NCBI RefSeq assembly: GCF_014287875.1
Contig: NZ_JACOPN010000004.1
Coordinates: forward strand, 196,388 to 260,387
Source of the DNA: Flintibacter faecis
Lineage (GTDB): Bacteria; Bacillota; Clostridia; Oscillospirales; Oscillospiraceae
Length of the DNA stretch: 64,000 nucleotides
Direction of reading: 5' to 3'
A program made the position numbers and the translations under genes. Shown here one piece after another: positions 1-64,000 of this stretch (the first letter of the stretch is position 1; every line of letters begins with the position of its first letter). The notes beneath the pieces were generated by a model. That model did not search any database and was not told the origin of the DNA. It saw only the letters and a program-made list of their open reading frames with translations.

Positions 1-820
1 TTTTCTCCAACAGATCGGCATAGAGCTTTGCCTGTTGGCGGCCCTTGGCCACATCCACACAGGTGCGCTTGGCCTCCACCACCGCCAAGGGGCGGCCGTC
101 GTCCCCGCAGAGCACGTAGTCCGCATAGCCCACCTCGGACTTGTTTGGCATACCGGGCAGCTCCACCTCATTCAGCCAGTCCTTGCCCTCTGTCCAGCCC
201 GCATCTGTGAGCATGGTGTCGATATACAGCTTGCGGGTCTTGTACTCAGACAGGTCGAGGGGCTTGGGCACATAGGTCTGCTGCTGCTCGGCTCGGCGGG
301 CGGTGAGTTCCTCCTTCAGCGCAGCGTTCTCCGCCATCAGTGCGGCGAGATCCACCTCCGGCGCTTCCTGCACCGGTGCGGCGGACACTTCGCTTTTCTG
401 CGTCAGCAGCGCAGGGTCGAAATGTCCCTCGGTGTAGTTCTCACCGTAGCAATAGGCCACAAAATCCAGAAAGACATACAGGTTTTCCAGACACAGCGCC
501 GCCTGCTCCTGGGTGATTTTCTTGCCGGTGTGGGCGGCGTTGTTTCCCATGCGGCGGATCAGGTCCATCCGCCGCCAGATGTCTGCGCCCACAATGTCCC
601 GGAAGTCCTCGGTGTTCATCAGACTGACCAACGTGTCCTGATAAGGCATGACCAGCGCCTTGTCCACGGAGTACATCCACTTCACGGCGAATTCCATCGC
701 CCTGCGGCAGTTCAGCACGCAGGCGGAAGGGTCGATATGTAGAATCCGCTCGGCGGAGACGGCAACAGGGGCGAAGGAGGAAAATTGTGGGGTTGAGAGG
801 AATGTGTCAAAGTTGGTCAT
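1..820 (-). CDS. hsdR: Type I restriction enzyme R subunit, N-terminal part (cut by window edge)
   Basis: This is the motor/endonuclease subunit of a type I restriction-modification complex, which cuts DNA lacking the host methylation pattern. About 273 codons are present and the gene runs off the left edge without a stop. Residues ~1-110 look like the DUF4145-type helical domain often found at the start of HsdR. They are followed by a charged coiled stretch, then the nuclease core with ADYVL and AVVEAKRT, matching the D...ExK motif of the HsdR endonuclease. The ATG at 818-820 is chosen because AGGTGA lies 4 nt upstream; an in-frame ATG at 833-835 has no such site. It is the last gene of the hsdM-hsdS operon. 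Helicase motifs lie outside the window, so activity cannot be judged. Confidence 0.9.
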   Translation of the reverse strand, partial: MTNFDTFLSTPQFSSFAPVAVSAERILHIDPSACVLNCRRAMEFAVKWMYSVDKALVMPYQDTLVSLMNTEDFRDIVGADIWRRMDLIRRMGNNAAHTGKKITQEQAALCLENLYVFLDFVAYCYGENYTEGHFDPALLTQKSEVSAAPVQEAPEVDLAALMAENAALKEELTARRAEQQQTYVPKPLDLSEYKTRKLYIDTMLTDAGWTEGKDWLNEVELPGMPNKSEVGYADYVLCGDDGRPLAVVEAKRTCVDVAKGRQQAKLYADLLEK

Positions 821-844
821 AAAATCACCTGCCATAAACAGCTA

Positions 845-1273
845 TTAGTACCAGTATAGATTGCTACCTTGCCCTATATAACTTTTAGCGATGTAGGGAT
901 TTTTCAGCTTGTCCCAGGAAAGTGACTCTCCGTATCCTAGGTGTCTAGCAATCGCTTCGAGAAGTTTTATATATGCATCGTCAAGTGCAGACAACTTTTG
1001 CATGAAGGACTGTGGGACTGTTAGATTATCTGTCACGTCGTTCTGAGCTTTTTTGTAATTTTCTAGACAGCTACAAATGTCGGGACAGTTAAAAAATACG
1101 ATAGGAATGATGTTTAACGCTGTTACGCGTTCTGGTTGTGCTGGAAACAAACGGTATGTAACCAACGTTTTCAGTATGCTTAGCTGTTCTTTTCTCAACT
1201 CTTCTCTTTGAGATAGCTTAGAACCGATTAACACGCCAAAAAGTCCAGAAATGAGAGAGAGCAAAATATTCAT
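845..1273 (-). CDS. Small membrane-anchored protein inside the hsd operon
   Basis: A protein of 142 residues with an N-terminal hydrophobic segment (about residues 2-18, MNILLSLISGLFGVLIG) and a soluble tail. It starts at an ATG with AGGAG about 7 nt upstream. The layout resembles DUF6680-type single-pass proteins, but I recognise this only loosely. It sits between hsdS and hsdR on the same strand, 24 nt from hsdR, so it is probably cotranscribed. Its first residues resemble those of the 40-residue protein encoded just upstream (1425-1547): both are short, Ile/Leu-rich anchors followed by charged residues. Function is unknown; an accessory role in defence is inference from position only. Confidence 0.65.
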   Translation of the reverse strand: MNILLSLISGLFGVLIGSKLSQREELRKEQLSILKTLVTYRLFPAQPERVTALNIIPIVFFNCPDICSCLENYKKAQNDVTDNLTVPQSFMQKLSALDDAYIKLLEAIARHLGYGESLSWDKLKNPYIAKSYIGQGSNLYWY

Positions 1274-1424
1274 ACGGCTTCTCCTTTATCTATTACAGTC
1301 GATGTATTTTACAGTAAGTCGATACTCTGACAGGGACAGGCAAGATATATGCCTACTGTCGCTCACACAGTGAATAGGTCATCTCCCATACTCCGTTTCT
1401 GAGATCAGCATAGCCTGTTGTTTT

Positions 1425-1547
1425 TCATGTTTGATTTTGCCAATCATAAAAAACAATCTCCAATGATAGTTCAACTTGCTTTTTTCCAATAATGGCGCTT
1501 GAAATAAGCGCAAGAATTGAAATTATAATAGATAATATATTTAACAT
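1425..1547 (-). CDS. Putative 40-residue membrane peptide
   Basis: A short open frame of 40 codons, ATG at 1545-1547 and TGA at 1425-1427. The ATG lies one base after the TAA of the preceding gene (1549-1740), which suggests translational coupling; a weak AGGCGA lies just upstream. The product is an N-terminal hydrophobic helix (residues ~2-20, almost only Ile, Leu, Ser and Ala) with a short charged tail ending in YDWQNQT. This resembles a single-pass anchor. No family is recognised. It could be a real small gene of the hsd operon or a degraded start of a larger membrane protein like its downstream neighbour. Confidence 0.4.
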   Translation of the reverse strand: MLNILSIIISILALISSAIIGKKQVELSLEIVFYDWQNQT

Positions 1548-1548
1548 T

Positions 1549-1740
1549 TTATCGCCTGAAATCATTCTGTTGTAGATATTTAAAAGCCACTGAAAAACCA
1601 TAACTTTCTAGAAGCACATTCATGTTTTCCGCAAAACGTTTCTGGTTTTCGATAGAAAGCTTTTCAAACTCGGCCTTCAAGTCAAAAGCCGTTTTTGAAA
1701 ATTTGGCTACGAACCTTTCATATTCCTGTTGTGAAGTCAT
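1549..1740 (-). CDS. Small hypothetical helical protein (63 aa)
   Basis: A 63-residue, mostly helical and charged protein starting at an ATG with a strong AGGAGG about 8 nt upstream, so it is likely translated. It has Phe/Lys/Glu-rich amphipathic stretches and no cysteines, signal peptide or membrane segment. It lies 77 nt downstream of hsdS on the same strand and ends one base before the next small gene. No family is recognised. Its place in the hsd operon makes it an accessory gene candidate, nothing more. Confidence 0.55.
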   Translation of the reverse strand: MTSQQEYERFVAKFSKTAFDLKAEFEKLSIENQKRFAENMNVLLESYGFSVAFKYLQQNDFRR

Positions 1741-1817
1741 AGTAACGCCTCCTCAAATTTGGTTTCGCCCTAATTTTACCATGTTTTTTGAAGAACGGAA
1801 CGTCAACTTTACATCAG

Positions 1818-2948
1818 TTATTCGTCAAAATACGTCTGCATCAGACTGTCGAACAACAGTTGTGCTTCATCCAATGCTTTCTGTACGGCGACTTTTGATT
1901 TGTCGACCTGTTTAATGAATACCTCAAAGTTTTTTTGTTCTTCAATACTCGGTAGAGGAATGAGTATTGTCTTTATTTCGGATAGATTTAAGGTTTTCTG
2001 TGCAATACCTTTGACTTTTTCTTCTATTTGCCGCTGGCCATCTGGAGATAGCAATGCCGCATACAAATAAAAGCTATTCACAATTTCGTGTTTGGGTTTC
2101 AAATATGCGATATGCCTTTGAAACAGGAATTTTTTATCTTCAACAACGACTGCCACATGGCCATAGGAACCTACTGTTGATAACAGCAGATCTCCTATCT
2201 CGATAGGCGTTCGCTTGTAGAGTTCACCGTATGTTTCTTCGCTTATGAATTTTTCAGCGTTATATGTGACAGTATTGTTAACCAGATTTGAAACAAAAAT
2301 AAAGGGAATTCCGTTGTCTTGAAACTTCGGCGGCTGATGCGTCCCGTCAGTGATTATTGAGCACAATTCATTCATCGAAGCTATATGCTGACAAGAACTA
2401 AACATCTCGACAAATCGTGCCTTGACCAGCTCGTCCAGTTTCTGGAGTTGTTGTTGATATAGCGTAGTCATGCTACATACCTTCTCCAGGACATCGACAG
2501 CATACTGCTGCTGCTCTTTTGATGGAAAGGGAATTTCCATTGCCAGGAAATCACTATCCGTTATCCTTTCACGACGTTTAACGCTTCCATTAAACTTTGA
2601 TGAGTAATAACGAACGCTTCGAGGAGAGCGCAATACCGTTTCAAGATATTTGGGGACAATTTTTTGAAAATCAACATTCCAGATTTTATAAGCCGGGCTT
2701 ACAATACCGATATCGACAATAGACTGAATTCCAAAATTAGCTTCATCGATGTGAATTCCTTGAACAAGTTGTCCACGTTTTACAAGTTTGTATTGTTCCG
2801 TGTCTCTTGAAGCAATTCTCTTTTTGAACTTATCGCTTTGAAGAACAACGCCATCACTCTTTGTAATTGATAGAACTGGATAATCACTTGCCCCACATCG
2901 TTCTATTTTTGCTGATGAAATAACTTCACAAAGTTTTATATATTCCAT
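1818..2948 (-). CDS. hsdS: Type I restriction enzyme specificity subunit S
   Basis: The DNA-recognition subunit of the type I enzyme; it guides both methylation by HsdM and cleavage by HsdR. The 376 residues show the usual two-copy layout. The first target-recognition domain (about 1-140) is followed by a conserved helix region with KEQQQYAVDVLE (about 144-175). The second target-recognition domain begins near 190 (ITDGTHQPPKF) and is followed by a second helix with IEEQKNFEVF near 335-345. The repeat of the EQQ/EEQ helices is typical of HsdS. It starts 27 nt after hsdM. The GC content is visibly lower than in hsdM, as is common for these shuffled specificity genes. Confidence 0.92.
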   Translation of the reverse strand: MEYIKLCEVISSAKIERCGASDYPVLSITKSDGVVLQSDKFKKRIASRDTEQYKLVKRGQLVQGIHIDEANFGIQSIVDIGIVSPAYKIWNVDFQKIVPKYLETVLRSPRSVRYYSSKFNGSVKRRERITDSDFLAMEIPFPSKEQQQYAVDVLEKVCSMTTLYQQQLQKLDELVKARFVEMFSSCQHIASMNELCSIITDGTHQPPKFQDNGIPFIFVSNLVNNTVTYNAEKFISEETYGELYKRTPIEIGDLLLSTVGSYGHVAVVVEDKKFLFQRHIAYLKPKHEIVNSFYLYAALLSPDGQRQIEEKVKGIAQKTLNLSEIKTILIPLPSIEEQKNFEVFIKQVDKSKVAVQKALDEAQLLFDSLMQTYFDE

Positions 2949-2975
2949 TCTTCATCCCCACAAATCCGAATTTAG

Positions 2976-4478
2976 TCACATTCTAAGCAATTCTTCCAAC
3001 TTGCTCATTTCCGCACCAATCTCCACTTCCAGCTCTCTCAGCTGGGCCATGATCTCACTGGTGGGCGGGTACTCCACGGGCTTATACTCGGTTTTCTTAT
3101 ACTTGTTGATGGACAGGTCATAGCCGTTGTCCACGATCTCCGCCCTGGGCACGAGGAAAGACTTCTCTGTGCGCTGGCGGTCTTTTTCTGCCCCCGGCTT
3201 GCGGAAGCGGGCAATGATGTCGGGGATGTCATTGTCGGCCACCGGGCTGCGCTTATCGTCCAACGAGAAGCCGTCGGCGGTCATGTCGTAGAACCACACG
3301 TGGTCCGTGCCGCCGTGGCCGGTCTTGGTGAAGATGAGCACGGCGGTGGACACGCCTGCGTAGGGCTTGAACACGCCGGAGGGCATGGAGATCACGGCCT
3401 CCAGCCGGTTGCCGTCCACCAGCTCCTTGCGGATGGCCTTGTGCGCCGTGGACGAACCGAACAGCACGCCGTCCGGGACGATGCAGGCGCAGCGCCCGCC
3501 GATGCGCAGCATCCGCAGGAACAGAGCCAGAAACAGCAGCTCGGTTTTCTTGGTCTTGCAGACTTTGAGAAGATCCGCAGACACGGTGTCTGCGTCCAGA
3601 CTGCCCTTAAATGGCGGGTTGGCCAAAATCAAGGAATACTTCTCCTTGTCCGGGTTCTGGTCGCTAAGGCTGTCCCGGTACTCGATAAAGGGGTTGTCAA
3701 TGCCGTGGGTCATCATGTTCATGGCACCGATGCGGAGCATGGTACGGTCCATGTCATAGCCGAAGAACATGTGATTCATGTAGTGATCTTTCTTCTGGCG
3801 GTTGAAGAAGATCTCTTCTTTTCGGTTTTCTTTCAAATACTCGCCCGCTGAAACAAGAAAACCGGAGGTGCCGCAGGCCGGATCGCAAATCATGTCATCG
3901 GCTTTCGGGTCCATCAGCTCCACCATCATGCGGATAATATGGCGCGGGGTACGGAACTGGCCGTTGCGGCCGGACTGGCTGATTTTGCTCAACAGATATT
4001 CATAGGTGTCGCCCCGCACATCCACCGCCTGTGATTCGCTCATCAGGCGGTAGATCTCGTCCAGCGCATCCACCACCTTGGAGAGCAGCAGCGGCGTGGG
4101 CAGCTTGAAAATGGCATCGTCCATGTACTTGGAATAGGCGCTGTTCTTATCCCCGTGGAGATTCTTGATAAAGGGAAACACCCACTCCTGCATGACGGAG
4201 TACATCTTCCCTGCCGGGAAATCGTGGAATACGCTCCATTTGAGCTGCTGGCCGTCGATGGTGCGCTCACCCACCTGCACCTCATCGGTGAAGATGCTGG
4301 TATAAGGCAGTCCCAGCATGGCGGCCTCTTTCGCCCGGAGATTGTCCGAATCATCCAAGTCGTGAATGAACATCAGATATGTGATCTGCTCGATCACGTC
4401 CAGCGGGTTCACCAGACCGCCCGCCGCAAAAATATCCCAGAGACTGTCAATTTTGTTTTTCAATTCGCCTGTAATCAT
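2976..4478 (-). CDS. hsdM: Type I restriction-modification DNA methyltransferase M
   Basis: The N6-adenine methyltransferase subunit. The 500 residues contain an N-terminal helical HsdM domain (about 1-150), the AdoMet-binding motif DPACGTSGF at 199-207 and the catalytic NPPF at 287-290, all intact. The C-terminal tail is helical and would contact HsdS. Length is normal for the family. It is preceded by a winged-helix gene with a 51-nt gap and followed closely by hsdS, giving the order fic, wHTH, hsdM, hsdS, small genes, hsdR in one direction. All visible parts of the complex look functional. Confidence 0.95.
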   Translation of the reverse strand: MITGELKNKIDSLWDIFAAGGLVNPLDVIEQITYLMFIHDLDDSDNLRAKEAAMLGLPYTSIFTDEVQVGERTIDGQQLKWSVFHDFPAGKMYSVMQEWVFPFIKNLHGDKNSAYSKYMDDAIFKLPTPLLLSKVVDALDEIYRLMSESQAVDVRGDTYEYLLSKISQSGRNGQFRTPRHIIRMMVELMDPKADDMICDPACGTSGFLVSAGEYLKENRKEEIFFNRQKKDHYMNHMFFGYDMDRTMLRIGAMNMMTHGIDNPFIEYRDSLSDQNPDKEKYSLILANPPFKGSLDADTVSADLLKVCKTKKTELLFLALFLRMLRIGGRCACIVPDGVLFGSSTAHKAIRKELVDGNRLEAVISMPSGVFKPYAGVSTAVLIFTKTGHGGTDHVWFYDMTADGFSLDDKRSPVADNDIPDIIARFRKPGAEKDRQRTEKSFLVPRAEIVDNGYDLSINKYKKTEYKPVEYPPTSEIMAQLRELEVEIGAEMSKLEELLRM

Positions 4479-4529
4479 GAATCCAATCCTCTCAAAGTTT
4501 TACAATTCTTTCTCTCTAAGCCAAGTTTT

Positions 4530-4802
4530 CTATTTAACCAGCACTTCCCACTTGCCGTATCTCTTGCCGTTCTCTCTGCGGATATAGTTCTTATCCTGCA
4601 AGGACTTCATGATCCGCTTCACGGTTGCGATGGACTTGCCAGTTGCGTTCACAAGCTCCTGCTGCTTGATGGTCGGGTTTTGTGCGATCCGCTCCAAAAC
4701 AGCCAGTTCCTCCAGCGAGCAGTCCAAAGTATCAAATTGATACTTTGAAACTTTGGGGCTGGTACTTTGGGAAGCGCTCTCGTCCACATAATCAATGTGC
4801 AC
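4530..4802 (-). CDS. Winged-helix DNA-binding protein (90 aa)
   Basis: A 90-residue protein whose C-terminal two thirds form a winged helix-turn-helix of MarR/ArsR-like type: LAVLERIAQNPTIKQQEL, then a recognition helix around SIATVKRIMKSLQ, then a wing YIRRENGKRYGKWEV. It begins at a GTG one base after the fic stop codon, so translation is probably coupled to fic. It lies just upstream of hsdM, so it could regulate the restriction operon or act as partner of Fic. Those roles are inference. The first 25 residues are Ser/Asp-rich and probably disordered. Confidence 0.75.
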   Translation of the reverse strand: MHIDYVDESASQSTSPKVSKYQFDTLDCSLEELAVLERIAQNPTIKQQELVNATGKSIATVKRIMKSLQDKNYIRRENGKRYGKWEVLVK

Positions 4803-4803
4803 C

Positions 4804-5418
4804 TCATTCCTTGCTCAGATCTTCCGTCTTGAAGGTCGTATACCCCTCATAGTAGTAGCTGTGGTCGATGCCCTTCATATAGACCTCACAGCTGTTGATC
4901 TCGTCGGTCAAAGCCGCTTTCAGCAGAACCTTGATCTCCACGTCCTTGATGGGGCTGCGCTCCATGGCCAGCAGATAGTCCTCCTTATCGACACGGCTCC
5001 AATCCACCACCTGCCCGATACCGGCTTTTAGCATCTGGTCAAGCCAGATGCGGGTACTGCGGCCGTTGCCCTCGCGGAACGGGTGGGCGATATTCATCTC
5101 CACATACTTCTCGATGATCTCGTCAAAGGTGGACTGCGGCATCTTGTCGATGTTGGCAAGCGCCGCCTCCAGATACATCAGCGGCGCAAAGCGGAAATTG
5201 CCTTTTGCCAGATTCACAGTGCGCAGTTCACCGGCAAAGTCATAAATATTCTCGAACAGCGCCTTGTGAATGGCTTGCAGCGACGCAAATCTGCCGGGGG
5301 CCAGCCTGTCCAGAGCGCCGCTTTCAAACAGTTCCACGGCTTTCTTCTTGCTGATCCGCTCCTCCTCGCGGGCAAGCTCGGCGGAGTTGGTGATGCCAAG
5401 TTTATTTTCAAGTGCCAT
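4804..5418 (-). CDS. fic: Fic-domain protein (AMP transferase)
   Basis: A 204-residue Fic/Doc protein. The active-site motif HPFREGNGR is complete (residues 112-120) and followed by STR, so the catalytic His and the ATP-binding arginines are present. Fic proteins usually transfer AMP from ATP to Ser, Thr or Tyr of a target and can act as toxins. I see no clear (S/T)xxxE(G/N) inhibitory helix at either end, and no class I antitoxin beside it; the coupled winged-helix gene downstream is the only candidate partner. The ATG has GGAGG about 7 nt upstream. It is the first gene of the restriction operon, behind a recognisable promoter. Confidence 0.9.
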   Translation of the reverse strand: MALENKLGITNSAELAREEERISKKKAVELFESGALDRLAPGRFASLQAIHKALFENIYDFAGELRTVNLAKGNFRFAPLMYLEAALANIDKMPQSTFDEIIEKYVEMNIAHPFREGNGRSTRIWLDQMLKAGIGQVVDWSRVDKEDYLLAMERSPIKDVEIKVLLKAALTDEINSCEVYMKGIDHSYYYEGYTTFKTEDLSKE

Positions 5419-5504
5419 TGTGGGCCTCCATGTGTTTGCAAAATAGCTTCTCAGTGGGTGTCCAGAAGGTCGGATGACCTTTCTGCCAACAATTCTACAG
5501 AGTA

Positions 5505-5532
5505 ATTATACCATAAAACGCTATATTCACAA
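5505..5532 (-). promoter_or_regulatory. Promoter of the fic-hsd operon
   Basis: On the minus strand TTGTGA (5527-5532) and TATAAT (5505-5510) are separated by 16 nt. They lie about 90 nt upstream of fic. A small inverted repeat AAGGTC/GACCTT (near 5465-5482) lies in the leader between promoter and gene and might bind a regulator. Confidence 0.6.
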
Positions 5533-5577
5533 GCGGAAGAAAGAAAACACGGCCTTTCCCGCACCTGTGGCCCTTTT

Positions 5578-6030
5578 GCTTCCACAGTCGGCACAGAGGA
5601 ACTGGGTCACATGGAGATGGTGGCCGCCATCGTCCACCAGCTGACCCGGAACCTGAAAGAGGATCAGATCAAGGACACCCCCTTCGCCGCCTACTTCGTG
5701 GACCATACCACCGGGGTCTACCCCACCGCCGCCTCCGGCTTCCCCTGGAGCGCCGGGTCCATCCAGTCCACCGGCGACGTCATCGCCGACCTCACCGAGG
5801 ACCTGGCCGCCGAGCAGAAGGCCCGCCTGACCTATGACAACATCCTCCGCCTGTCCGACGACCCGGACGTGAACAACGTCATCCGCTTTTTGCGGGAGCG
5901 GGAGATCGTCCACTTCCAACGCTTCGGAGAATGCCTGCGCCTGTGCAAGGAAAAAATGGACGCCAAAAACGTCTACCTCACCAACCCCGCCTTCGACGCC
6001 CCCACCGCTGCGCCGCTGACCCAGGGGTAA
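5578..6030 (+). pseudogene. cotJC: cotJC (manganese-catalase-like spore coat protein), 5'-truncated
   Basis: From about 5578 the plus strand encodes the C-terminal two thirds of a CotJC/manganese-catalase-family protein: GTEELGHMEMV, then AAEQKARLTYDNIL, then FLREREIVHFQRFGE, all typical family motifs. Family members have about 190 residues; about 60 N-terminal residues, which carry the first metal ligands, are missing. The frame stays open upstream to 5506 but has no start codon and no family similarity. The first ATG inside the homologous part is at 5611. The lost 5' end lies exactly at the edge of the fic-hsd operon, as expected if insertion or deletion of the defence genes removed it. Confidence 0.8.
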
Positions 6031-6035
6031 ACTCA

Positions 6036-6077
6036 AGAGGAGCCCCCGGTCCGTACAATGGACTGGGGGCTCCTCTC
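6036..6077. terminator. Bidirectional terminator
   Basis: A 16-bp GC-rich stem (AGAGGAGCCCCCGGTCC pairing with its complement around a short loop) lies between the converging cotJC remnant and the minus-strand Gly/Ala-zipper gene. Confidence 0.75.
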
Positions 6078-6120
6078 TTCATTTAAACAGCGCACTGAAA
6101 TTTATCGCTTGGCCGATACA

Positions 6121-7161
6121 TCACACCAGCGTCACCAGGCCGCTGTCCTCCAGGAAAGACTCCGCATTGTTGATAGCCTGATTGACCTCCTGCTCATTTA
6201 CCACGTTCGTTTCGGCGGTGCTGCCAGTCTGGCGGACCAACTGGACCTTGCACATGCTGTACAGCAGTCCCACCAGCATTACCGTATTCTCCGTCATCTT
6301 CTTTTCCGCATCCGTAAACTCATTCCAGTCCGTCTTCCCGCTCACGACCACCAGATCACCCAGCTTGCTCAGGTGACGGAGATAGAGACGATCCAACGTT
6401 TTCAGCGCCTTTTCAAACGCAGCTTCCGTATCATACAGCTTCTTCAGATAACGACAAATCTTATTGATCTCCCGCTCTGCCTTCTCCATCTGACGATAAG
6501 CCTCATCTGCCTTGTCAGACAGCTTGCTTCCGGTCACATTGAAGATAATACCGCCTACCAAAAGGCCAACACCCAATGTGGTCGCACCCAAAATCGTGGT
6601 ACCCAGCGCCATTCCTCCGCCGCCAGCAGCAATCGCTCCGCCACCCAGGGCAGCCAGGGTCGCATTAGTCGCTGCCACGCCGCTCAGCGACGCAATGGCA
6701 GTACCTGTGGACGCAGTGCCCAGCGCCATCACTGCTGCCGTAGTCGCACCGGCTGCGGCAAACCCGCCAGCCGTTCCAACTGCTGCGCCACCAAGTCCGC
6801 CCAGCAAAACACCGGCACCCACAGAAACCTTCTTCAGCTCTTCCCCGTTATAGGCGGGAATATCCACATTCTCTTTGTTGTAGCCTTTGAACTCAGGCCG
6901 GTTCTGGATGCGCTCGAAAATATCCGAAAACTTCTTAAAACTGTCCAGGATCACCAGTTCCATCTCGCCCAGGCGATCCATAGCCTCTGTCGTCTCCTGG
7001 TTCTGCTTTTCAAACTTGGCGATGTTTTCCTTGTGTCTCTTGTCCGCCAGCTTCATGGTGTCGTTGGCTTCCTTCATCTTGGCTCCGCCGTGAACGGCAC
7101 TCCCCAGTCCAACAGCTCCGGCAATGGTAGCGACTCCACCCAAAATTAACGGTAACGGCAT
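6121..7161 (-). CDS. Gly/Ala-zipper membrane protein, last gene of the WYL-HNH operon
   Basis: 346 residues. There is a hydrophobic N-terminus (about 1-25), a helical, probably coiled-coil stretch (28-90), a long Gly/Ala/Thr-rich hydrophobic stretch (about 113-207, many GG and GxxxG steps), then a second coiled-coil (212-265) and a polar C-terminus. Such glycine-zipper stretches are seen in membrane-inserting or pore-forming proteins and in some phage structural proteins; I do not recognise the family. It starts 12 nt after the YkgJ-type gene with a good upstream purine-rich site, so it belongs to the same operon. A membrane-effector role is inference from composition and context. Confidence 0.6.
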   Translation of the reverse strand: MPLPLILGGVATIAGAVGLGSAVHGGAKMKEANDTMKLADKRHKENIAKFEKQNQETTEAMDRLGEMELVILDSFKKFSDIFERIQNRPEFKGYNKENVDIPAYNGEELKKVSVGAGVLLGGLGGAAVGTAGGFAAAGATTAAVMALGTASTGTAIASLSGVAATNATLAALGGGAIAAGGGGMALGTTILGATTLGVGLLVGGIIFNVTGSKLSDKADEAYRQMEKAEREINKICRYLKKLYDTEAAFEKALKTLDRLYLRHLSKLGDLVVVSGKTDWNEFTDAEKKMTENTVMLVGLLYSMCKVQLVRQTGSTAETNVVNEQEVNQAINNAESFLEDSGLVTLV

Positions 7162-7173
7162 AGTAATTTCCTC

Positions 7174-7428
7174 CTAAATCTCTTTTTTCTTTAATTGACT
7201 GCATACCAGCAGGTTCTCACGATAGAATTCTTCCCTCGACATGGAATCCTTGAAAAACCGGTCATAGCTCTCGTCGATCCGGCACAACAGGGGTCGGGTC
7301 TGATAGATGCTGCACAGATTCCCGTCCAGATATCTGCACACCCCGTCTCCCCTGTCCAACTCTCGGTACAGCTCGGACAGCTTCAAATTGCGGCAGCATG
7401 CCCCGCATTGATCACATGGAAACATCAC
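7174..7428 (-). CDS. YkgJ-type cysteine-cluster protein
   Basis: 84 residues with a Cys-rich metal-binding signature at the N-terminus: PCDQCGACC (residues 4-12), then C32, C39 and C49 in GVCRYLDGNLC and RPLLCRID. This CxxCxxCC pattern defines the YkgJ/zinc- or iron-sulfur-binding family (PF03692), which is often larger. The ATG overlaps the stop of the upstream HNH-like gene in an ATGA (7425-7428), so the two are translationally coupled. The biochemical role of the family is poorly known. Here it may mature or regulate its operon partners (inference). Confidence 0.75.
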   Translation of the reverse strand: MMFPCDQCGACCRNLKLSELYRELDRGDGVCRYLDGNLCSIYQTRPLLCRIDESYDRFFKDSMSREEFYRENLLVCSQLKKKEI

Positions 7429-9068
7429 TGAAACACCAAGTGCGCATGCTCGTCGCGCATGAATGCGTCAAAGTCTTCAAAGCCCTCCCAGGGCAGCGGC
7501 AGCTTTCTGGCTGCGAACGCCTGCCGCAGGGTGAGATTCAACTCAGCCGGGGTCTGAATCTTGTCCAGCTTATTTGCGATCTCGTTAAACGCACCGGTCT
7601 CTTGCTCAAACCGCTCTATGTCGATCTGCATCAGTTCCGCCGCATACCGCTCAAAATACGCCGCATACTCCCGGTAATAATTCAGCTCCGTTTCCATCGT
7701 GTGAACGTTGTTCAAACATTTGACCAGCGCATTCATGGTCTTGCTTCTGTCTAAATACATGAGCAGCGTACAGCTCATAATGCCGGTCGCAAACGCCTCG
7801 CAGAAATTCTTTACAATTTCTCCCGTCTCTCCCAGGCTGCTCAGCGGGGTGCGGGCCAATGCGTCACCCACAAGCACACCGACGGTCACACTGGCACCGA
7901 CAGAGAGAACCTTTACGACTGCGCACATCCGGTCTCCGAATTCATAATCATCCGGGTTGATGAAAAGGACCTTCATCGCTTCCACCAAAGAGGCATAGGA
8001 CTGTCTGATGATACGCACCGTCGATTTTGCAGTCGTAAAGAAGATGTTGCACAGCGTAGTTGTCACGCTGGCCAGGACACCGGCAGTCGCACCGTTCAAA
8101 AACCGGGAACACAGTTCGGGATATTTTTCTTTGGCTTTTTTGATCCCTGTTTCAATCCCCCGAACAATCGCTTCCAGATATTCTGTCAGGCCAGTCTCCT
8201 GGTCGTTCAGCTTCTTCCATTCGTCTTTCACCGAGAACCAAATCTCAGCAAACACAAATCCAAGCACCTGCCGCAATCCCATGCCGGCCCCGACCTTGAC
8301 TGCTGCGTATGTCATATCTTTTCTGAACTGTACACTGGTGTAATAAGTACGAGCTAGCTGGGCATCGTAATCTTTTTTTGCCCGCTGATATTCCGCTCTC
8401 AGGCGCTCCTTCACTTCTTCCGGGAGCGGCTCTCCCTTCTTCCCGTTCCAGTCTACTTTGCTGGGATTCGCTTCACACCAGGCGATATATTCATCCACGC
8501 TCATGTTAGACATATTTCGATTCAAAGCCGCATTGGTATAGCGTAGATTTTCCGGGCGGTTAGCCAAGTCCAAACCGTCCATTCCAGATAAGACCCGCCC
8601 CCGGTCATTATGTATTTCCTCTGCTGACATGACATGGTCCAGTTGTCCCTGCTGACCACGGGGGATATTCTTTTCCATACGAGGTATTACCTGATTGCCA
8701 GGAACATATGTATCCGCAATCTTTGTGCCGTGCTGGTCAAACTCATTTTTTGCCGCTTTCACTGTGCCCGCATAACGCTGGTCTTTGTGATACGCAACTC
8801 GATCATATTGACCTCTATTCTCATAGTTCTGCTGATTTTTGGCGGATTTATATGTCATCTTGTCATCCACGCCAATTTTCCGTACATTGTGAATCGTGTC
8901 CACATCTCCGCCGTGCTGGTCTTTTATGATAAAGTCCAGGCCAAACGACGTAATCAGGCTCTCGACCAGCAATCTCTCATACTGCTGAAAGATACTGGTG
9001 AACAGCGGCTCGCTGGGGTCTGGCACATAGCCTTTGTCAAACGAAACGATCTGATTTGCTGCTGGCAT
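7425..9068 (-). CDS. Membrane-associated protein with HNH-like nuclease motif
   Basis: 547 residues, not a family I can name. The N-terminal third contains an HNH-like arrangement: QLDHVMSAEEIH with D144-H145, then LANRPENLRYTN (ENL at 173-175) and ALNRNMS (N183), resembling the DH...N...N/H core of HNH nucleases. The C-terminal two thirds contain three to four hydrophobic segments (about 254-278, 325-345, 383-403, 425-440) and end in an amphipathic tail. This suggests a membrane-tethered nuclease or toxin. It is preceded by AGGAGG, starts 16 nt after the WYL regulator and overlaps the YkgJ-type gene by 4 nt. The nuclease assignment is tentative; the missing third histidine should be checked by structure prediction. 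Confidence 0.55.
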   Translation of the reverse strand: MPAANQIVSFDKGYVPDPSEPLFTSIFQQYERLLVESLITSFGLDFIIKDQHGGDVDTIHNVRKIGVDDKMTYKSAKNQQNYENRGQYDRVAYHKDQRYAGTVKAAKNEFDQHGTKIADTYVPGNQVIPRMEKNIPRGQQGQLDHVMSAEEIHNDRGRVLSGMDGLDLANRPENLRYTNAALNRNMSNMSVDEYIAWCEANPSKVDWNGKKGEPLPEEVKERLRAEYQRAKKDYDAQLARTYYTSVQFRKDMTYAAVKVGAGMGLRQVLGFVFAEIWFSVKDEWKKLNDQETGLTEYLEAIVRGIETGIKKAKEKYPELCSRFLNGATAGVLASVTTTLCNIFFTTAKSTVRIIRQSYASLVEAMKVLFINPDDYEFGDRMCAVVKVLSVGASVTVGVLVGDALARTPLSSLGETGEIVKNFCEAFATGIMSCTLLMYLDRSKTMNALVKCLNNVHTMETELNYYREYAAYFERYAAELMQIDIERFEQETGAFNEIANKLDKIQTPAELNLTLRQAFAARKLPLPWEGFEDFDAFMRDEHAHLVFQ

Positions 9069-9084
9069 TCTCTTCGCCTCCTAA

Positions 9085-10014
9085 TCAAAGTAGTGTGATA
9101 TACTCCCCCTGGCTCCTCAGCCACATCTCGATCCCCTTGCCGAACACCTCCGCTTTCACGATCCACCCGTCCTCGGTCTGTTCCTCGATCTCTGCGGTGG
9201 GCAGGCGGTCCAGCACGGCCTCGATGGAGGGGCCGGTGTATTGGAAGCGGATGGTCTGCAGTCTGCCGCCGTACATAAACTGCACCCGCTTACGGAACTC
9301 GCCCTCCTGAAAGCGCTCCAGATAGGGCACCTGAAAGTGCTCCCGGGTGACCCGGAAGTCCCGGATGCGGTCCAGGCGGTAGATGGTGGGGAACAGGTCG
9401 TCCGGGTTCTCAAAGGCCGCTTTTTTGTCGATATCCCGGATGAAGGCCACCAGATAGAAGTAGTATTCCGAGAACATCAGCCCCACCGGCTCGATGGTCC
9501 GGCGGACGGTCTCGCCGCCCTTCAGCTTTTCGTAGTCGATCTCCGTCACCAGGTGCTTCTGCACCGCCTCCCCCAGGGCCCACATGCGCTCCAGCAGGGG
9601 CTTTTCGTGGTGGGGCTGGATGTACAGGTGCTTTTCGTTGGCCAGCAGCTCCGCCACCGCCTGGCGCTGCTCCGCCGGAACGCAGCAGCTGACCAGCTTG
9701 TCCAGAATGGGCAGCATCTCGTCCCGGCGCAGGGAGCGGCTCTCCAGCAGGATCTTGCACACCGCCAGTACCTCGCCGTTGGTGAACAGGGTGCTGCCCC
9801 ACTCTACCAGGCGGTAGGCCCGCTCCTTGGCGTCATAGATGATCTCCCCCGGCGGGGTCTGCTCGGCGAAGAAGCAGCGCAGGTCCTCGATGTCCCGCTG
9901 CAGGCTGCGCTGGGTCACGCCGAAGCGGTCCGCCGCCTCCTGCTTGCGCACCTTGGCCCCCCTGGCAAAGTCCCGGTAGAGATACAGCAGCCGGGCCGTT
10001 TTTTCCGTTTCCAT
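9085..10014 (-). CDS. WYL-domain transcriptional regulator
   Basis: 309 residues from the preferred ATG at 10012-10014, which has AGGAGG upstream; an in-frame ATG at 10119 would give 344 but overlaps the promoter. An N-terminal helix-turn-helix (RKQEAADRFGVTQRSLQRDIEDL) is followed by a WYL domain (EPVGLMFSEYYFYLVAF) and a C-terminal WCX-like region (RFQYTGPSIEAVLDRLP). WYL regulators sense nucleic-acid or nucleotide ligands and often control phage-defence operons. This one begins a tight four-gene operon with the HNH-like, YkgJ-type and Gly-zipper genes. Autoregulation and control of the cassette are likely but inferred. Confidence 0.9.
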   Translation of the reverse strand: METEKTARLLYLYRDFARGAKVRKQEAADRFGVTQRSLQRDIEDLRCFFAEQTPPGEIIYDAKERAYRLVEWGSTLFTNGEVLAVCKILLESRSLRRDEMLPILDKLVSCCVPAEQRQAVAELLANEKHLYIQPHHEKPLLERMWALGEAVQKHLVTEIDYEKLKGGETVRRTIEPVGLMFSEYYFYLVAFIRDIDKKAAFENPDDLFPTIYRLDRIRDFRVTREHFQVPYLERFQEGEFRKRVQFMYGGRLQTIRFQYTGPSIEAVLDRLPTAEIEEQTEDGWIVKAEVFGKGIEMWLRSQGEYITLL

Positions 10015-10098
10015 CTCGTCCTCTCCTCCTGTCTGACGTTGTTGAAGTAGATAAAGACAGGGCCGCTCTTTCGGGTGCTGTTTGGAAGTCCTGTCCAC

Positions 10099-10127
10099 AG
10101 TATATGCTACATCTTCCATTTATGCAA
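10099..10127 (-). promoter_or_regulatory. Promoter of the WYL operon
   Basis: Minus strand TTGCAT (10122-10127), 17-nt spacer and TATACT (10099-10104), about 85 nt upstream of the chosen WYL start. It lies downstream of the Sel1 gene, so the WYL operon has its own promoter. Confidence 0.7.
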
Positions 10128-10152
10128 CAGATAGTTCCAATTTTCCGCACTT

Positions 10153-10743
10153 TCAGCGTTCTTCCGCCTGGGACTTGGTTTCTCCTTCGGCGTACCTGGC
10201 GTAGAACGCCTCCGCCAGCAGCCGCAGGGCCTGGGTCCGGTCCAGCTTGTCCTTCCAGCCCTGGGCATCTCCGGTTTTGATGGCCCGGCACAGCCAATCC
10301 TCCGCCGCCCCCAGGTCCCGGGCCGTGCCCCGGCCCTCCAGGCAGCAGGCCCCCAGCCGGATCATGGCCTTCACATGGCCCTGTTCTGCGGCGCACCTGC
10401 ACAGATCTGCCGCCGTCCGGTCGTTCTGCTCCGTACCCGCCCCGGAGAAATAGCAGATCGCCAACCCGAACCAGCCCTCGCTGCACCCCTGCTCCGCCGA
10501 CTTCCGAAACCAGGCCGCCGCCTGGTCCGCATCTTCTTTCACACCAAAGCCCTCCAGACAGCAAAAGCCGAAGATACTCTGCCCCTCCGGGCTGCCCTGC
10601 TCCGCCGCTCGTCTCAGCCACGCCGCAGCCTGAGCCGGACTGCGCTCCACGCCCCGCCCCTGGGCATAGCAGTCGGCCAGCTGCACCTGGGCCGTCCTGT
10701 CCCCGCCCTCAGCCCGGGCCAACAGTTCCTCCCATTCCTGCAT
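10153..10743 (-). CDS. Sel1-repeat protein (196 aa)
   Basis: Contains four Sel1-like repeats of about 36 residues (consensus AxxxLGxCYxxGxGVxxDxxxAxxWxxxAAEQG) covering residues ~15-155. Each forms a helix pair of TPR type, followed by a helical tail. There is no signal peptide, so the protein is probably a cytoplasmic scaffold. It is 138 nt upstream of the WYL start, with a WYL promoter in between, and divergent from the XRE gene. A much larger Sel1 protein of the same style lies at 59,122-61,416, so the two may share ancestry within this genome. The partner is unknown. Confidence 0.85.
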   Translation of the reverse strand: MQEWEELLARAEGGDRTAQVQLADCYAQGRGVERSPAQAAAWLRRAAEQGSPEGQSIFGFCCLEGFGVKEDADQAAAWFRKSAEQGCSEGWFGLAICYFSGAGTEQNDRTAADLCRCAAEQGHVKAMIRLGACCLEGRGTARDLGAAEDWLCRAIKTGDAQGWKDKLDRTQALRLLAEAFYARYAEGETKSQAEER

Positions 10744-10927
10744 TCTGTCTCCCCCTTTCTCTGTTCTGCCCCCATTCTACGCAGGCAGAGAGACAGCTTT
10801 TGTCCATCCTGGAAAGCTCCGAAATTTTCTCCTGAAAGTTTATGCTTGTCCCTTCTCAAAGTTTATTTAAGGGAACAACTAATGGCGTTAAACTGATATC
10901 ATAGCCAAGTGACAGGAGGATTCTGCC

Positions 10928-11269
10928 GTGGACTGGAGTGCGATTGGAAAGCGGATTCGATGCCAGCGGGAATATATGGGCCTTACCCGGGAGCAGTTTG
11001 CCGAGCAGATCGAGGTGACCCCCAAGTTCTGTTCCGACATTGAGACGGGCGCCAAGGGCATGTCTGTCCCCACCCTCTGCCGCATCGCCAGGACCCTCCG
11101 CCTGTCCACCGACTATATCCTCTATGGCCGACGGGGCCAGGAGGACCCGGAGCCGGTGATGCGGGTGCTGGAGACCTGCTCCGCCCAGGAGCGCACCTAT
11201 GCCGAGCAGCTGCTGAAGACCTTTGTGGCCGCCATGAACATGAAAGACAACGAAAAGGCCCCGCTGTAA
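10928..11269 (+). CDS. XRE-family helix-turn-helix regulator
   Basis: 113 residues with an N-terminal Cro/CI-type helix-turn-helix at about 6-60 (IRCQREYMGLTREQFAEQI, then ETGAKGMSVPTLCRIARTL) and a short C-terminal helical tail. It begins at a GTG with AGGAGG about 8 nt upstream. It is divergent from the Sel1 gene, so the shared 184-nt interval (10744-10927) probably holds both promoters; TATCAT near 10,899 could be the -10 for this gene. A terminator hairpin overlaps its stop codon. Target genes are unknown. Confidence 0.88.
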   Translation: MDWSAIGKRIRCQREYMGLTREQFAEQIEVTPKFCSDIETGAKGMSVPTLCRIARTLRLSTDYILYGRRGQEDPEPVMRVLETCSAQERTYAEQLLKTFVAAMNMKDNEKAPL

Positions 11270-11282
11270 CGGCGGAGCCTTT
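11254..11282 (+). terminator. Terminator of the XRE gene
   Basis: AAAGGC...GCCTTT outer stem with an inner CCGC/GCGG stem. The left arm overlaps the 3' end of the XRE gene. Confidence 0.6.
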
Positions 11283-11409
11283 CTGTTTATGTATTTACGA
11301 TATCTAAAATCCAAGAAAACGCTTTCCTTTCTCCCGTTTCCGTGATATATTGTATTTGAAAGCAAATACTTTTATTAAAAGCGGCCGCAGCCGGAAAGGA
11401 GTGTCTTTT

Positions 11410-11736
11410 TTGATCTACACACTGGAACAACTCAAGGAGCTGATCGCCCCCATCGCAGAAGAGTATCAGCTCGCTGCAGTCTATCTGTTCGGCTCCTATG
11501 CCCGTGGCACCGCAACCGAGTCCAGCGACGTGGACCTGCTGGTGGACACAACAGGCACTTCTCTGACCAGTCTTTTCGCTCTGGGGGCGCTATATTGCGA
11601 TTTAGAGGATGCCCTGCAAAAACGGGTCGACCTCATCACCATCAGCGCCCTGCAGCAGCGGACTCAGATGCCAAGTGAACAGGATTTCCGTCAAACGGTC
11701 ATGCGGGAAAGGGTGAAACTTTATGCTGCCGCCTGA
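11410..11736 (+). CDS. mntA: MntA-type nucleotidyltransferase antitoxin
   Basis: 108 residues with the minimal nucleotidyltransferase signature GSYARG (28-33) followed by D40 and D42 in SSDVDLLV, as in GSx10DxD enzymes. MntA antitoxins inactivate the HepT partner by adding AMP to a tyrosine near its active site. The start is a TTG at 11410 because AAAGGAG lies 8 nt upstream; upstream in-frame codons have no ribosome site. The gene overlaps hepT by 14 nt, the usual arrangement for this toxin-antitoxin family. Confidence 0.9.
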   Translation: MIYTLEQLKELIAPIAEEYQLAAVYLFGSYARGTATESSDVDLLVDTTGTSLTSLFALGALYCDLEDALQKRVDLITISALQQRTQMPSEQDFRQTVMRERVKLYAAA

Positions 11737-12076
11737 TTTACAGCGGATCAAGCACATCCGCGACTATTGCACCGAGATAGAGAAGACCGTCATGCGCTAT
11801 GGCCGGGCCTTCACTATCTTCGACAGCGACCCAGACTATCAGCGATCTGTCTCCTTTTCCATCCTTCAAATCGGTGAACTCAGCGGAGGTCTGACCCAGG
11901 AATACCGTCAGGCCACTGCCGACAGAGTACAGTGGGGACCAATCAAGGGGATGAGAAATCTGGTTGCACACAACTACGGCAGTATGAGCCGCGAGATCAT
12001 TTGGGAGACAGCAACAACAGATATTCCCGCTTTAAAACGATTCTGCGAGGAGCAGCTGGCAAGCGCTGATTTCTGA
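11723..12076 (+). CDS. hepT: HepT-like HEPN RNase toxin
   Basis: 117 residues, all helical, with the HEPN RNase motif RNLVAH (R78-H83) extended to RX4HXY by Y85. The Arg and His form the RNase active site and the Tyr is the residue modified by MntA in characterised pairs. It overlaps mntA by 14 nt. All key residues are present, so the pair looks functional. Such modules stabilise mobile DNA or abort phage infection; either use fits its place in this defence island. Confidence 0.9.
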   Translation: MLPPDLQRIKHIRDYCTEIEKTVMRYGRAFTIFDSDPDYQRSVSFSILQIGELSGGLTQEYRQATADRVQWGPIKGMRNLVAHNYGSMSREIIWETATTDIPALKRFCEEQLASADF

Positions 12077-12102
12077 TCTTTTTGTATTTTCATAATCATG
12101 TA

Positions 12103-12144
12103 AACACCGCCCGAACCGGTCCTCTCCCCGGTTCGGGCGGTGTT
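12103..12144. terminator. Bidirectional terminator between hepT and sulP
   Basis: A perfect 17-bp stem (AACACCGCCCGAACCGG and its complement) with an 8-nt loop separates the converging hepT and sulP genes. Confidence 0.85.
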
Positions 12145-12153
12145 CTATTATGG

Positions 12154-13797
12154 TTACTTGGCCACGCCCTCCAGCTGGGCGGCTCGGTCCAGGGCGGCGT
12201 CGATGTTGGGCTGGAAGTTCTCCCGGCCCACCTCGTCCAGCAGGCCGGACTTCTGGAACACGGACATGGGCTGCTCGTTCACATGGGAGAACACCACCTG
12301 GATGTTCTGGCGGCGGCACTCCTCCCACAGGCGGCGCAGGCCGTTCAGCGCCGTGATATCCAGGGCGGGGACGGCACGCATGCGCAGGATGAGGACGGAC
12401 TTGTCCGTCTTTCGGTCCATATGGGGGATCTTGTCCGCTGCTCCGAAGAACATGGGGCCGGTGACCTCGTAGACCATGACGTGGGCGGGCACGGGCTTAA
12501 ACCGGCCCTGATCGTCCTGGGTATCCTCCACATACTCCCACTCCCGGACCACGGCCACGTCGGCCATGCGTGTCATGAACAGCAGACAGGCCAGGGTCAG
12601 GCCCACGGCAATGGCCACCACCAGATCGAACACCACCGTGAGGAAGAAGGTCAGCACCAGCACGGCGATGTCGCTCTTGGGGGAGGTCTTGACCACTTTG
12701 ACCACCGTGCGCCAGCCGCTCATATTATAGGCCACCTGGAACAGGATGGCGGCGATGCAGGGCATGGGGATCAGGGCGGCATAGGGCATCAGCAGCACCA
12801 GTACCAGCATCAGCACCACCGCATGGACCATGCCGGCCACTGGGGAATTGCCGCCGTTTTTGATGTTGGCCGCCGTGCGGGCGATGGCTCCCGTGGCGGG
12901 GATGCCGCCGAACAGAGCGGAGGCCGTGTTGCCCACGCCCTGAGCCACCAGCTCCATGTTGGAGTTGTGCCGGGCGCCGATCATCTCGTCGGCCACCACG
13001 GCGGACAGCAGCGACTCGATGGCCGCCAGAATGGCGATGGTGCACGCATCGGGCAGCACCGCCGCCACCGTCTCATAGGACAGGGCGGGCAGCTGGAAAT
13101 GGGGCAGCGACCCGGAGATGGTATACAGATCGCCAATGGTGTTCACTGGCAGGTCAAATCCCTTTATAATGCCTGCGGTGACGATGACAGCCACCAGAGA
13201 GGCGGGGATTTTCTTCAGTGTCTTGGGCCAGAAGATCAAAATGGCCAGGGCCAGACAGCCCACGCCCAGGGCGGTGACGTTCATCGTCCCGATGCACAGG
13301 ACCACCTGCTCCAGCTTCTCCATGGTCTCCACGGGAGCGGTCTGGAAGGTCAGGCCCATAAAGTCCTTGATCTGGCCGATCAAAATGGTCACGGCGATGC
13401 CGGCGGTGAAGCCGGTGGTGATGGTATAGGGGATGTACTTGATCATGCTGCCCATGCGCAGCAGGCCCATGATGACGAGCAGGATACCCGCCAGAATGGT
13501 GGCCACCGCCAGGCCGTCCATGCCGTTGCGGGCCACGATACCCGCCACGATGGTGGCGAAGGCCGCCGTGGGCCCGGCGATCTGCACCTTGCTCCCGCCC
13601 AGGGCGGAGATCAAAAATCCGGCCACGATGGCGGTGTACAGTCCCTGCTCCGGGGACACGCCGGAGGCCAGGGCCAGGGCGATGGACAGGGGCAGGGCAA
13701 TGATCGCCACGATGATGCCGGATATCAGGTCTTTGACGAACGCTTCTTTGGAATAGTTTCTCAGCGACAGCAGCAACTGAGGTTTCAGTTCACTCAC
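12154..13797 (-). CDS. SulP-family anion transporter
   Basis: A membrane transporter of the SulP (SLC26) family, 547 residues from the GTG at 13795-13797, which follows GAGGAGAGAGA. Many hydrophobic helices cover about residues 15-410, including the conserved early region PLSIALALASGVSPEQGLY and the GPTAAF motif. A cytoplasmic STAS domain follows (about 425-540; FFGAADKI, ILRMRAVPALDITAL). Bacterial members move sulfate, bicarbonate or dicarboxylates; substrate cannot be told from sequence. A linked carbonic anhydrase or sulfur gene, which would hint at substrate, is not seen nearby. Confidence 0.93.
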   Translation of the reverse strand: MSELKPQLLLSLRNYSKEAFVKDLISGIIVAIIALPLSIALALASGVSPEQGLYTAIVAGFLISALGGSKVQIAGPTAAFATIVAGIVARNGMDGLAVATILAGILLVIMGLLRMGSMIKYIPYTITTGFTAGIAVTILIGQIKDFMGLTFQTAPVETMEKLEQVVLCIGTMNVTALGVGCLALAILIFWPKTLKKIPASLVAVIVTAGIIKGFDLPVNTIGDLYTISGSLPHFQLPALSYETVAAVLPDACTIAILAAIESLLSAVVADEMIGARHNSNMELVAQGVGNTASALFGGIPATGAIARTAANIKNGGNSPVAGMVHAVVLMLVLVLLMPYAALIPMPCIAAILFQVAYNMSGWRTVVKVVKTSPKSDIAVLVLTFFLTVVFDLVVAIAVGLTLACLLFMTRMADVAVVREWEYVEDTQDDQGRFKPVPAHVMVYEVTGPMFFGAADKIPHMDRKTDKSVLILRMRAVPALDITALNGLRRLWEECRRQNIQVVFSHVNEQPMSVFQKSGLLDEVGRENFQPNIDAALDRAAQLEGVAK

Positions 13798-13900
13798 AGT
13801 TCTCTCTCCTCTTATTTTTCTAGGGACACACACGATTTTTCATTATAGAGAAAACTGCTGTGATTTGCAAGGATTTTTCCCAATTTGGCCCGTCTTGACC

Positions 13901-13939
13901 AAAAACAGCAAAGGCCGCTGCCGGAAAGAGAACGGCCTT
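13901..13939 (-). terminator. Terminator downstream of the CRISPR array
   Basis: Minus-strand stem AAGGCCG/CGGCCTT (13911-13939) followed after a few bases by a run of five T (13901-13905). It would end the array transcript before sulP. Confidence 0.5.
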
Positions 13940-13981
13940 AACGTTGCCTTCTAAGTTGGCTCCCAGATCAATCGCCTGCAT

Positions 13982-14855
13982 ATTTCAATCCTCGCCCCGT
14001 GCGGGGACGACCCGCCCGGTAATTCGATCTACGTCCCCGGGTGGGGGTGACGCAAGTATAAAGACCAGATCACGGCCCGTATGCGATTTCAATCCACGCC
14101 CCCCGTGTGGGGGGCGACCACCTCATCCATATCCACGTCCTGCCCCTTCATATTTCAATCCACGCCCCCCATGCGGGGGGCGACCGTCGACATTCTGCCG
14201 CAGATTTTCCGCGCATAGATTTCAATCCACGCCCCCCGTGTGGGGGGCGACCATGGTCATGGCGTTAGGCCCGTCCCGCAGCTCATTTCAATCCACGCCC
14301 CCCGTGTGGGGGGCGACAGCCGCCAGCAGCTGCACAAGGCCACCAGAGCGATTTCAATCCACGCCCCCCATGCGGGGGGCGACTCACCTTGCGCATCTCG
14401 TAGTCCGCACGCTCGGCATTTCAATCCACGCCCCCCGTGCGGGGGGCGACGGCTACTATATCGGCAAGCCCATGCCCCCGGAAATTTCAATCCACGCCCC
14501 CCGGGTGGGGGGCGACAGCCGTGGTAGACTGGCACGGCGATGAGGCTGTATTTCAATCCACGCCCCCCATGCGGGGGGCGACACGGTTCAACGTCAATTT
14601 TACGTCATTTTTACGTCATTTCAATCCACGCCCCCCCCATGCGGGGGGCGACGTCGAGAGTCTGTACCAGTGACCCAGCCGCTGCCGTAATTTCAATCCA
14701 CGCCCCCCGTGCGGGGGGCGACTCCGCAGCTGCTCCCCATAATCCGGCACCTCATTATTTCAATCCACGCCCCCCGTGCGGGGGGCGACAACGCCGTCTA
14801 TAGCGACTACGTCAAGGTCGCCAATTTCAATCCACGCCCCCATGTGGGGGGCGAC
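13982..14855 (-). CRISPR. Type I-C CRISPR array, 14 repeats, 13 spacers
   Basis: Twelve well-conserved repeats of 32-35 nt (33 standard) start at 14086, 14152, 14219, 14285, 14351, 14418, 14484, 14550, 14618, 14690, 14757 and 14824. Two degenerate repeats are at 13982-14011 and 14021-14051. On the minus strand the repeat begins GTCGCCCCCC and ends GTGGATTGAAAT, typical of type I-C, with a GC hairpin in the middle. Spacers are 33-37 nt, except a 9-nt remnant between the two degenerate repeats. The degenerate end marks the trailer, so the leader should lie on the cas side (right). There it is missing: only about 27 nt of a spacer-like sequence separates the last repeat from the cas4 remnant. 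Confidence 0.97.
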
Positions 14856-14882
14856 GGTCGGAGAATTCTTCCTCATTGCATC

Positions 14883-15298
14883 CAAGTGGCAGCCCTTTGT
14901 CGGCTTGACTTTTGGGGTATAGCCCCGGTCATAGAGCCGGTGCATCTCCGCCGTCATCGTCCGCACCTCCTGCCGCAGGGTCTCTGTCAGCTCTACCGTC
15001 ACACGGCGGCGGGTCTGGCCGTAGTACAGGGCTCCCCCCGGTGATACTCCAGCACGTCGCAGGCCCCGGACACCCCCAGGGTACGGGAAAACACCCGTAC
15101 CCCCCGCACCGCCAGCAGGTCTCCCCGGCTCTCCCGCAGGTCCTCGTCGTGGGCCCGCTGGTGCAGAATGCCCCCCTCCACCGTGCGGTAGTTCTCCTCC
15201 CACTGGTCCTCCACGTGGATCAAGGCCCACTGCCGGCGGCAGAACTTGAAATGCTGGAGACCGGAGAGCTGGAGGAAGTCCTCCTCCTGATAGGTCAC
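14883..15298 (-). pseudogene. cas4: cas4, internally deleted and cut at the 3' end
   Basis: The first ~80 codons are Cas4-like (LQHFKFCRRQWALIHVE with the first cluster Cys, then GACDVLEYHRG). The frame then breaks near 15,035-15,050. The C-terminal part continues in another frame (ALYYGQTRRRVTVELTETLRQEV, then KVKPTKGC). About 50 residues that normally lie between these parts, with the RecB-like catalytic E-x-K, are absent. The homology stops at KGC, so the last cysteines of the Fe-S cluster are lost as well. The start overlaps the cas7 stop by 4 nt (ATGA). Cas4 trims and selects new spacers; this copy cannot be active. Confidence 0.85.
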
Positions 15299-16185
15299 CC
15301 CATCCGCATACAGGCGACACCGGCGGGGAGCTTCTCCTCCTCCACCGTCACGGTATAGTCAGAATAGCTGCGGGCTACGGGAACTGCCGGGCCCCGCTCC
15401 GCCTTTACCAGGTCGAACAGCTTGTGGGCGGGGGCATTGCCCAGCTCGCTGTCGTGCTTGAACACGATCAGCTCCCGCACCGCCATTTTCCCCCGGGCGG
15501 CGGAGTGGTCATTCTCAAACATGTTCAGGATGGCTGTCCACAGCAGAGACAGGTCCTTCTCTGAGAATCCGGTGGTCTTTCTGGCCAGGTTGGCGGAGAT
15601 ATAACCCTCCATCCGATACAGGCCATAGGGCACGATGTACTTGCGGCCCATCTCCGTGCCTTTCTTCTCTGCGTCCGCCTCGGTGGTGATAGCCACACGG
15701 GTGATGGTGACCTCCTGGGGCAGGATGGGGTCCACGCTGCGGGCAAAGCCCAGCTGCACCGGTCCCCGCACCTGACCGCAATTCAGCGCCCCTTTGACAA
15801 AGGTGGTCATCACTGCGCCGAAAGTGCGGATATCATAGAAGTTGGCGCACATAAAGTCCCGCAGCTTCATGTCCAGCTGGTCGTCCTTCTTTTTGGCCTC
15901 CTTCAGCTTCCCCGGGTCCGCACCCACATAGGAACACGCCTCTGCGTCGCTGCGGTTCAGCGGTACGCCGTCCTTGATGTAGATGCGGTAGCCCTCCTCG
16001 CCCTCCTTGGCCATCTCCACATAGTTGCGGATCTTCCGCTTGATGCACACGTCCGTCACCAGGCCATGGCCGGTCTCCGGGTCCACCCGGGGCATATTCC
16101 CGGCATCCGGGTCGCCGTTGGGGTTGCCGTTCTCCACGTCGAACAACACTACAAACTCATACCGGTTCTTGATGGGTTCAGACAT
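15295..16185 (-). CDS. cas7: Type I-C Cas7 (Csd2) backbone subunit
   Basis: 296 residues of the Cas7/Csd2 family, which polymerises along the crRNA to form the Cascade backbone. The start YEFVVLFDVENGNPNGDPDAG is the family signature (N-G-N-P-N-G-D). Further on, RTFGAVMT and GPVQLGFARSVDPI are also typical. Length is normal and no lesion is seen. It overlaps cas8c by 8 nt upstream and cas4 by 4 nt downstream, which indicates coupled translation in the cas operon. Confidence 0.96.
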   Translation of the reverse strand: MSEPIKNRYEFVVLFDVENGNPNGDPDAGNMPRVDPETGHGLVTDVCIKRKIRNYVEMAKEGEEGYRIYIKDGVPLNRSDAEACSYVGADPGKLKEAKKKDDQLDMKLRDFMCANFYDIRTFGAVMTTFVKGALNCGQVRGPVQLGFARSVDPILPQEVTITRVAITTEADAEKKGTEMGRKYIVPYGLYRMEGYISANLARKTTGFSEKDLSLLWTAILNMFENDHSAARGKMAVRELIVFKHDSELGNAPAHKLFDLVKAERGPAVPVARSYSDYTVTVEEEKLPAGVACMRMG

Positions 16186-16549
16186 TTTTCTCTTCCTCCT
16201 TTTTGTGATTACACTGATGATAGTAACCGAGATAAAAACAAACTACCTCTTCCTGCGTGGATCTTGCGGGAGGCGGCGAAGTCAATTTCGCAGCAAGCTC
16301 ACTTTCCAAATCTCCAAGCTTTTTCCCCAATCCCGGCTTATCTCTCATAAGCTTCTTCAGATGATAGTTACTCAGGGCAAACAGTTTACCAAACACGCTC
16401 AGCGGAGTCGATGCAGCGGAGTTGAAATAGCTGTCCTTGATGCTCCGGTTCACGTTCCACCCCGTCGATGCAAGTTGAATCTCTTCCATCACTCGAAACA
16501 GGCGGCCCAGGGTATAGGCGGGGTTGGTGCTCTCCTCGTTGAGACTCAC
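16178..16549 (-). CDS. cas11c: Cas11c small subunit from internal start within cas8c
   Basis: Type I-C systems make a separate small subunit (Cas11c) from an internal ribosome site inside cas8c. Here a perfect AAAGGAGG (16558-16565) stands 8 nt before an in-frame GTG (16547-16549, codon 457 of cas8c). Translation from it gives 123 residues (VSLNEESTNPAY... to the cas8c stop), about the length of characterised Cas11c. The product is entirely helical, as expected. The mechanism is established for the subtype; this exact start is my inference from the ribosome site. Confidence 0.8.
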   Translation of the reverse strand: MSLNEESTNPAYTLGRLFRVMEEIQLASTGWNVNRSIKDSYFNSAASTPLSVFGKLFALSNYHLKKLMRDKPGLGKKLGDLESELAAKLTSPPPARSTQEEVVCFYLGYYHQCNHKKEEEKNV

Positions 16550-17917
16550 GGTCAAAACCTCCTTTGGACAATCTTCATGCGGATTCTTCAAATAATAAGC
16601 TTTTAAGATGGCGGCCCGTCCCCAGGTGATATTCCGCTCCGCCCGGATGCGGAGCATCACCCCCTCCAGCAGAGAGGCGGGGTAGCGTCCGCCGGAGAAA
16701 ACTGCCCGGGCGGTGGCCCCCGCCATAGCGGGGGACGGCATTTTGTCCCGGGAATTCAGGTTCACTGTCTCCCGCAGCAGCGCCCACAGTGGCAGCATCT
16801 CATATCTGCCTCCCACGATCTCCAGCCGCTCATAGTGGTCGTTCACATTTCGCATCAGCGCACCGAAGCTGTCCCGCAGGAAAAAGCGGACGGACAACCG
16901 TGCCGCATTGGGCGCCAGCCCCAGGATGTAAAACGTGCGGTTGGGGTCCACTGCCAGCTCGTCGCAGGGTTCCCCGTGGGCCAGATGCCACAGGGTCGCC
17001 CGAAGCGCATTGTCTGTCAGACCGCCGGGGGCCTCACCCCCGAAGATCGCCGCCACGGCAAGGCTCTGGCAGACGGGGTCTGCGCCCTCGGCCCAGCAGA
17101 CCACCGTGGTATCTCCGATCTGCTGCACCTGGTCTTTGTCCGCCAACAGATGGTTCAGGGCGGCGGTGTAGGCAAAGGCGGCATATTTTCCCACCGGGGC
17201 ATTGAAGTTCTGCTCATGCCCATAGGAACAGAAGGCCGGGGCATTGAAGGACACCAGGGCTGCGCCGCTGGACTGGGCGTCCCGCACACCCTTGATGGCG
17301 GGATGCACTTTGGCGATCTCGTCCTCCCGTCCGGTGACCAGGCACTGCATTTCCACCGCATCTTTATCCCTGTCAGACTGCCGGCGCTGCCACGCCTCCC
17401 GAATGGCAGCGTCCTCCTGGGCATAGCGCCCATCCACCCGGAACAGCAGATTGCCGCCGGAGGTCACTTCCTCCAGCTTTCCCTCAAGGGCTGGGCATTG
17501 GGCCGCATTTTCCGGCTGCCAGCTGTCGAAGAAGCGCAAGATTGCCCGGGCCGCAGGAGAATCCACTCCGTCCAAAACGGCGTGGTGCCGGGCCGCAGCA
17601 GTGGAAAAGCACTCCCGGCTCCGGGCCGGTTTGCCCTTCTGGTCCACACCCAGCAGATAGGACGAGTTATCCCAAAGAAAGTTGGATACGATGCCCACAG
17701 TCCGTTTCTCCGCTGCAGGCAGCGGAAACACCAGCGGCTGCGAAACGGTTTTCTTCCCCTTCGGCACTTCCTCCATCGTCGGCACGACCTGGGTCAGCTG
17801 CCCGTCTTCGTCCAGGCACAGGGCATAACTGATCTTGGCCGGGGCCCAACCCGGGGCAGCGATCTCACCACGGGCCAGCAGGTCCTCATAATACTGGGTC
17901 AGCGCTTGCAGGATCAT
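16178..17917 (-). CDS. cas8c: Type I-C Cas8c (Csd1) large subunit
   Basis: 579 residues of the Csd1/Cas8c family, the large subunit that recognises the PAM and holds target DNA. Typical features are the N-terminal LTQYYEDLLARGEI, the region SYLLGVDQKGKPAR and the C-terminal helical part. Length is typical. It overlaps cas5 by 4 nt (ATGA, 17914-17917) and cas7 by 8 nt. An internal start for Cas11c lies in its 3' part (see separate entry). No frameshift or truncation is visible, so interference should be intact even though adaptation is lost. Confidence 0.95.
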   Translation of the reverse strand: MILQALTQYYEDLLARGEIAAPGWAPAKISYALCLDEDGQLTQVVPTMEEVPKGKKTVSQPLVFPLPAAEKRTVGIVSNFLWDNSSYLLGVDQKGKPARSRECFSTAAARHHAVLDGVDSPAARAILRFFDSWQPENAAQCPALEGKLEEVTSGGNLLFRVDGRYAQEDAAIREAWQRRQSDRDKDAVEMQCLVTGREDEIAKVHPAIKGVRDAQSSGAALVSFNAPAFCSYGHEQNFNAPVGKYAAFAYTAALNHLLADKDQVQQIGDTTVVCWAEGADPVCQSLAVAAIFGGEAPGGLTDNALRATLWHLAHGEPCDELAVDPNRTFYILGLAPNAARLSVRFFLRDSFGALMRNVNDHYERLEIVGGRYEMLPLWALLRETVNLNSRDKMPSPAMAGATARAVFSGGRYPASLLEGVMLRIRAERNITWGRAAILKAYYLKNPHEDCPKEVLTVSLNEESTNPAYTLGRLFRVMEEIQLASTGWNVNRSIKDSYFNSAASTPLSVFGKLFALSNYHLKKLMRDKPGLGKKLGDLESELAAKLTSPPPARSTQEEVVCFYLGYYHQCNHKKEEEKNV

Positions 17918-18576
17918 CCCCTCACCTCCCCGCTGTCTATGGTCGGCACTGTCAGCACGCCGTCATTTAAGCTGCCCCGGAAAAACTTAGGGACGATGTT
18001 CTGCGGGTCGCTGTAATCCATGTCCCACAGCATCCACCCCAAGTCCCGAGTCCCCTTCAGCTCCTCCGGGCAGGGAGGCAGCTGCTGGCAGCGGCGGAAA
18101 TGGGCGGGAAATTCCCGGGTGCCCAGATAGGGCATGCTGTAGCACTGCCCCCGCTCCAGCCTCCGCTTGACGATATCCTGAAACTTGCCGGGGTTGTCGC
18201 CCGGGTTGGCCCGCTGGGTCATTTCAAAGTGGGCGTCGATGACATAATGTACGTCCCGCAGCACCATGGCCGCCCGCTGCTGGATGCTCTCCGGCGTGGC
18301 CAGATACAGCGCTCCGCCCCCCTTCTCCATAGCCGTTTTTACCTTGCGCCACGGAATGGTATCCTTTACCTCGTTGCGGCGGATGTTGGTGAAGCGGATG
18401 GGGCTGCACACATGGATGCGGTCGATGATCCATTTCAGACCGAGGTGCCAGTAAATACTTTCCAGCAGCCCCCGGGCTGCCGATGGGGTCATACAGTCAT
18501 AGCTCATATGCTCGACTTTAAACTCAGGGCGTGAGAATAATGCGTAATCGCCCCAGACCTCTACTTGGATCGACAT
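17914..18576 (-). CDS. cas5c: Type I-C Cas5 (Cas5c/Cas5d), crRNA-processing nuclease
   Basis: 220 residues. In type I-C, which lacks Cas6, Cas5 cuts the precursor crRNA in the repeat and caps the 5' handle. The family start VEVWGDYALFSRPEFKVE and the DCMTPSAARGLLESIYW segment are present, as is FRRCQQLPPCPEE near the end. Length is typical. The gene overlaps cas8c by 4 nt and begins 127 nt after cas3. Confidence 0.95.
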   Translation of the reverse strand: MSIQVEVWGDYALFSRPEFKVEHMSYDCMTPSAARGLLESIYWHLGLKWIIDRIHVCSPIRFTNIRRNEVKDTIPWRKVKTAMEKGGGALYLATPESIQQRAAMVLRDVHYVIDAHFEMTQRANPGDNPGKFQDIVKRRLERGQCYSMPYLGTREFPAHFRRCQQLPPCPEELKGTRDLGWMLWDMDYSDPQNIVPKFFRGSLNDGVLTVPTIDSGEVRG

Positions 18577-18703
18577 AAGATCACTCCCTTCTTTCTCTTT
18601 GTGTGTTCACTATACATCATTCTTCACGGACGACTCTCCGTCCTTCTGTCTATTTTGTACTGTTTTTTCAAAATACACCATACGCTGTCCCATAAACCGG
18701 ACT

Positions 18704-20878
18704 TCAGACAAATTCTGCTCTGCCGGTCTCCGGTTCCAGGGACAGGCCCATGGTTGGGTCATACAAATTCATATCGGTCAAAATGGCACTGCGGCTGTCC
18801 AGGGCCGGAATTTCCCCAGCGGTCATCAGGGCTCCGGCCTGATACAGCGCCCGAAAATGCTGCTCATATACCGTGACCCCATAGCGTCCCAATTTGCGGT
18901 ACAGCGACTTGGAGCACCCCCCATCCCGCAGCTGCTGTACCAGGGCCGCCCCCTCGCCATAGGGCACATAGACCGTGCAGGTATTCTGGTCGATGAGTCG
19001 GAAGGTCTCTGCCACCGTGCGGAAGGGCAGCTCGCAGCCTTCGATCCCCTTCTCAAACGCCTGCACCACCCCCTGTTTGTCCAGGGTCTCGCCGCTCAGG
19101 CTCCGCAGGCTGTGGAAATAGCGGTCCATGGTCTCCGGCGCGCCGGGGTCCCGGTCTTTTCCCAGCGCCTCCCGGGCTGCTCCCACCGCCGTGCGGAACA
19201 GCACCGGCGGAAGCTCTGTCCGTTCAAAGACGGTCACAACGCTCTCCTTTGCCGGGCGCTTTCCCTCTCGATTGCACCGGCCCGCCGCCTGCAAAATGGA
19301 ATCCAGACCCGCCAGTTCCCGATAGACCGCCGGAAAGTCCACGTCTACACCGGCTTCGATCAGGGAGGTGGACACCACACGGCAGGGCTCCCCCTTCCGC
19401 AGCCGCACTTTGATCTCCTCTATCCGCGTTTTTCTCTGGGCCGGGACCATCAGCGTAGACAGATGATAGCTCCCCTCCCGGGGCAGCTTGTCAAAAATGC
19501 TCTGGGCCGCCTTGCGGCTGTTGACGATGCACAGGACCTGGTCGTGCTCCGCCAGCTGGGCGGCCAGGGTCTCATCCTCCAGCTTTCCCGTCTGACGGAA
19601 GGTCACCCGGCGGAAACAGTCATACAGCTGCGCCGTCTGGGGACACAGCTCCGTCACCGTGCAGCCGGGGGCGTAGGTGTGCAGCAGATCGTCCAAGGCG
19701 GGCTGGGTGGCGGTACACAGCACCACGGTAGACCGGAACTGCTCCGCCAGCGATGCCATAGCCGCCACACAGGGCCGCAGGTGCGCCAGGGGCAGCATCT
19801 GCGCCTCGTCAAAGATCACCACGCTGTTGGCCAGATTGTGGAGCTTGCGGCACTTGGAGGAGCGGTTGGCGTACATCGATTCAAACAGCTGCACCGCCGT
19901 GGTGACCACCACCGGCACGTCCCAGTTCTCCGCCGCCAGCGCCCGGCGCACCTGCTCCGGCGGCGCACCGTCCTCCAGGTCAAACTGCACCCCGGAGTGA
20001 TGCTCCAGCACGTTCTGCTCCCCCAAAATATCCCGAAAAACGGCGGCGTTCTGGTCGATGATGGAGGTGTACGGAATGACATAGATCACACGCTGCATCC
20101 CGTGTTCCTTTGCGTGGCGCAGGGCAAAGGCCAGAGAGGCCACCGTTTTCCCGCCGCCGGTGGGCACGGTCAGGGTGTATATCCCCCTGGGCTGACCGCC
20201 CTTCTCCATGCAGGTGTTCAAAATCTCGCACCGCAGCCGATTCAGCTCTGTTTCAGGCTTCTGCCAGGACGCGATATGTTCCTCCAGCCGGGCTAAGAGG
20301 GTCTCTATGCTGTCATACCGGCCCCTGCCCCGGTCTCCGTTCATAAATTGCTCCGTGTCCAGAAAATCCGCATCCACCAGACAGGAATAGAGCATCCGGG
20401 TCCAAAAGCTCATCTGGAGTCTGCTCCTCCACAAAGGCTCCCGGGGAAACTCCGGCACAGGGATACCGGGGTCGCCGCACTGCTCCAGCAGCCGGTCCCC
20501 CACCCCCTTCTTCAGGCGGGCAAACAGGGTGGGACCGCTCTTGTCCCCCTGGCTGCCCACATCCGCCAGCCCGCCGTGGTGCCCGGCCACGCAGGCAGCC
20601 GGCAGCAGCTGCCCACGACTGGCACAGAGCAGCGCCCCGGCTGTGGCGTGGTCCACCTTCGGTCCATCGCAGAGCAGCCGTTTTTGAAAGCCCGGCGTAC
20701 ACTTGCCCCAGTCGTGGACCAGGCCCACGGCTCGCCCGGCCTGCTCCGCCTGAAAGGCCCCCGCAAAGGCCGCACACCGCTCCGCCGTCCCCAGCAGATG
20801 GTCCTTTACCGTCTGATAGTCCACTTTTTCCGGCTCCTCCGGGTCAGGCCGGATGTGGGCGTAATACTCCTGTTTCAC
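18704..20878 (-). CDS. cas3: Cas3 nuclease-helicase
   Basis: 724 residues. The N-terminal HD nuclease has VHDWGK (H55-D56), H77 and H100-H101. The helicase part shows Walker A TVPTGGGKT (237-245), the DEAQ box (357-360), the motif III-like TATQPALDD and motif VI QAAGRCNREGK. Cas3 is recruited by target-bound Cascade and degrades the DNA. All key residues seem present. The gene is first in the operon behind a strong promoter. A 127-nt gap separates it from cas5; no gene is seen there. Confidence 0.96.
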   Translation of the reverse strand: MKQEYYAHIRPDPEEPEKVDYQTVKDHLLGTAERCAAFAGAFQAEQAGRAVGLVHDWGKCTPGFQKRLLCDGPKVDHATAGALLCASRGQLLPAACVAGHHGGLADVGSQGDKSGPTLFARLKKGVGDRLLEQCGDPGIPVPEFPREPLWRSRLQMSFWTRMLYSCLVDADFLDTEQFMNGDRGRGRYDSIETLLARLEEHIASWQKPETELNRLRCEILNTCMEKGGQPRGIYTLTVPTGGGKTVASLAFALRHAKEHGMQRVIYVIPYTSIIDQNAAVFRDILGEQNVLEHHSGVQFDLEDGAPPEQVRRALAAENWDVPVVVTTAVQLFESMYANRSSKCRKLHNLANSVVIFDEAQMLPLAHLRPCVAAMASLAEQFRSTVVLCTATQPALDDLLHTYAPGCTVTELCPQTAQLYDCFRRVTFRQTGKLEDETLAAQLAEHDQVLCIVNSRKAAQSIFDKLPREGSYHLSTLMVPAQRKTRIEEIKVRLRKGEPCRVVSTSLIEAGVDVDFPAVYRELAGLDSILQAAGRCNREGKRPAKESVVTVFERTELPPVLFRTAVGAAREALGKDRDPGAPETMDRYFHSLRSLSGETLDKQGVVQAFEKGIEGCELPFRTVAETFRLIDQNTCTVYVPYGEGAALVQQLRDGGCSKSLYRKLGRYGVTVYEQHFRALYQAGALMTAGEIPALDSRSAILTDMNLYDPTMGLSLEPETGRAEFV

Positions 20879-20927
20879 AGCGTTTTCCTCTCCATCTTTT
20901 AGATATTTTCCGAAGATTTACAGTAAT

Positions 20928-20956
20928 ATTGTACTGCAACCCCTGTGTTATGTCAA
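20928..20956 (-). promoter_or_regulatory. Promoter of the cas operon
   Basis: Minus strand consensus TTGACA (20951-20956), 17-nt spacer, TACAAT (20928-20933), about 50 nt upstream of cas3. It is a near-perfect sigma-A promoter, so the interference genes are probably expressed. Confidence 0.85.
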
Positions 20957-20982
20957 TTTGTATTGTGCGCAATAGACACAAG

Positions 20983-21017
20983 CGCCCTCTGTCCACGATC
21001 TGGACAGAGGGCGTTTT
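20983..21017 (+). terminator. Terminator facing the oleate hydratase gene
   Basis: Perfect 13-bp stem (CGCCCTCTGTCCA and complement, 5-nt loop) followed by TTTT on the plus strand. No plus-strand gene precedes it, so it may insulate the downstream gene from antisense transcription across cas3. Confidence 0.75.
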
Positions 21018-21022
21018 CCCTG

Positions 21023-21051
21023 TAGACATTTTGAATGCTTTGTGATATAGT
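21023..21051 (+). promoter_or_regulatory. Promoter of the oleate hydratase gene
   Basis: TAGACA (21023-21028), 17-nt spacer, TATAGT (21046-21051), about 87 nt before the ATG. Confidence 0.65.
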
Positions 21052-21137
21052 TTTAAAAACTAGATTAAGGCGTGACTATTTCTCTCCATTCAGGCCATGC
21101 TAACACAAAACTACTTTTTTATCAGGAGGTCATTCCC

Positions 21138-22913
21138 ATGTACTATTCCAGCGGAAATTACGAGGCGTTCGCCCGTCCCAAAAAGCCCGAGGGGGTGGAC
21201 AGCAAGTCCGCCTATCTGGTGGGCAGCGGTCTGGCCACCCTGGCCGCCGCCTGCTATCTGGTGCGGGACGGCCAGATGAAGGGCGAAAACATCCACATTC
21301 TGGAGAAGGGCGACCTGCCCGGCGGGGCCTGCGACGGCTATAAGTTCGAGAACCTGGGCTATGTCATGCGGGGCGGCCGGGAGATGGACAACCACTTCGA
21401 GGTGATGTGGGACCTGTTCCGCTCCATCCCCTCCATCGAGACCGAGGGGGTCAGCGTGCTGGACGAGTATTACTGGCTGAACAAGGCCGACCCCAACTAC
21501 TCCCTGTGCCGGGCCACGGTGAATCGGGGCCAGGACGCCCACACCGACGGCAAGTTCGGCCTGTCCGACAAGGGCGCGAAAGAGATTCTGAAGCTGTTCT
21601 TCACCCCCAACGAGGACCTGCAGAACAAGCGCATCACCGACATCTTTGACGACGAGGTCTTTCAAAGCAACTTCTGGCTGTATTGGCGGACCATGTTCGC
21701 CTTTGAAAACTGGCACAGCGCCCTGGAGATGAAGCTCTATCTCCAGCGCTATATCCACCACATCGGCGGTCTGCCCGACTTCAAGGCCCTGCGCTTCACC
21801 CGCTATAACCAGTACGAGTCCATGATCCTGCCCATGGTGAAGTATCTGGAGGGCTTCGGCGTTCAGTTCCACTATGGCGTTCAGGTGACCAACGTGCAGT
21901 TCGACTGCAATAAGACCCGCAAGCTGGCCACCCGCATCGACGTGCTGCGAAACGGGAAGGCGGATGCCATCCCCCTGACGGAGAACGACCTGGTGTTCAT
22001 CACCCACGGCGGCTGCGTGGAGAACTCCGCCACCGGCAGTCAGGACAAGCCCGCCCCCTTTCACACCCAGCTGCGCCCCGGCGGCGGCTGGGACCTGTGG
22101 AAAAAGATCGCCGCCCAGGACCCCTCCTTCGGCCACCCGGAGAAGTTCTGCTCCACCCCCGAGCAGACCAACTGGATGAGCGCCACCGTGGAGACCCTGG
22201 ACGAGCGCATCCTCCCCTATCTCAAAAAGATCTGCAAGCGGGACCCCTTCTCCGGCGGCGTGGTCACCGGCGGCATCGTCACCGTGAAGGACTCCTCCTG
22301 GCTGCTCAGCTGGACCATCAACCGCCAGCCCCAGTTCCGGGACCAGCCCAAGGGCCACTGCCTGGTGTGGCTGTACTCCCTGTTCACCGACAAGCCCGGC
22401 GACTTCGTCAAAAAGCCCATGCGAGACTGCACCGGCAAGGAGATCTGCATGGAGTGGCTCTATCACCTGGGCGTTCCTGCCGACCAGATCGAGGACATGG
22501 CCGCCCACAGCGCCAACACCGTGCCCGTGATGATGCCCTATATCGACGCCTTCTTCATGCCCCGGGCCTACGGCGACCGGCCCGCCGTGGTCCCCCAGGG
22601 GGCGGTGAATTTCGCCTTTTTGGGCCAGTTTGCCGAGACCGCCCGGGACACCATCTTCACCACGGAGTATTCCATGCGCACGGGCATGGAGGCGGTGTAT
22701 ACCCTGCTGAACGTGGACCGGGGCGTGCCCGAGGTGTGGGGCAGCGTGTTCGACCTGCGCTGTCTGCTGGAGGCCACGGTGAAGCTCCGGGACGGCAAAA
22801 AGGCCACCGACATGGAGCTGGGCTGGCTGGAGCGCATGGCCCTGAAAATGGCCCTGGGCAAGATCCAGGGCACCGATCTGGAGAAGCTGCTGAAAGCTTA
22901 TGAGGTGATCTGA
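21138..22913 (+). CDS. ohyA: Oleate hydratase (FAD-dependent)
   Basis: 591 residues. The enzyme adds water to the C9-C10 double bond of oleate to give 10-hydroxystearate, detoxifying unsaturated fatty acids at the membrane. The FAD-binding region YLVGSGLATLAAA lies near residue 27, followed by the family motif RGGREMDNHFE with Glu at 82, the position of the catalytic Glu in the S. aureus enzyme of the same length. Other family motifs are YNQYESMILPMVKYLEG and WLLSWTINRQPQF. The ATG at 21138 is chosen because AGGAGGT lies 8 nt upstream; the open frame extends further but without a site. It stands alone between the cas operon and a repeat block and has its own promoter and terminator. Confidence 0.95.
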   Translation: MYYSSGNYEAFARPKKPEGVDSKSAYLVGSGLATLAAACYLVRDGQMKGENIHILEKGDLPGGACDGYKFENLGYVMRGGREMDNHFEVMWDLFRSIPSIETEGVSVLDEYYWLNKADPNYSLCRATVNRGQDAHTDGKFGLSDKGAKEILKLFFTPNEDLQNKRITDIFDDEVFQSNFWLYWRTMFAFENWHSALEMKLYLQRYIHHIGGLPDFKALRFTRYNQYESMILPMVKYLEGFGVQFHYGVQVTNVQFDCNKTRKLATRIDVLRNGKADAIPLTENDLVFITHGGCVENSATGSQDKPAPFHTQLRPGGGWDLWKKIAAQDPSFGHPEKFCSTPEQTNWMSATVETLDERILPYLKKICKRDPFSGGVVTGGIVTVKDSSWLLSWTINRQPQFRDQPKGHCLVWLYSLFTDKPGDFVKKPMRDCTGKEICMEWLYHLGVPADQIEDMAAHSANTVPVMMPYIDAFFMPRAYGDRPAVVPQGAVNFAFLGQFAETARDTIFTTEYSMRTGMEAVYTLLNVDRGVPEVWGSVFDLRCLLEATVKLRDGKKATDMELGWLERMALKMALGKIQGTDLEKLLKAYEVI

Positions 22914-22919
22914 GCGGCG

Positions 22920-23160
22920 CATCGTTCGGGCGGATGGGGACATCCGCCCCTACGAAACGCCGACGAAATACGGGTAGGGGCGGACCTCTGTGTCCGCCCG
23001 CAGCCCTCTCCGCCCCCTGCGGGGGCACCTCCCCCAATGGGGGAGGCAAGTAAGACAGATTGCCACGTCGGGCTATGCCCTCCTCGCAATGACAGGGCAC
23101 GCCCTTGGCTCCCCCTGTGGGGGAGCTGGCACGGCGCAGCCGTGACTGAGAGGGTATCCC
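22920..23160. repeat. Dispersed palindromic repeat cluster 1
   Basis: This 300-nt spacer after ohyA has no gene. It contains two copies of a GGGCGGA...TCCGCCC palindrome (22928-22949 and 22975-23001), one ATTGCC...CGCAATGACAG element (23059-23095) and one GGCTCCCCCTGTGGGGGAGC element with a GGCACGGCGCAGCCGTGACTGAGAGGG tail (23107-23155). The same three families recur at five other places in the window. Confidence 0.8.
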
Positions 23161-23169
23161 CCAAAACTC

Positions 23170-23214
23170 AACCGGACTGACCGTTCCCCTAATTAACGGC
23201 CAGTCCGGTTTTTC
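23170..23214. terminator. Terminator between ohyA and the RHH gene
   Basis: Stem AACCGGACTGACCGTT with near-perfect complement and TTTTT on the plus strand. It lies between converging genes and could serve both. Confidence 0.8.
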
Positions 23215-23215
23215 T

Positions 23216-23389
23216 TTATTCCAACGTGATCTTTCCGTGCTCTTTTTCATATTCCGCGATACATTTCAGCATGAGCTGGATGATCTGGGCGTTGGCCGAG
23301 CGGCCCTTGAACCCGCACACATAGCGGAATTTCGCCAGAATATCCCCATCCACCCGCAGCCCGAAGTGCTTTTCATTGATCTTGTTCAT
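23216..23389 (-). CDS. Ribbon-helix-helix (Arc-like) regulator, 57 aa
   Basis: A 57-codon gene, ATG at 23387-23389 with GGAGG about 10 nt upstream. The product begins MNKINEKHFGLRVDGDIL, a beta strand, and continues with helices KFRYVCGFKGRSANAQIIQLMLKC, which matches the Arc/CopG ribbon-helix-helix fold. It has a basic/aromatic strand and no toxin partner beside it. A perfect 12-bp inverted repeat lies 17 nt upstream of the start, so the protein probably represses its own gene and perhaps the divergent GGDEF gene. Confidence 0.8.
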   Translation of the reverse strand: MNKINEKHFGLRVDGDILAKFRYVCGFKGRSANAQIIQLMLKCIAEYEKEHGKITLE

Positions 23390-23405
23390 CCTCTTTTCCT
23401 CCGTA

Positions 23406-23435
23406 TAACGCTATTATGGACTTATAATAGCGTTA
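23406..23435. promoter_or_regulatory. Perfect palindrome, likely operator for the RHH protein
   Basis: TAACGCTATTAT (23406-23417) and its exact complement (23424-23435) separated by 6 nt, located between the RHH gene and the divergent GGDEF gene. It overlaps the expected promoter zone of the RHH gene. Confidence 0.7.
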
Positions 23436-23449
23436 AGCCTTGCAAATAT

Positions 23450-23479
23450 TTGAAAACGGAGCTATAATGGAGTTATAAT
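23450..23479 (+). promoter_or_regulatory. Promoter of the PAS-GGDEF gene
   Basis: TTGAAA (23450-23455), 18-nt spacer, TATAAT (23474-23479). The -10 region lies in a direct repeat GGAG(C/T)TATAATG, so a second -10 is present 11 nt earlier. Confidence 0.55.
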
Positions 23480-23556
23480 GACTCTGGAAATTTTAAGGTG
23501 GAACCTGTACCCGCCCCATGACAGGCGCATACAAGACTGAAGAAGAGGACGCAGGC

Positions 23557-24420
23557 ATGAACGAACTGACCAGCTTGAGCCACGAGGAGCTGCTGTGCTT
23601 TATCCGCAGCGCCCCGGCCAGTATTTTCTTTAAGGATACCCAATGCAGATACCGCTTTGTCTCTGACCTGTGCGGTCTGGTCCACGGCAGCGCGGCAGAG
23701 GACCTTTTGGGCCGGACCGATTTAGAGGTCCAATCTGACCCCGCCCTGGGCCGGGAGCATTATGAGGAGGACCTGCACATTCTGGCTTCCGGCCAGGGCA
23801 GCCAGCGGATCAGCCGGGTCCCCCTCCCCTCCGGCCCGGTCTATCTGGAGATCAAAAAGAACCCGGTGCGGCTCCACGGGGCGGTCATCGGCATCATCGG
23901 GGTCATCAACGACATCACCCAGCAGGTGACCCAGGAGCGGGAGTTGAAGGAGCTCTCCTTCCGGGACAAGCTCACGGGGCTGTACAATCGGAACTATCTG
24001 GAGACCCGGATGCGGCACTACGTCCGCGCTGACGACTTCCCCGCCAGCCTTATTATGGCCGACTGCAACTATTTGAAACGGGTGAACGACACCCTGGGCC
24101 ACGAATATGGCGACCTGATGCTCCAGCGGGTGGCCCGGTGCATCCAGGACAGCATCCCCCCAAGCTCCGTGGCCATGCGGGTGGGCGGGGACGAGTTTCT
24201 CATTCTCTGCCCCAAGTGCCCCGCCGACCAGGCCCAGGCCGTCATCGCCCGCATCCGCCAGCGTTTAAAGCAGTGCAGCGACGGCATCCTCCCCTTGGAT
24301 GTGGCCTTTGGCAGCTCCACCGCACAGGACGACAGCCTGACCTTTGACCAGGTGTTCCATCGGGCAGACCGGGCCATGTATGAAAACAAAAAAGCGCTGC
24401 ACCGCACACAGGCGCAGTGA
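23557..24420 (+). CDS. PAS-GGDEF diguanylate cyclase
   Basis: 287 residues from the ATG at 23557, which has GAGG 8 nt upstream (an ATG at 23518 is possible). A PAS-like sensor domain covers about residues 5-120 (SAPASIFFKDTQCRYRFVSD) and a GGDEF domain covers 130-285 with LTGLYNRNYLE and the intact RVGGDEF. No RxxD inhibitory site precedes it. It should make cyclic di-GMP from GTP. It is soluble, with no membrane segments. It has its own promoter and a strong terminator, and is divergent from the RHH regulator. Confidence 0.92.
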   Translation: MNELTSLSHEELLCFIRSAPASIFFKDTQCRYRFVSDLCGLVHGSAAEDLLGRTDLEVQSDPALGREHYEEDLHILASGQGSQRISRVPLPSGPVYLEIKKNPVRLHGAVIGIIGVINDITQQVTQERELKELSFRDKLTGLYNRNYLETRMRHYVRADDFPASLIMADCNYLKRVNDTLGHEYGDLMLQRVARCIQDSIPPSSVAMRVGGDEFLILCPKCPADQAQAVIARIRQRLKQCSDGILPLDVAFGSSTAQDDSLTFDQVFHRADRAMYENKKALHRTQAQ

Positions 24421-24425
24421 ACCGC

Positions 24426-24457
24426 AAAAACAGCCGCCCGGCCGGGCGGCTGTTTTT
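24426..24457 (+). terminator. Terminator of the GGDEF gene
   Basis: AAAAACAGCCGCCCGG directly followed by its perfect complement ending in TTTTT. Confidence 0.88.
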
Positions 24458-24473
24458 GCGCGTTGGGGAACGG

Positions 24474-24532
24474 ATTGCCACGTCGCTGCGCTCCTCGCAA
24501 TGACAGTAGGGGCGGACCTGTGTGTCCGCCCG
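24474..24532. repeat. Dispersed repeats (copy pair 2)
   Basis: An ATTGCC...CGCAATGACAG element (24474-24506) fused to a GTAGGGGCGGAC...GTCCGCCCG palindrome (24506-24532), the same families as at 22,920-23,160. Confidence 0.75.
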
Positions 24533-24588
24533 CGATGACCGGTGCGCCAACGGCGGGTGACACACAGGCCGCCCCTATAGGATGTCGT

Positions 24589-27342
24589 TTACCTCATATA
24601 TTTCTCCCGGAATTCCTCCGCCGGGATGGCCTTGGAGAACCAGAAGCCCTGGGCGCTGTCGCAGCCCACGGCGCGCATGATGTCCACCTGTTCCCGGGTC
24701 TCGATGCCCTCGCAGATGACCTGATAGCCCAGGCTCTTCACCATGTTCACCACCTGCTGCAGAAAGTAGATGCCCCGCTGGTTCTCTGTACAGCGGGCGA
24801 TAAAGCCCCGGTCCAGCTTCACGGTGTTGATGGGGATGTCCACCACGGAGTTGAGCACGGAATAGCCCGCGCCGAAGTCGTCCAGAGAGGTCTGCATCTT
24901 CTTCTCCCGGAAGCAGGCGAAAAGCTTTTTCACCCGGTCAAACTCGAACACAGCGGCGGTCTCTGTCAGTTCGATCTCCAGCAGTTCAGCGCTGATCCGG
25001 TGCCGCCGGAGTATCTCGTCATACCGCCGGGCGTTCTCCGGGTTCTTGGCCAGGGCCACCGAGGCATTCACCGCAATGGGATACAGCCTCAGCCCGTCCT
25101 GAATGCCGCGCTTTAAAAACTCCGCCACCTGCTCGAACATATACAGGTCCAGGGCCACCACGCGGCCGGTGTTCTCCAGGATGGGGATAAATTGGTCGGG
25201 ATAGAGCACGGTGCCGTTCTCCCGCTCCCACCGGACCAGGGCCTCCGCCCCGATGACGGAGAAGTCCTTCAACGAAAACTTGGGCTGGAGATACAGCTTG
25301 AACTCTCCCCTTTCTATGGCCCGGCTCAGGCCGTTGGTCAGCTCGTTGGTCAACGTCTGCCGCGCCTCCATCTGCCGGTCATAGCGCAGGACCGCTCTTC
25401 TGGTATCGGGCCGGAGCTGCTTGCGGGCAAAGTTGGCCTTGTCGATGGCGGCGGAGGCGCTGAGGCAGTCCGGCTCGATCTCATAGATGCCGCTGCGCAG
25501 GCGCAGGCTGGCCTCCGGGTATTTCTCCGCCTGCCGCCGCTGGAACACCTGGTTTACCCGGTCCACAAACAGCACGCTGTCCTCCGGCCCACGGTAGGGC
25601 ACATAGACGGCGAACTGATCCCCGACTACCCGGGTCATGTATATGTCGCCCACGGCGTGCACATTGCTTACCAGATAGTCGCTGAACTCCTTCAGCACCT
25701 GGTCGCCCACGGCGTAGCCATACTTCTCGTTGAAGTATTTAAAGTTCTCAAAATCGCTGTACACGATGATATGGCCCCCGGCATAGCCGCCCACGATCTT
25801 GTGCTCGATCTCCTCCCGGAAGCGGCTGAAGCTCAACAGACCGGTGAGCCGGTCAAAGTCCGGGGCGGCCATCATGCCCCGATTGATGGCGTTGGCCGCC
25901 AGATGCTTGGTGAGATAGGCATTGATGATCTTGGTGATCTCCCCCAGCTCTTTCCGGCTCTGCTGCGTCCAAAAGCGCTTGCTGCCGCACACCACATAGG
26001 CGATGGCCCCCAGATACTCGCCCTCGCTGTACATGGCGGCATAGACCACCGTCTTCGCGCCCCCCTGCATCAGCAGGGCGGCCCCGCCGGGGGAATACAT
26101 GTCCATGTTGTCATACTGCAAAACGGTGGTGCCATATTCGTCATAGCTCTGGAACAGGGTGAGAAAGTCCTCCTTGGTAAAGCCGCTCTGCTGCTCCAGA
26201 GCCGCCGGGGCCCGGGGGGAGGTCCACTGAAACTGCCGGCTGGTGCGGTGCTCTTTAATGTCCGTATTGATGATGGTGATGCGGTCCAGCTGCAGGCGGA
26301 TGCCCACGATCTTTAAAAACAGAGAGATGGCTGCCTCAAAGCTGTTCGTTTTCTCGAACAGCTCAAAGGCGGTGGAGATGAGATCGTTGTGGAGATAGCG
26401 GGCATCGATATCCTCCGTCTTGATCTCTGTATTCTCCCCCTCGGCATAGCGGTGGAGGTTGTCGCAGAAGGCGTATTGGTTGCGCCCGTTCTCCTTGGCC
26501 TGATACAGGGCCCAGTCGGCATTTTGAAACAGCTGTTCATAGGAATAGCCCGATACGTTTTCCGGCAAAAAGCAGACCCCGATGCTGCACGTCATGCAAT
26601 AGTCGTTCTCCTCGAACACCAGCTTCCGCACCGCCTCAGACAGCTGCCTGGCCTTTTTCAGCACCACGGAGTGTCCGGCATCCTTCATAAAGACCAAAAA
26701 CTCGTCTCCGCCGATCCGGGCCAGCACGTCCTCCCGCTTGAACAGGGTATTCAGCAGACGGGCAAACTCCCGCAGGACCTTGTCTCCAAACAGATGGCCG
26801 TAGCGGTCGTTCACGTTTTTGAAAAAGTCCACGTCAATGACCAGCAGGCCACAGGAGGCATAGGGGTCCTTCTCCTCCAGATACCGGGCAATCAGTGTCT
26901 TGGCCATCCGGCGGTTATACAGCTGGGTCAGCGGGTCGTGCTGGGCCTGCCGGAGCAGGCTGCGCTCCCGCTCCTTCTCCGGGGTCACGTCCTTGGCATA
27001 GCCCACAAACACCTGCCCCTCCCGGATATCCTGCACAGGCAGGGCGTCCGCCTCCAGGTAGAGCAGCTTCCCCTCTTTGATCTCCCGCAGCTCCAGGGGG
27101 CCGTGCATCTGGCCGGTAAGCAGCTCCCGCAGCTGCCAGCGGTCCTCCGGCAGGACACAGCCCTGCGCACAGACGGAGGCCACATAGCGCTCGATGGTCC
27201 GCTGCACATTCAGCGCTTGGTCATAGACCACCATGGTGTCGGCGGCGGAAAAATATTCAAACAGATAGACCCGGCGGTGGCGCAGCAGCTCGGTCACCAC
27301 ACGGTTATCCTTGATGTCATTGATAAAACGGGACGATCTCAT
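24589..27342 (-). CDS. GGDEF-GAF-GGDEF-EAL cyclic di-GMP enzyme
   Basis: 917 residues. Domains in order are a PAS-like sensor (about 20-125), a GGDEF with intact GGDEF at 211-215, a GAF-like sensor (about 310-485), a second GGDEF with degenerate VGDQF (573-577), and an EAL phosphodiesterase (675-910) with GAEALVRW (E700), DDFGAGYS (821-828) and CEGIET. The EAL domain has its catalytic residues, so it should cleave cyclic di-GMP. The first GGDEF may be an active cyclase; the second is probably a GTP-sensing or structural unit. No membrane segments are seen. A purine-rich GGGAGGGAG precedes the ATG. With the nearby PAS-GGDEF gene it may set a local cyclic di-GMP balance. Confidence 0.93.
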   Translation of the reverse strand: MRSSRFINDIKDNRVVTELLRHRRVYLFEYFSAADTMVVYDQALNVQRTIERYVASVCAQGCVLPEDRWQLRELLTGQMHGPLELREIKEGKLLYLEADALPVQDIREGQVFVGYAKDVTPEKERERSLLRQAQHDPLTQLYNRRMAKTLIARYLEEKDPYASCGLLVIDVDFFKNVNDRYGHLFGDKVLREFARLLNTLFKREDVLARIGGDEFLVFMKDAGHSVVLKKARQLSEAVRKLVFEENDYCMTCSIGVCFLPENVSGYSYEQLFQNADWALYQAKENGRNQYAFCDNLHRYAEGENTEIKTEDIDARYLHNDLISTAFELFEKTNSFEAAISLFLKIVGIRLQLDRITIINTDIKEHRTSRQFQWTSPRAPAALEQQSGFTKEDFLTLFQSYDEYGTTVLQYDNMDMYSPGGAALLMQGGAKTVVYAAMYSEGEYLGAIAYVVCGSKRFWTQQSRKELGEITKIINAYLTKHLAANAINRGMMAAPDFDRLTGLLSFSRFREEIEHKIVGGYAGGHIIVYSDFENFKYFNEKYGYAVGDQVLKEFSDYLVSNVHAVGDIYMTRVVGDQFAVYVPYRGPEDSVLFVDRVNQVFQRRQAEKYPEASLRLRSGIYEIEPDCLSASAAIDKANFARKQLRPDTRRAVLRYDRQMEARQTLTNELTNGLSRAIERGEFKLYLQPKFSLKDFSVIGAEALVRWERENGTVLYPDQFIPILENTGRVVALDLYMFEQVAEFLKRGIQDGLRLYPIAVNASVALAKNPENARRYDEILRRHRISAELLEIELTETAAVFEFDRVKKLFACFREKKMQTSLDDFGAGYSVLNSVVDIPINTVKLDRGFIARCTENQRGIYFLQQVVNMVKSLGYQVICEGIETREQVDIMRAVGCDSAQGFWFSKAIPAEEFREKYMR

Positions 27343-27490
27343 CTGCTCCCTCCCTTTCCCTTTTATATCAAATTTCTCTTTTCTTAAAAGTATAGCAGAT
27401 TTTCCGGCGTCTTACAATCACAGGAAGCAAATTTTTCAAAATATTTACAATCCAGAAAAATACTGATTTCGGGTCAAATTCTATGTAAAA

Positions 27491-27530
27491 CCCAAAGCCC
27501 GGAGCGCTGTGCGGCGCTCCGGGCTTTGGG
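27491..27530. terminator. Terminator downstream of traX-like gene
   Basis: CCCAAAGCCCGGAGCGC with its exact complement around a short loop, between the traX-like gene end and the upstream part of the GGDEF-EAL gene. Confidence 0.8.
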
Positions 27531-27550
27531 TTTGCCCTCCGGCTTTGTGC

Positions 27551-28327
27551 TCACCGGGTCATAACATTCAGGATCAGCACGATCACCAGCATGTGGACCG
27601 GATAAAACCCATAGCACACATACTGGAACGGCTTGCTGTGGTATCCCTGCCGGCCGTGATACAGCCAGATGGGGATCAGCGCCAGCAGCGCAAGCCCCTG
27701 CTGGCACAGCTCAAGCTCCATGCCCAGCAGCCGGATGGGGTACACCAGACCGCCCAGCAGCTCCACATTCACCCAGTAAAGCCCAAGGAGCTGCCCCAGC
27801 AGGCACCACCACTTCTTCCCCCGGAAAAAGTAGAACAGGAACACCGTCAGCACCCCGGCGCCGTAGTAATCCACCATGCACAGGGTCCCCAGCACCACTC
27901 CGGCCACCACCACGGCGGCGGATGCCAGGATGTATCGCCAGGTCCTCCCCTTCGCCCGCACCGTCTCCATCAGGCGGATGCCCAAAAGGCCCATCAGCAG
28001 CGTCCAGATCACATTCTGGTGGACTGGATAAAACCACGTCCCGCCGTACATCAGGTCGAAGGGCACCTCAGACAGCACCGCAAACAGCAGCAGCCGCAGC
28101 GCATACTTTTGAAAGCTGTGGGTGTGGAAATACCCCTCCACCGCCATAAAGGCAAAGATGGGAAAGGCCAGCCGCCCCGCACAGGTCAGCCACTCCTGGG
28201 CGGGGAAGATCGTCGCCCAAAGGTGGTCCATCAGCATAAGCGCCATGGCGATGATATGAAGGGCCGCCGCGCTGATGTCAAAGCCGCCGGTGCCGGTGGG
28301 GGTTCTGTCTGTCTTGTAAATCGGCAT
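27551..28327 (-). CDS. TraX-family membrane protein
   Basis: 258 residues with about eight hydrophobic helices. The family start ALHIIAMALMLMDHLWA and the region GRLAFPIFAFMAVEGYFHT, then SEVPFDLM, match TraX (PF05857), known as the F-pilin acetylase but widespread in Clostridia chromosomes with unknown role. It stands alone, with no conjugation genes nearby. The leader has a strong hairpin between promoter zone and ribosome site. Confidence 0.9.
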   Translation of the reverse strand: MPIYKTDRTPTGTGGFDISAAALHIIAMALMLMDHLWATIFPAQEWLTCAGRLAFPIFAFMAVEGYFHTHSFQKYALRLLLFAVLSEVPFDLMYGGTWFYPVHQNVIWTLLMGLLGIRLMETVRAKGRTWRYILASAAVVVAGVVLGTLCMVDYYGAGVLTVFLFYFFRGKKWWCLLGQLLGLYWVNVELLGGLVYPIRLLGMELELCQQGLALLALIPIWLYHGRQGYHSKPFQYVCYGFYPVHMLVIVLILNVMTR

Positions 28328-28350
28328 ACTGATACTCCTTTGTCAGATGT

Positions 28351-28376
28351 CAGACAGCGCCGAGCGCTGTCGTCTG
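28351..28376. other. Inverted repeat upstream of traX-like gene
   Basis: GACAGCGC and GCGCTGTC (28353-28371) with extended pairing CAGA/TCTG, 3-nt loop, within the traX leader and about 45 nt from the divergent kinase promoter. It may be an operator or an RNA hairpin. Confidence 0.45.
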
Positions 28377-28419
28377 ATGGTATCACATTTCACCGTCCAA
28401 GGCAAGAGGGCGGGCGCAG

Positions 28420-28448
28420 TTGACTTTTCCCCCAGCCGCTGATATGAT
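28420..28448 (+). promoter_or_regulatory. Promoter of the DcuS/DcuR-like operon
   Basis: TTGACT (28420-28425), 17-nt spacer, TATGAT (28443-28448). Confidence 0.7.
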
Positions 28449-28493
28449 TTTTTCGGAAAACATCCCCCATCTTCCCCCGGGAGGCGATCTTCT

Positions 28494-30089
28494 TTGATCC
28501 GACGATTTCAACGGCTGAGCTTAGAGCGCCAGCTGTTTCTCAGCTTTTTCTCCCTGTGCGCCGCGCTTTTGCTGCTGTTCACCGGCCTCACCCTGTGGTT
28601 GGATATCTCCCGCCAGCGCCACGCGATGGACGGCGTCATCTCCAACACCGCCGCCTATGTGGCCTCCCTCCGCCCGGTGGCCGACATGCTGGAGCAGGGC
28701 TATCCCGACCCCCAGGTCCGCCAGGAGCTGGATGCCATGAGCCAGACCCTGTCCGGCTTGGACGTCATTCTGGTGTGCGACACCAGCGGGATGCGCTTTT
28801 ACCACACCAGCCGCCAGTCCGGCGGCGAGACGGAGCTCACCGGGGACGAGGGGCAGCGGCTTCAGGAACAGGACAGCTTTATCACCACCGGATACAGCAC
28901 CCACGGGGAGCAGCGCCGGGCCTTTCACGCCGTGTATAACGACGGGGGAAATCTGGTGGGCTTTGTCATGGCCTCGGTCTTCACCTCTGACATCCTCCGC
29001 CGGGGCCTGGTGCTGGCCTGCTACAGTCTGGTGCTGCTGTGCGTCATGCTGGCGGCGGCCCTGGCCCTGTCCCACGGCATCGTGTCCCTGCTGAAAAGCA
29101 GTCTGCGAGGGCACCACCCCGCCGAGCTGCTGGACCTGTATCTGCGCCAGTCTGACGTGCTCAACGCCATTGAAGACGGCGTGGTGGCCACCGACCCGGT
29201 GGGAAACATCCTCTTCTGCAACCAGGCCGCCCAGGCTCTGCTCCATACGGAGGATGACCCGGCGGGATGCCCCCTGCCCCAGCTGTTCCCCGACTCCCGC
29301 TGCAAAGAGACGGCCCGGGCCGGCGCGGGCAGCTATAACCGCTCCTGCACCCTGGGCAACCGCCAGGTGCTGACCACCGAGCTGCCCATCCAGGGCGAGG
29401 AGGGCGGCGGCGTGCTCACCGTCTTCCACGACAAGACGGAGATGCTCCGCCTGTCGGACAAGCTGTCCGGCACCCAGAACACCCTGGACACCCTGCGGGC
29501 CTTTAACCACGAGTTTATGAACAAGCTCCATGTGATCCTGGGCTATCTCCAGTCCGGCCAGATCGACCAGGCCAAGCGTCTCATCATCAACAGCAGCCTG
29601 GTCTCCAGCCAGGCCGTCCGGGAGACGGCGGACTGCATCCGGGTATCCTCCATCTGCGCCCTGGTCATCGGAAAGATGCTGCACGCGGCGGAATACGGCA
29701 TCTGCCTCACCGTCACGCCGGACAGCCGGTGCCGCCCGGAGGACCTGCTGCTCACCGAGACAGAGTGCACCTCCATCGTGGGCAATCTGCTGGAAAACGC
29801 CATTGAGGAGCTCGCCCGCAGCAGCCCCAAGGTGCGGGAGATCCGCCTGGGGTTCTACACCCGCTCCGACTGCAACATCATCACCTGTGAGGACACGGGG
29901 GACGGGGTGCCCGAGGACATCCGGGCCCGCATTTTTGAGCGGGGCTTCTCCTCCAAGGGCCCGGGCCGGGGTCTGGGCCTTGCCATGATCCGGGACATCA
30001 CCCAGCGCCGCGGTGGGACCATCGACCTGGACACCGAACCCCACACCGGCACCTGCTTCACCCTGACGTTTACGAAAGAGAGGTCCTGA
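28494..30089 (+). CDS. CitA/DcuS-type sensor histidine kinase
   Basis: 531 residues. One membrane helix near 15-36, an extracellular PAS-like (PDC) sensor about 37-168, a second helix 170-192, a cytoplasmic PAS (about 215-315), the kinase H-box FNHEFMNKLHVILGYLQ with H339, and an ATPase domain with NLLENAIEEL and GRGLGLAMI. The layout and H-box are those of CitA/DcuS kinases that sense di- or tricarboxylates outside the cell. It starts at TTG with GGGAGG upstream. The regulator gene follows after 2 nt and a GltS-type symporter follows the pair, its probable target. Confidence 0.93.
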   Translation: MIRRFQRLSLERQLFLSFFSLCAALLLLFTGLTLWLDISRQRHAMDGVISNTAAYVASLRPVADMLEQGYPDPQVRQELDAMSQTLSGLDVILVCDTSGMRFYHTSRQSGGETELTGDEGQRLQEQDSFITTGYSTHGEQRRAFHAVYNDGGNLVGFVMASVFTSDILRRGLVLACYSLVLLCVMLAAALALSHGIVSLLKSSLRGHHPAELLDLYLRQSDVLNAIEDGVVATDPVGNILFCNQAAQALLHTEDDPAGCPLPQLFPDSRCKETARAGAGSYNRSCTLGNRQVLTTELPIQGEEGGGVLTVFHDKTEMLRLSDKLSGTQNTLDTLRAFNHEFMNKLHVILGYLQSGQIDQAKRLIINSSLVSSQAVRETADCIRVSSICALVIGKMLHAAEYGICLTVTPDSRCRPEDLLLTETECTSIVGNLLENAIEELARSSPKVREIRLGFYTRSDCNIITCEDTGDGVPEDIRARIFERGFSSKGPGRGLGLAMIRDITQRRGGTIDLDTEPHTGTCFTLTFTKERS

Positions 30090-30091
30090 CC

Positions 30092-30781
30092 GTGCCCTAT
30101 CATGTGCTGATCATCGAGGACGACTCTATGGTGGCCGCCATTGACCGGCAATATGTGGAGTCTGACCGCCGGTTCCAGGTGGACCGGGTCTTTAAAAATG
30201 GGCTGCCCGCCCTGGACTACTTGGCGGAGCACCGGGCCGACCTGGTCATTCTGGACTACTACACCCCCCAGATGAACGGCCAGGAGTTTCTGGACCGGCT
30301 GCTGGCCCTGCCGGGCCCCGCCCCCGCCGTCATCGCCGTCACCTCGGCCAACGACCCGGACATCGTTCAGGCCCTGCTCCAGCGGGGGGTGCTGGACTAT
30401 CTCATCAAGCCCTTTGTCCTGCCCCGGTTCCGCCAGGCCATGGACCGCTTTCTCCAGCGGCAGAGCCTGCTGACCCAGCACTCCGCCGGGGTGGACCAGC
30501 AGACCATTGACCGGCTCATTCAGCTGCCCGAGCCCCCGCCTCCGGCCGAAGAGCTGAGCAAGGGGCTGAACCTGTCCACCCTGTCCATGATCCGGGAGTT
30601 CCTCTCCGCTCACCCCGGAGAGGCCTTCACCAGCGAGCAGATCGCCGCCCAGGTCCATCTGTCCCGCATCACCGTGCGCCGCTATGTCAGCCACATGGTG
30701 GAGACCCACGAGCTGGAGAGCTCCATCGACTACCGCACCGGCGGACGGCCCTCTATCCAATATCGATACGTGGGAACATAA
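30092..30781 (+). CDS. CitB/DcuR-type response regulator
   Basis: 229 residues. Receiver domain 1-120 with D10, D11 and phosphate-accepting D55 in LVILDYYTP, and a K in LIKPF. The C-terminal winged helix (about 155-225) has ITVRRYVSHMVE and RTGGRPSIQYRY, as in CitB/DcuR. It starts at GTG 2 nt after the kinase. The kinase-regulator pair probably activates the symporter gene downstream, which has its own promoter after a terminator. Confidence 0.93.
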   Translation: MPYHVLIIEDDSMVAAIDRQYVESDRRFQVDRVFKNGLPALDYLAEHRADLVILDYYTPQMNGQEFLDRLLALPGPAPAVIAVTSANDPDIVQALLQRGVLDYLIKPFVLPRFRQAMDRFLQRQSLLTQHSAGVDQQTIDRLIQLPEPPPPAEELSKGLNLSTLSMIREFLSAHPGEAFTSEQIAAQVHLSRITVRRYVSHMVETHELESSIDYRTGGRPSIQYRYVGT

Positions 30782-30786
30782 CAAAC

Positions 30787-30823
30787 AAAACCCGGATATT
30801 TCTGCATGAGATATTCGGGTTTT
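30787..30823 (+). terminator. Terminator after the response regulator
   Basis: AAAACCCGGATATTTC pairs (with two G-U pairs) to GAGATATTCGGGTTTT. Confidence 0.8.
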
Positions 30824-30960
30824 ATTCATGTCCTCCCCCGCTTGCGGGCTTCTTTCCGTCTGTTCGCTTATTTTTTTGCAGAATTTTGTTTTCCATCTGT
30901 ATTTTTGAGTTTTCTCCTTCATATACTTTACTTACTTATGTGCTTCTTTAAGTACAAAAA

Positions 30961-30990
30961 TTGACTTTACCATCGTCTTTTTTATATATT
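30961..30990 (+). promoter_or_regulatory. Promoter of the GltS-type symporter gene
   Basis: TTGACT (30961-30966), 18-nt spacer, TATATT (30985-30990). The AT-rich 80 nt upstream contain several ACTTA/TAAGT steps that could bind the adjacent response regulator. Confidence 0.65.
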
Positions 30991-31046
30991 GTGTCCAGAA
31001 AGAGCAAGGTCCCCGGAGAAGGGCCCTGCAGTAGGAGGAAACGCAT

Positions 31047-32300
31047 ATGGAAAACATTCTAAGCTACTTCGGCACCTATACGCCAGCAGCGGATGGTGCC
31101 ATCGCCGGGTTTCAGTTTGAATATCTGACCAGCCTGGGCTTTGCCGCCATCGTCATCTTCCTGGGGCGGTTCATCATCGACCACTCCACCCCCCTGCGAA
31201 AGTTCGCCATCCCCGCCCCCGTGGTCTCCGGCCTGCTGTTCTCGATCCTGGTGGCCGCCATCAAGGGCTCCGGCATCATCGCCCTGTCCTTTAACGTGGG
31301 CACCATTAAGGACCTGTGCCAGAACGTTTTCTTCATGTGCGTGGGCTATGGCTTCAGCGCCAAGCTGCTGAAAAACGCCGGCGGCAAGCTGTGCGTGAAG
31401 ATCGCCCTGGCCGCCTGTCTGCTCATCACCATGCAGGACGTGCTGGGCGTTGTGGTAGCCAAGTTCATCGGGATGCACCCCCTGCTGGGCCTGCAGTGCT
31501 CCTCCTCCGCCATGTCCGGCGGTGTGGGCACCGCCTCCGCCTTCGGCCCCATCTTCGTCAAGCTGGGTGCCCCGGAAAACGCCACTGAGGTGGGCGTAGC
31601 CGCCGGCACCATGGGCAACATCATAGGCTCCCTCATCGGCGGACCTGTGGCCGCTTTCCTCATCACCCGCCACCACCTGAAGGCCGACCCCAACGACAAG
31701 CCCGACTCCGCCAAGACCGGTGCGGTCAATCCCCTGGTCAACAGCCGCATGGTCTCCTGCTTCGGCCTGGTGCTGCTCATCTGCGCCCTGGGTATGCCCA
31801 TCTACTGCCTGCTGGACAACATCCCCAAGATCGAGATGCCCAAGTTCATCGGCTGCCTGTTCGCCGGCAGCATCGTCCGCAACATTCTGGAGGCCGCCCA
31901 TGTGGAGACCTATGTCCCCGAGATGGATGCCATCGAGCACATGTTCCTGGAGCTCTATCTGGCCCTGGTGCTGATGACGGTGGACATCACCGCCCTGTCC
32001 ACCGTGGCCGGTCAGATGGGCGTCATTCTGGTGGCCCAGGCCGTCCTCATCGCCCTGTTTGCCATCTTCATCTCCTTCCCCGCCTTTGGCCGCGACTACG
32101 GCGCGGCGGTGATGGCCGCCGGCAACTGCGGCTGGGGCTGCGGCTCCGGGCCCAACGCCGTGGCCAACGAGAAGGCCGTGATGGACCAGTACGGCTGGCA
32201 CAACGTGGCCTGGGTGCTGTATCCCTCCTTCGCTGTCATCATCGACGACATCTACAACCCCATTTTCCTCTCTATCTTTAGCAGCTTCATCGCCGGCTGA
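31047..32300 (+). CDS. gltS: GltS-family sodium:glutamate (dicarboxylate) symporter
   Basis: 417 residues, about ten hydrophobic helices. GRFIIDHSTPLRKFAIPAPVVSGLLF and the SAMSGGVGTASAFGPIF and AAGTMGNIIGSLIGGPVA segments match the ESS/GltS family, with two reentrant Gly-rich loops. The family couples sodium entry to glutamate uptake; the neighbouring CitA/DcuS-like kinase suggests that substrate range here could be a related dicarboxylate. It has a good ribosome site (AGGAGG about 9 nt before the ATG) and its own promoter and terminator. Confidence 0.9.
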   Translation: MENILSYFGTYTPAADGAIAGFQFEYLTSLGFAAIVIFLGRFIIDHSTPLRKFAIPAPVVSGLLFSILVAAIKGSGIIALSFNVGTIKDLCQNVFFMCVGYGFSAKLLKNAGGKLCVKIALAACLLITMQDVLGVVVAKFIGMHPLLGLQCSSSAMSGGVGTASAFGPIFVKLGAPENATEVGVAAGTMGNIIGSLIGGPVAAFLITRHHLKADPNDKPDSAKTGAVNPLVNSRMVSCFGLVLLICALGMPIYCLLDNIPKIEMPKFIGCLFAGSIVRNILEAAHVETYVPEMDAIEHMFLELYLALVLMTVDITALSTVAGQMGVILVAQAVLIALFAIFISFPAFGRDYGAAVMAAGNCGWGCGSGPNAVANEKAVMDQYGWHNVAWVLYPSFAVIIDDIYNPIFLSIFSSFIAG

Positions 32301-32315
32301 TGTCCGGTAAGAGGC

Positions 32316-32349
32316 AAACGGCCCGGAGCTTCCCGCTCCGGGCCGTTTT
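32316..32349 (+). terminator. Terminator of gltS
   Basis: AAACGGCCCGGAGC, short loop, exact complement and TTTTC. Confidence 0.88.
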
Positions 32350-32369
32350 CTTGCCTCGGCGGTCCTCTC

Positions 32370-32399
32370 TTGCGGAACGGTGTCAGCCTGTGGTATAAT
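32370..32399 (+). promoter_or_regulatory. Promoter of the TAXI lipoprotein gene
   Basis: TTGCGG (32370-32375), 18-nt spacer, TATAAT (32394-32399). Confidence 0.6.
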
Positions 32400-32459
32400 A
32401 CCCAGAAATGGCGGCGGATGCGCCGCCTTCCAATCCCGCCTTTGAAAAAGGAGCCCGCC

Positions 32460-33425
32460 ATGAAACTTCAACATGCCGCCCCCCTCGCCCTTCTCCTCTC
32501 GCTGGCCGTGCTGCTGCCCGGCTGCGCTGCGCCGGAGCCGGAGCCCACCCTGCTGACCATCGGCACGGCGGACCGGGGCGGGGCCATGGCCCCGGCGGGC
32601 AGCGCCATCGCCGCCCTGCTGTCTGACGGGGAAGCCCGAAAGGTGAGCGTCAGCGTATCCAGCGGCTCGGCCATGAATGTACACAGCCTGGCCGCCGGGG
32701 ACATCGACCTGGGGCTGGTATCCGGCGACGTGGCCTATGCCGCCTATGCGGGTACCGCGGAATTTGAGGGCCAGCCCCAGCCCCTGCGGGCGGTGGCGGC
32801 GGTATACTCCAGCGTCTCCTGCTGGATCGCCCCGGCGGACAGTCCGGCAGAGTACATCCACGACCTGGGCGGGCTGCGCCTGGGGGTGGGCCCACAGGAC
32901 TCCACCACCGAGCTGTCCGCCCGGACGGCGGTGGAGCTGCTGGGACTGGATACCCGGAAGGCTCAGCTGGTGAATTGCAGCCTGGAGGACGGGGCCCGCC
33001 AGATCGCCGACGGCAGCCTGGATGCCCTCCACGCCTTTGCCGGGGTCCCCGCCCGCAGCCTGACCTGGCTGACACAGCAGGAGTCCTGCCGTCTGCTGCC
33101 CTTTACCGACGAGGAGCTCAGCCGCATTCTGGCTGAAAACCAGTCCTATTACGCCGTCTGCGTCCCTGCCGGGACCTATTCGGGCCAGACAGAGGACCTG
33201 AACACCTTCGGGGCCAAGTGCCTGCTGTGCGTCCGGGCCGACGCACCGGACGAGCTGGTCTATCAGCTGACCCAGACCCTGTATCACGGGGCGGAGGAGC
33301 TGGCCCAGTCCACCCCCGCCCTGGCGGAGATGGCCCGGCCGGAATTTCTGTATGAGGACCTGCCCATCCCCCTCCACCAGGGGGCCGCCGACTTCTACCG
33401 GGCGGAGGGTCTGATCGAAAGCTGA
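32460..33425 (+). CDS. TAXI-type TRAP solute-binding lipoprotein, orphan
   Basis: 321 residues from the ATG at 32460, which follows AAAAAGGAG. A lipoprotein signal with lipobox LPGC (Cys22) is followed by the TAXI pattern: LLTIGTADRGGAMAPAGSAIA, then VSSGSAMNVHSLAAGDIDLGLV. TAXI proteins deliver substrates such as dicarboxylates or amino acids to TRAP permeases, but no TRAP permease gene is in the window. It may feed a permease elsewhere or act as a sensor partner of a membrane kinase. It has its own promoter and terminator. Confidence 0.85.
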   Translation: MKLQHAAPLALLLSLAVLLPGCAAPEPEPTLLTIGTADRGGAMAPAGSAIAALLSDGEARKVSVSVSSGSAMNVHSLAAGDIDLGLVSGDVAYAAYAGTAEFEGQPQPLRAVAAVYSSVSCWIAPADSPAEYIHDLGGLRLGVGPQDSTTELSARTAVELLGLDTRKAQLVNCSLEDGARQIADGSLDALHAFAGVPARSLTWLTQQESCRLLPFTDEELSRILAENQSYYAVCVPAGTYSGQTEDLNTFGAKCLLCVRADAPDELVYQLTQTLYHGAEELAQSTPALAEMARPEFLYEDLPIPLHQGAADFYRAEGLIES

Positions 33426-33429
33426 CGGA

Positions 33430-33469
33430 AAACGCCGGATCCTCCCATGGGCGGGAGGGTCCGGCGTTT
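33430..33469 (+). terminator. Terminator of the TAXI gene
   Basis: AACGCCGGATCCTCCC paired to GGGAGGGTCCGGCGTT with one G-U type mismatch, followed by TTCTT. Confidence 0.8.
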
Positions 33470-33477
33470 CTTCATGA

Positions 33478-33517
33478 TTGACAAGGTTTCCATGAAATGT
33501 TATTTTAAATGTAACAT
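33478..33517 (+). promoter_or_regulatory. Promoter and possible operator of the SBP-kinase operon
   Basis: TTGACA (33478-33483), 17-nt spacer, TATTTT (33501-33506). An inverted repeat ATGTTA...TAACAT (33497-33517) overlaps the -10, a good place for a repressor. Confidence 0.6.
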
Positions 33518-33541
33518 GTATCCTGATGTGGGGGTGTTTTC

Positions 33542-34336
33542 ATGAAAAAGGGCCTGCTGGCCGCCGCCCTGGCTGTGATGTTGACCCTGACCGCCTGCGG
33601 TGGAGCGGAAAGCGATCGTTCTGCGGAGGACCTGCCCCGGCTGGTCATCGCCAGCGACAACTATAAGCCATACAGCTATGTGGGCCCCAACGGCAATTTG
33701 ATCGGCGTGGACGTGGACCTGGCCACCGAGGCCTGCCGCCGCCTGGGCTATGCCCCGGAGTTCTGCCAGATCGTGTGGGAGAACAAGGATGCCTATCTGT
33801 CCAGCGGCCAGGCGGACTGCCTGTGGGGCAGCTTTACCATGACCGGGCGGGAGGACCTGTACCAGTGGGCCGGGCCCTATCTCTACAGCCGCCAGATGGT
33901 GGCGGTGCGGGCAAACAGCGACATCCACACCCTGGCCGACCTGGCGGGCCGCCGGGTGGCGGTGCAGGCCACGGGCAAGCCGGAGGCGCTCTTCCTCACC
34001 TCCAGCGCGCCGGGTGTCTCCCAGGTGGAGGCGGTGTACGCCTTCTCCACCATGGACGAGGTATACGCCTGTCTGCGCAAGGGCTATGCCGATGCCATTG
34101 CGGGGCACGAGAACGCCCTGCGGCTGTTCCTCGACTCCTCCCCTGGCTCCTACCGGATGCTGGACGAAATCCTGGACGTATCTCAGCTGGGGGTGGCCTT
34201 TCAAAAGGACACCCATAAAGAATTGGCCCAGGCCCTCACCCAGACCCTGGCGGAGATGGAGTCCGACGGGACCACCCGGGCCATTTTAACGCGATATGGC
34301 CTGGACGCTGACCGGGCTCTGGGGGTAACGCCATGA
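33542..34336 (+). CDS. Family 3 solute-binding lipoprotein, partner of the downstream kinase
   Basis: 264 residues. Signal peptide with lipobox LTAC (Cys19), then an amino-acid-type periplasmic-binding fold: LVIASDNYKPYSYVGPNGNLIGVDVDLA, then DCLWGSFTMTGREDLYQWAGPYL and DLAGRRVAVQATGKPEALF. No ABC permease or ATPase gene is adjacent. Its stop overlaps the ATG of the hybrid kinase in ATGA (34333-34336). The coupling suggests that it is the ligand-binding part of a sensory complex rather than an uptake system; this is inference. Confidence 0.9.
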   Translation: MKKGLLAAALAVMLTLTACGGAESDRSAEDLPRLVIASDNYKPYSYVGPNGNLIGVDVDLATEACRRLGYAPEFCQIVWENKDAYLSSGQADCLWGSFTMTGREDLYQWAGPYLYSRQMVAVRANSDIHTLADLAGRRVAVQATGKPEALFLTSSAPGVSQVEAVYAFSTMDEVYACLRKGYADAIAGHENALRLFLDSSPGSYRMLDEILDVSQLGVAFQKDTHKELAQALTQTLAEMESDGTTRAILTRYGLDADRALGVTP

Positions 34337-36882
34337 AAAAACGCATCTATGCCGCGGGCAGCATTTGGGCATCCAAGCTTTTCCGGCTGTCCCTGCTGGC
34401 CGGACTGGTTCTCATCCTGCTGGGCTACAGCGCCATCACCGCCCTGGACAAGGCCGGCGTGCGCCGGGTGGCCCAACAGACGCTGTTCTCCATGTCCGGC
34501 CGTCTGCAGCGGTATGAGAACTATATGGCCAATGAAAAGTCCAAAAGCCTGATCCGCCTGCTGGACAAGGCCAACGAACTCAGCCGCTGCCTGGCCCGGG
34601 AGCAGGGGGACCGGAGCGCCCTGCTCGCCAGCTATACCCATCAGCAGCGGCTCACCGGCATTTTCCTGCTGAATGACCGGCTCGGCATAGAGGCCCGGTT
34701 CTCGGAGGCCCCCATTCCCCTCTCCGGCCAGGACCAGGCCAACGTCCGCGCCCAGGTGGAATCGGTGGTCCAGCATCCCAAAAAGACCTACCTCACCCGC
34801 CTGACCACCTCCGGCGGGACCTTCGACTTTGCCGCCGTGGCCCGACAGGATGGCCCCGGCGCGGTGGTCGCCTATGTGCGTAAGGAGACCGCCGAATTCA
34901 GCGAGGACGACATCTCTCTGGACACCATGTTCCTGGGCGACAACTATAACCTGGGCGGCGTGGTGGTGGTGTCTGACGGTACCGCGATCCTGGCCTCCAA
35001 CAAGAGCGCGCTGCAGGGGACTTATTCCGCAGAATTTCTGGACCGCTTCCACCAACAGCTGGCGCCGGACCGGTCGGGTCTCATCCACCTGTCCTATCAG
35101 GGCCAGGACTGGTACGGCTCCCGCACCAGCAGCGGAGACTATCGGCTGTACGCCTTCTTCCCCGCCTCCTCTGTCTTCGCCACCCGCACCGGTGCCCTGG
35201 GGTACACGCTGGCGGCCTATATCCTGCTGCTGACCGTGTTTACTGTCCTGCGCCACCGCTCCTCCCGGGCAACGCTCCGCCAGCTGGAAAAGCAATACCG
35301 GATCATCAGCGCCGTGAGCAGCATCTACTCCTCCTGCTTTCTGTTCTCCTTGGATGGGCAGTCGGTAGAGGTCATCCGGGCCCAGGAGGACATGCGCCCC
35401 CAGCTGGATCAGCTCACCCGGCCCCAACAGGTGGTCGACCTGCTGGTTCAAAAACATGTCGCCCCCGCCTATCGTCAGAGTTTTCGGGCCTTCACCGATC
35501 TGTCCAGCGTGGAGCGCCGCCTGACGGGGGTCTCCTCCCTCTCCTGCCCCTTTGAGGACCTGTCCGACCGGTGGATATCGGCGGTGCTGATCCCCCAGGA
35601 ATACGACGATGGCGGCGGCATCCAGTCGGTGCTGCTGCTGCTGCGGGACATGTCGGACGAAAAGCGCCGGGAGCTGGACTATCAGCAGCAGCTGCGTCAG
35701 GCGGCCCAGCAGGCCGAGCGGGCCAACCTGGCCAAGACCGACTTTCTCCGCCGCATGAGCCACGACGTGCGCACCCCCATCAACGGCATCCGGGGCATGG
35801 TCGCCATCAGCCGGCACTACGCCGGGGACGAGGCCAAGCAGGAGGAGTGCCGGGAGAATATCCTCTCCGCCTCCGGCTTCCTGCTGGACCTGGTCAACGA
35901 TGTGCTGGATATGAACAAGCTGGAGTCCGGCTCCATCCAGCTGGAGGAGCGCCCCTTCTCCCTGAGCGAGGTGATAGACAGCGTCCTGTCCATTGTCCAG
36001 GTCCGGGCGGGCGAGCGGGGCGTGGTCCTAAGCCGGGATACAAGGGACATCGTCCACGACAGGCTTATCGGCAGCCCCCTCCACCTGCGCCAGGTGCTGC
36101 TGAATGTCTCCAGCAACGCGGTGAAGTATAACCGCGCCGGCGGCTCCATCGTCTTCTCCTGCCGGGAGCTGCCCCCGGCAGACCCGGCGGCCCAGGGCCC
36201 CGTGACCTTCACCTTTACCTGCGCGGATACCGGCGTGGGCATGAGCCCGGAGTTTCAAAAGCGGGCCTTCGAGCCCTTTGCCCAGGAGGACACCACCGTC
36301 CGCTCCACCTACAGCGGCACCGGTCTGGGATTGCCCATCGCCAAGGAGCTGGTGGAGCATATGGGCGGCACCATTTCCTTTGTCAGCCGGCAGGGCGAGG
36401 GGACCACCTTCACGATCGTGCTCTCCCTTCTTCCCGACCCGGACGGGGCCGTGCAGGCCGTCCCCGCAGAAGCGGAGGAGCTGCCCTCCATCGCCGGGAC
36501 CCGGGTGCTGATGGCGGAGGACAACGACATGAACCGGGAGATCACCCGCTTTGTTCTGGAAAATCAGGGTGCCCTGGTGGCGGCCGTCACCGACGGGCAG
36601 CAGGCGGTGGATGCCTTTGCCCGGTCCGCCCCCGGCAGCTTCGACGTGGTGCTGATGGACGTGATGATGCCCGTGATGGACGGCCTGGAGGCCACCCGCC
36701 GCATCCGCTCCATGGACCGGCCCGATGCCAAAACCGTCCCCATCTTCGCCCTGACGGCCAATGCCTTTGCCGACGACCAGGTCCTCAGCCGCCAGGCCGG
36801 CATGAACGAGCATATCCCCAAGCCCCTGGACGGGCCGAAGCTGATCAAGCTGATCCACCGGTATTCAAGCGGAGAAAATTGA
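34333..36882 (+). CDS. Hybrid sensor histidine kinase with C-terminal receiver
   Basis: 849 residues. Membrane helix about 15-37, an extracellular double-Cache-like region (40-285), a second helix (about 288-312), a PAS-like region (320-440), a coiled helix, the H-box FLRRMSHDVRTPING with H477, the ATPase domain with GLGLPIAKELVEHMGG, and a receiver domain 720-845 with D776 in VVLMDVMMP. No phosphotransfer domain or separate output regulator is encoded nearby, so the phosphate must leave through another protein. It overlaps the solute-binding gene by 4 nt, and the binding protein may dock on its extracellular domain. Confidence 0.93.
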   Translation: MKKRIYAAGSIWASKLFRLSLLAGLVLILLGYSAITALDKAGVRRVAQQTLFSMSGRLQRYENYMANEKSKSLIRLLDKANELSRCLAREQGDRSALLASYTHQQRLTGIFLLNDRLGIEARFSEAPIPLSGQDQANVRAQVESVVQHPKKTYLTRLTTSGGTFDFAAVARQDGPGAVVAYVRKETAEFSEDDISLDTMFLGDNYNLGGVVVVSDGTAILASNKSALQGTYSAEFLDRFHQQLAPDRSGLIHLSYQGQDWYGSRTSSGDYRLYAFFPASSVFATRTGALGYTLAAYILLLTVFTVLRHRSSRATLRQLEKQYRIISAVSSIYSSCFLFSLDGQSVEVIRAQEDMRPQLDQLTRPQQVVDLLVQKHVAPAYRQSFRAFTDLSSVERRLTGVSSLSCPFEDLSDRWISAVLIPQEYDDGGGIQSVLLLLRDMSDEKRRELDYQQQLRQAAQQAERANLAKTDFLRRMSHDVRTPINGIRGMVAISRHYAGDEAKQEECRENILSASGFLLDLVNDVLDMNKLESGSIQLEERPFSLSEVIDSVLSIVQVRAGERGVVLSRDTRDIVHDRLIGSPLHLRQVLLNVSSNAVKYNRAGGSIVFSCRELPPADPAAQGPVTFTFTCADTGVGMSPEFQKRAFEPFAQEDTTVRSTYSGTGLGLPIAKELVEHMGGTISFVSRQGEGTTFTIVLSLLPDPDGAVQAVPAEAEELPSIAGTRVLMAEDNDMNREITRFVLENQGALVAAVTDGQQAVDAFARSAPGSFDVVLMDVMMPVMDGLEATRRIRSMDRPDAKTVPIFALTANAFADDQVLSRQAGMNEHIPKPLDGPKLIKLIHRYSSGEN

Positions 36883-36892
36883 TCCATAAAAC

Positions 36893-36943
36893 CAGCCGCC
36901 GTCAACGCTCCTCTCTGCGCTGACGGCGGCTGTTCTGTTCTTT
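36893..36943. terminator. Terminator between the hybrid kinase and the GIY-YIG gene
   Basis: CAGCCGCCGTCA (36893-36904) and its complement (36921-36932), then a T-rich run TTCTGTTCTTTT. It lies between converging genes. Confidence 0.78.
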
Positions 36944-36947
36944 TCCC

Positions 36948-37304
36948 TTACTGCCGGTCCTTGCACACGTCCACCCAGTCCAGGCTGTTGGAGCAGCGCT
37001 TGGGGCTGATCGCCTTTGGCGCTGTCTCTTTTTCTGTCTGGCACCGATTCGGTTCGCCGGCCCAGCCGGAGCGCAGGGTGTCTTTCTGTGGCCGTGAGAG
37101 CCGCTTGATCTGATACTCCCGGCGCAGGGCGGCGGAGCGGCTGGGCTGCTCCTGGACATAGACCAGGGTCAGGGGCCCCCGGCCACGGGTATATTTGGCC
37201 CCCTGTCCCATCTGATGGGCCTTCAGGCGGCGCTCCACGTTATCCGTCATTCCGGTGTACAGCGTCCCGTCGCCGCACAGCAGCATATAGACATACCAGC
37301 CCAT
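36948..37304 (-). CDS. GIY-YIG domain protein (UPF0213 type)
   Basis: 118 residues from the ATG at 37302-37304, behind a GGGGGG-type site; the longer open frame has no good start. The GIY-YIG-like core is YVYMLLCGDGTLYTGMT (residues 4-20), followed by RLKAHQMGQGAKYTRGRGPL and ALRREYQIKRL, as in the small stand-alone UPF0213/YhbQ nuclease-like proteins. The C-terminus is extended by about 30 residues. Their role is uncertain (DNA repair or metabolism). It converges with the hybrid kinase gene. Confidence 0.88.
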   Translation of the reverse strand: MGWYVYMLLCGDGTLYTGMTDNVERRLKAHQMGQGAKYTRGRGPLTLVYVQEQPSRSAALRREYQIKRLSRPQKDTLRSGWAGEPNRCQTEKETAPKAISPKRCSNSLDWVDVCKDRQ

Positions 37305-37499
37305 GTCCCCGCCCCCCTTCTCGCAGTCTGCTTCGTATTGTAGCACATCCCCCGCCCCGCCGCAAGCGCATACGCCAGACACCTCTTCTTCTCCCCCGGC
37401 ATAGCCTGCTTTGGACGCATCCGCAGTCAGGCGTTCTCCTGCGCGCACTTTCGCCCTCCCCGGAGACCGCCGCCGTTTTGAGAAGAAAGGACGTACATT

Positions 37500-38291
37500 G
37501 TGACACAGGCTTTATTTCTGGCCGCCCTGGGCACGGGCTTTACCTGCCTGATGACCGCCCTGGGGGCCTGCGTGGTCTTTCTGTTCCGCCGCCAGTCCTC
37601 CCCGGGGCTGCACCGGGTGATGCTGGGCTTTGCCGCCGGGGTGATGCTGGCCGCCAGCGTGTGGTCCCTGCTCATCCCCTCCATTGAAAAGGCCCGGGAG
37701 CTGCATCTGGCGGGCTGGCTGCCCGCCGCCGGGGGGTCGGCGCTGGGCATCGCCTTTCTGCTGGCCATGGACGCCCTGCTGCCCCATCTGGCCCCGGAGT
37801 CCTTCCACTGGCGGGAGGGGCAGACCTCCCGCCGCCGGACCCTGATGCTGGTGCTGGCGGTGACCCTGCACAACATCCCGGAGGGCATGGCCGTGGGGGT
37901 CTCCTTCGCCCTGGCCGCCCAGGCAGAGGACCCCGCCCTGCTCACCGCCGCCGTGGCCCTGGCCCTGGGCATCGGCGTTCAGAACTTCCCGGAGGGGGCC
38001 GCCATCGCCCTGCCCCTGCGGCAGGAGGGCATGAGCCGCCGCCGGGCCTTCGCCCTTGGGGCCCTTTCCGGGGTGGTGGAGCCGGTGTTCGGCCTGCTCA
38101 CCGTGCTGGCGGTGGGCTCCGTCCAGGCGCTGATGCCATGGCTGCTGTCCTTCGCCGCCGGGGCCATGCTGTATGTGGTGGTGGAGGAGCTGATCCCCGA
38201 GGCCAACCTGTCCCAGGGCGGCCACACCGGCACCCTGGGCGTGATGACCGGGTTTTTGATGATGATGATCCTGGACGTGGCGCTGGGGTAA
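37500..38291 (+). CDS. ZIP-family metal transporter
   Basis: 263 residues, eight hydrophobic helices. The metal-binding helix motifs HNIPEGMAVG and QNFPEGAAIA are complete, as in ZupT/GufA-type members that import zinc, iron or manganese. The start is GTG at 37500 after AAAGGA. A His-poor cytoplasmic loop with LAPESFHWREG lies between helices 3 and 4. It stands alone before a repeat block. Metal specificity cannot be told. Confidence 0.92.
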   Translation: MTQALFLAALGTGFTCLMTALGACVVFLFRRQSSPGLHRVMLGFAAGVMLAASVWSLLIPSIEKARELHLAGWLPAAGGSALGIAFLLAMDALLPHLAPESFHWREGQTSRRRTLMLVLAVTLHNIPEGMAVGVSFALAAQAEDPALLTAAVALALGIGVQNFPEGAAIALPLRQEGMSRRRAFALGALSGVVEPVFGLLTVLAVGSVQALMPWLLSFAAGAMLYVVVEELIPEANLSQGGHTGTLGVMTGFLMMMILDVALG

Positions 38292-38300
38292 GTGAGCAAA

Positions 38301-38550
38301 AAAGCCTTCCCCTGGGGGAAGGTGGCACGGCGCAGCCGTGACGGATGAGGGGAACGCCATCGACATTTGAGCATTTCCGACAGAACAGCCAAAGCCTTCG
38401 CCCCGCAGGGGAGAAGGTGGCATGGGCGCAAGCCCATGACGGATGAGGGGGACCACGGAGGTGCACCCGTTATCGACGGGCCGACACAGAGGTCGGCCCC
38501 TACGGCGTGTCACGATGGCTTTTGTAGGGGCGGACCTCCGTGTCCGCCCG
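38301..38550. repeat. Dispersed repeat cluster 3
   Basis: The 380-nt gap between the ZIP gene and the tetR gene has no gene up to the tetR promoter. It contains two CCTTCCCC...GGAAGGTGGCACGG...GATGAGGGG elements (38301-38353 and 38391-38451) and two GGC/GCC palindromes (38478-38503 and 38524-38550). Confidence 0.8.
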
Positions 38551-38591
38551 TTCGATGACCACCGCACCAACGGAACTCCCCCAGATTTAAC

Positions 38592-38620
38592 TTGCCTTTT
38601 CTCCCGGTCTATGCTATACT
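38592..38620 (+). promoter_or_regulatory. Promoter of the tetR-ubiquitin/SLH operon
   Basis: TTGCCT (38592-38597), 17-nt spacer, TATACT (38615-38620), about 54 nt upstream of the tetR start. Confidence 0.65.
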
Positions 38621-38673
38621 GTGACCATACTCACAACATCACTCACTCTGTTTGCACAAAGGAGGTAGATCCC

Positions 38674-39402
38674 ATGCCCGCCAAAGGAAAACGCACCAGC
38701 GGGCTGCTGACCCAGCAGAAGATGCTGCGGGGGGCGGTGTCGCTGTTTCTGGAGAAGGGCTATGAGGGAACGACCACGGCGGAGATCGCCCGGGCGGCGG
38801 GGATGACCCCCAGCTCCTTCTTCCGGGCCTATCCCAGCAAGGAGGCCCTGCTGCTGGAGCTGGTGCGGCGGATGTTCTCCGGCCAGTTCGCCCTGGCCCA
38901 GCAGCACAGCGGCCCGACGGACCCGGTGGTGCTGTACGCCGTGGAGACCGCCATACAGCTGCACATCGCCGAGCTCAGCGAGCCCCTGCGGGACCTGTAC
39001 GTCACCGGCTACTCCCTGCCCACCACCTCGGCCTATATCTACCACAGCACCGCCAAGCGGCTTCAGGTCATCTTCGGCCCCTATCTCCCCCAGCTCCAGG
39101 CCAAGGACTTTTACGAGATGGAGCTCGCCTCCGCCGGGATGATGCGCAGCTTTATGTCCGTCCCCTGCGACCTCTATTTCACCATCGAGGCCAAGATCTC
39201 CCGCTTTCTGGACTGCGCCCTGACCCTGTACCATGTGCCCCAAAAGCAGCGGGAGGAGATCATCCACTTTGTGCTGCACCTGGACCTGCGCACCATGGCC
39301 GTGGGCATCATCCAGAGCACCGTAATGCAGGCCGAACAGGGCTTTGCCCTGCTGCCCGAACTGGACCAAGATACACATGACAGGAAGGAGGAACGCAAAT
39401 GA
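38674..39402 (+). CDS. TetR-family regulator coupled to the ubiquitin-SLH gene
   Basis: 242 residues from the ATG at 38674, behind AAAGGAGG with 8-nt spacing; the open frame reaches back into repeats but has no site there. The N-terminal helix-turn-helix has [37 protein letters not shown], the TetR signature. The C-terminal ligand domain is unlike any I can name. The stop overlaps the next ATG in ATGA (39399-39402), so this regulator is made together with the ubiquitin-domain surface protein and may control its expression. Confidence 0.9.
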
Positions 39403-42400
39403 AGAAAAAACGCCTGTTCCGCACCCTGACAGCCACCGTTCTGTGCCTGTCCATGCTGTGCATGAACGCCAGCGCCATGCAGATTTTCGTCAAGACTCTC
39501 ACCGGAAAGCATATCACCCTGGAGGTGGAGCCCGGCGACTACATTTCCACTGTAAAAACCCAAATACAGAAAAAGGAGGGCATTCCCCCCGACCAGCAGC
39601 AGCTCACCTATCAGGGCAAGCTGCTGGAGAATGATAACGAAACGCTGGCAGACCACAATGTTCAGAAGGACAGCACCCTGCATTTGACACTGCGGCTCTC
39701 CCCCGGCACGGCAGAAAACTCCACGGATGTCTCTGACGAGGCCGCTTTGAAGGCCGCCGTTCAAATCGACAACAACTACATCCGGCTCGCCGGCAACATC
39801 GACCTGACCGTTCCCCTGGAAGTCAAGAAAAATGTCACCCTGGACCTGAACGGCTGTGTGCTGAACGCTGGGGGCCGCTGCCCGGTCATACAGCTTTGTG
39901 ACGAAGCCAAGCTGATCGTTGTGGACAGCAACCCCACCAAGCCCCACTATTTCACGGTTGATAAAAACGGCCTGTGGAAATGGAACGACACCGACGCAGC
40001 CACAGAAAACAAAGTCCTCGGCGGCATTATCACCGGCGGCAATTCAAAAGCATCTATCTATTTCTCCAGCGGCGGTGGCCTCGTCCTTGATAAAAACACG
40101 TCGGCGGAGCTGCGCAGCGGCAGCATCGTGGGCTGCACGTCGGACAAGGGCGGCGGCGTGATTGTCACCAAGGGAGCTTCCTTCGTCCTGGGCGACGGCA
40201 GCAGCCCGGCCCGCATCATCGGCTGCACCGTCAGTAATGATTCGACGCTTATGGGCGGCGGTGTGTATGTTACTGCTAATACTCAAGGCGATGCCTCTTT
40301 CACCATGAACCCCGGTGCGGAGATCCGCAGCTGCACCGTTGTTTCTGATTCTTATAGCTCATGGAACTGCGGCGGCGGCGTATTCATCCAAGACGGCATC
40401 TTTACTATGAACGGCGGCACCATTACCGACTGCCACATAGCAGAGCGCGACGCTACTACTAGACGCGGCGGCGGCGTGTACCTCACTAACAGTGCCACAA
40501 TGCACGCCAACGGCGGCCAGATCACGGGCTGCACCGCAGATCAGGGCGGTGCGGCATACAACGACGGCGGCACCATTCAGGCGGACACAAACGCCAAGGG
40601 CACCACCTTCTCCGGTGCGGTCTGCAATAATTACGGCACCATCAGCGGCGGTGTCTTTACCGGCGATGTGACAAATCAGAAGACGGCCACCATCTCCGGC
40701 GGCACGTTCACCGGTGCGGTGACGAATGAAGCCAGTTTCGGTTACGACTCTCGTGGCGACACTTACCTGTGCCAAGGCAAGATCACCGGCGGCACCTTTG
40801 AGGAGGCCGTGACCAACAACGGCGCAGTCATTGAAAGCGGGACCTTTACCGGTACCGTGATCAATAAGAAAGCGCTGGACCAGAACGGCAATACGCTGGA
40901 GGGCGATGACAAGAAACCGGCCCTGGGCCTCATCTCCGGCGGGACCTTCGAGGGACCCGTGACCAACGACCCCAGCTGCACCATCTCCGGCGGCAGCTTT
41001 ACCGGCGATGTGACAAATCGAGAAGTGGCCACCATCAGCGGCGGTACGTTCAACGACACCGTCACCAGCGAGGGCTATATTGAAAACGGCACGTTCAACG
41101 GCGATGTGATCCTCAATAATGGCGGCGTCGCTGGCGGCATTTTCAACGGCAACGGCACGGTGAACAACAAGGCCTCGTATGTTGCCGACGGAACTTTCAA
41201 CGGGGACGTGATCAACGACTTTATGCTTGCAGGCGGGACCTACAAAGGCAAGGTGACCAACAACGGCACCATCGGGATCAACGGCACATTCTATGGTCCC
41301 GTCATCAATAGCAAGAACATTAACGGCGGCACCTTCCTGGGCGACGTGACCAATAACACCAACGGCCAGATCAACGGCGGCACGTTCCTGGACACTGTAT
41401 CCAATAACGGCCAGATCAACGGCGGCACCTTCTCCGGCGCTATCACCGGCACGGGCACCATTGTGGAGGATGCCGTCGTGAAGCTGACCGTCTCCTTCCA
41501 CCCCAACGGCGGCAGCGGCAGTATGGACCCGGTGACGGTGGACTATGGCGCCACCTATCTCTTCCCCGAGAACGGCTTCACCGCCCCCGAGGGCAAGCGC
41601 TTTGCCCACTGGGCCATTGATTCCCTGGACGGCGATACCACTGCCGTCCCCGGCGGCGGGCTGCCCATCCTCCGGGGCACCACCGCCTATGCGGTGTGGG
41701 AGGACATCCCCGGCTCTACCGGCGGCGGGGGCGGCGGCGGACGGACCAGCTATTCCGTCAGCACCGGCAAGACCGGCAAGACCGGCAACGGCACCCTCTC
41801 CCTCAGCGATACCTCCGCCCGCCGGGGCGACACGGTGATCATCACCGTAAAGCCCGACAAGGGCTATACTCTGGAGACCCTCACCGTCACCGACAGCCGG
41901 GGCAGCGCCCTCACCCTCACGGACAAGGGCGGCGGCAAGTTTGCCTTCACCATGCCCAGCGGCAGCGTCACCGTAAATGCCACCTTCATGGAGGACAATT
42001 CCATCCTGAACTTCTTCGTGGACGTGCCCGCCAGCGCCTATTACTACGACGCAGTGAAGTGGGCGGCGGAGCAGGGCATCACCGGCGGCACGGACGAGAA
42101 CCACTTCTCCCCCGATGCCTCCTGCACCCGGGCCCAGATCGTCACCTTCCTGTGGCGGGCGGCGGGCAGCCCGGTGGTGAACTACATTCTGCCCTCTGAG
42201 GATGTGGCCGAGAGCAGCTATTACGCCGAGGCCGTCCGCTGGGCGGCCAGCCAGGGCATCGTCTCCGGCGTCTCCCCCACCCGCTTCGGCCCCGACCTGC
42301 CCTGCACCCGGGCCCAGGCCATGACCTTCCTCTATGGGGCCATGGGCTCCCCCGCCGTCACCGGCGGCTCCGGCTTCCTGGACGTGGACAGCGGTGCGTA

Positions 42401-42533
42401 CTACGCCGGCCCCGTGGCCTGGGCGGTGGAGAACCACATCACCTCCGGCACCGGAAACGGCCTGTTCGGCACAGAGGACATCTGTACCCGCGCCCAGATC
42501 GTCACGTTCTTGTTTGGGCTGTATGGGAAGTGA
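39399..42533 (+). CDS. Secreted ubiquitin-domain, beta-helix, SLH-anchored surface protein
   Basis: 1044 residues. Residues 1-26 are a signal peptide ending in ASA. From Met27 the sequence is ubiquitin-like: [36 protein letters not shown]. By hand alignment about 53 of 76 positions match human ubiquitin, with one inserted residue near position 54. The tail is SPG instead of RGG and the chain continues, so conjugation is unlikely. Residues ~110-400 look like a beta-helix; ~405-695 are short repeats (xGGTFxGxVTN). A Listeria-Bacteroides-type repeat (about 695-770), a Gly-rich linker, a beta repeat and three SLH domains (about 870-1044) follow. The SLH domains should bind the cell wall. AAGGAGG stands 7 nt before the ATG. 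Function is unknown; host mimicry is inference. Confidence 0.93.
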
Positions 42534-42597
42534 CCTCTGTCATTGCGAGGAGGGGCAGCGCCCCCGACGCGGCAATCCGTTTTCCATAAATCATAAA

Positions 42598-42645
42598 ACC
42601 CCGCCCGGCGTTCCTGGTTCGGAACACCGGGCGGGGTCGTATTTT
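42598..42645 (+). terminator. Terminator of the ubiquitin-SLH gene
   Basis: ACCCCGCCCGGCGTTCC, 6-nt loop, GGAACACCGGGCGGGGT (one wobble), followed by a short T-rich ATTTT. Confidence 0.8.
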
Positions 42646-42725
42646 CGGAAAAAGCCTTCCCCTGGGGGAAGGTGGCACGGCGTTAGCCGTGACGGATGAG
42701 GGGAAGGCCGAAGGATTGGGAGCTG

Positions 42726-42879
42726 TTGCGTGGGAATCCTCCAGTCATCGCCTTGCGGCGATGCCAGCTAGCCCTATCCCTTTTGTCCCTTCGGGACATT
42801 TCCCCTTGATAAGGGGAATCGGCCTTTAACAAGGGGGCCTATTTGAGCAGCACATCAGCCCCCCTTGTGAAAGGGGGGA
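42726..42879. repeat. Direct repeat copy 1 (154 bp)
   Basis: Starts TTGCGTGGGAATCC and ends GAAAGGGGGGA. It contains several nested hairpins (CGCCTTGCGGCG, GTCCCTTCGGGAC, CCCCTTGATAAGGGG). It differs from copy 2 at one substitution and one 1-nt indel. Confidence 0.9.
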
Positions 42880-43037
42880 GGGCCGCAAAGCGGCGGGGGG
42901 ATTCCGGGCGGATGTCCCCATCCGCCCATTCGATGGCCTCCGCACCCAACGATACCCACCCTCATCCGGCCCTTCGGGCCACCTTCCCCCTGGAAGGGGG
43001 AAGGCTTTATCCGTTCTGACGCAAGCTTTCCCAGCCC

Positions 43038-43190
43038 TTGCGTGGGAATCCTCCAGTCATCGCCTGCGGCGATGCCAGCTAGCCCTATCCCTTTTGTCCC
43101 TTCGGGACATTTCCCCTTGATAAGGGGAATCGGCCTTTCACAAGGGGGCCTATTTGAGCAGCACATCAGCCCCCCTTGTGAAAGGGGGGA
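43038..43190. repeat. Direct repeat copy 2 (153 bp)
   Basis: Near-identical to 42726-42879, with AC instead of AA in the CCTTTCACAAGG part and one T fewer in the CGCCTGCGGCG hairpin. The bases after the repeat differ from copy 1. Confidence 0.9.
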
Positions 43191-43350
43191 CACCGCCGAA
43201 GGCGGAGGGGGGATTCCGTCCCCCCGTCCAAAGCCTTCCCCACCCAGGGGGGAAGGCTATGTTCGTTCTGACGTAACGGCTCAAAGCCCTTCGGCGTTCC
43301 CCTCATCCGGCCCTTCGGGCCACCTTCCCCCAGGGGAAGGCTAACCATCC

Positions 43351-45970
<2,620 letters not shown>

Positions 45971-46009
45971 GGGTTCTCCTTCGTTGGGAAAAATCAGGGG
46001 CCCGCCCCG

Positions 46010-46684
46010 TCAGGCATCGTCGGGCAGGCCCCCTGTCTGGAACCAGGTCTGGGGGACCTGGCCCACGATCACCGTCTCGGCCACGCACAGGCGGCTGTCC
46101 ACGGTGAGCTCCTCCCCGCCCCCGGGCAGCAGCACCGTGACGGGCACGGACAGCTCCAGCCAAAGGCGGTGCCGGGTCTGGTTGATCCCGGCGGAGGTAA
46201 ATTCGCTTTCAAACTCTGCCGAAGCCGTGCCCAGGGCCAGGGCCCGCAGGTGCAGCTCCGGCCCCCGGGCCCAAGTCGGCTCTAGGGGCAGCAGGCTCCC
46301 CACGGGGACCGTCAGCTCTAACTGGCTGTCCTCCAGCCGCTCCAGCAGATGGGCGGACAGCTCCGCCCGCAGCAGATTCAGCCGGGCCATGTCGGCGGAC
46401 AGGGCGGTGATCTCCCCCGCCTCGTTCCGGGTGATGGTCACAAAGTCGCTGTAGTCCACCCCCCGCTCCTGCAGGTCCCGGGCCGCCCACTGCTCCACAG
46501 CGGCGGTCACCTGGCTGCGGACCTGATAGCGGGCGGCGGCGGCCAGCACGGGCCGCAGGGCCCGCTCCGTCACCCGGACGGCGCACAGCATCACGCCGGC
46601 GGCCACCAGCCAGGTCAGCACCCACGAGGGCAGGCCCCGGCGCAGCCGGCGCTCCAGCTTTAAGCGCCACGGCCCAGCGGACAT
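46010..46684 (-). CDS. yunB: Sporulation protein YunB
   Basis: 224 residues. One N-terminal membrane helix (about 18-40) and then a region typical of YunB: SQVTAAVEQWAARDLQERGVDYSDFVTITRNEAGEI, with SFTITRN-like pattern, and LELSVPVTVLLPG near the end. YunB is a mother-cell sporulation protein needed for efficient spores. It supports a spore-forming host. It is probably in one operon with the vanZ-like gene 39 nt downstream. Confidence 0.88.
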   Translation of the reverse strand: MSAGPWRLKLERRLRRGLPSWVLTWLVAAGVMLCAVRVTERALRPVLAAAARYQVRSQVTAAVEQWAARDLQERGVDYSDFVTITRNEAGEITALSADMARLNLLRAELSAHLLERLEDSQLELTVPVGSLLPLEPTWARGPELHLRALALGTASAEFESEFTSAGINQTRHRLWLELSVPVTVLLPGGGEELTVDSRLCVAETVIVGQVPQTWFQTGGLPDDA

Positions 46685-46745
46685 TCCCTCACCCCCTCAT
46701 AGGGAGAGGATATGCCGCCCTTGGCTTGGCCTATTCAGCCGGACG

Positions 46746-48008
46746 TTAAGCCCGGCCCAGCAGCTCCTGCACCGCCAGCAGCACCCCCAGCCGACCGGAC
46801 TCGAAGGTCAGGCCGCCCTGGAGATAGACGGTGTAGGGCGGGCGCATGGGGGCGTCGGCGGACAGCTCGATGGATGCGCCCTGGATAAAGGCCCCGGCAG
46901 CCATGATGACCGGGCAGTCGTAGCCCGGCATGTCCCAGGGCTCCGGGGTGACATAGGAGTCCACGGGGGCCCCGAACTGGATGCCCCGGCAGAACTTTTT
47001 CAGGGCCTCCGGCTCCCGCATGTGGATCATCTGGATGATGTCGTGGCGCACCGCGTCGGAGCGGGGCTCGGTGTCATAGCCCAGCAGCTCCATGACCTTG
47101 GCGGCGAACACGGCGGTCTTTACCGCCTGGGCCACGGTGTGGGGGGCCAGAAACAGGCCCTGATACAGGCTGCGGTTCTGACCCAGGGTGCAGCCGCACT
47201 CCCCGCCGATGCCGGGGACGGTAAGGCGCATGGCCGCCCCCTCGATCAGGTCCCGCCGCCCGGCCAGATAGCCGCCGGTGGGGGCCAGACCGCCGCCGGG
47301 GTTCTTGATGAGGGAGCCCACCACCAGGTCGGCCCCCACATGGGTGGGCTCCTTCTCCTCCACAAACTCGCCATAGCAGTTGTCCACGATGATGGCGGCG
47401 TTGGGGTTGGCCTTTTTGATGACCTGACACATCTCACCGATCTCGTCCACGGACAGGGAGGCCCGGGTGGCATACCCCTTGGAGCGCTGGATCAAAACCG
47501 CCTTCACCTTGGGGTCGGCCACGGCCTTGGCCATGCCGTCCAGGTCCGGCTTGTTGTCAAGCAGTTCCACTTGACGGTACTCCACGCCGTAGTCTTTCAG
47601 GGAGCCGTGGCCCTTGTCCACCACGCCGATGGCCCCCAGCATGGTGTCGTAGGGGGCGCCCACGGCGGACACCAGCACGTCCCCCGCCTTCAGCGCCCCG
47701 AACAGGGCGGCGGTGATGGCGTGGGTGCCGTTGACGAACTGCAGCCGCACCAGAGCGGCCTCCGTCCCGAACAGCTGGGCGTAGATCTCGTCCAGCTTGT
47801 CCCGGCCCAGGTCGTCATAGCCATAGCCGGTGGTGCCGGAGAAATAGCTCTCCGCCACCCGGTGCTCCTGAAAGGCGGCCAGCACCCGGGCGGTATTCTC
47901 CTGGGCGATGGCGTCGATGCGGGCAAACTGCTCGGTCAGCTGGGCCTGCGCCCGGCTGCCCAGCGCTTTCACGTTCTCATCTAACTGCAAAGGCATTTCA
48001 CTTGTCAT
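46746..48008 (-). CDS. Aluminium-resistance/methionine gamma-lyase family PLP enzyme (YnbB type)
   Basis: 420 residues of the PF06838 family. SYFSGTTGYGYDDLGRDKLDEIYA, then IVDNCYGEFVEEKEPTHVGADL, then the PLP-lysine region GSLIKNPGGGLAPTGGY are family hallmarks. Members are fold-type I PLP enzymes; a cystathionine or methionine lyase activity is proposed but not certain. It is followed, on the same strand, by M42 aminopeptidases upstream in the operon order, and the downstream gene is yunB. Confidence 0.92.
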   Translation of the reverse strand: MTSEMPLQLDENVKALGSRAQAQLTEQFARIDAIAQENTARVLAAFQEHRVAESYFSGTTGYGYDDLGRDKLDEIYAQLFGTEAALVRLQFVNGTHAITAALFGALKAGDVLVSAVGAPYDTMLGAIGVVDKGHGSLKDYGVEYRQVELLDNKPDLDGMAKAVADPKVKAVLIQRSKGYATRASLSVDEIGEMCQVIKKANPNAAIIVDNCYGEFVEEKEPTHVGADLVVGSLIKNPGGGLAPTGGYLAGRRDLIEGAAMRLTVPGIGGECGCTLGQNRSLYQGLFLAPHTVAQAVKTAVFAAKVMELLGYDTEPRSDAVRHDIIQMIHMREPEALKKFCRGIQFGAPVDSYVTPEPWDMPGYDCPVIMAAGAFIQGASIELSADAPMRPPYTVYLQGGLTFESGRLGVLLAVQELLGRA

Positions 48009-48047
48009 CCTATCTGTTTCAATATGTTGCAGGTGTTTCTCTCCCGC

Positions 48048-49049
48048 TTACAGGCTCTCCAGCTTGCTCTGGACAAAGGCGCACAGCAGCTTGGCGCAGT
48101 CCCGGGCGTCCTGCAGGTCGGCCATCTCCACCGGGGTGTGGATATAGCGGCAGGGCACGGACACGCCGCCGGTGCGCACGCCGATGCGGGTGGTGTGCAT
48201 CACCCCGGCATCGGTCCCCCCGGCACGCATGATATCCCGCTGGGTGGGCATATCCAGGGTCTTGGCCTGGCTCTCCAGCTTTTGGATCATGTCCGGGTGG
48301 CAGATGACGGAGGAGTCCATGATCTTGATGGCCGGGCCCTTGCCCAGCCGGACCGTCCCGCACTTCTCCGAGCCGGGGGTGTCGTCCACGTCGGTGACAT
48401 CCACCACCACGGCATAGTCCGGGTCCACCGCCCAGGCGGCGGGCTTGGCCCCCCGCAGGCCCACCTCCTCCTGCACGGTGAACACCACATACAGGTCGTT
48501 GGGGCACAGCTCCATCTCCTCCAGCACCTTGAGCAAAATGGCGCAGGAGATGCGGTTATCCAAGTAAGGGGAAACCACTTTACCCTGATTGGTAAAGCAG
48601 GGAGAATCATAGATCATCGTGTCGCCCACGGCCACGGCCTTCAGGGCGGTCTCCCGGTCCTTGGCTCCGATGTCCACATAGCACTCGTCCAGCTTCAGCT
48701 TGCCGAAGTCGGCCTTCTCCTCCGGGACGATCACCCCCCGCGCCCCGCCGGCAAAGCGCACGGGGGTATAGGCGGCCTCCTTGGGGCTGATGCCCCCCAG
48801 GCGGCCCACCCGCAAAAAGCCGTTCTCCTCCACATGGGTGACGATAAAGCCGATGGAGTCCATGTGGGCACACAGCATCACCCGGGGGCCGCTGCCCAGC
48901 TTGCGCACGATCAGGTTGCCCATGGTGTCGGTGGATATCTCGTCGGCCAGGGGGCGGGCCAGCTCGGCCAGCCTCTCCCGGATGCCCCCCTCGTCCCCGG
49001 AGGGACCGTGGGCGGCGTTCAGCGTCTGGATCAGTTCCAGCAGTTCCAT
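48048..49049 (-). CDS. M42 family aminopeptidase (third of three)
   Basis: 333 residues. Zinc-binding residues of M42 are present: H in CAHMDSIGF, D in the LDNRISCA region, E-E in QEEVGLRG, and a His near the C-terminus in GTDAGVMHT. M42 enzymes are large dodecameric (TET-like) aminopeptidases that trim peptides. It lies 14 nt downstream of the second M42 gene. Three paralogues in a row may have different residue preferences. Confidence 0.93.
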   Translation of the reverse strand: MELLELIQTLNAAHGPSGDEGGIRERLAELARPLADEISTDTMGNLIVRKLGSGPRVMLCAHMDSIGFIVTHVEENGFLRVGRLGGISPKEAAYTPVRFAGGARGVIVPEEKADFGKLKLDECYVDIGAKDRETALKAVAVGDTMIYDSPCFTNQGKVVSPYLDNRISCAILLKVLEEMELCPNDLYVVFTVQEEVGLRGAKPAAWAVDPDYAVVVDVTDVDDTPGSEKCGTVRLGKGPAIKIMDSSVICHPDMIQKLESQAKTLDMPTQRDIMRAGGTDAGVMHTTRIGVRTGGVSVPCRYIHTPVEMADLQDARDCAKLLCAFVQSKLESL

Positions 49050-49063
49050 TCTCTCTCCGCTCC

Positions 49064-50098
49064 TTATTCTTCCGCCCCGTCCCGGGCCATCTCCTCCAGA
49101 AACAGCCGGGTCAGGCGCAGCATATTTTCCATGTCCTCCACATTGGCCACGCTGGCCGGGGCGTGGAGATAGCGCACCGCCGCCGACATGGCGGCCACCC
49201 GCACCCCGGCGCGGCTGCGCTGGATGGTCCGGGCATCGTTGCCCCCGGCGATATACTCCTTGGTCTGCCAGGGGATGCTGTGCCCCTCCGCCAGCCGGGT
49301 CAGGGTGCGGAACAGCCCCCGGTCATAGATGGTGGCCCCGTCCATATAGGAGATCACCGGGCCTTTTCCCGGGGCGCACACCTTCCGGTGGTCGTCCACC
49401 CCGGGCAGATCGGCGGCGGTGGTGGTCTCCAGCACCAGGGCGATGTCCGGCTTCACAGAGAAGGCCGCGGCAAAGGCCCCCCGGGTGCCCACCTCCTCCT
49501 GGGCGGTGAAGGCGAAGGTCACGTCCATGGGCAGTTCCTCCCGCAGCAGGGAGAGCATGACGGCGCAGCCAACTCTGTCGTCGATGGCCTTGGCCTTCAG
49601 CATCCCCTCCCCCAGCTCCTCGGGCTCACCCAAAAATGCGCCGTAGGTGCCGGGCCGGACCAGGGCCAGGGCCTCGTCCTTGTCGGCAGCTCCGATGTCC
49701 AGATACATGCTGTCCGTCTTGGGGACCTTTTTGCCCTCCTCCCGGCTGACCAGGTGGATGGCCTTCAGGCCGATGACCCCGGGGACCTTTTCCGGGCCCA
49801 ACACCACCGGCTTGCCGATGGCCACCCGGCGGTCCACCCCGCCCACAAAGTCGAACTTGCAAAAGCCCTCGTCGGTGATGCGGGTGACGATCAGGCCCAC
49901 CTCGTCCATGTGGGCTGCCAGCAGCAGCTTGGGCCCGTCGGACCGGAGGCCCTTTTTGAACACAATCAGGTTGCCCAGGGCGTCGGTGCGGATGGAGTCG
50001 GCATAGGGCCCGGCCTGTTCCCGCAGAAAGTCCCGGACAGCGTCCTCGTCCCCGGACACGCCGTTTTGGCGGCAGAGCTGTTTGAGCAGATCAATCAT
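49064..50098 (-). CDS. M42 family aminopeptidase (second of three)
   Basis: 344 residues. AAHMDEVGLIV, IDDRVGCAV and TAQEEVGTRGA are the metal and catalytic motifs, all intact, with GGNDARTIQRSRAGVR near the end. The PA/Thr beta-barrel dimerisation domain is inserted after the first His region. It overlaps the first M42 gene by 8 nt (50091-50098), so the genes are translated together. Confidence 0.93.
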   Translation of the reverse strand: MIDLLKQLCRQNGVSGDEDAVRDFLREQAGPYADSIRTDALGNLIVFKKGLRSDGPKLLLAAHMDEVGLIVTRITDEGFCKFDFVGGVDRRVAIGKPVVLGPEKVPGVIGLKAIHLVSREEGKKVPKTDSMYLDIGAADKDEALALVRPGTYGAFLGEPEELGEGMLKAKAIDDRVGCAVMLSLLREELPMDVTFAFTAQEEVGTRGAFAAAFSVKPDIALVLETTTAADLPGVDDHRKVCAPGKGPVISYMDGATIYDRGLFRTLTRLAEGHSIPWQTKEYIAGGNDARTIQRSRAGVRVAAMSAAVRYLHAPASVANVEDMENMLRLTRLFLEEMARDGAEE

Positions 50099-51131
50099 TG
50101 CCGGGCACCTCCTCTCCCAACCCCCGGATGAAGTGGGCCAGCAGGGCGGCGGTATTGTCCATGTCCTCCCGGCTCACCGTCTCGATGGGGGTGTGCATAT
50201 AGCGCAGGGGCAGGGACAGCACGGCGGTGGCCACGCCCTCCCGGCTCACCTGCAGGGGCCAGCCGTTGGTGCCCGAGTGGCCGGCCATCACCTCGATCTG
50301 GCAGTCCATCCCGGCCTCCTCCGCCTTGTGCTGCAGGCGGCGGGACATCCACCGGGTACAGTTGGGGCCCAGCCCGATCACCGGGCCGCCCCCCAGGGGG
50401 AAGGTCTTGCCCTTGTCCCCGTCGGGGCTGTCCCCGTGGGTCACGTCCACCGCCACGCACAGCTCCGGCACGATGCCATAGGCCGCCGTGATGGCCCCGG
50501 TGCTGTGGGTCTCCTCCTGGGTGGAGCCCAGAACGTACACGTCCACGTCCAGCGCCTCCCCCTTCAGCCGCTCCAGGGCATCCAGCAGGATGGCAAAGCA
50601 GGCCCGGTCGTCCAGCGCCTTGCCGCACAGCAGCTTGTCCCCCAGCCGGGTGCAGCCCGCCCGATAGACGGCGGGGGTGCCCACGGGGATCAGCCGCTCC
50701 GCCTCCTCCTGGCACAGGCCCACGTCCAGATACAGGTCCTTGATGGGCTGGGGCTTGTTCATGTCCTCCGCCGTCTGCACGTGGGGGGGCATACAGGCCA
50801 CAACCCCCAGCCTGGGGGGCTGGGTGAGGATGGTCAGCTCCCGGTCGGGCAGCATCCGGGGGTCCACGCCGCCCAGGGGGGCGAAGCGGAGATAGCCCTC
50901 CTCGTGGCCGGTGATGAGAAAGCCGATCTCGTCCAGGTGGGCATCCAGCAGCAGCCGGGGAGCGTTCTCCCTGCCGCACCGGCGCAGACCCACCACGCTG
51001 CCCATGCGGTCCACCCGCACCTCGTCCACCAGGGGACGCAGCAGCTCTGCCGCCGCCTGGGCCACCGGGCCTTCAAAGCCGCTGGGCCCCGGCAGGGCGC
51101 ACAGGTGTTTCAATACTTCTTCGTAGTCCAA
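50091..51131 (-). CDS. M42 family aminopeptidase (first of three)
   Basis: 346 residues from a TTG at 51129-51131, chosen because GGAGGG lies about 8 nt upstream; upstream in-frame codons run into repeats. Motifs are LDAHLDEIGFLI, LDDRACFA and STQEETHSTGA, with the His in GHSGTN. In the second Glu region the usual EEVG is EETH, a small deviation. It is the first gene of the M42 cluster. The preceding 400 nt are repeats, where I see no promoter that I would call with confidence. Confidence 0.9.
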   Translation of the reverse strand: MDYEEVLKHLCALPGPSGFEGPVAQAAAELLRPLVDEVRVDRMGSVVGLRRCGRENAPRLLLDAHLDEIGFLITGHEEGYLRFAPLGGVDPRMLPDRELTILTQPPRLGVVACMPPHVQTAEDMNKPQPIKDLYLDVGLCQEEAERLIPVGTPAVYRAGCTRLGDKLLCGKALDDRACFAILLDALERLKGEALDVDVYVLGSTQEETHSTGAITAAYGIVPELCVAVDVTHGDSPDGDKGKTFPLGGGPVIGLGPNCTRWMSRRLQHKAEEAGMDCQIEVMAGHSGTNGWPLQVSREGVATAVLSLPLRYMHTPIETVSREDMDNTAALLAHFIRGLGEEVPGND

Positions 51132-51185
51132 ACTCAGACCCTCCGATTTTTTGCTGTCATTGCAGGAAAGATCCTGATCGATATG

Positions 51186-51529
51186 GGGCGGATGGGGACA
51201 TCCGCCCCTACGGGTGTTCCCTTGTAGGGGCCGCTGTCCCCAGCGGCCCGCTGTCAACGCACTGGCATCCGGGCGGCTGAAAGCCGCCCCTACAAGAGAC
51301 CAGGGGAGCCGGTGTAGGGGCGGATATTATCTGCCCGGAAAGCGATCCTAAAAGCGGAATCCCTCAGTCAGCTTCGCTGACAGCCCCCTTTAACAAGGGG
51401 GCCAAGGGACGAGGGTTACGGATTGCTGCGTCGGCCCGCTGGGCCTCCTCGCAATGACAGGCTTTTTTGACAGTAGGGGCGGATATTATCCGCCCGGAAT
51501 CCCCCCCGCTGGGCCTCCTCGCAATGACA
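51186..51529. repeat. Dispersed repeat cluster between M42 cluster and murD
   Basis: The 406-nt gap (51132-51537) holds no gene. It has five palindromes of the GTAGGGGC(GG)...CCGCCC family, each with a different inner core (51186-51211, 51224-51251, 51271-51293, 51313-51338, 51473-51496), one complete CGCAATGACAG element (51421-51460) and a partial one (51503-51529). Confidence 0.85.
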
Positions 51530-51537
51530 AGATGTCT

Positions 51538-52923
51538 TTACAGCTCGTTCACCAGCGCCTTAAAGCGCTTGCCCCGCTCCATAAAGTTCTTGAACTGGTC
51601 AAAGGCGGCGCAGGCGGGGGACAGCACCACCACGTCCCCGGCCACAGCGGCCCCCTGGGCGGCGGCCACGGCGGCGGCCAGGTCGTGGGTCTCCAAGATC
51701 TCCAGGCCGCTCCCGGCAAACTCCGGGGCGGACTCCACCGCCTGGCGGATGGCGGGGGCAGTGGCCCCGCACAGCACCAGCACTTTCACCTTCTTGCAGA
51801 TCTCCCGGCCCAGCTGGGTGAAGGGCACGCCCTTGTCATAGCCCCCGGCGATCAAGATCAGCTTCTGCTGGAAGGAGTCCAGACAGGCCATGGTCCGGGT
51901 GGGGCTGGTGCCGATGGAGTCGTTATAGTACTTCACGCCGCCCAGCTCCCGCACCAGCTCGATGCGGTGCTCCACGCCGGTAAAGCGCTTGGCCACGGCC
52001 CGCACGCACTTGTCGGGGACCACCCCGTCCACGGCGGCGATGGCGGCCATATAGTTTTCGATGTTGTGTACGCCGGGGATGCGGATATCCGCCAGCGGCA
52101 GGACCTCCCGGCTGCCCATGGCGTTGGTCAGCCAGATGGCCTCGTCCCGGAGATACACCCCCTCCTCCAGCTTGCTCTTCCGGCTGAACAGGGTCACGCC
52201 GGCGGGGGCCTCTTTGGACAGCTCCCGGGTGATGTCGTTGTCAAAGTTGAACACCGCCCGGTCCCCCGCCTTCTGGTGGAGATAGATGTTCCGCTTGGCG
52301 TTGGTATACTCCTCCATGGTGTGGTGATAGTCCAGGTGGTTGGGGCTCAGGTTGGTGAACACGGACACGTTGGGGCTCAGAGTCATGGTCATCAGCTGGA
52401 AAGAGGACAGCTCCACCACCACCATGTCGTCCGCCGTCATGCCGCCCACGTCGGGCAGCAGGGGCTTGCCGATGTTGCCGCCCACATACACGTTGAACCC
52501 GGCCTCTTTCAAAAACTCGCTGATGAGGGTGGTGGTGGTGGTCTTGCCGTCGCTCCCCGTCACGCCGAAGATTTTGCAGGGGCACAGCCGGAAGAACAGC
52601 TCCATCTCCGAGGTGATCTCTCTCCCCTTCTCCGCCGCCTTGACCAGCTCCGGGTGGTTGGGGCTCAGGCCGGGGGTGCGGAAGATGACATCAAAGCGAT
52701 AGAGCTTGTCCAGATACTCCTCCCCCAGCTGGAACTTCGCACCCAGGCTCTCCAGCTCGGCGGCCAGTTCCTCCACCCGCTCCCGGGGAGACTTATCGCA
52801 CACCGTGACCTTCAGCCCGGCGCGCAGCATCATGCGGATGAGGGGGGTGTTGCTCACGCCCATGCCGATGACGGCAACGGACTTGCCCCGCAGGGACTCC
52901 AGATATTCAGCAATGGTGGACAT
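51538..52923 (-). CDS. murD: UDP-N-acetylmuramoylalanine-D-glutamate ligase
   Basis: 461 residues from the ATG at 52921-52923, with AAGGAGG 7 nt upstream. The ATP-binding loop GSDGKTTTTT, the NHLDYHHTMEEY region and KYYNDSIGTSPTRT are MurD hallmarks. It adds D-glutamate to UDP-MurNAc-L-Ala in peptidoglycan synthesis. It stands alone rather than in an mra/mur cluster. Its first 17 nt overlap the end of the upstream HTH gene. Confidence 0.96.
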   Translation of the reverse strand: MSTIAEYLESLRGKSVAVIGMGVSNTPLIRMMLRAGLKVTVCDKSPRERVEELAAELESLGAKFQLGEEYLDKLYRFDVIFRTPGLSPNHPELVKAAEKGREITSEMELFFRLCPCKIFGVTGSDGKTTTTTLISEFLKEAGFNVYVGGNIGKPLLPDVGGMTADDMVVVELSSFQLMTMTLSPNVSVFTNLSPNHLDYHHTMEEYTNAKRNIYLHQKAGDRAVFNFDNDITRELSKEAPAGVTLFSRKSKLEEGVYLRDEAIWLTNAMGSREVLPLADIRIPGVHNIENYMAAIAAVDGVVPDKCVRAVAKRFTGVEHRIELVRELGGVKYYNDSIGTSPTRTMACLDSFQQKLILIAGGYDKGVPFTQLGREICKKVKVLVLCGATAPAIRQAVESAPEFAGSGLEILETHDLAAAVAAAQGAAVAGDVVVLSPACAAFDQFKNFMERGKRFKALVNEL

Positions 52924-53245
52924 AAACGTCCTCCTTCCATGTTTTTCTTTGTAACTTAGTGATTTTACCACGATTCCCCGAAAAATTCAATCGAAAGTGC
53001 GGACACATTTCGACCTCGGCCCCATTCGGGCAGAAAAGGCGCTCCAGCTCCTCCAGCATCCGGCGCAGTCTGCCCCGGCCGCACCCGGCCATTTTGGCCA
53101 GTCCCGCCACGGTATAGCGCCAGCTGTCCGGCAGAGAGGTCATCCGCATAAACAGCCCCCTGGCCTCCAGACTCAGCCGCCCGTCCTGGGCCACCTCCCG
53201 ATACACCATGACAAAAGGCTTGGTCCGCATACCGCTTCTCTTCAT
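52907..53245 (-). CDS. Small winged-helix protein overlapping murD
   Basis: 112 residues with a basic N-terminus and a helix-turn-helix-like part: SLEARGLFMRMTSLPDSWRYTVAGLAKMAGCGRGRLRRMLEELERL. This arrangement resembles the N-terminal winged helix of DnaD/replication-initiator-like proteins that phages and plasmids often carry. I do not recognise a specific family. Its 3' end overlaps the murD start by 17 nt, so murD translation may depend on it. The C-terminus is basic and lacks a partner domain. Confidence 0.65.
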   Translation of the reverse strand: MKRSGMRTKPFVMVYREVAQDGRLSLEARGLFMRMTSLPDSWRYTVAGLAKMAGCGRGRLRRMLEELERLFCPNGAEVEMCPHFRLNFSGNRGKITKLQRKTWKEDVYVHHC

Positions 53246-53368
53246 CTCCCGCTCCCCCTATCTGCCGCAAAATACACCTATATAAAGGGCGGGCTTCCGG
53301 GCAAAGCGGTACGTTTTCGTGCGTCTTTCCCGTCACGAACTGCGGCGGAAGAAGTGCGGTCCCCCCTG

Positions 53369-53397
53369 TTGACAACCCCCGCATTTTCCTGTATCAT
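53369..53397 (+). promoter_or_regulatory. Promoter of rnpB
   Basis: TTGACA (53369-53374), 17-nt spacer, TATCAT (53392-53397), 9 nt upstream of the RNA. Confidence 0.85.
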
Positions 53398-53405
53398 AGG
53401 CAGAG

Positions 53406-53761
53406 CAAGTAAGCTGGACAGCCGCGCGGGCGGGGCGAAAGGCCCGTCTGTGAGGAAAGTCCGGGCTCCGCAGGGCAAGGATAACGGGTAACACCCGCCG
53501 GGGGCGACCCTAGGAAAAGTGCAACAGAGATATACCGCCCACAGTCACACCTGTGGCCGTGAGTAAGGGTGGAAAGGCGAGGTAAGAGCTCACCCGACGG
53601 CTGGGAACAGTCCGTCGCTGTAAACTCTATTCGGAGCAACGCCGTGGGAACGCAATAGACCGGCCCGGTCGCGTTCAGGGGGCGGCTGGAGCGTGGGGGC
53701 AACTCCACGTCGAGATAGATGGCTGTCTTAAAAGACAGAACCCGGCTTACAGGCTTACTTG
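53406..53761 (+). ncRNA. rnpB: RNase P RNA
   Basis: Catalytic RNA of RNase P, which matures tRNA 5' ends. Ends pair as P1 (CAAGTAAGC at 53406 with GCTTACTTG at 53753-53761). The universal GAGGAAAGTCCGGGCTCC-type core region is near 53449, GAAAAGTGCAACAGAGA near 53514, and the 3' core ACAGAACCCGGCTTAC near 53736. Its length of about 356 nt and the layout suggest the ancestral A type. A strong promoter precedes it and a terminator follows. Confidence 0.96.
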
Positions 53762-53763
53762 TC

Positions 53764-53803
53764 AAAAAGGCCGCAAAGGGACAAAACCCTTTGCGGTCTT
53801 TTT
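53764..53803 (+). terminator. Terminator of rnpB
   Basis: AAAAGGCCGCAAAGGG, 6-nt loop, CCCTTTGCGGTCTTTTT. Confidence 0.9.
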
Positions 53804-54309
53804 ATCAGCCTGTCGCTCCACCCGCTCCCGTCATTGCCGGGAGCAAAGCGGCACAGCGATCCGTCCCCCTCGTCTCCTCGGCTCCCCCTGTGGGGGAGCT
53901 GGCACCGAAGGTGACTGAGAGGGCTGTCCCCCGTGTCAAATGAAGGCTATCGAAGCAAATCATCAGGCCCCCAGGCCCGCACTGCCAACCCAAGACAGTG
54001 CGGGCCTGAATTTTTGTGTCGCTTATCCTGTATATCGTATCCCCGTCCCATTTGCAACGACTTTCTCCGTTCTTTGAAAAACGTGCCGTTTCCATAGCGG
54101 GAACAGCGGGGGCAGGTCCTTTTGTCGTTTCGCCGAATTTGGATTCCTGCGTTCCGGCATAAAGAAACCGTTAATTTCCCGTTAAAAAAAGAAAAGTTTC
54201 CAACACTTTTCCCTTTCTTTTTCACTCTTGGATTTGACGTTTTTGGGCTGTTTGGTGGTTTTGCCCATGAATATTTTGTTTTTCCTCCGTTTTCTTACCA
54301 GCTTCGGCG
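53804..54309. other. Gene-free interval with one dispersed repeat
   Basis: No gene is supported here. It contains one GGCTCCCCCTGTGGGGGAGC...GACTGAGAGGG element (53880-53924) and an orphan plus-strand terminator. Minus-strand open frames of up to 96 codons have odd composition and no ribosome sites. The AT-rich part 54150-54300 has poly-A/T runs. Confidence 0.6.
53972..54015 (+). terminator. Orphan terminator-like hairpin
   Basis: CAGGCCCGCACTG, loop, perfect complement, then AATTTTT on the plus strand. No gene ends just upstream; it may stop transcripts that leak past rnpB or end an undetected small RNA. Confidence 0.6.
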
Positions 54310-54338
54310 TTGACATTCCCGACAAAAACAGCTAAGAT
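54310..54338 (+). promoter_or_regulatory. Promoter of the antiporter operon
   Basis: TTGACA (54310-54315), 17-nt spacer, TAAGAT (54333-54338), about 82 nt before the TTG start. Confidence 0.75.
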
Positions 54339-54419
54339 TCATAAACGCCCATAAGAATGCAACGAAAATGAAACGAATGGTGGCCAAATGTGTGTGTCGG
54401 CCACAAGGAGGTCTTGTCA

Positions 54420-55856
54420 TTGAAAAAAGTTCCGGTCTTTTTGGCGGCCCTGCTTCTGCTCTGCGTCCCGGTGCTGGCTGCGGGCGGCCAGGTATCTGAG
54501 ATCGCCGAGCCCACGGCTGCCCTTTGGATGTGCATCCCCTTCGCCGGTATCCTGCTGTGCATCGCCGTGATGCCTCTGGTAGCCCCCGCCTGGTGGGAGC
54601 GCCACCAACCCATTGTAGTGGGCATCTGGTCGCTGCTGTTTCTCATCCCCTTCGCCGTGGTGAACGGGGCGGGCGCTTCTGTCCAGTCTGCCCTGGAGTG
54701 CCTGGTGGACGACTATCTCACCTTTATCGTGCTGCTGTTCGGCCTGTTCTGCGTGGCCGGCAACATCACCCTGGAGGGCGACCTGGCCGGCTCCCCCCGG
54801 GTCAACGTGGCCCTGCTGCTATTCGGCACCATGCTGTCCAGTCTGGTGGGCACCACCGGTGCCAGTATGCTCATGGTCCGTCCCCTGCTGAAGATGAACG
54901 CCTGGCGCAAGCGCCGCCGCCACATTATGGTGTTCTTTATCTTCCTCATCTCCAACATCGGCGGCTGCCTCACCCCCATCGGCGACCCTCCGCTGCTCAT
55001 GGGCTTCTCCCGGGGCGTGCCCTTCTTCTGGAGCCTGCGCCTGGTGCCCATGCTGCTGCTGAACGTGGCGGTGCTGCTGTTCCTGTTCTATCATGTGGAC
55101 ATGCGGGCCTATCGCCGCGACATCGCCGAGGGCCGCAAGCCCGACATCAGCGGCCCCGGCACCCAGGTCCATATCCGGGGGCTGCACAACGTGGTCTTCC
55201 TGCTGATGATCGTGGCCGCCGTCATTCTCAGCGGCACTCTGCCCAACCTGCCCGCCATGCAGGATGCCCAGGGCCAGGTGCTGGGCCTGCCCATCTTCGG
55301 TGAGGTGCGGCTCACCCTCCCCGCCGTCATCGAGATCGCCATCATTCTGCTGGCCGCCCTGCTGTCCTTCAAGACAACCAGCGTCGAGGTCCGCCGCTCC
55401 AACCACTTTACCTGGGGTGCCATCCAGGAGGTGGCCGTGCTGTTCATCGGCATCTTCATCACCATGAAGCCCGCCCTGATGCTCCTCCAGGCCCACGGTG
55501 CCGAGCTGGGGATCACCACCCCCTTCCAGATGTTCTGGGCCACCGGTGCCCTGTCCAGCTTTTTGGACAACACCCCCACCTATCTGGTCTTCCTCACCAC
55601 CGCCTGTGCCCAGGGCTTTACCAGCGGCGTGAACACCACCCTGGGCGTGGTCCCCGTGCAGATGCTGGAGGCCATCTCCTGCGGCGCGGTGTTCATGGGT
55701 GCCAACACCTACATTGGCAACGCCCCCAACTTTATGGTAAAATCCATCTCGGATGAAAACGGTATTCGTATGCCCTCCTTCTTCGGCTACATGCTGTGGT
55801 CGCTGGGCTTCCTGGTTCCCGTGTTCCTGCTGGACTCGCTCATCTTCTTTCTGTAA
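54420..55856 (+). CDS. NhaD-type sodium:proton antiporter
   Basis: 478 residues from a TTG at 54420, with AAGGAGG 8 nt upstream. The N-terminus is a hydrophobic helix (VFLAALLLLCVPVLA), followed by about 12 more helices. GTTGASMLMVRPLLKMNAWRK, then SNIGGCLTPIGDPPLLMGF are the hallmark regions of NhaD-type members of the ion-transporter superfamily, and SSFLDNTPTYLVF is the C-terminal hallmark. It should exchange sodium for protons. It forms an operon with a cytidylate-kinase-like gene 15 nt downstream. Confidence 0.9.
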   Translation: MKKVPVFLAALLLLCVPVLAAGGQVSEIAEPTAALWMCIPFAGILLCIAVMPLVAPAWWERHQPIVVGIWSLLFLIPFAVVNGAGASVQSALECLVDDYLTFIVLLFGLFCVAGNITLEGDLAGSPRVNVALLLFGTMLSSLVGTTGASMLMVRPLLKMNAWRKRRRHIMVFFIFLISNIGGCLTPIGDPPLLMGFSRGVPFFWSLRLVPMLLLNVAVLLFLFYHVDMRAYRRDIAEGRKPDISGPGTQVHIRGLHNVVFLLMIVAAVILSGTLPNLPAMQDAQGQVLGLPIFGEVRLTLPAVIEIAIILLAALLSFKTTSVEVRRSNHFTWGAIQEVAVLFIGIFITMKPALMLLQAHGAELGITTPFQMFWATGALSSFLDNTPTYLVFLTTACAQGFTSGVNTTLGVVPVQMLEAISCGAVFMGANTYIGNAPNFMVKSISDENGIRMPSFFGYMLWSLGFLVPVFLLDSLIFFL

Positions 55857-55871
55857 GGAGGCTTGGATCAC

Positions 55872-56891
55872 ATGGATGACAATATGACTATGCGGCTGGA
55901 AATTGCCCGCCGTATCTACGATCTGGACGCGGAGGTCTATCGGGTGCTGGGCTCCAGCCTGGGCCGGGTGTTCAACAGCGACCGGGACATGACGGTCCGC
56001 CGTCTGGCCAACCTGATGGGCGACTTCACCCAGGGCCACTACCTGCGCAGCGAGCTGGCCCTGATCTCCAACATGGCCCGCACCATCCCCGTCAAGGCGG
56101 ACCGCTCCCGGCTGATGACCGAGTACAACGAGATCCTCCACGCCCTGGACAAGCTGCCCACCAACTTCAACTCCCTGGACATCCTGGACCCCAAGATGGC
56201 CCACCTGAACAGCCTGCGGCTCAACCGCCGCTTTGACCAGGGCAACCACCTGGTGGTGTGCATCGGCCGCACCTACGGCAGCGCAGGCACCGACATCGGC
56301 TTTGCCCTGGCCGACGCCCTGAAGATCAACTACTACGACTCCGAGATCTTCACCGAGGTGCTGGAGCGCATGGAGGCCGACCCCAAGTCCGTTCAGGACC
56401 GGGTGAGCTTTGCCCATAAGCAGAACCTGAACCAGAGCCTGGGCATGGACAAAAACCGCGGCCTGAAGGAGCGCCTGCGGGAGTTCAACCGCTACCACGG
56501 CCTGCCCACCGAGGATGCCCTCTTCTTCAACCAGAGCGGCCTGCTGTGCGACATGGCCAAGCGGGAGGACTTTATCATCATGGGCCGCTGCGCCGACGCG
56601 ATCTTGTCCAACAACGGCATCCCCCACATCAGCCTGTTCATCAACGCCCCCTTTAACCTGCGGGTGCGCCGGGTGATGGACACCGACGGTCTGGACAAGA
56701 AGGGGGCCGTTAAGCTGCTCCACCAGCTGGACCGCCGCCACCGCCACTATTACGAGTTCTACACCGGCCGCCGCTGGGGCGACCCCGCCAACTACGACCT
56801 GTGTCTCAACAGTGCGTCCTACGGCATCGACGGCTCCGTGGCGCTGGTCCGCCAGCTCATCGAAAAGAGCCGTGAGTCGGCCAAGGACTGA
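55872..56891 (+). CDS. Cytidylate-kinase-like family protein
   Basis: 339 residues from the ATG at 55872, 10 nt after AGGAGG. An N-terminal helical domain (about 1-115) of unknown role precedes a cytidylate-kinase-2-like domain (PF13189): VVCIGRTYGSAGTDIGFALADAL in place of the P-loop, YYDSEIF, FIIMGRCADAIL and HLFINAP-like FINAPFNLRVRRVM. The domain family is usually annotated as a nucleoside-monophosphate kinase, but the extra N-terminal domain and the tie to an antiporter gene suggest a regulatory or different kinase role. That suggestion is inference. Confidence 0.85.
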   Translation: MDDNMTMRLEIARRIYDLDAEVYRVLGSSLGRVFNSDRDMTVRRLANLMGDFTQGHYLRSELALISNMARTIPVKADRSRLMTEYNEILHALDKLPTNFNSLDILDPKMAHLNSLRLNRRFDQGNHLVVCIGRTYGSAGTDIGFALADALKINYYDSEIFTEVLERMEADPKSVQDRVSFAHKQNLNQSLGMDKNRGLKERLREFNRYHGLPTEDALFFNQSGLLCDMAKREDFIIMGRCADAILSNNGIPHISLFINAPFNLRVRRVMDTDGLDKKGAVKLLHQLDRRHRHYYEFYTGRRWGDPANYDLCLNSASYGIDGSVALVRQLIEKSRESAKD

Positions 56892-56925
56892 CCCCTCCCC
56901 GTTTCCCATCCCATCTCTTTGACAT

Positions 56926-56971
56926 AGACCAGCGCCGCCCCGGCTCTCTCCGGGACGGCGCTGGTCTTTTC
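56926..56971 (+). terminator. Terminator of the antiporter operon
   Basis: AGACCAGCGCCGCCCCGG, short loop, CCGGGACGGCGCTGGTCT, then TTT. Confidence 0.88.
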
Positions 56972-57015
56972 TATGCCGGTGAAGAAAAAAATCGAAACTT
57001 TCCGAAAAGAAATGC

Positions 57016-57044
57016 TTGCATTTTGGTTCCTGTTTTGCTATAAT
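57016..57044 (+). promoter_or_regulatory. Promoter of tRNA-Gly
   Basis: TTGCAT (57016-57021), 17-nt spacer, TATAAT (57039-57044). Confidence 0.8.
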
Positions 57045-57061
57045 GGGCTAGTAAGTTCGAT

Positions 57062-57135
57062 GCAGGTATAGTTCATCGGTAGAACGCGACCTTCCCAAGG
57101 TCGATAGGAGGGTTCGACTCCCTTTACCTGCTCCA
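57062..57135 (+). tRNA. tRNA-Gly (CCC)
   Basis: 74 nt with encoded CCA. Acceptor GCAGGTA/TACCTGC, D arm with TCATCGGTAGA, anticodon stem CGACC/GGTCG with loop TTCCCAA (anticodon CCC), T arm GAGGG/CCCTT-type with TTCGACT. No variable-arm insertion. It has its own promoter and terminator. Confidence 0.95.
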
Positions 57136-57138
57136 GTT

Positions 57139-57172
57139 GTCGCAGACTTTACCAAGTTTGCGACGATTTTTT
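57139..57172 (+). terminator. Terminator of tRNA-Gly
   Basis: GTCGCAGACTT / AAGTTTGCGAC stem followed by GATTTTTT. Confidence 0.85.
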
Positions 57173-57288
57173 ATGCGTTCTCAGCAGGCGGCACCTCCCT
57201 GCATCCCTTGATCCCTTGCTTTTTGCCCTGCATCTTGATAGAATGGACTTGATCCAATCGATATCATCCTGTCAGAACGGAGGTTCTT

Positions 57289-57939
57289 ATGAGACGCACT
57301 GTACTGATCCCCGCCCTGTGTCTGCTCGCAGCTTTCGCGCTTTCCGCCTGCTCCCCTGCCGCCCCCGGCGGGCAGGGGTCCGAGGCTCTCAGCCCTGTGG
57401 GCCCGGGCACGCCGGCATTTCTCGATGACATAGGGAGACCCCTGCGCGAATTAAAAGCCGAACAGCCCAGCGGCGAAGTCGGGATACGGTTGGACGGCTT
57501 CCCCGATCATGCCGCCGCATGTTTTGGAGAGCCGGGGGCGGAATACGCTTCCTACTTTTTCGGAACACAGAGCGGGGATGCCGAGAAGGCCATGGACGAA
57601 TGTGCCCCTCAGTTGAAGTGCGCCGGTTTCGTCACCACAGCAGGCGTTCTCTTTCCCGACATGGAAGATGAGATGTCCTTTGAGGACTTCTTCTCCCTGC
57701 TCGGCGTGGACGAGTATGAATACTTCGGAGATGACGAAAATACCATCACCGCCGAGGGCTGGCTGAGGTTCCAGTACCGCGGCATGGAGGTCCTGATCAA
57801 CACAAACGAAGCTGCCGCCGGCGGCGGCTGGGATTTCACAGGCACAGAGCTCGTAAAACGGGATGCTCCCGCGTCCATTGCAGACCCGGAACTGTCAGCG
57901 GCCAATCAGGACTTGGCCGATGCAGTCATGTTTGATTGA
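57289..57939 (+). CDS. Lipoprotein of unknown function
   Basis: 216 residues. Lipoprotein signal with lipobox LSAC (Cys21) and a Pro/Gly-rich linker (22-45), then an acidic soluble domain with FFGTQSGDAEKAM, DEMSFEDFFSLLGVDEYEYFG and GMEVLINTN. No known family is recognised. The ATG follows ACGGAGG with 7-nt spacing. It has no obvious partner; the next gene is the acyl carrier protein, which has its own promoter. Confidence 0.75.
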   Translation: MRRTVLIPALCLLAAFALSACSPAAPGGQGSEALSPVGPGTPAFLDDIGRPLRELKAEQPSGEVGIRLDGFPDHAAACFGEPGAEYASYFFGTQSGDAEKAMDECAPQLKCAGFVTTAGVLFPDMEDEMSFEDFFSLLGVDEYEYFGDDENTITAEGWLRFQYRGMEVLINTNEAAAGGGWDFTGTELVKRDAPASIADPELSAANQDLADAVMFD

Positions 57940-57968
57940 CGCAAAGGGACAAAAATCCCAAAAACCTA

Positions 57969-57997
57969 TTGACAGTGCCCCGGATTCTGCATATAGT
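57969..57997 (+). promoter_or_regulatory. Promoter of the acyl carrier protein gene
   Basis: TTGACA (57969-57974), 17-nt spacer, TATAGT (57992-57997). The leader (58005-58040) has a run of ACGT/ACAT-like steps that might form a regulator site; no fit to the FapR consensus is clear. Confidence 0.8.
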
Positions 57998-58052
57998 ATT
58001 GAAAGAAAACGTACGTTGTGCGCATACGAACATATATGAAGGAGCAGCGAGT

Positions 58053-58286
58053 ATGATCTTTGAAAAACTGAAATCGCTCATTGCCGAGCAGTTCAATGTG
58101 GACGAGGATTCCATCACCATGGAGACCTCCTTTGCCGATGACCTGAACGCCGACTCGGTGGATCTCGTAGACCTGTCCATGGCCCTGGAAGAGGAGTTCG
58201 GCATTGACGAGCTCACCGAGGAGGAGACCGCCTCCATCAGCACCGTGGGCGATCTGGTCCGCTTCCTGCAGGGCAAAGTGGACTGA
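58053..58286 (+). CDS. acpP: Acyl carrier protein
   Basis: 77 residues, strongly acidic. The phosphopantetheine Ser is S35 in LNADSVDLVDL. It carries acyl chains in fatty-acid synthesis. The ATG at 58053 has GGAG 9 nt upstream; a longer open frame has no site. It precedes rnc by 70 nt, a neighbourhood known from many Bacillota. Confidence 0.96.
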   Translation: MIFEKLKSLIAEQFNVDEDSITMETSFADDLNADSVDLVDLSMALEEEFGIDELTEEETASISTVGDLVRFLQGKVD

Positions 58287-58356
58287 GCATACAGAAAGAA
58301 ACACATGCGAAGCTCCGCCCCGGGCGGAGTTTTGCCATGTCTAAGGAGAGCTGCGC

Positions 58357-59037
58357 ATGGAAACCTTGGAAAAAAAGCTGGGGTATACCTTTCAGGACAA
58401 ATCCCTGCTGGAAAACGCGCTGACCCACAGCTCCTGTGCCAACGAGAGCAAGGGCCGGCTGCAGAGCAACGAGCGGCTGGAATTTTTGGGTGACTCCATT
58501 CTGGGCATGGTGGTGGCCGACCACCTGTACCGCAACCACCCCGACCTGCCCGAGGGGGACCTGACCCGCACCCGGGCCGCCCTGGTCTGCGAGGAGAGCC
58601 TGGTGGTGGTGGCCGAGGAGCTGGGCCTGGGCGCGTATCTCCACCTGGGCCGGGGCGAGGAGGCCGGCGGCGGCCGCCAGCGCCCCTCCATTCGGGCCGA
58701 CGCGGTGGAGGCCGTGCTGGCCGCCGTCTATCTGGACGGGGGCATCGGCTCTGCCCGGAAGATCATCCAGAAGTATATCCTCAGCCGGGAGGTGGCCGGG
58801 CTGACCAAGCCCCGGGACCACAAGACCGCCCTGCAGGAGCTGGTCCAGCGGGAGAGCGGCCAGGTGCTGCGCTATCGCCTGGTCCGCGAGGAGGGCCCCG
58901 ACCACGACAAGCGCTTTTTCGTGGAGGTGGACCTGAACGGCTCCCCCGTGGGCACGGGCAGCGGCCGCAGCAAGAAAGAGGCCGAGCAGATGGCCGCCAA
59001 GGCCGCCATTGAAAGGCTGGAGCAGCCGGGCATCTGA
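58357..59037 (+). CDS. rnc: Ribonuclease III
   Basis: 226 residues. The catalytic signature NERLEFLGDS is complete, and the second acidic cluster (RADAVEAVLAAVYLDGG) is present. A C-terminal double-stranded RNA-binding domain begins at about 155 (DHKTALQELVQ) and ends with SKKEAEQMAAKAAIERL. It processes rRNA and cuts duplex RNA. It follows acpP. Confidence 0.97.
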   Translation: METLEKKLGYTFQDKSLLENALTHSSCANESKGRLQSNERLEFLGDSILGMVVADHLYRNHPDLPEGDLTRTRAALVCEESLVVVAEELGLGAYLHLGRGEEAGGGRQRPSIRADAVEAVLAAVYLDGGIGSARKIIQKYILSREVAGLTKPRDHKTALQELVQRESGQVLRYRLVREEGPDHDKRFFVEVDLNGSPVGTGSGRSKKEAEQMAAKAAIERLEQPGI

Positions 59038-59064
59038 CGCGGCCTCCCCCTTCCCCAACACAAG

Positions 59065-59107
59065 AACACTCCCTGACGGGCTTTTCACGGCCTGTCAGGG
59101 AGTGTTT
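59065..59107. terminator. Terminator between rnc and the large Sel1 gene
   Basis: AACACTCCCTGAC...GTCAGGGAGTGTT stem, then TTCTGTCTG; it lies between converging genes. Confidence 0.82.
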
Positions 59108-59121
59108 CTGTCTGTATGTGC

Positions 59122-61416
59122 TCAGTCGTCCCGTTCCCGGCGGAACAGCCTTTTCAGGGGGTTGCGGCTGCGCTTTTTCTCCAGGCGCTCCAGGGCCCGG
59201 GCGGCCTCTTTGCTGCCACCCTCCGCCGCCTGGTGATAGTATTCCAAAGCGGCCTTCCGGTCACGGGGCAGGCCATAGCCGTGCTCCAGGCACTCCCCCA
59301 GCCAATACTGCCCCCTGGCATAGCCCTGGCGGGCCGACCTGCCGAACCACTCCGCCGCCAGCACCCGGTCCTGCTTCATGGCCACGCCGTGGTAATAGAA
59401 GAATCCCAGGCAGCACTGGGCCCGGGCATCCCCCGCCTCCGCCGCCTGGCGATAGAGTTGGGCGGCTTTGGTCTTGTCCTGCTCCACCCCGGTACCCGTC
59501 TCATAGCACAGGGCCAGGGAGCAGGTGGCGGGGGCATAGCCCATCTCGTGGGCGGCCCGGTACAGCTCCGCCGCCCGCTTCTCGTCCTTCTTCACGCCGC
59601 AGCCCAGGTCATAGCACTCCCCCAGCAGGCTCATGGCCCTGGGATGCCGCTGCTGGGCGGACTTGGCAAACCACTCCGCCGCCTTGTCGTCGTCCTCGTC
59701 CACGCCGATGCCCCGGTAATAGCAATAGCCCAGGTTGCACTGAGCCCGGGCATCTCCCCGCTCTGCCGCCTGGCGGTAGAGGGGCACGGCCCGGGCCTTG
59801 TCCATCTCCACGCCCCGGCCCAGCTCATAGCACAGACCCAGCATACAGGTGGCGGGGGGATAGCCCCCCAGGTGGGCGGCCTCATAAAGCTGCGCCGCCC
59901 GCTTTAACTCCTGCTCCACACCATAGCCATGGTCATAGCACTGCCCCAGCAAAAACTCCGCCCGGTGGCTGCCTGCGGCCACGGCCCTTTGAAACCATTC
60001 CACGGCCGTCTCGTCGCTCTCCTCCACGCCAATGCCCTGGTAGTAGCAATAGCCCAGATTGCACAGGGCCCGGGCGTCCCCCGCCTCCGCCGCCTGGCGG
60101 TAGAGCGCCACCGCTTTATCCAGGTCCCGGTCCACCCCCCGGCCCAGCTCGTAGCACAGGCCAAGGGAACAGGTGCCGGCGATCTCGCCCCGGTCACTGG
60201 CAGCCTGAAACAGTCCCACCGCCCGCACCAGGTCCTGCTCCACGCCAAAGCCCCGGTCATAGCACTCCCCCAGCAGGTTCAGCGCCCGGGGATAGCCGCT
60301 CTTGGCCGCCCTGGCAAACCAGTGGGCGGCCTTTTTGTTGTCCTCGTCCACGCCGATACCCATGTAATAGCAAAAGCCCAGGTTGCAGGCGGCGGGGGGA
60401 TAGCCCGCGTCCGCCCCCACCTGATAGAGCTCCACCGCGTGGGCCAGATCCCGTTCCACGCCCACCCCCGTCTCATAGCACAGGCCCAGGGCGCAGGCAG
60501 CGGGGAGAAAGCCCTGGACATAGGCACGGCGATAGCATTCCGCCGCCTTCCGGCTGTCCTGGGCCGTCCCCCGGCCCATCTCGCAGCAGATGCCATAGAG
60601 ATACAGCCCCCGGGCGCTGTCCTGCTCCGCCGCCTGGCGATAGAGCTGGGCGGCCTTTTCCCGGTCAGGCGTGACCCCGATGCCCTGGTCATAGCACTCC
60701 CCTAACGAGCAGGTCCCCTCGTCATAGCCCTGGCGGTGGGCCTCCTCATACAGACGAAAGGCCTTCACCGGGTCAGCTTCCACCCCGTGGCCGTTCTCAT
60801 AGCACTCTCCCAGCAGGGCCTGGGCCCGGGGATAGCCCTGCTCCGCCGCCAGGGTGAACAGGCGGGCGGCCTCCTCATTGTTCTCCGCCACGGCGATGCC
60901 GTGGTAATAGAAAAAGCCCAGCCGGCACTGGGCGGGGGCAAACCCCTGTTCCGCCGCCGTGCGGTAGAGTTCCAGTGCCTTGTCCTTGTCCTGGGGCACC
61001 CCCCGGCCCATCTCATAGCACAGCCCCAGCTCGCACACGGCGGGGATATACTCCTGCTCCGCCGCCGCCATGTACAGTTCAGCGGCCCTGTCAAAATCCT
61101 GATGGGTGCCCACGCCTCCGGCCCAGCACAGACCGGCCCCATACTGGGCGGCGATATGCCCCCCCTCGGCGGCCTGGTCCAGCCAATAGAAGGCCTGCCG
61201 GTCGTTCTGCTCCGCCCCGCCGCTGCCCTCGTAATAACACATGCCCAGGCGATACTCCGCCTCCAGATCGCCGCTCTCCGCCGCGCTCTGGAGCTCCTGC
61301 AGCCCCGCCCGCTTTTTGGCCGACACTGCGGCCATGCTGTGGATCACGTTTGGGTCGATGTACACCATCATCCCGTCCTGCTCCGCCCCGTCCCAGGGCA
61401 CGCGCTCCTCGTCCAT
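59122..61416 (-). CDS. Giant Sel1-repeat protein (764 aa)
   Basis: 764 residues from the ATG at 61414-61416, behind GGAG; the longer open frame starts in a region with no ribosome site. After a 45-residue acidic head, about 19 Sel1-like repeats of 36 residues follow one another without breaks (A..LGxCYxxGxGVxxDxxKAxxLYxxAAExG), then a basic tail KRSRNPLKRLFRRERDD. There is no signal peptide. The repeats are so regular at the DNA level that recombination within the gene is likely. It is probably a cytoplasmic scaffold. It may be related to the 196-residue Sel1 protein at 10,153. Confidence 0.92.
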   Translation of the reverse strand: MDEERVPWDGAEQDGMMVYIDPNVIHSMAAVSAKKRAGLQELQSAAESGDLEAEYRLGMCYYEGSGGAEQNDRQAFYWLDQAAEGGHIAAQYGAGLCWAGGVGTHQDFDRAAELYMAAAEQEYIPAVCELGLCYEMGRGVPQDKDKALELYRTAAEQGFAPAQCRLGFFYYHGIAVAENNEEAARLFTLAAEQGYPRAQALLGECYENGHGVEADPVKAFRLYEEAHRQGYDEGTCSLGECYDQGIGVTPDREKAAQLYRQAAEQDSARGLYLYGICCEMGRGTAQDSRKAAECYRRAYVQGFLPAACALGLCYETGVGVERDLAHAVELYQVGADAGYPPAACNLGFCYYMGIGVDEDNKKAAHWFARAAKSGYPRALNLLGECYDRGFGVEQDLVRAVGLFQAASDRGEIAGTCSLGLCYELGRGVDRDLDKAVALYRQAAEAGDARALCNLGYCYYQGIGVEESDETAVEWFQRAVAAGSHRAEFLLGQCYDHGYGVEQELKRAAQLYEAAHLGGYPPATCMLGLCYELGRGVEMDKARAVPLYRQAAERGDARAQCNLGYCYYRGIGVDEDDDKAAEWFAKSAQQRHPRAMSLLGECYDLGCGVKKDEKRAAELYRAAHEMGYAPATCSLALCYETGTGVEQDKTKAAQLYRQAAEAGDARAQCCLGFFYYHGVAMKQDRVLAAEWFGRSARQGYARGQYWLGECLEHGYGLPRDRKAALEYYHQAAEGGSKEAARALERLEKKRSRNPLKRLFRRERDD

Positions 61417-61567
61417 AGCATTCCGCTCCTTTCTCTCTTGAAAAAAGTCGCTGCAAGCAGCCTTTCTACTTACAGCGACAAAGTATGATCTGATTTCCAG
61501 AATACGCCTGCCGGTCACTTCTTGCCGGTCCATTATAACATAGCCGGCCCGGGTCTGCAACGCCATG

Positions 61568-61945
61568 TCATTGCGGCAGGGTATCTTTATACTGCTGATA
61601 ATCTCCCTCTGTCACCAGCTTTGTATATGCGCGATAGGCATCCTGAAGCGTCTTGTACTGGTTGGCGGAGGAGCAATATTTTTTATAGCCATAGAGCCCC
61701 ATGTGTTCTGCGACCGCAATGTAATTTCCCACCTTGTTGGTCCGCACCGCAGTGGTCGTCTCTGAGACATAGTATCTTCCGTCCCCGGTCTGGATGATCA
61801 CCGGGATATTCTGTCCGGTGCCAGATCGTTCAGTACGCCGCTGTCCGTCAGGGCCTTGTGCATGTCCTCCCTCAGGTCAATCCGGTGCCCCGTTTTTCCG
61901 CCCCTCCAGTTGAACACAGCGCCGTCTTTCAGGCTGAACGACACC
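61568..61945 (-). pseudogene. Remnant of a surface-type gene with a frameshift
   Basis: The left part encodes 77 residues (IIQTGDGRYYVSETTTAVRTNKVGNYIAVAEHMGLYGYKKYC...). Upstream the same strand encodes FNWRGGKTGHRIDLRED, then KALTDSGVLNDLAP in a frame that ends just before; one missing base near 61,820 would join them. The 5' end is cut off at about 61,945, where a tnpV remnant begins on the other strand. The family is unknown. Insertion and decay of a mobile element is the likely cause. Confidence 0.6.
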
Positions 61946-61947
61946 GC

Positions 61948-62175
61948 GCGATACTGTTCAATGAGCTGGCGCTATCCGACAAGCTCTTTGAGCATTGCGC
62001 CGAGATTGACGAAGCGGCACGAAACCGCATAGAACTGATCGTGCGGTCACTGGCAGAGCAAAACGGCGTGACCGAACAGCTGAAAGCCGAAAATCAGATG
62101 GAGTGGGTACGGCAGATGAACGCTTGCAAGGCACAGGCAGAGGAAGTTGTGAAAGCGGAATTGATTTACGATTGA
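61948..62175 (+). pseudogene. tnpV-like transposon gene, 3' remnant
   Basis: The frame ending at 62175 encodes LSDKLFEHCAEIDEAARNRI and GVTEQLKAENQMEWVRQMN, a match for the C-terminal half of TnpV of Tn4451/Tn5397-like Clostridia elements as I remember it. The part before 61,948 on this frame is antisense to a different gene. The N-terminal half is missing. Confidence 0.7.
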
Positions 62176-62309
62176 GCGAGGAAGTCCGGGCAGAAAACTG
62201 TTCGGACTTTTCTCATGTAGTCCAAAGTTGCGGTAGAACTGTTCACAAGTTTATGGTATAATTTGAATACGAAATTGAGAAACAAATCGGAATTTGAGGA
62301 GAACAATGA

Positions 62310-62801
62310 ATGGCAACATGGAGTGGTATAAGGAAAAAATTGGAAACGGAATATCTGGCTCAAAGTCTGCAAGGTCATATTCAGTATTATGCAACATCAT
62401 ATAGCAGGAGTCACGACCATGAGGGACGGGCGGCGATAAGATATGATGGAAAAGAAATCATCAAGGGATGCTATTGGAACAATTGGGTGAAAGCAGACAT
62501 GTTTCCTCAAGACGAAAAATACGAGAAACGCATGAAAGTAGAAAATGCGTATATGGACGATACAGCTATAAAATTGGGTATTTTTGACCAACGCTGTTTT
62601 TATAATGCGTTTGCAGAGTTTGATAATCAAGATATTGAAGCGAGTCTTAAAAGTGAAAATTTAATCGTAAAAATATTTGCTGTATTGGATAGACGAGTTG
62701 GTAAACGGAGATTAAGAATTATGAAAGAAACTATAATGGAAGAACCAGATACATTCCAAGAGTTTTATGCGATTCGGACAAAAGCAGAAGGACTGTTATA
62801 A
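62310..62801 (+). CDS. SF0329-family protein
   Basis: 163 residues. The N-terminus MATWSGIRKKLETEYLAQSL, then YSRSHDHEGRAAIRYDGKE matches the small conserved SF0329 family of unknown function. Its base composition is much more AT-rich than the genes before 61,500, which fits acquisition with the mobile debris next to it. The ATG lies 9 nt after GAGGAG, and TATAAT near 62,256 may be part of its promoter. It has no linked partner. Confidence 0.8.
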   Translation: MATWSGIRKKLETEYLAQSLQGHIQYYATSYSRSHDHEGRAAIRYDGKEIIKGCYWNNWVKADMFPQDEKYEKRMKVENAYMDDTAIKLGIFDQRCFYNAFAEFDNQDIEASLKSENLIVKIFAVLDRRVGKRRLRIMKETIMEEPDTFQEFYAIRTKAEGLL

Positions 62802-63089
62802 ATCTCGATTTGTCGAGAAGTTAAGCCGGAGCAAATCCCTTTAGGAACGAAAGGGCGCACTTCTATACTCTCCTATCGGGAGTATCGTGCGTCCTGGGTC
62901 GCTTCATTCCCGGTCAGCAGAAGAAAACTGCATGATCGAGAATGTTGCGTCACGACCTTCCGTCAAGGAAGCTACACTCCCTTGCGCCGCTTGTGCGTCT
63001 ATCCCTTGTGGACTTGCCGTCCGCAAACGGTTTTGACAAACCGTTCGCCGCCAGCAAGTTGCAAAAGAAGTATGATGGAGGTACTCAAT

Positions 63090-63776
63090 TTGAAAAGAGC
63101 TGCAAAAATAGTTTTGATAGGAGTCTGCTTCGGCTTGATTTTGTTATTTCTTAAAATTATTTTTAGGATTGATGATGCAGCTTTTATGCATGGTTATTGG
63201 ATTGCAGCGGTTGCCATTGTATTAGGCGCTGTGTTAATCAATGTATGTTACAATCTAATTTATTTTAACAAAGTCAAGAAAATTGCAAAGTTGCTGAGTG
63301 AAGAAAAGCCACAGGAATACATTGACGGTATAGAAAATTTGCTAAAAACCGCAAAAGGGAAAACATTAAGAAATATCTTAGAATTAAATTTGGCTGCTGG
63401 ATACATCGAGATAAAACAATTTGATATAGCAATTCCTATGCTGGAAAAATTATCCCATGAGCGGCTGAGCGGTTCTTCTGTTAATGTAGTTCATAAAATC
63501 AACCTTTGCTTGAGCTATTTTGAAACTGCCCAGTATGAAAAAGCAATTACAATATACAACGAAAACCAAGGACTTTTTCAACAATATAGACATCACAAAA
63601 TCTACGGCGGAAACATAGCCATACTTGATATAATAGCAGCAATTATAAATGAGCAATATAATCAGGCAGAAGAATTGCTGGATACAGCAAAGAAAATGTA
63701 TGATGATCCTCGATTGCAAAAATCGTTTCGAGAAATTCTTGATATATTAAAGAAAGAAAAGGCGGAAAATCACTAA
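63090..63776 (+). CDS. Membrane-anchored TPR-like protein
   Basis: 228 residues from a TTG at 63090 with GGAGG 8 nt upstream (ATGs at 63072 and 63075 are alternatives). Two N-terminal membrane helices (about 5-25 and 35-60) precede a cytoplasmic helical region that looks like TPR pairs: LELNLAAGYIEIKQFDIAIPMLEKL and INLCLSYFETAQYEKAITIYN. AT-rich composition. No family is recognised. The 288 nt before it (62802-63089) hold no gene; they contain a GGAGTA/TACTCC-type hairpin and look like mobile-element flank. Confidence 0.7.
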   Translation: MKRAAKIVLIGVCFGLILLFLKIIFRIDDAAFMHGYWIAAVAIVLGAVLINVCYNLIYFNKVKKIAKLLSEEKPQEYIDGIENLLKTAKGKTLRNILELNLAAGYIEIKQFDIAIPMLEKLSHERLSGSSVNVVHKINLCLSYFETAQYEKAITIYNENQGLFQQYRHHKIYGGNIAILDIIAAIINEQYNQAEELLDTAKKMYDDPRLQKSFREILDILKKEKAENH

Positions 63777-63802
63777 CATCTTTAACTCAATACGGAAAAT
63801 TA

Positions 63803-63848
63803 GACCGTTGACTGGTCGCACTATGCGAAAAGTTGACGGTCTTTTTTT
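63803..63848 (+). terminator. Terminator of the TPR-like gene
   Basis: GACCGT...ACGGTC stem (63803-63808, 63836-63841) followed by seven T. Confidence 0.7.
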
Positions 63849-63993
63849 ATCCCCAAAATCAAAAAAGGAGGTCACGAAACAGATAATGTACAATAACTTG
63901 CGCAAATTAAAAAGAGCATAAAAGAAGACATAGCTTGCAGGCTCTGGTAGAATGAAGTTACCACACAAACATTCGAAAGGAGCAAGCAAACTA

Positions 63994-64000
63994 TGTCCGA
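63994..64000 (+). CDS. Start of an unidentified gene (cut by window edge)
   Basis: GAAAGGAG (63976-63983) stands 10 nt before an ATG at 63994, and the frame runs into the edge. The interval 63,849-63,993 also has AAAGGAGG (63866-63873) ahead of an 11-codon frame (MYNNLRKLKRA), which looks like the decayed start of an XRE-type regulator. Confidence 0.4.

Follow-up and report, generated by a model that had tools for sequence, protein, structure and literature searches.

The window, i.e. the entire 64,000-nucleotide stretch of Flintibacter faecis DNA that was analysed, contains a gene pair in which a TetR-family regulator gene precedes one for a ubiquitin-headed surface protein, the pair being bracketed by both copies of a direct repeat. 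The features of this locus, by position in the window, are:

38,299-38,358, forward strand: left copy of a 61-column direct repeat (self-comparison; 95% identity to right copy)
38,592-38,620, forward strand: sigma-70-like promoter match upstream of the TetR gene, by consensus only
38,674-39,402, forward strand: TetR-family regulator gene (TetR_N, PF00440, E 3.5e-15)
39,399-42,533, forward strand: gene for the ubiquitin-headed SLH surface protein, 1044 aa (ORF, Pfam and relatives)
39,399-39,476, forward strand: signal peptide, residues 1-26, upstream of 39,477, its ASA end abutting ubiquitin Met1
39,477-39,698, forward strand: ubiquitin domain, residues 27-100 (Pfam, phmmer, AlphaFold2, Foldseek)
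39,711-41,468, forward strand: predicted solenoid-like rod with repeats of GGTFTG-VTN type, about residues 105-690
41,778-41,996, forward strand: divergent InlB B-repeat domain (Flg_new_2), residues 794-866 (Pfam)
42,015-42,530, forward strand: three SLH domains with approximate limits, about residues 873-1044 (PF00395, E 1.4e-29, three stretches)
42,649-42,709, forward strand: right copy of the 61-column direct repeat (self-comparison; 95% identity to left copy)

The TetR gene likely starts at MPAKGK... (the listed ORF begins at 38,443), and its stop codon shares an ATGA (39,399-39,402) with the start codon of the ubiquitin gene, which suggests a two-gene operon. Sigma-70-like matches in the region numbered two versus a mean of 1.0 in shuffles, and our search for an invertible promoter at 38,300-39,500 revealed no inverted repeats beyond short ones of 10-12 nt and imperfect ones of 22 nt (77%). 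No silent copies of the ubiquitin gene were detected by tblastn within the 64-kb window, nor any E1, E2 or JAB gene among the 14 window proteins scanned with Pfam. Across 64 genomes from the closest genus identified, neither TetR (at E 1e-30, in a search run with no positive control) nor ubiquitin gave a match, and no empty site of the gene pair was seen, the LigA loci of three relatives matching the ligase side and none the ubiquitin side.

The architecture given in a preliminary description of this DNA (signal peptide, ubiquitin, rod and three SLH domains) was borne out by ORF, Pfam and structure prediction. With a signal peptide and three PF00395 stretches, the protein resembles SLH-anchored surface proteins, its wall anchoring being predicted, and both sequence and prediction support distal, N-terminal display of ubiquitin on the anchored rod. 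Structure prediction of the rod reached pLDDT values of up to 97; its solenoid class was assigned from the strand pattern, with no structural match, the matches listed in the structure search being all taken up by ubiquitin entries. The SLH region was predicted with pLDDT below 50.

Identity and fold of the ubiquitin domain

Pfam PF00240 matched residues 29-100 (E 3e-24; 84.8 bits versus a cut-off of 25.4), and phmmer against single PDB ubiquitins gave E values of about 1e-28, far beyond chance. The domain shares 54 of 76 residues with the most frequent eukaryotic ubiquitin unit and has one inserted residue (domain residue 52), in good agreement with the 53 or so counted by hand in the preliminary description. 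The beta-grasp fold expected there was likewise obtained: AlphaFold2 predicted its strands and helix with pLDDT of about 89-94 per block over residues 1-70, and all 50 Foldseek matches listed contain ubiquitin, 18 of them at 0.6-0.9 Å over 73-75 columns, the others mostly at 1.0-2.3 Å, and two at more than 10 Å. The first homologue search with the domain was dominated by eukaryotic polyubiquitins, and phage records gave no match.

Besides fold, the window domain shares with eukaryotic ubiquitin lysines 6, 11, 27, 33, 48 and 63, but differs in having a signal peptide, Gln in place of Lys29 and a residue inserted after position 51. It also differs at its end, reading LRLSPG where ubiquitin has LRLRGG and running on into the rod, so that it has neither the C-terminal Gly-Gly nor the free C-terminus of a conjugatable ubiquitin. 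Ile44-reading domains recognise the hydrophobic face formed by Leu8, Ile44, His68 and Val70; the window keeps Leu8 and His68, but Thr44 and Thr70 replace the other two, with Gln at both 42 and 46. At the opposite end, a signal-peptidase-type Ala-Ser-Ala motif directly precedes ubiquitin Met1 (NASA|MQIF, predicted cleavage).

Misassembly, in which a eukaryotic read would have been joined to a bacterial gene, had been raised in the preliminary description and was rejected, since PF00240 is present in 105 of the 112 close relatives listed (P0121-P0232; from the best 120 of 4614), which share SLH and ubiquitin and one of which is a named isolate, and since GC3 of the ubiquitin part (0.72) fits that of its gene (0.81). 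GC3 of ubiquitin and passenger also correlated across 60 loci (r = 0.93), 36 genomes selected for carrying PF00240 had one or two PF00240 places each, and the module occurs in seven loci from isolate-type records and on a circular Ruminococcus albus plasmid. Although in 10 of the 80 genome loci described below no signal peptide could be recognised, and eukaryotic contamination may account for some of them, we consider the probability of such an artefact here to be negligible.

Variation within the likely species

Alleles were aligned for 103 proteins, after 10 of 113 had been set aside for a start other than MKK or a length of at most 850 residues; the window and its identical copy P0121 were both counted. 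Mean entropy was 0.04 in the signal peptide, 0.32 in ubiquitin, 0.37-0.71 over residues 121-720 and 0.02-0.06 over residues 821-1020, with residues 1021-1044 of the window type (0.18) less conserved than the remaining anchor. The rod varies in both sequence and length, and in 20 of the 103 an additional MQA separates signal peptide from ubiquitin. We found 59 distinct ubiquitin haplotypes, with all four combinations present in 174/325 pairs of informative sites; linkage declines with distance (permutation p 0.0015), and ubiquitin identity hardly correlates with rod identity (r 0.10). Judged from these alignments, both ubiquitin and the rod are variable mosaics that recombine between near-fixed ends; assembly chimeras might account for part of this pattern, the relatives being mostly contigs of probably metagenomic origin.

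LigA, whose gene neighbours the ubiquitin gene, was 0.979-0.998 identical over 55 pairs on 11 contigs, a figure that is high partly by selection because the LigA list consisted of the best 120, and contigs were paired by equal length only (48/112 ubiquitin-list versus 27/120 LigA-list lengths). On these same contigs, identity was 0.747-1.000 (mean 0.836) for ubiquitin and averaged 0.792 for the rod and 0.981 for the C-terminal 225 residues.

Within ubiquitin, entropy was 0.09 in the core, 0.77 at the Ile44 face and 0.31 on the other surface (patch test p 0.0046, made after the entropies were seen and with core and patch positions as given in the ubiquitin literature); since the relatives were compared as proteins only, positive selection and relaxed constraint are not separable. 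Position 44 is Thr in 90 alleles, Ile in 12 and Val in one, and position 70 is Thr or Lys in all 103 and Val in none, the Ile44/Val70 recognition face being altered in every allele. None of the 103 has Gly-Gly at the C-terminal position. Position 12 is polymorphic (46 His, 57 Thr). Lysines K6, K11, K27, K48 and K63 are invariant throughout, which a freely varying scaffold would not need and which counts against a strain-variable binding tip.

The wider set of secreted bacterial ubiquitins

A genome search used two patterns; since MQIFVKTL was among them, conservation at positions 1-8 is to some extent built in. It yielded at least 353 confirmed relatives, of which we examined the 80 loci that most resembled the window domain. 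Most of these are MAGs, so that some taxon labels may be wrong, and about 10 may be eukaryotic contaminants or partial. A signal peptide followed by ubiquitin beginning at Met1, as in the window, was found in 69 of the 80, ahead of diverse passengers (autotransporter, GLUG, MBG, SLH, IPTL-CTERM) or as bare ubiquitin; the other 11 were dropped for want of a signal peptide or cleavage motif, and a scan of the loci covered 70 (the 69 and L023). Carriers numbered 7/400 genomes in one GTDB family, 5/394 in one order and 5/341 in one class (centres included), and 1/349 in one phylum, where the centre itself was the sole carrier. The rarity claimed earlier for such ubiquitins therefore holds in that few genomes carry one, but not for the kind itself, which is spread over many phyla.

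Comparison of these sequences indicates that ubiquitin in the wider secreted family is under strong purifying selection. His68 is present in 70/70 family rows, Lys48 in 69/70 and Ile or Val44 in 69/70, and most of the 69 keep Ile/Val44 and Val70, unlike the window clade. Of 60 pairs (which share members and are not independent), 16 gave finite values on both sides and had passengers less than 60% identical; for these, median dN/dS was 0.06 in ubiquitin versus 0.43 in passengers, and ubiquitin dN was 0.02-0.15 on passengers just 23-54% identical. Two close pairs with very few changes showed the opposite trend, with dN/dS of 0.27 versus 0.17 (L081/L082) and 0.56 versus 0.10 (L043/L074) for ubiquitin and passenger respectively. 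For L043/L074 and several Clostridia pairs (L007/L018 and L021/L031 among them), ubiquitin showed a lower dS than its passenger, suggesting that the ubiquitin segment was exchanged and making vertical inheritance less secure.

The tree, based on 73 columns, has a star-like backbone, which neither places the window clade within or next to eukaryotic ubiquitins, as the preliminary description expected, nor separates it from them. Placement of the window in a His12 clade on the strength of its own His12 found no support, as His12 is polymorphic and the branches are separate, the His12 rows (10 rows and L102) lying on one side of a branch (support 99/98) and the window clade on one side of another (98/94). 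No partner gene common to many loci was found among 699 neighbour ORFs of 70 loci (the 69 and the window); an ABC-transporter-like group in 13/70 looks generic, and a neighbour of ~330 aa common to one group of five loci gave no Pfam match in the one member scanned.

Possible roles of the ubiquitin head

The sequences show a signal peptide, ubiquitin from Met1, C-terminal fusion, three SLH domains and near-fixed ends around a variable middle, while the beta-grasp head, solenoid-like rod and wall anchoring are predicted. We consider it about an even chance (probability roughly 0.5) that this is a predicted S-layer-anchored rod whose strain-variable ubiquitin head serves as an exposed binding tip and not as a ubiquitin tag. 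Cleavage at ASA|MQIF would make the native ubiquitin N-terminus the distal end of a head probably recruited from the wider pool of secreted bacterial ubiquitins. Its former recognition face (42, 44, 46, 68, 70) may then have become a variable face, changed by inter-strain recombination, as would be expected of a surface module contesting phage, rival bacteria or host antibodies. More tentatively, the many-phyla module might be an extracellular one whose surface is under purifying selection, and whose face has here become the recombining specificity face of an arms race. An antigenic decoy, also suggested earlier, is compatible with the variability of ubiquitin and rod.

A solved B. fragilis domain (8hm2), probably BfUbb, shares 53% identity with the window head. 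One study reportedly found Bacteroides ubiquitins to be imported via an outer-membrane SusCD transporter, a type of route that, to our knowledge, Gram-positive kin lack. BfUbb consists of a signal peptide and ubiquitin from Met1 without the final glycine and is antagonistic to conspecific strains (PMC5705921), and it binds human E1 covalently in vitro (PMC3352274). BfUbb and the window are alike in the signal peptide before Met1, the lost C-terminal glycine and a patchy distribution (PMC3352274, PMC5705921), but BfUbb is a free small protein whereas the window domain heads a 1044-aa SLH rod, and ubb amplicons were 100% conserved (PMC3352274) whereas the window head varies strongly between strains. 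A wall-tethered counterpart of BfUbb, acting as a contact-dependent antibacterial head with polymorphism setting its strain range, would fit both this own-species antagonism and a head polymorphic within one likely species; the missing immunity gene is uninformative, because BfUbb seems not to need one (PMC5705921). Given the fusion to a rod in place of free secretion, the modest identity and the import route, we nevertheless regard this as unlikely.

Similarly doubtful is a structural cap, i.e. a fast-folding, stable N-terminal domain that aids export or shields the solenoid end while its surface drifts freely. The conserved core and variable surface agree with such a cap, as does the position of the module directly after the signal peptide at the head of unrelated passengers in many phyla, but wider-family ubiquitin is far more constrained than its passengers, surface included (His68, Lys48 and Ile/Val44 at the surface; dN/dS medians above for the domain). 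Mimicry of or interference with host ubiquitin (as E1 suicide substrate, deubiquitinase bait or autoimmune mimic), raised as a possibility in the preliminary description, could draw on the 54/76 identities and on the covalent binding of human E1 by BfUbb in vitro (PMC3352274). It is unsupported for the window copy because Gly-Gly and the Ile44 face are lost; with no allele ending in Gly-Gly or free, Thr44 in 90/103 and Thr/Lys70 in all, it seems distinctly improbable. Several family members (Rhodoferax lacus, Conexibacter, Leeia oryzae and Methanothrix among them) are also from taxa not known to be gut dwellers, which argues against it.

Ubiquitin is the textbook example of a near-unchanging protein, among the least variable known, yet as much as a quarter of the residues of the head can differ between strains with LigA 97.9-99.8% identical (11 contigs), in contrast to the secreted ubiquitin of other bacteria, which changes little on divergent passengers. 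Selection on ubiquitin sequence outside the ubiquitin system thereby becomes directly testable, and BfUbb would, on this comparison, be a single branch of a larger extracellular bacterial set. If displayed in the host gut, the head would be a candidate target of anti-ubiquitin immunity. SLH-anchored solenoid and variable surface antigens of Firmicutes likewise combine a conserved anchor and signal peptide with a variable exposed part; we know of none with a ubiquitin head, and a survey of openly accessible journal papers yielded no description of bacterial ubiquitins fused to SLH or other passengers. A further Oscillospiraceae protein, WP_013483628 ('ubiquitin family protein') of R. albus 7 plasmid pRUMAL01, has a signal peptide, ubiquitin and a further part within 246 aa, is 66% identical to the window in the domain and appears to have no SLH rod.

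Architecture and predicted fold

The ubiquitin gene encodes a product of 1044 aa with the following layout.

39,399–42,533 (+): ORF of the ubiquitin protein
residues 1–26: signal peptide
residues 27–100: ubiquitin
between ubiquitin and the B-repeat: long repeat region
residues 794–866: divergent InlB B-repeat
three stretches: SLH domains

Sequence and domain matches bear out the signal peptide, ubiquitin, repeat region and three SLH domains of the preliminary description, which had also named a beta-grasp as a check on the ubiquitin domain. This domain agrees with the commonest eukaryotic unit at 54 of 76 positions, with one residue inserted, and its predicted structure is a beta-grasp: all 50 Foldseek rows shown for the domain model were ubiquitin-containing entries, 18 of them at 0.6–0.9 Å over 73–75 columns and most of the others at 1.0–2.3 Å, with two above 10 Å. 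The full-length model, whose mean pLDDT is 73.6, has strands in a solenoid-like run behind the ubiquitin head; pLDDT reaches 97 at about residues 460–670 and is below 50 in the SLH part.

The possibility, raised earlier, that the gene is a misassembly could be ruled out. When residues 104–780 were used as query, the first 112 of the best 120 of 4614 matches (P0121–P0232, one of them named Colidextribacter sp. 210702-DFI.3.9) were close relatives having SLH and B-repeat, and 105 of these 112 also carry PF00240. LigA, the product of the adjacent ligase gene, was 98–100% identical to the window protein in every one of the best 120 among 8000 scored sequences (two named: Lawsonibacter sp. DFI.6.74 and the same Colidextribacter strain), which makes it likely that the window belongs to the species of these isolates or to a close neighbour; in the nearest genome found among 61 sampled, LigA was 82% identical.

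Variation within the clade and the proposed role of the ubiquitin head

We aligned 103 proteins from these best 120 of 4614 matches, namely 113 minus 10 rows with a start other than MKK or a length of at most 850 aa, counting the window as well as its identical copy P0121. Signal peptide (mean entropy 0.04) and anchor (0.02–0.06 at residues 821–1020) hardly vary, unlike ubiquitin (0.32) and residues 121–720 (0.37–0.71). Ubiquitin occurs as 59 haplotypes, with all four combinations present in 174 of 325 site pairs and linkage falling off with distance, and rod identity is hardly correlated with ubiquitin identity. Eleven equally long records, found between the ubiquitin (48 of 112 rows) and LigA (27 of 120 rows) sets, were treated as the same contigs. 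Over their 55 pairs LigA averaged 99.0% identity (97.9–99.8), a value partly chosen since the LigA list is the best 120 of 8000 scored; the C-terminal 225 residues averaged 98.1%, ubiquitin 83.6% (minimum 74.7) and the rod 79.2%. The firm result is that contigs with near-identical LigA diverge widely in ubiquitin and rod. Such a pattern is the mark of a surface protein that is diversifying in its exposed part within what is likely one species, and some of the variability may come from assembly chimeras.

Within the ubiquitin domain, mean entropy was 0.09 in the core, 0.77 at the Ile44 face and 0.31 on the other surface, and random surface sets matched the Ile44-patch value in 0.46% of draws, the lists of core and patch positions having been drawn up post hoc, with the entropies already known. 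At position 44, 90 proteins have Thr, 12 Ile and one Val; at position 70, 70 have Thr and 33 Lys; at position 68, 49 have His, 36 Ile, 15 Asn and three Lys. None of the 103 ends its ubiquitin in Gly-Gly. Twenty alleles (P0135, P0143, P0147 and others) carry an extra MQA between signal peptide and ubiquitin domain, so that the cleavage site may be displaced or present twice.

Export of the protein and anchoring by its SLH domains are predicted, and ubiquitin would then be displayed at the rod's far end with its native N-terminus exposed. Most ubiquitin-binding domains read the recognition face; this face is absent from the window copy, as is the tail needed for a ubiquitin donor role. The best-supported reading is that the head is a polymorphic binding tip; the main rival readings make it an inert cap or a tethered weapon of the BfUbb kind. 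BfUbb, the Bacteroides fragilis protein, begins in its mature form at ubiquitin Met1, has no terminal glycine and acts against kin strains (PMC5705921), and its gene is 100% conserved among isolates (PMC3352274), whereas window-type ubiquitin is variable.

Ubiquitin modules in other genomes

A genome scan with a seven-row alignment yielded at least 353 confirmed relatives, of which the best 80 were retained. Among these 80 loci, a signal-peptide-like start is present in 70 and a cleavage motif immediately ahead of ubiquitin Met1 in 71; the two occur together in 69. Titles or labels name Bacillota, Pseudomonadota, Actinomycetota, Bacteroidota, Fibrobacterota, Verrucomicrobiota, Chlorobiota, Bdellovibrionota, Synergistota, Thermodesulfobacteriota and the archaeal Methanotrichaceae, mostly from MAGs, whose taxon labels may be wrong. 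Seven of the 80 are titled in the manner of isolates (Conexibacter sp. CPCC 206217, Dyella sp. OK004, Leeia oryzae, Sphingomonas canadensis, Rhodoferax lacus, Ruminococcus albus 8 and Clostridiales NK3B98), and a circular plasmid record of R. albus 7 carries a module. Passengers, the parts fused behind ubiquitin, included autotransporter barrel (16), Flg_new (8), GLUG (6), MBG_2 (4) and SLH (3) domains in 70 proteins (the 69 loci plus L023). In each of 36 carrier genomes tested, PF00240 stands at one or two places. Carriers are rare among genomes: they numbered 5 of 394 in one order and 5 of 341 in one class (both counting the centre genome), 1 of 349 in one phylum (the centre itself) and 7 of 400 in one family, with none among 64 genomes of the nearest genus found.

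Codon comparisons show selection for the module in bacteria. Ubiquitin GC3 tracks passenger GC3 (r 0.93, n 60 including the window; mean difference 0.063 vs 0.228 shuffled), and ubiquitin dN is 0.02–0.15 in homologous pairs whose passengers are 23–54% identical. Of 60 pairs, 16 had finite values on both sides and passengers <60% identical; their median dN/dS was 0.06 for ubiquitin (0.02–0.20) versus 0.43 for passengers. Two close pairs have a higher ratio in ubiquitin than in the passenger, on very few changes. Ubiquitin dS lies below passenger dS in several pairs, a sign of segment exchange. In 70 rows (the 69 loci plus the window), chosen by likeness to the window domain and hence biased upward in their counts, we found His68 in 70, Lys48 in 69, Ile44 or Val44 in 69, Lys63 in 67, Val70 in 55 and Gly76 in 12. 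By these counts the recognition face is mostly retained in the wider family and the conjugation tail mostly is not; the window clade departs from this.

On the R. albus 7 plasmid pRUMAL01, typed as mobilizable, the signal peptide plus ubiquitin gene (L001, 5923–6663) sits in a row of small genes whose products have signal-peptide-like starts, and a gene for phosphatidylinositol-specific phospholipase C lies nearby. Three contigs from viral collections (L003, 2322–2768; L004; L005) encode ubiquitin with a signal-peptide-like start and, judged by eye, an IPTL-CTERM-like tail. Dyella sp. OK004 (L036, 7905–8228) and S. canadensis (L052, 7890–8228) encode a signal peptide and then bare ubiquitin ending in RLRGG, presumably secreted with a full conjugation tail. 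A very diverged member (L103, G009:C134) lies on a long minus-strand open frame; its start is signal-peptide-like, and its ubiquitin-like domain begins MYIYVK. In five loci the ubiquitin gene adjoins a family of ~330-aa proteins, in no constant orientation; it is a possible partner, and the one member scanned had no Pfam match.

L025, 423–1433: ~330-aa neighbour
L033, 197–1186: ~330-aa neighbour
L059, 3606–4595: ~330-aa neighbour
L060, 6750–7745: ~330-aa neighbour
L065, 9195–10193: ~330-aa neighbour

Surroundings of the gene in the window

A TetR-family gene shares four bases with the start of the ubiquitin gene. The pair is bracketed by the copies of a direct repeat, 95% identical over 61 columns.

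38,299–38,358: left copy
42,649–42,709: right copy

Since similar pieces recur close by in the window, the repeats resemble dispersed intergenic elements, and that the pair is mobile can be no more than suggested. A 183-column direct repeat (95% identical; 42726–42906 and 43038–43218) lies between the ubiquitin gene and LigA. Elsewhere, the window holds a Sel1-repeat protein with 16 repeat stretches (59122–61566) and a perfect 38-bp inverted self-match, a palindrome, at 24423–24460.
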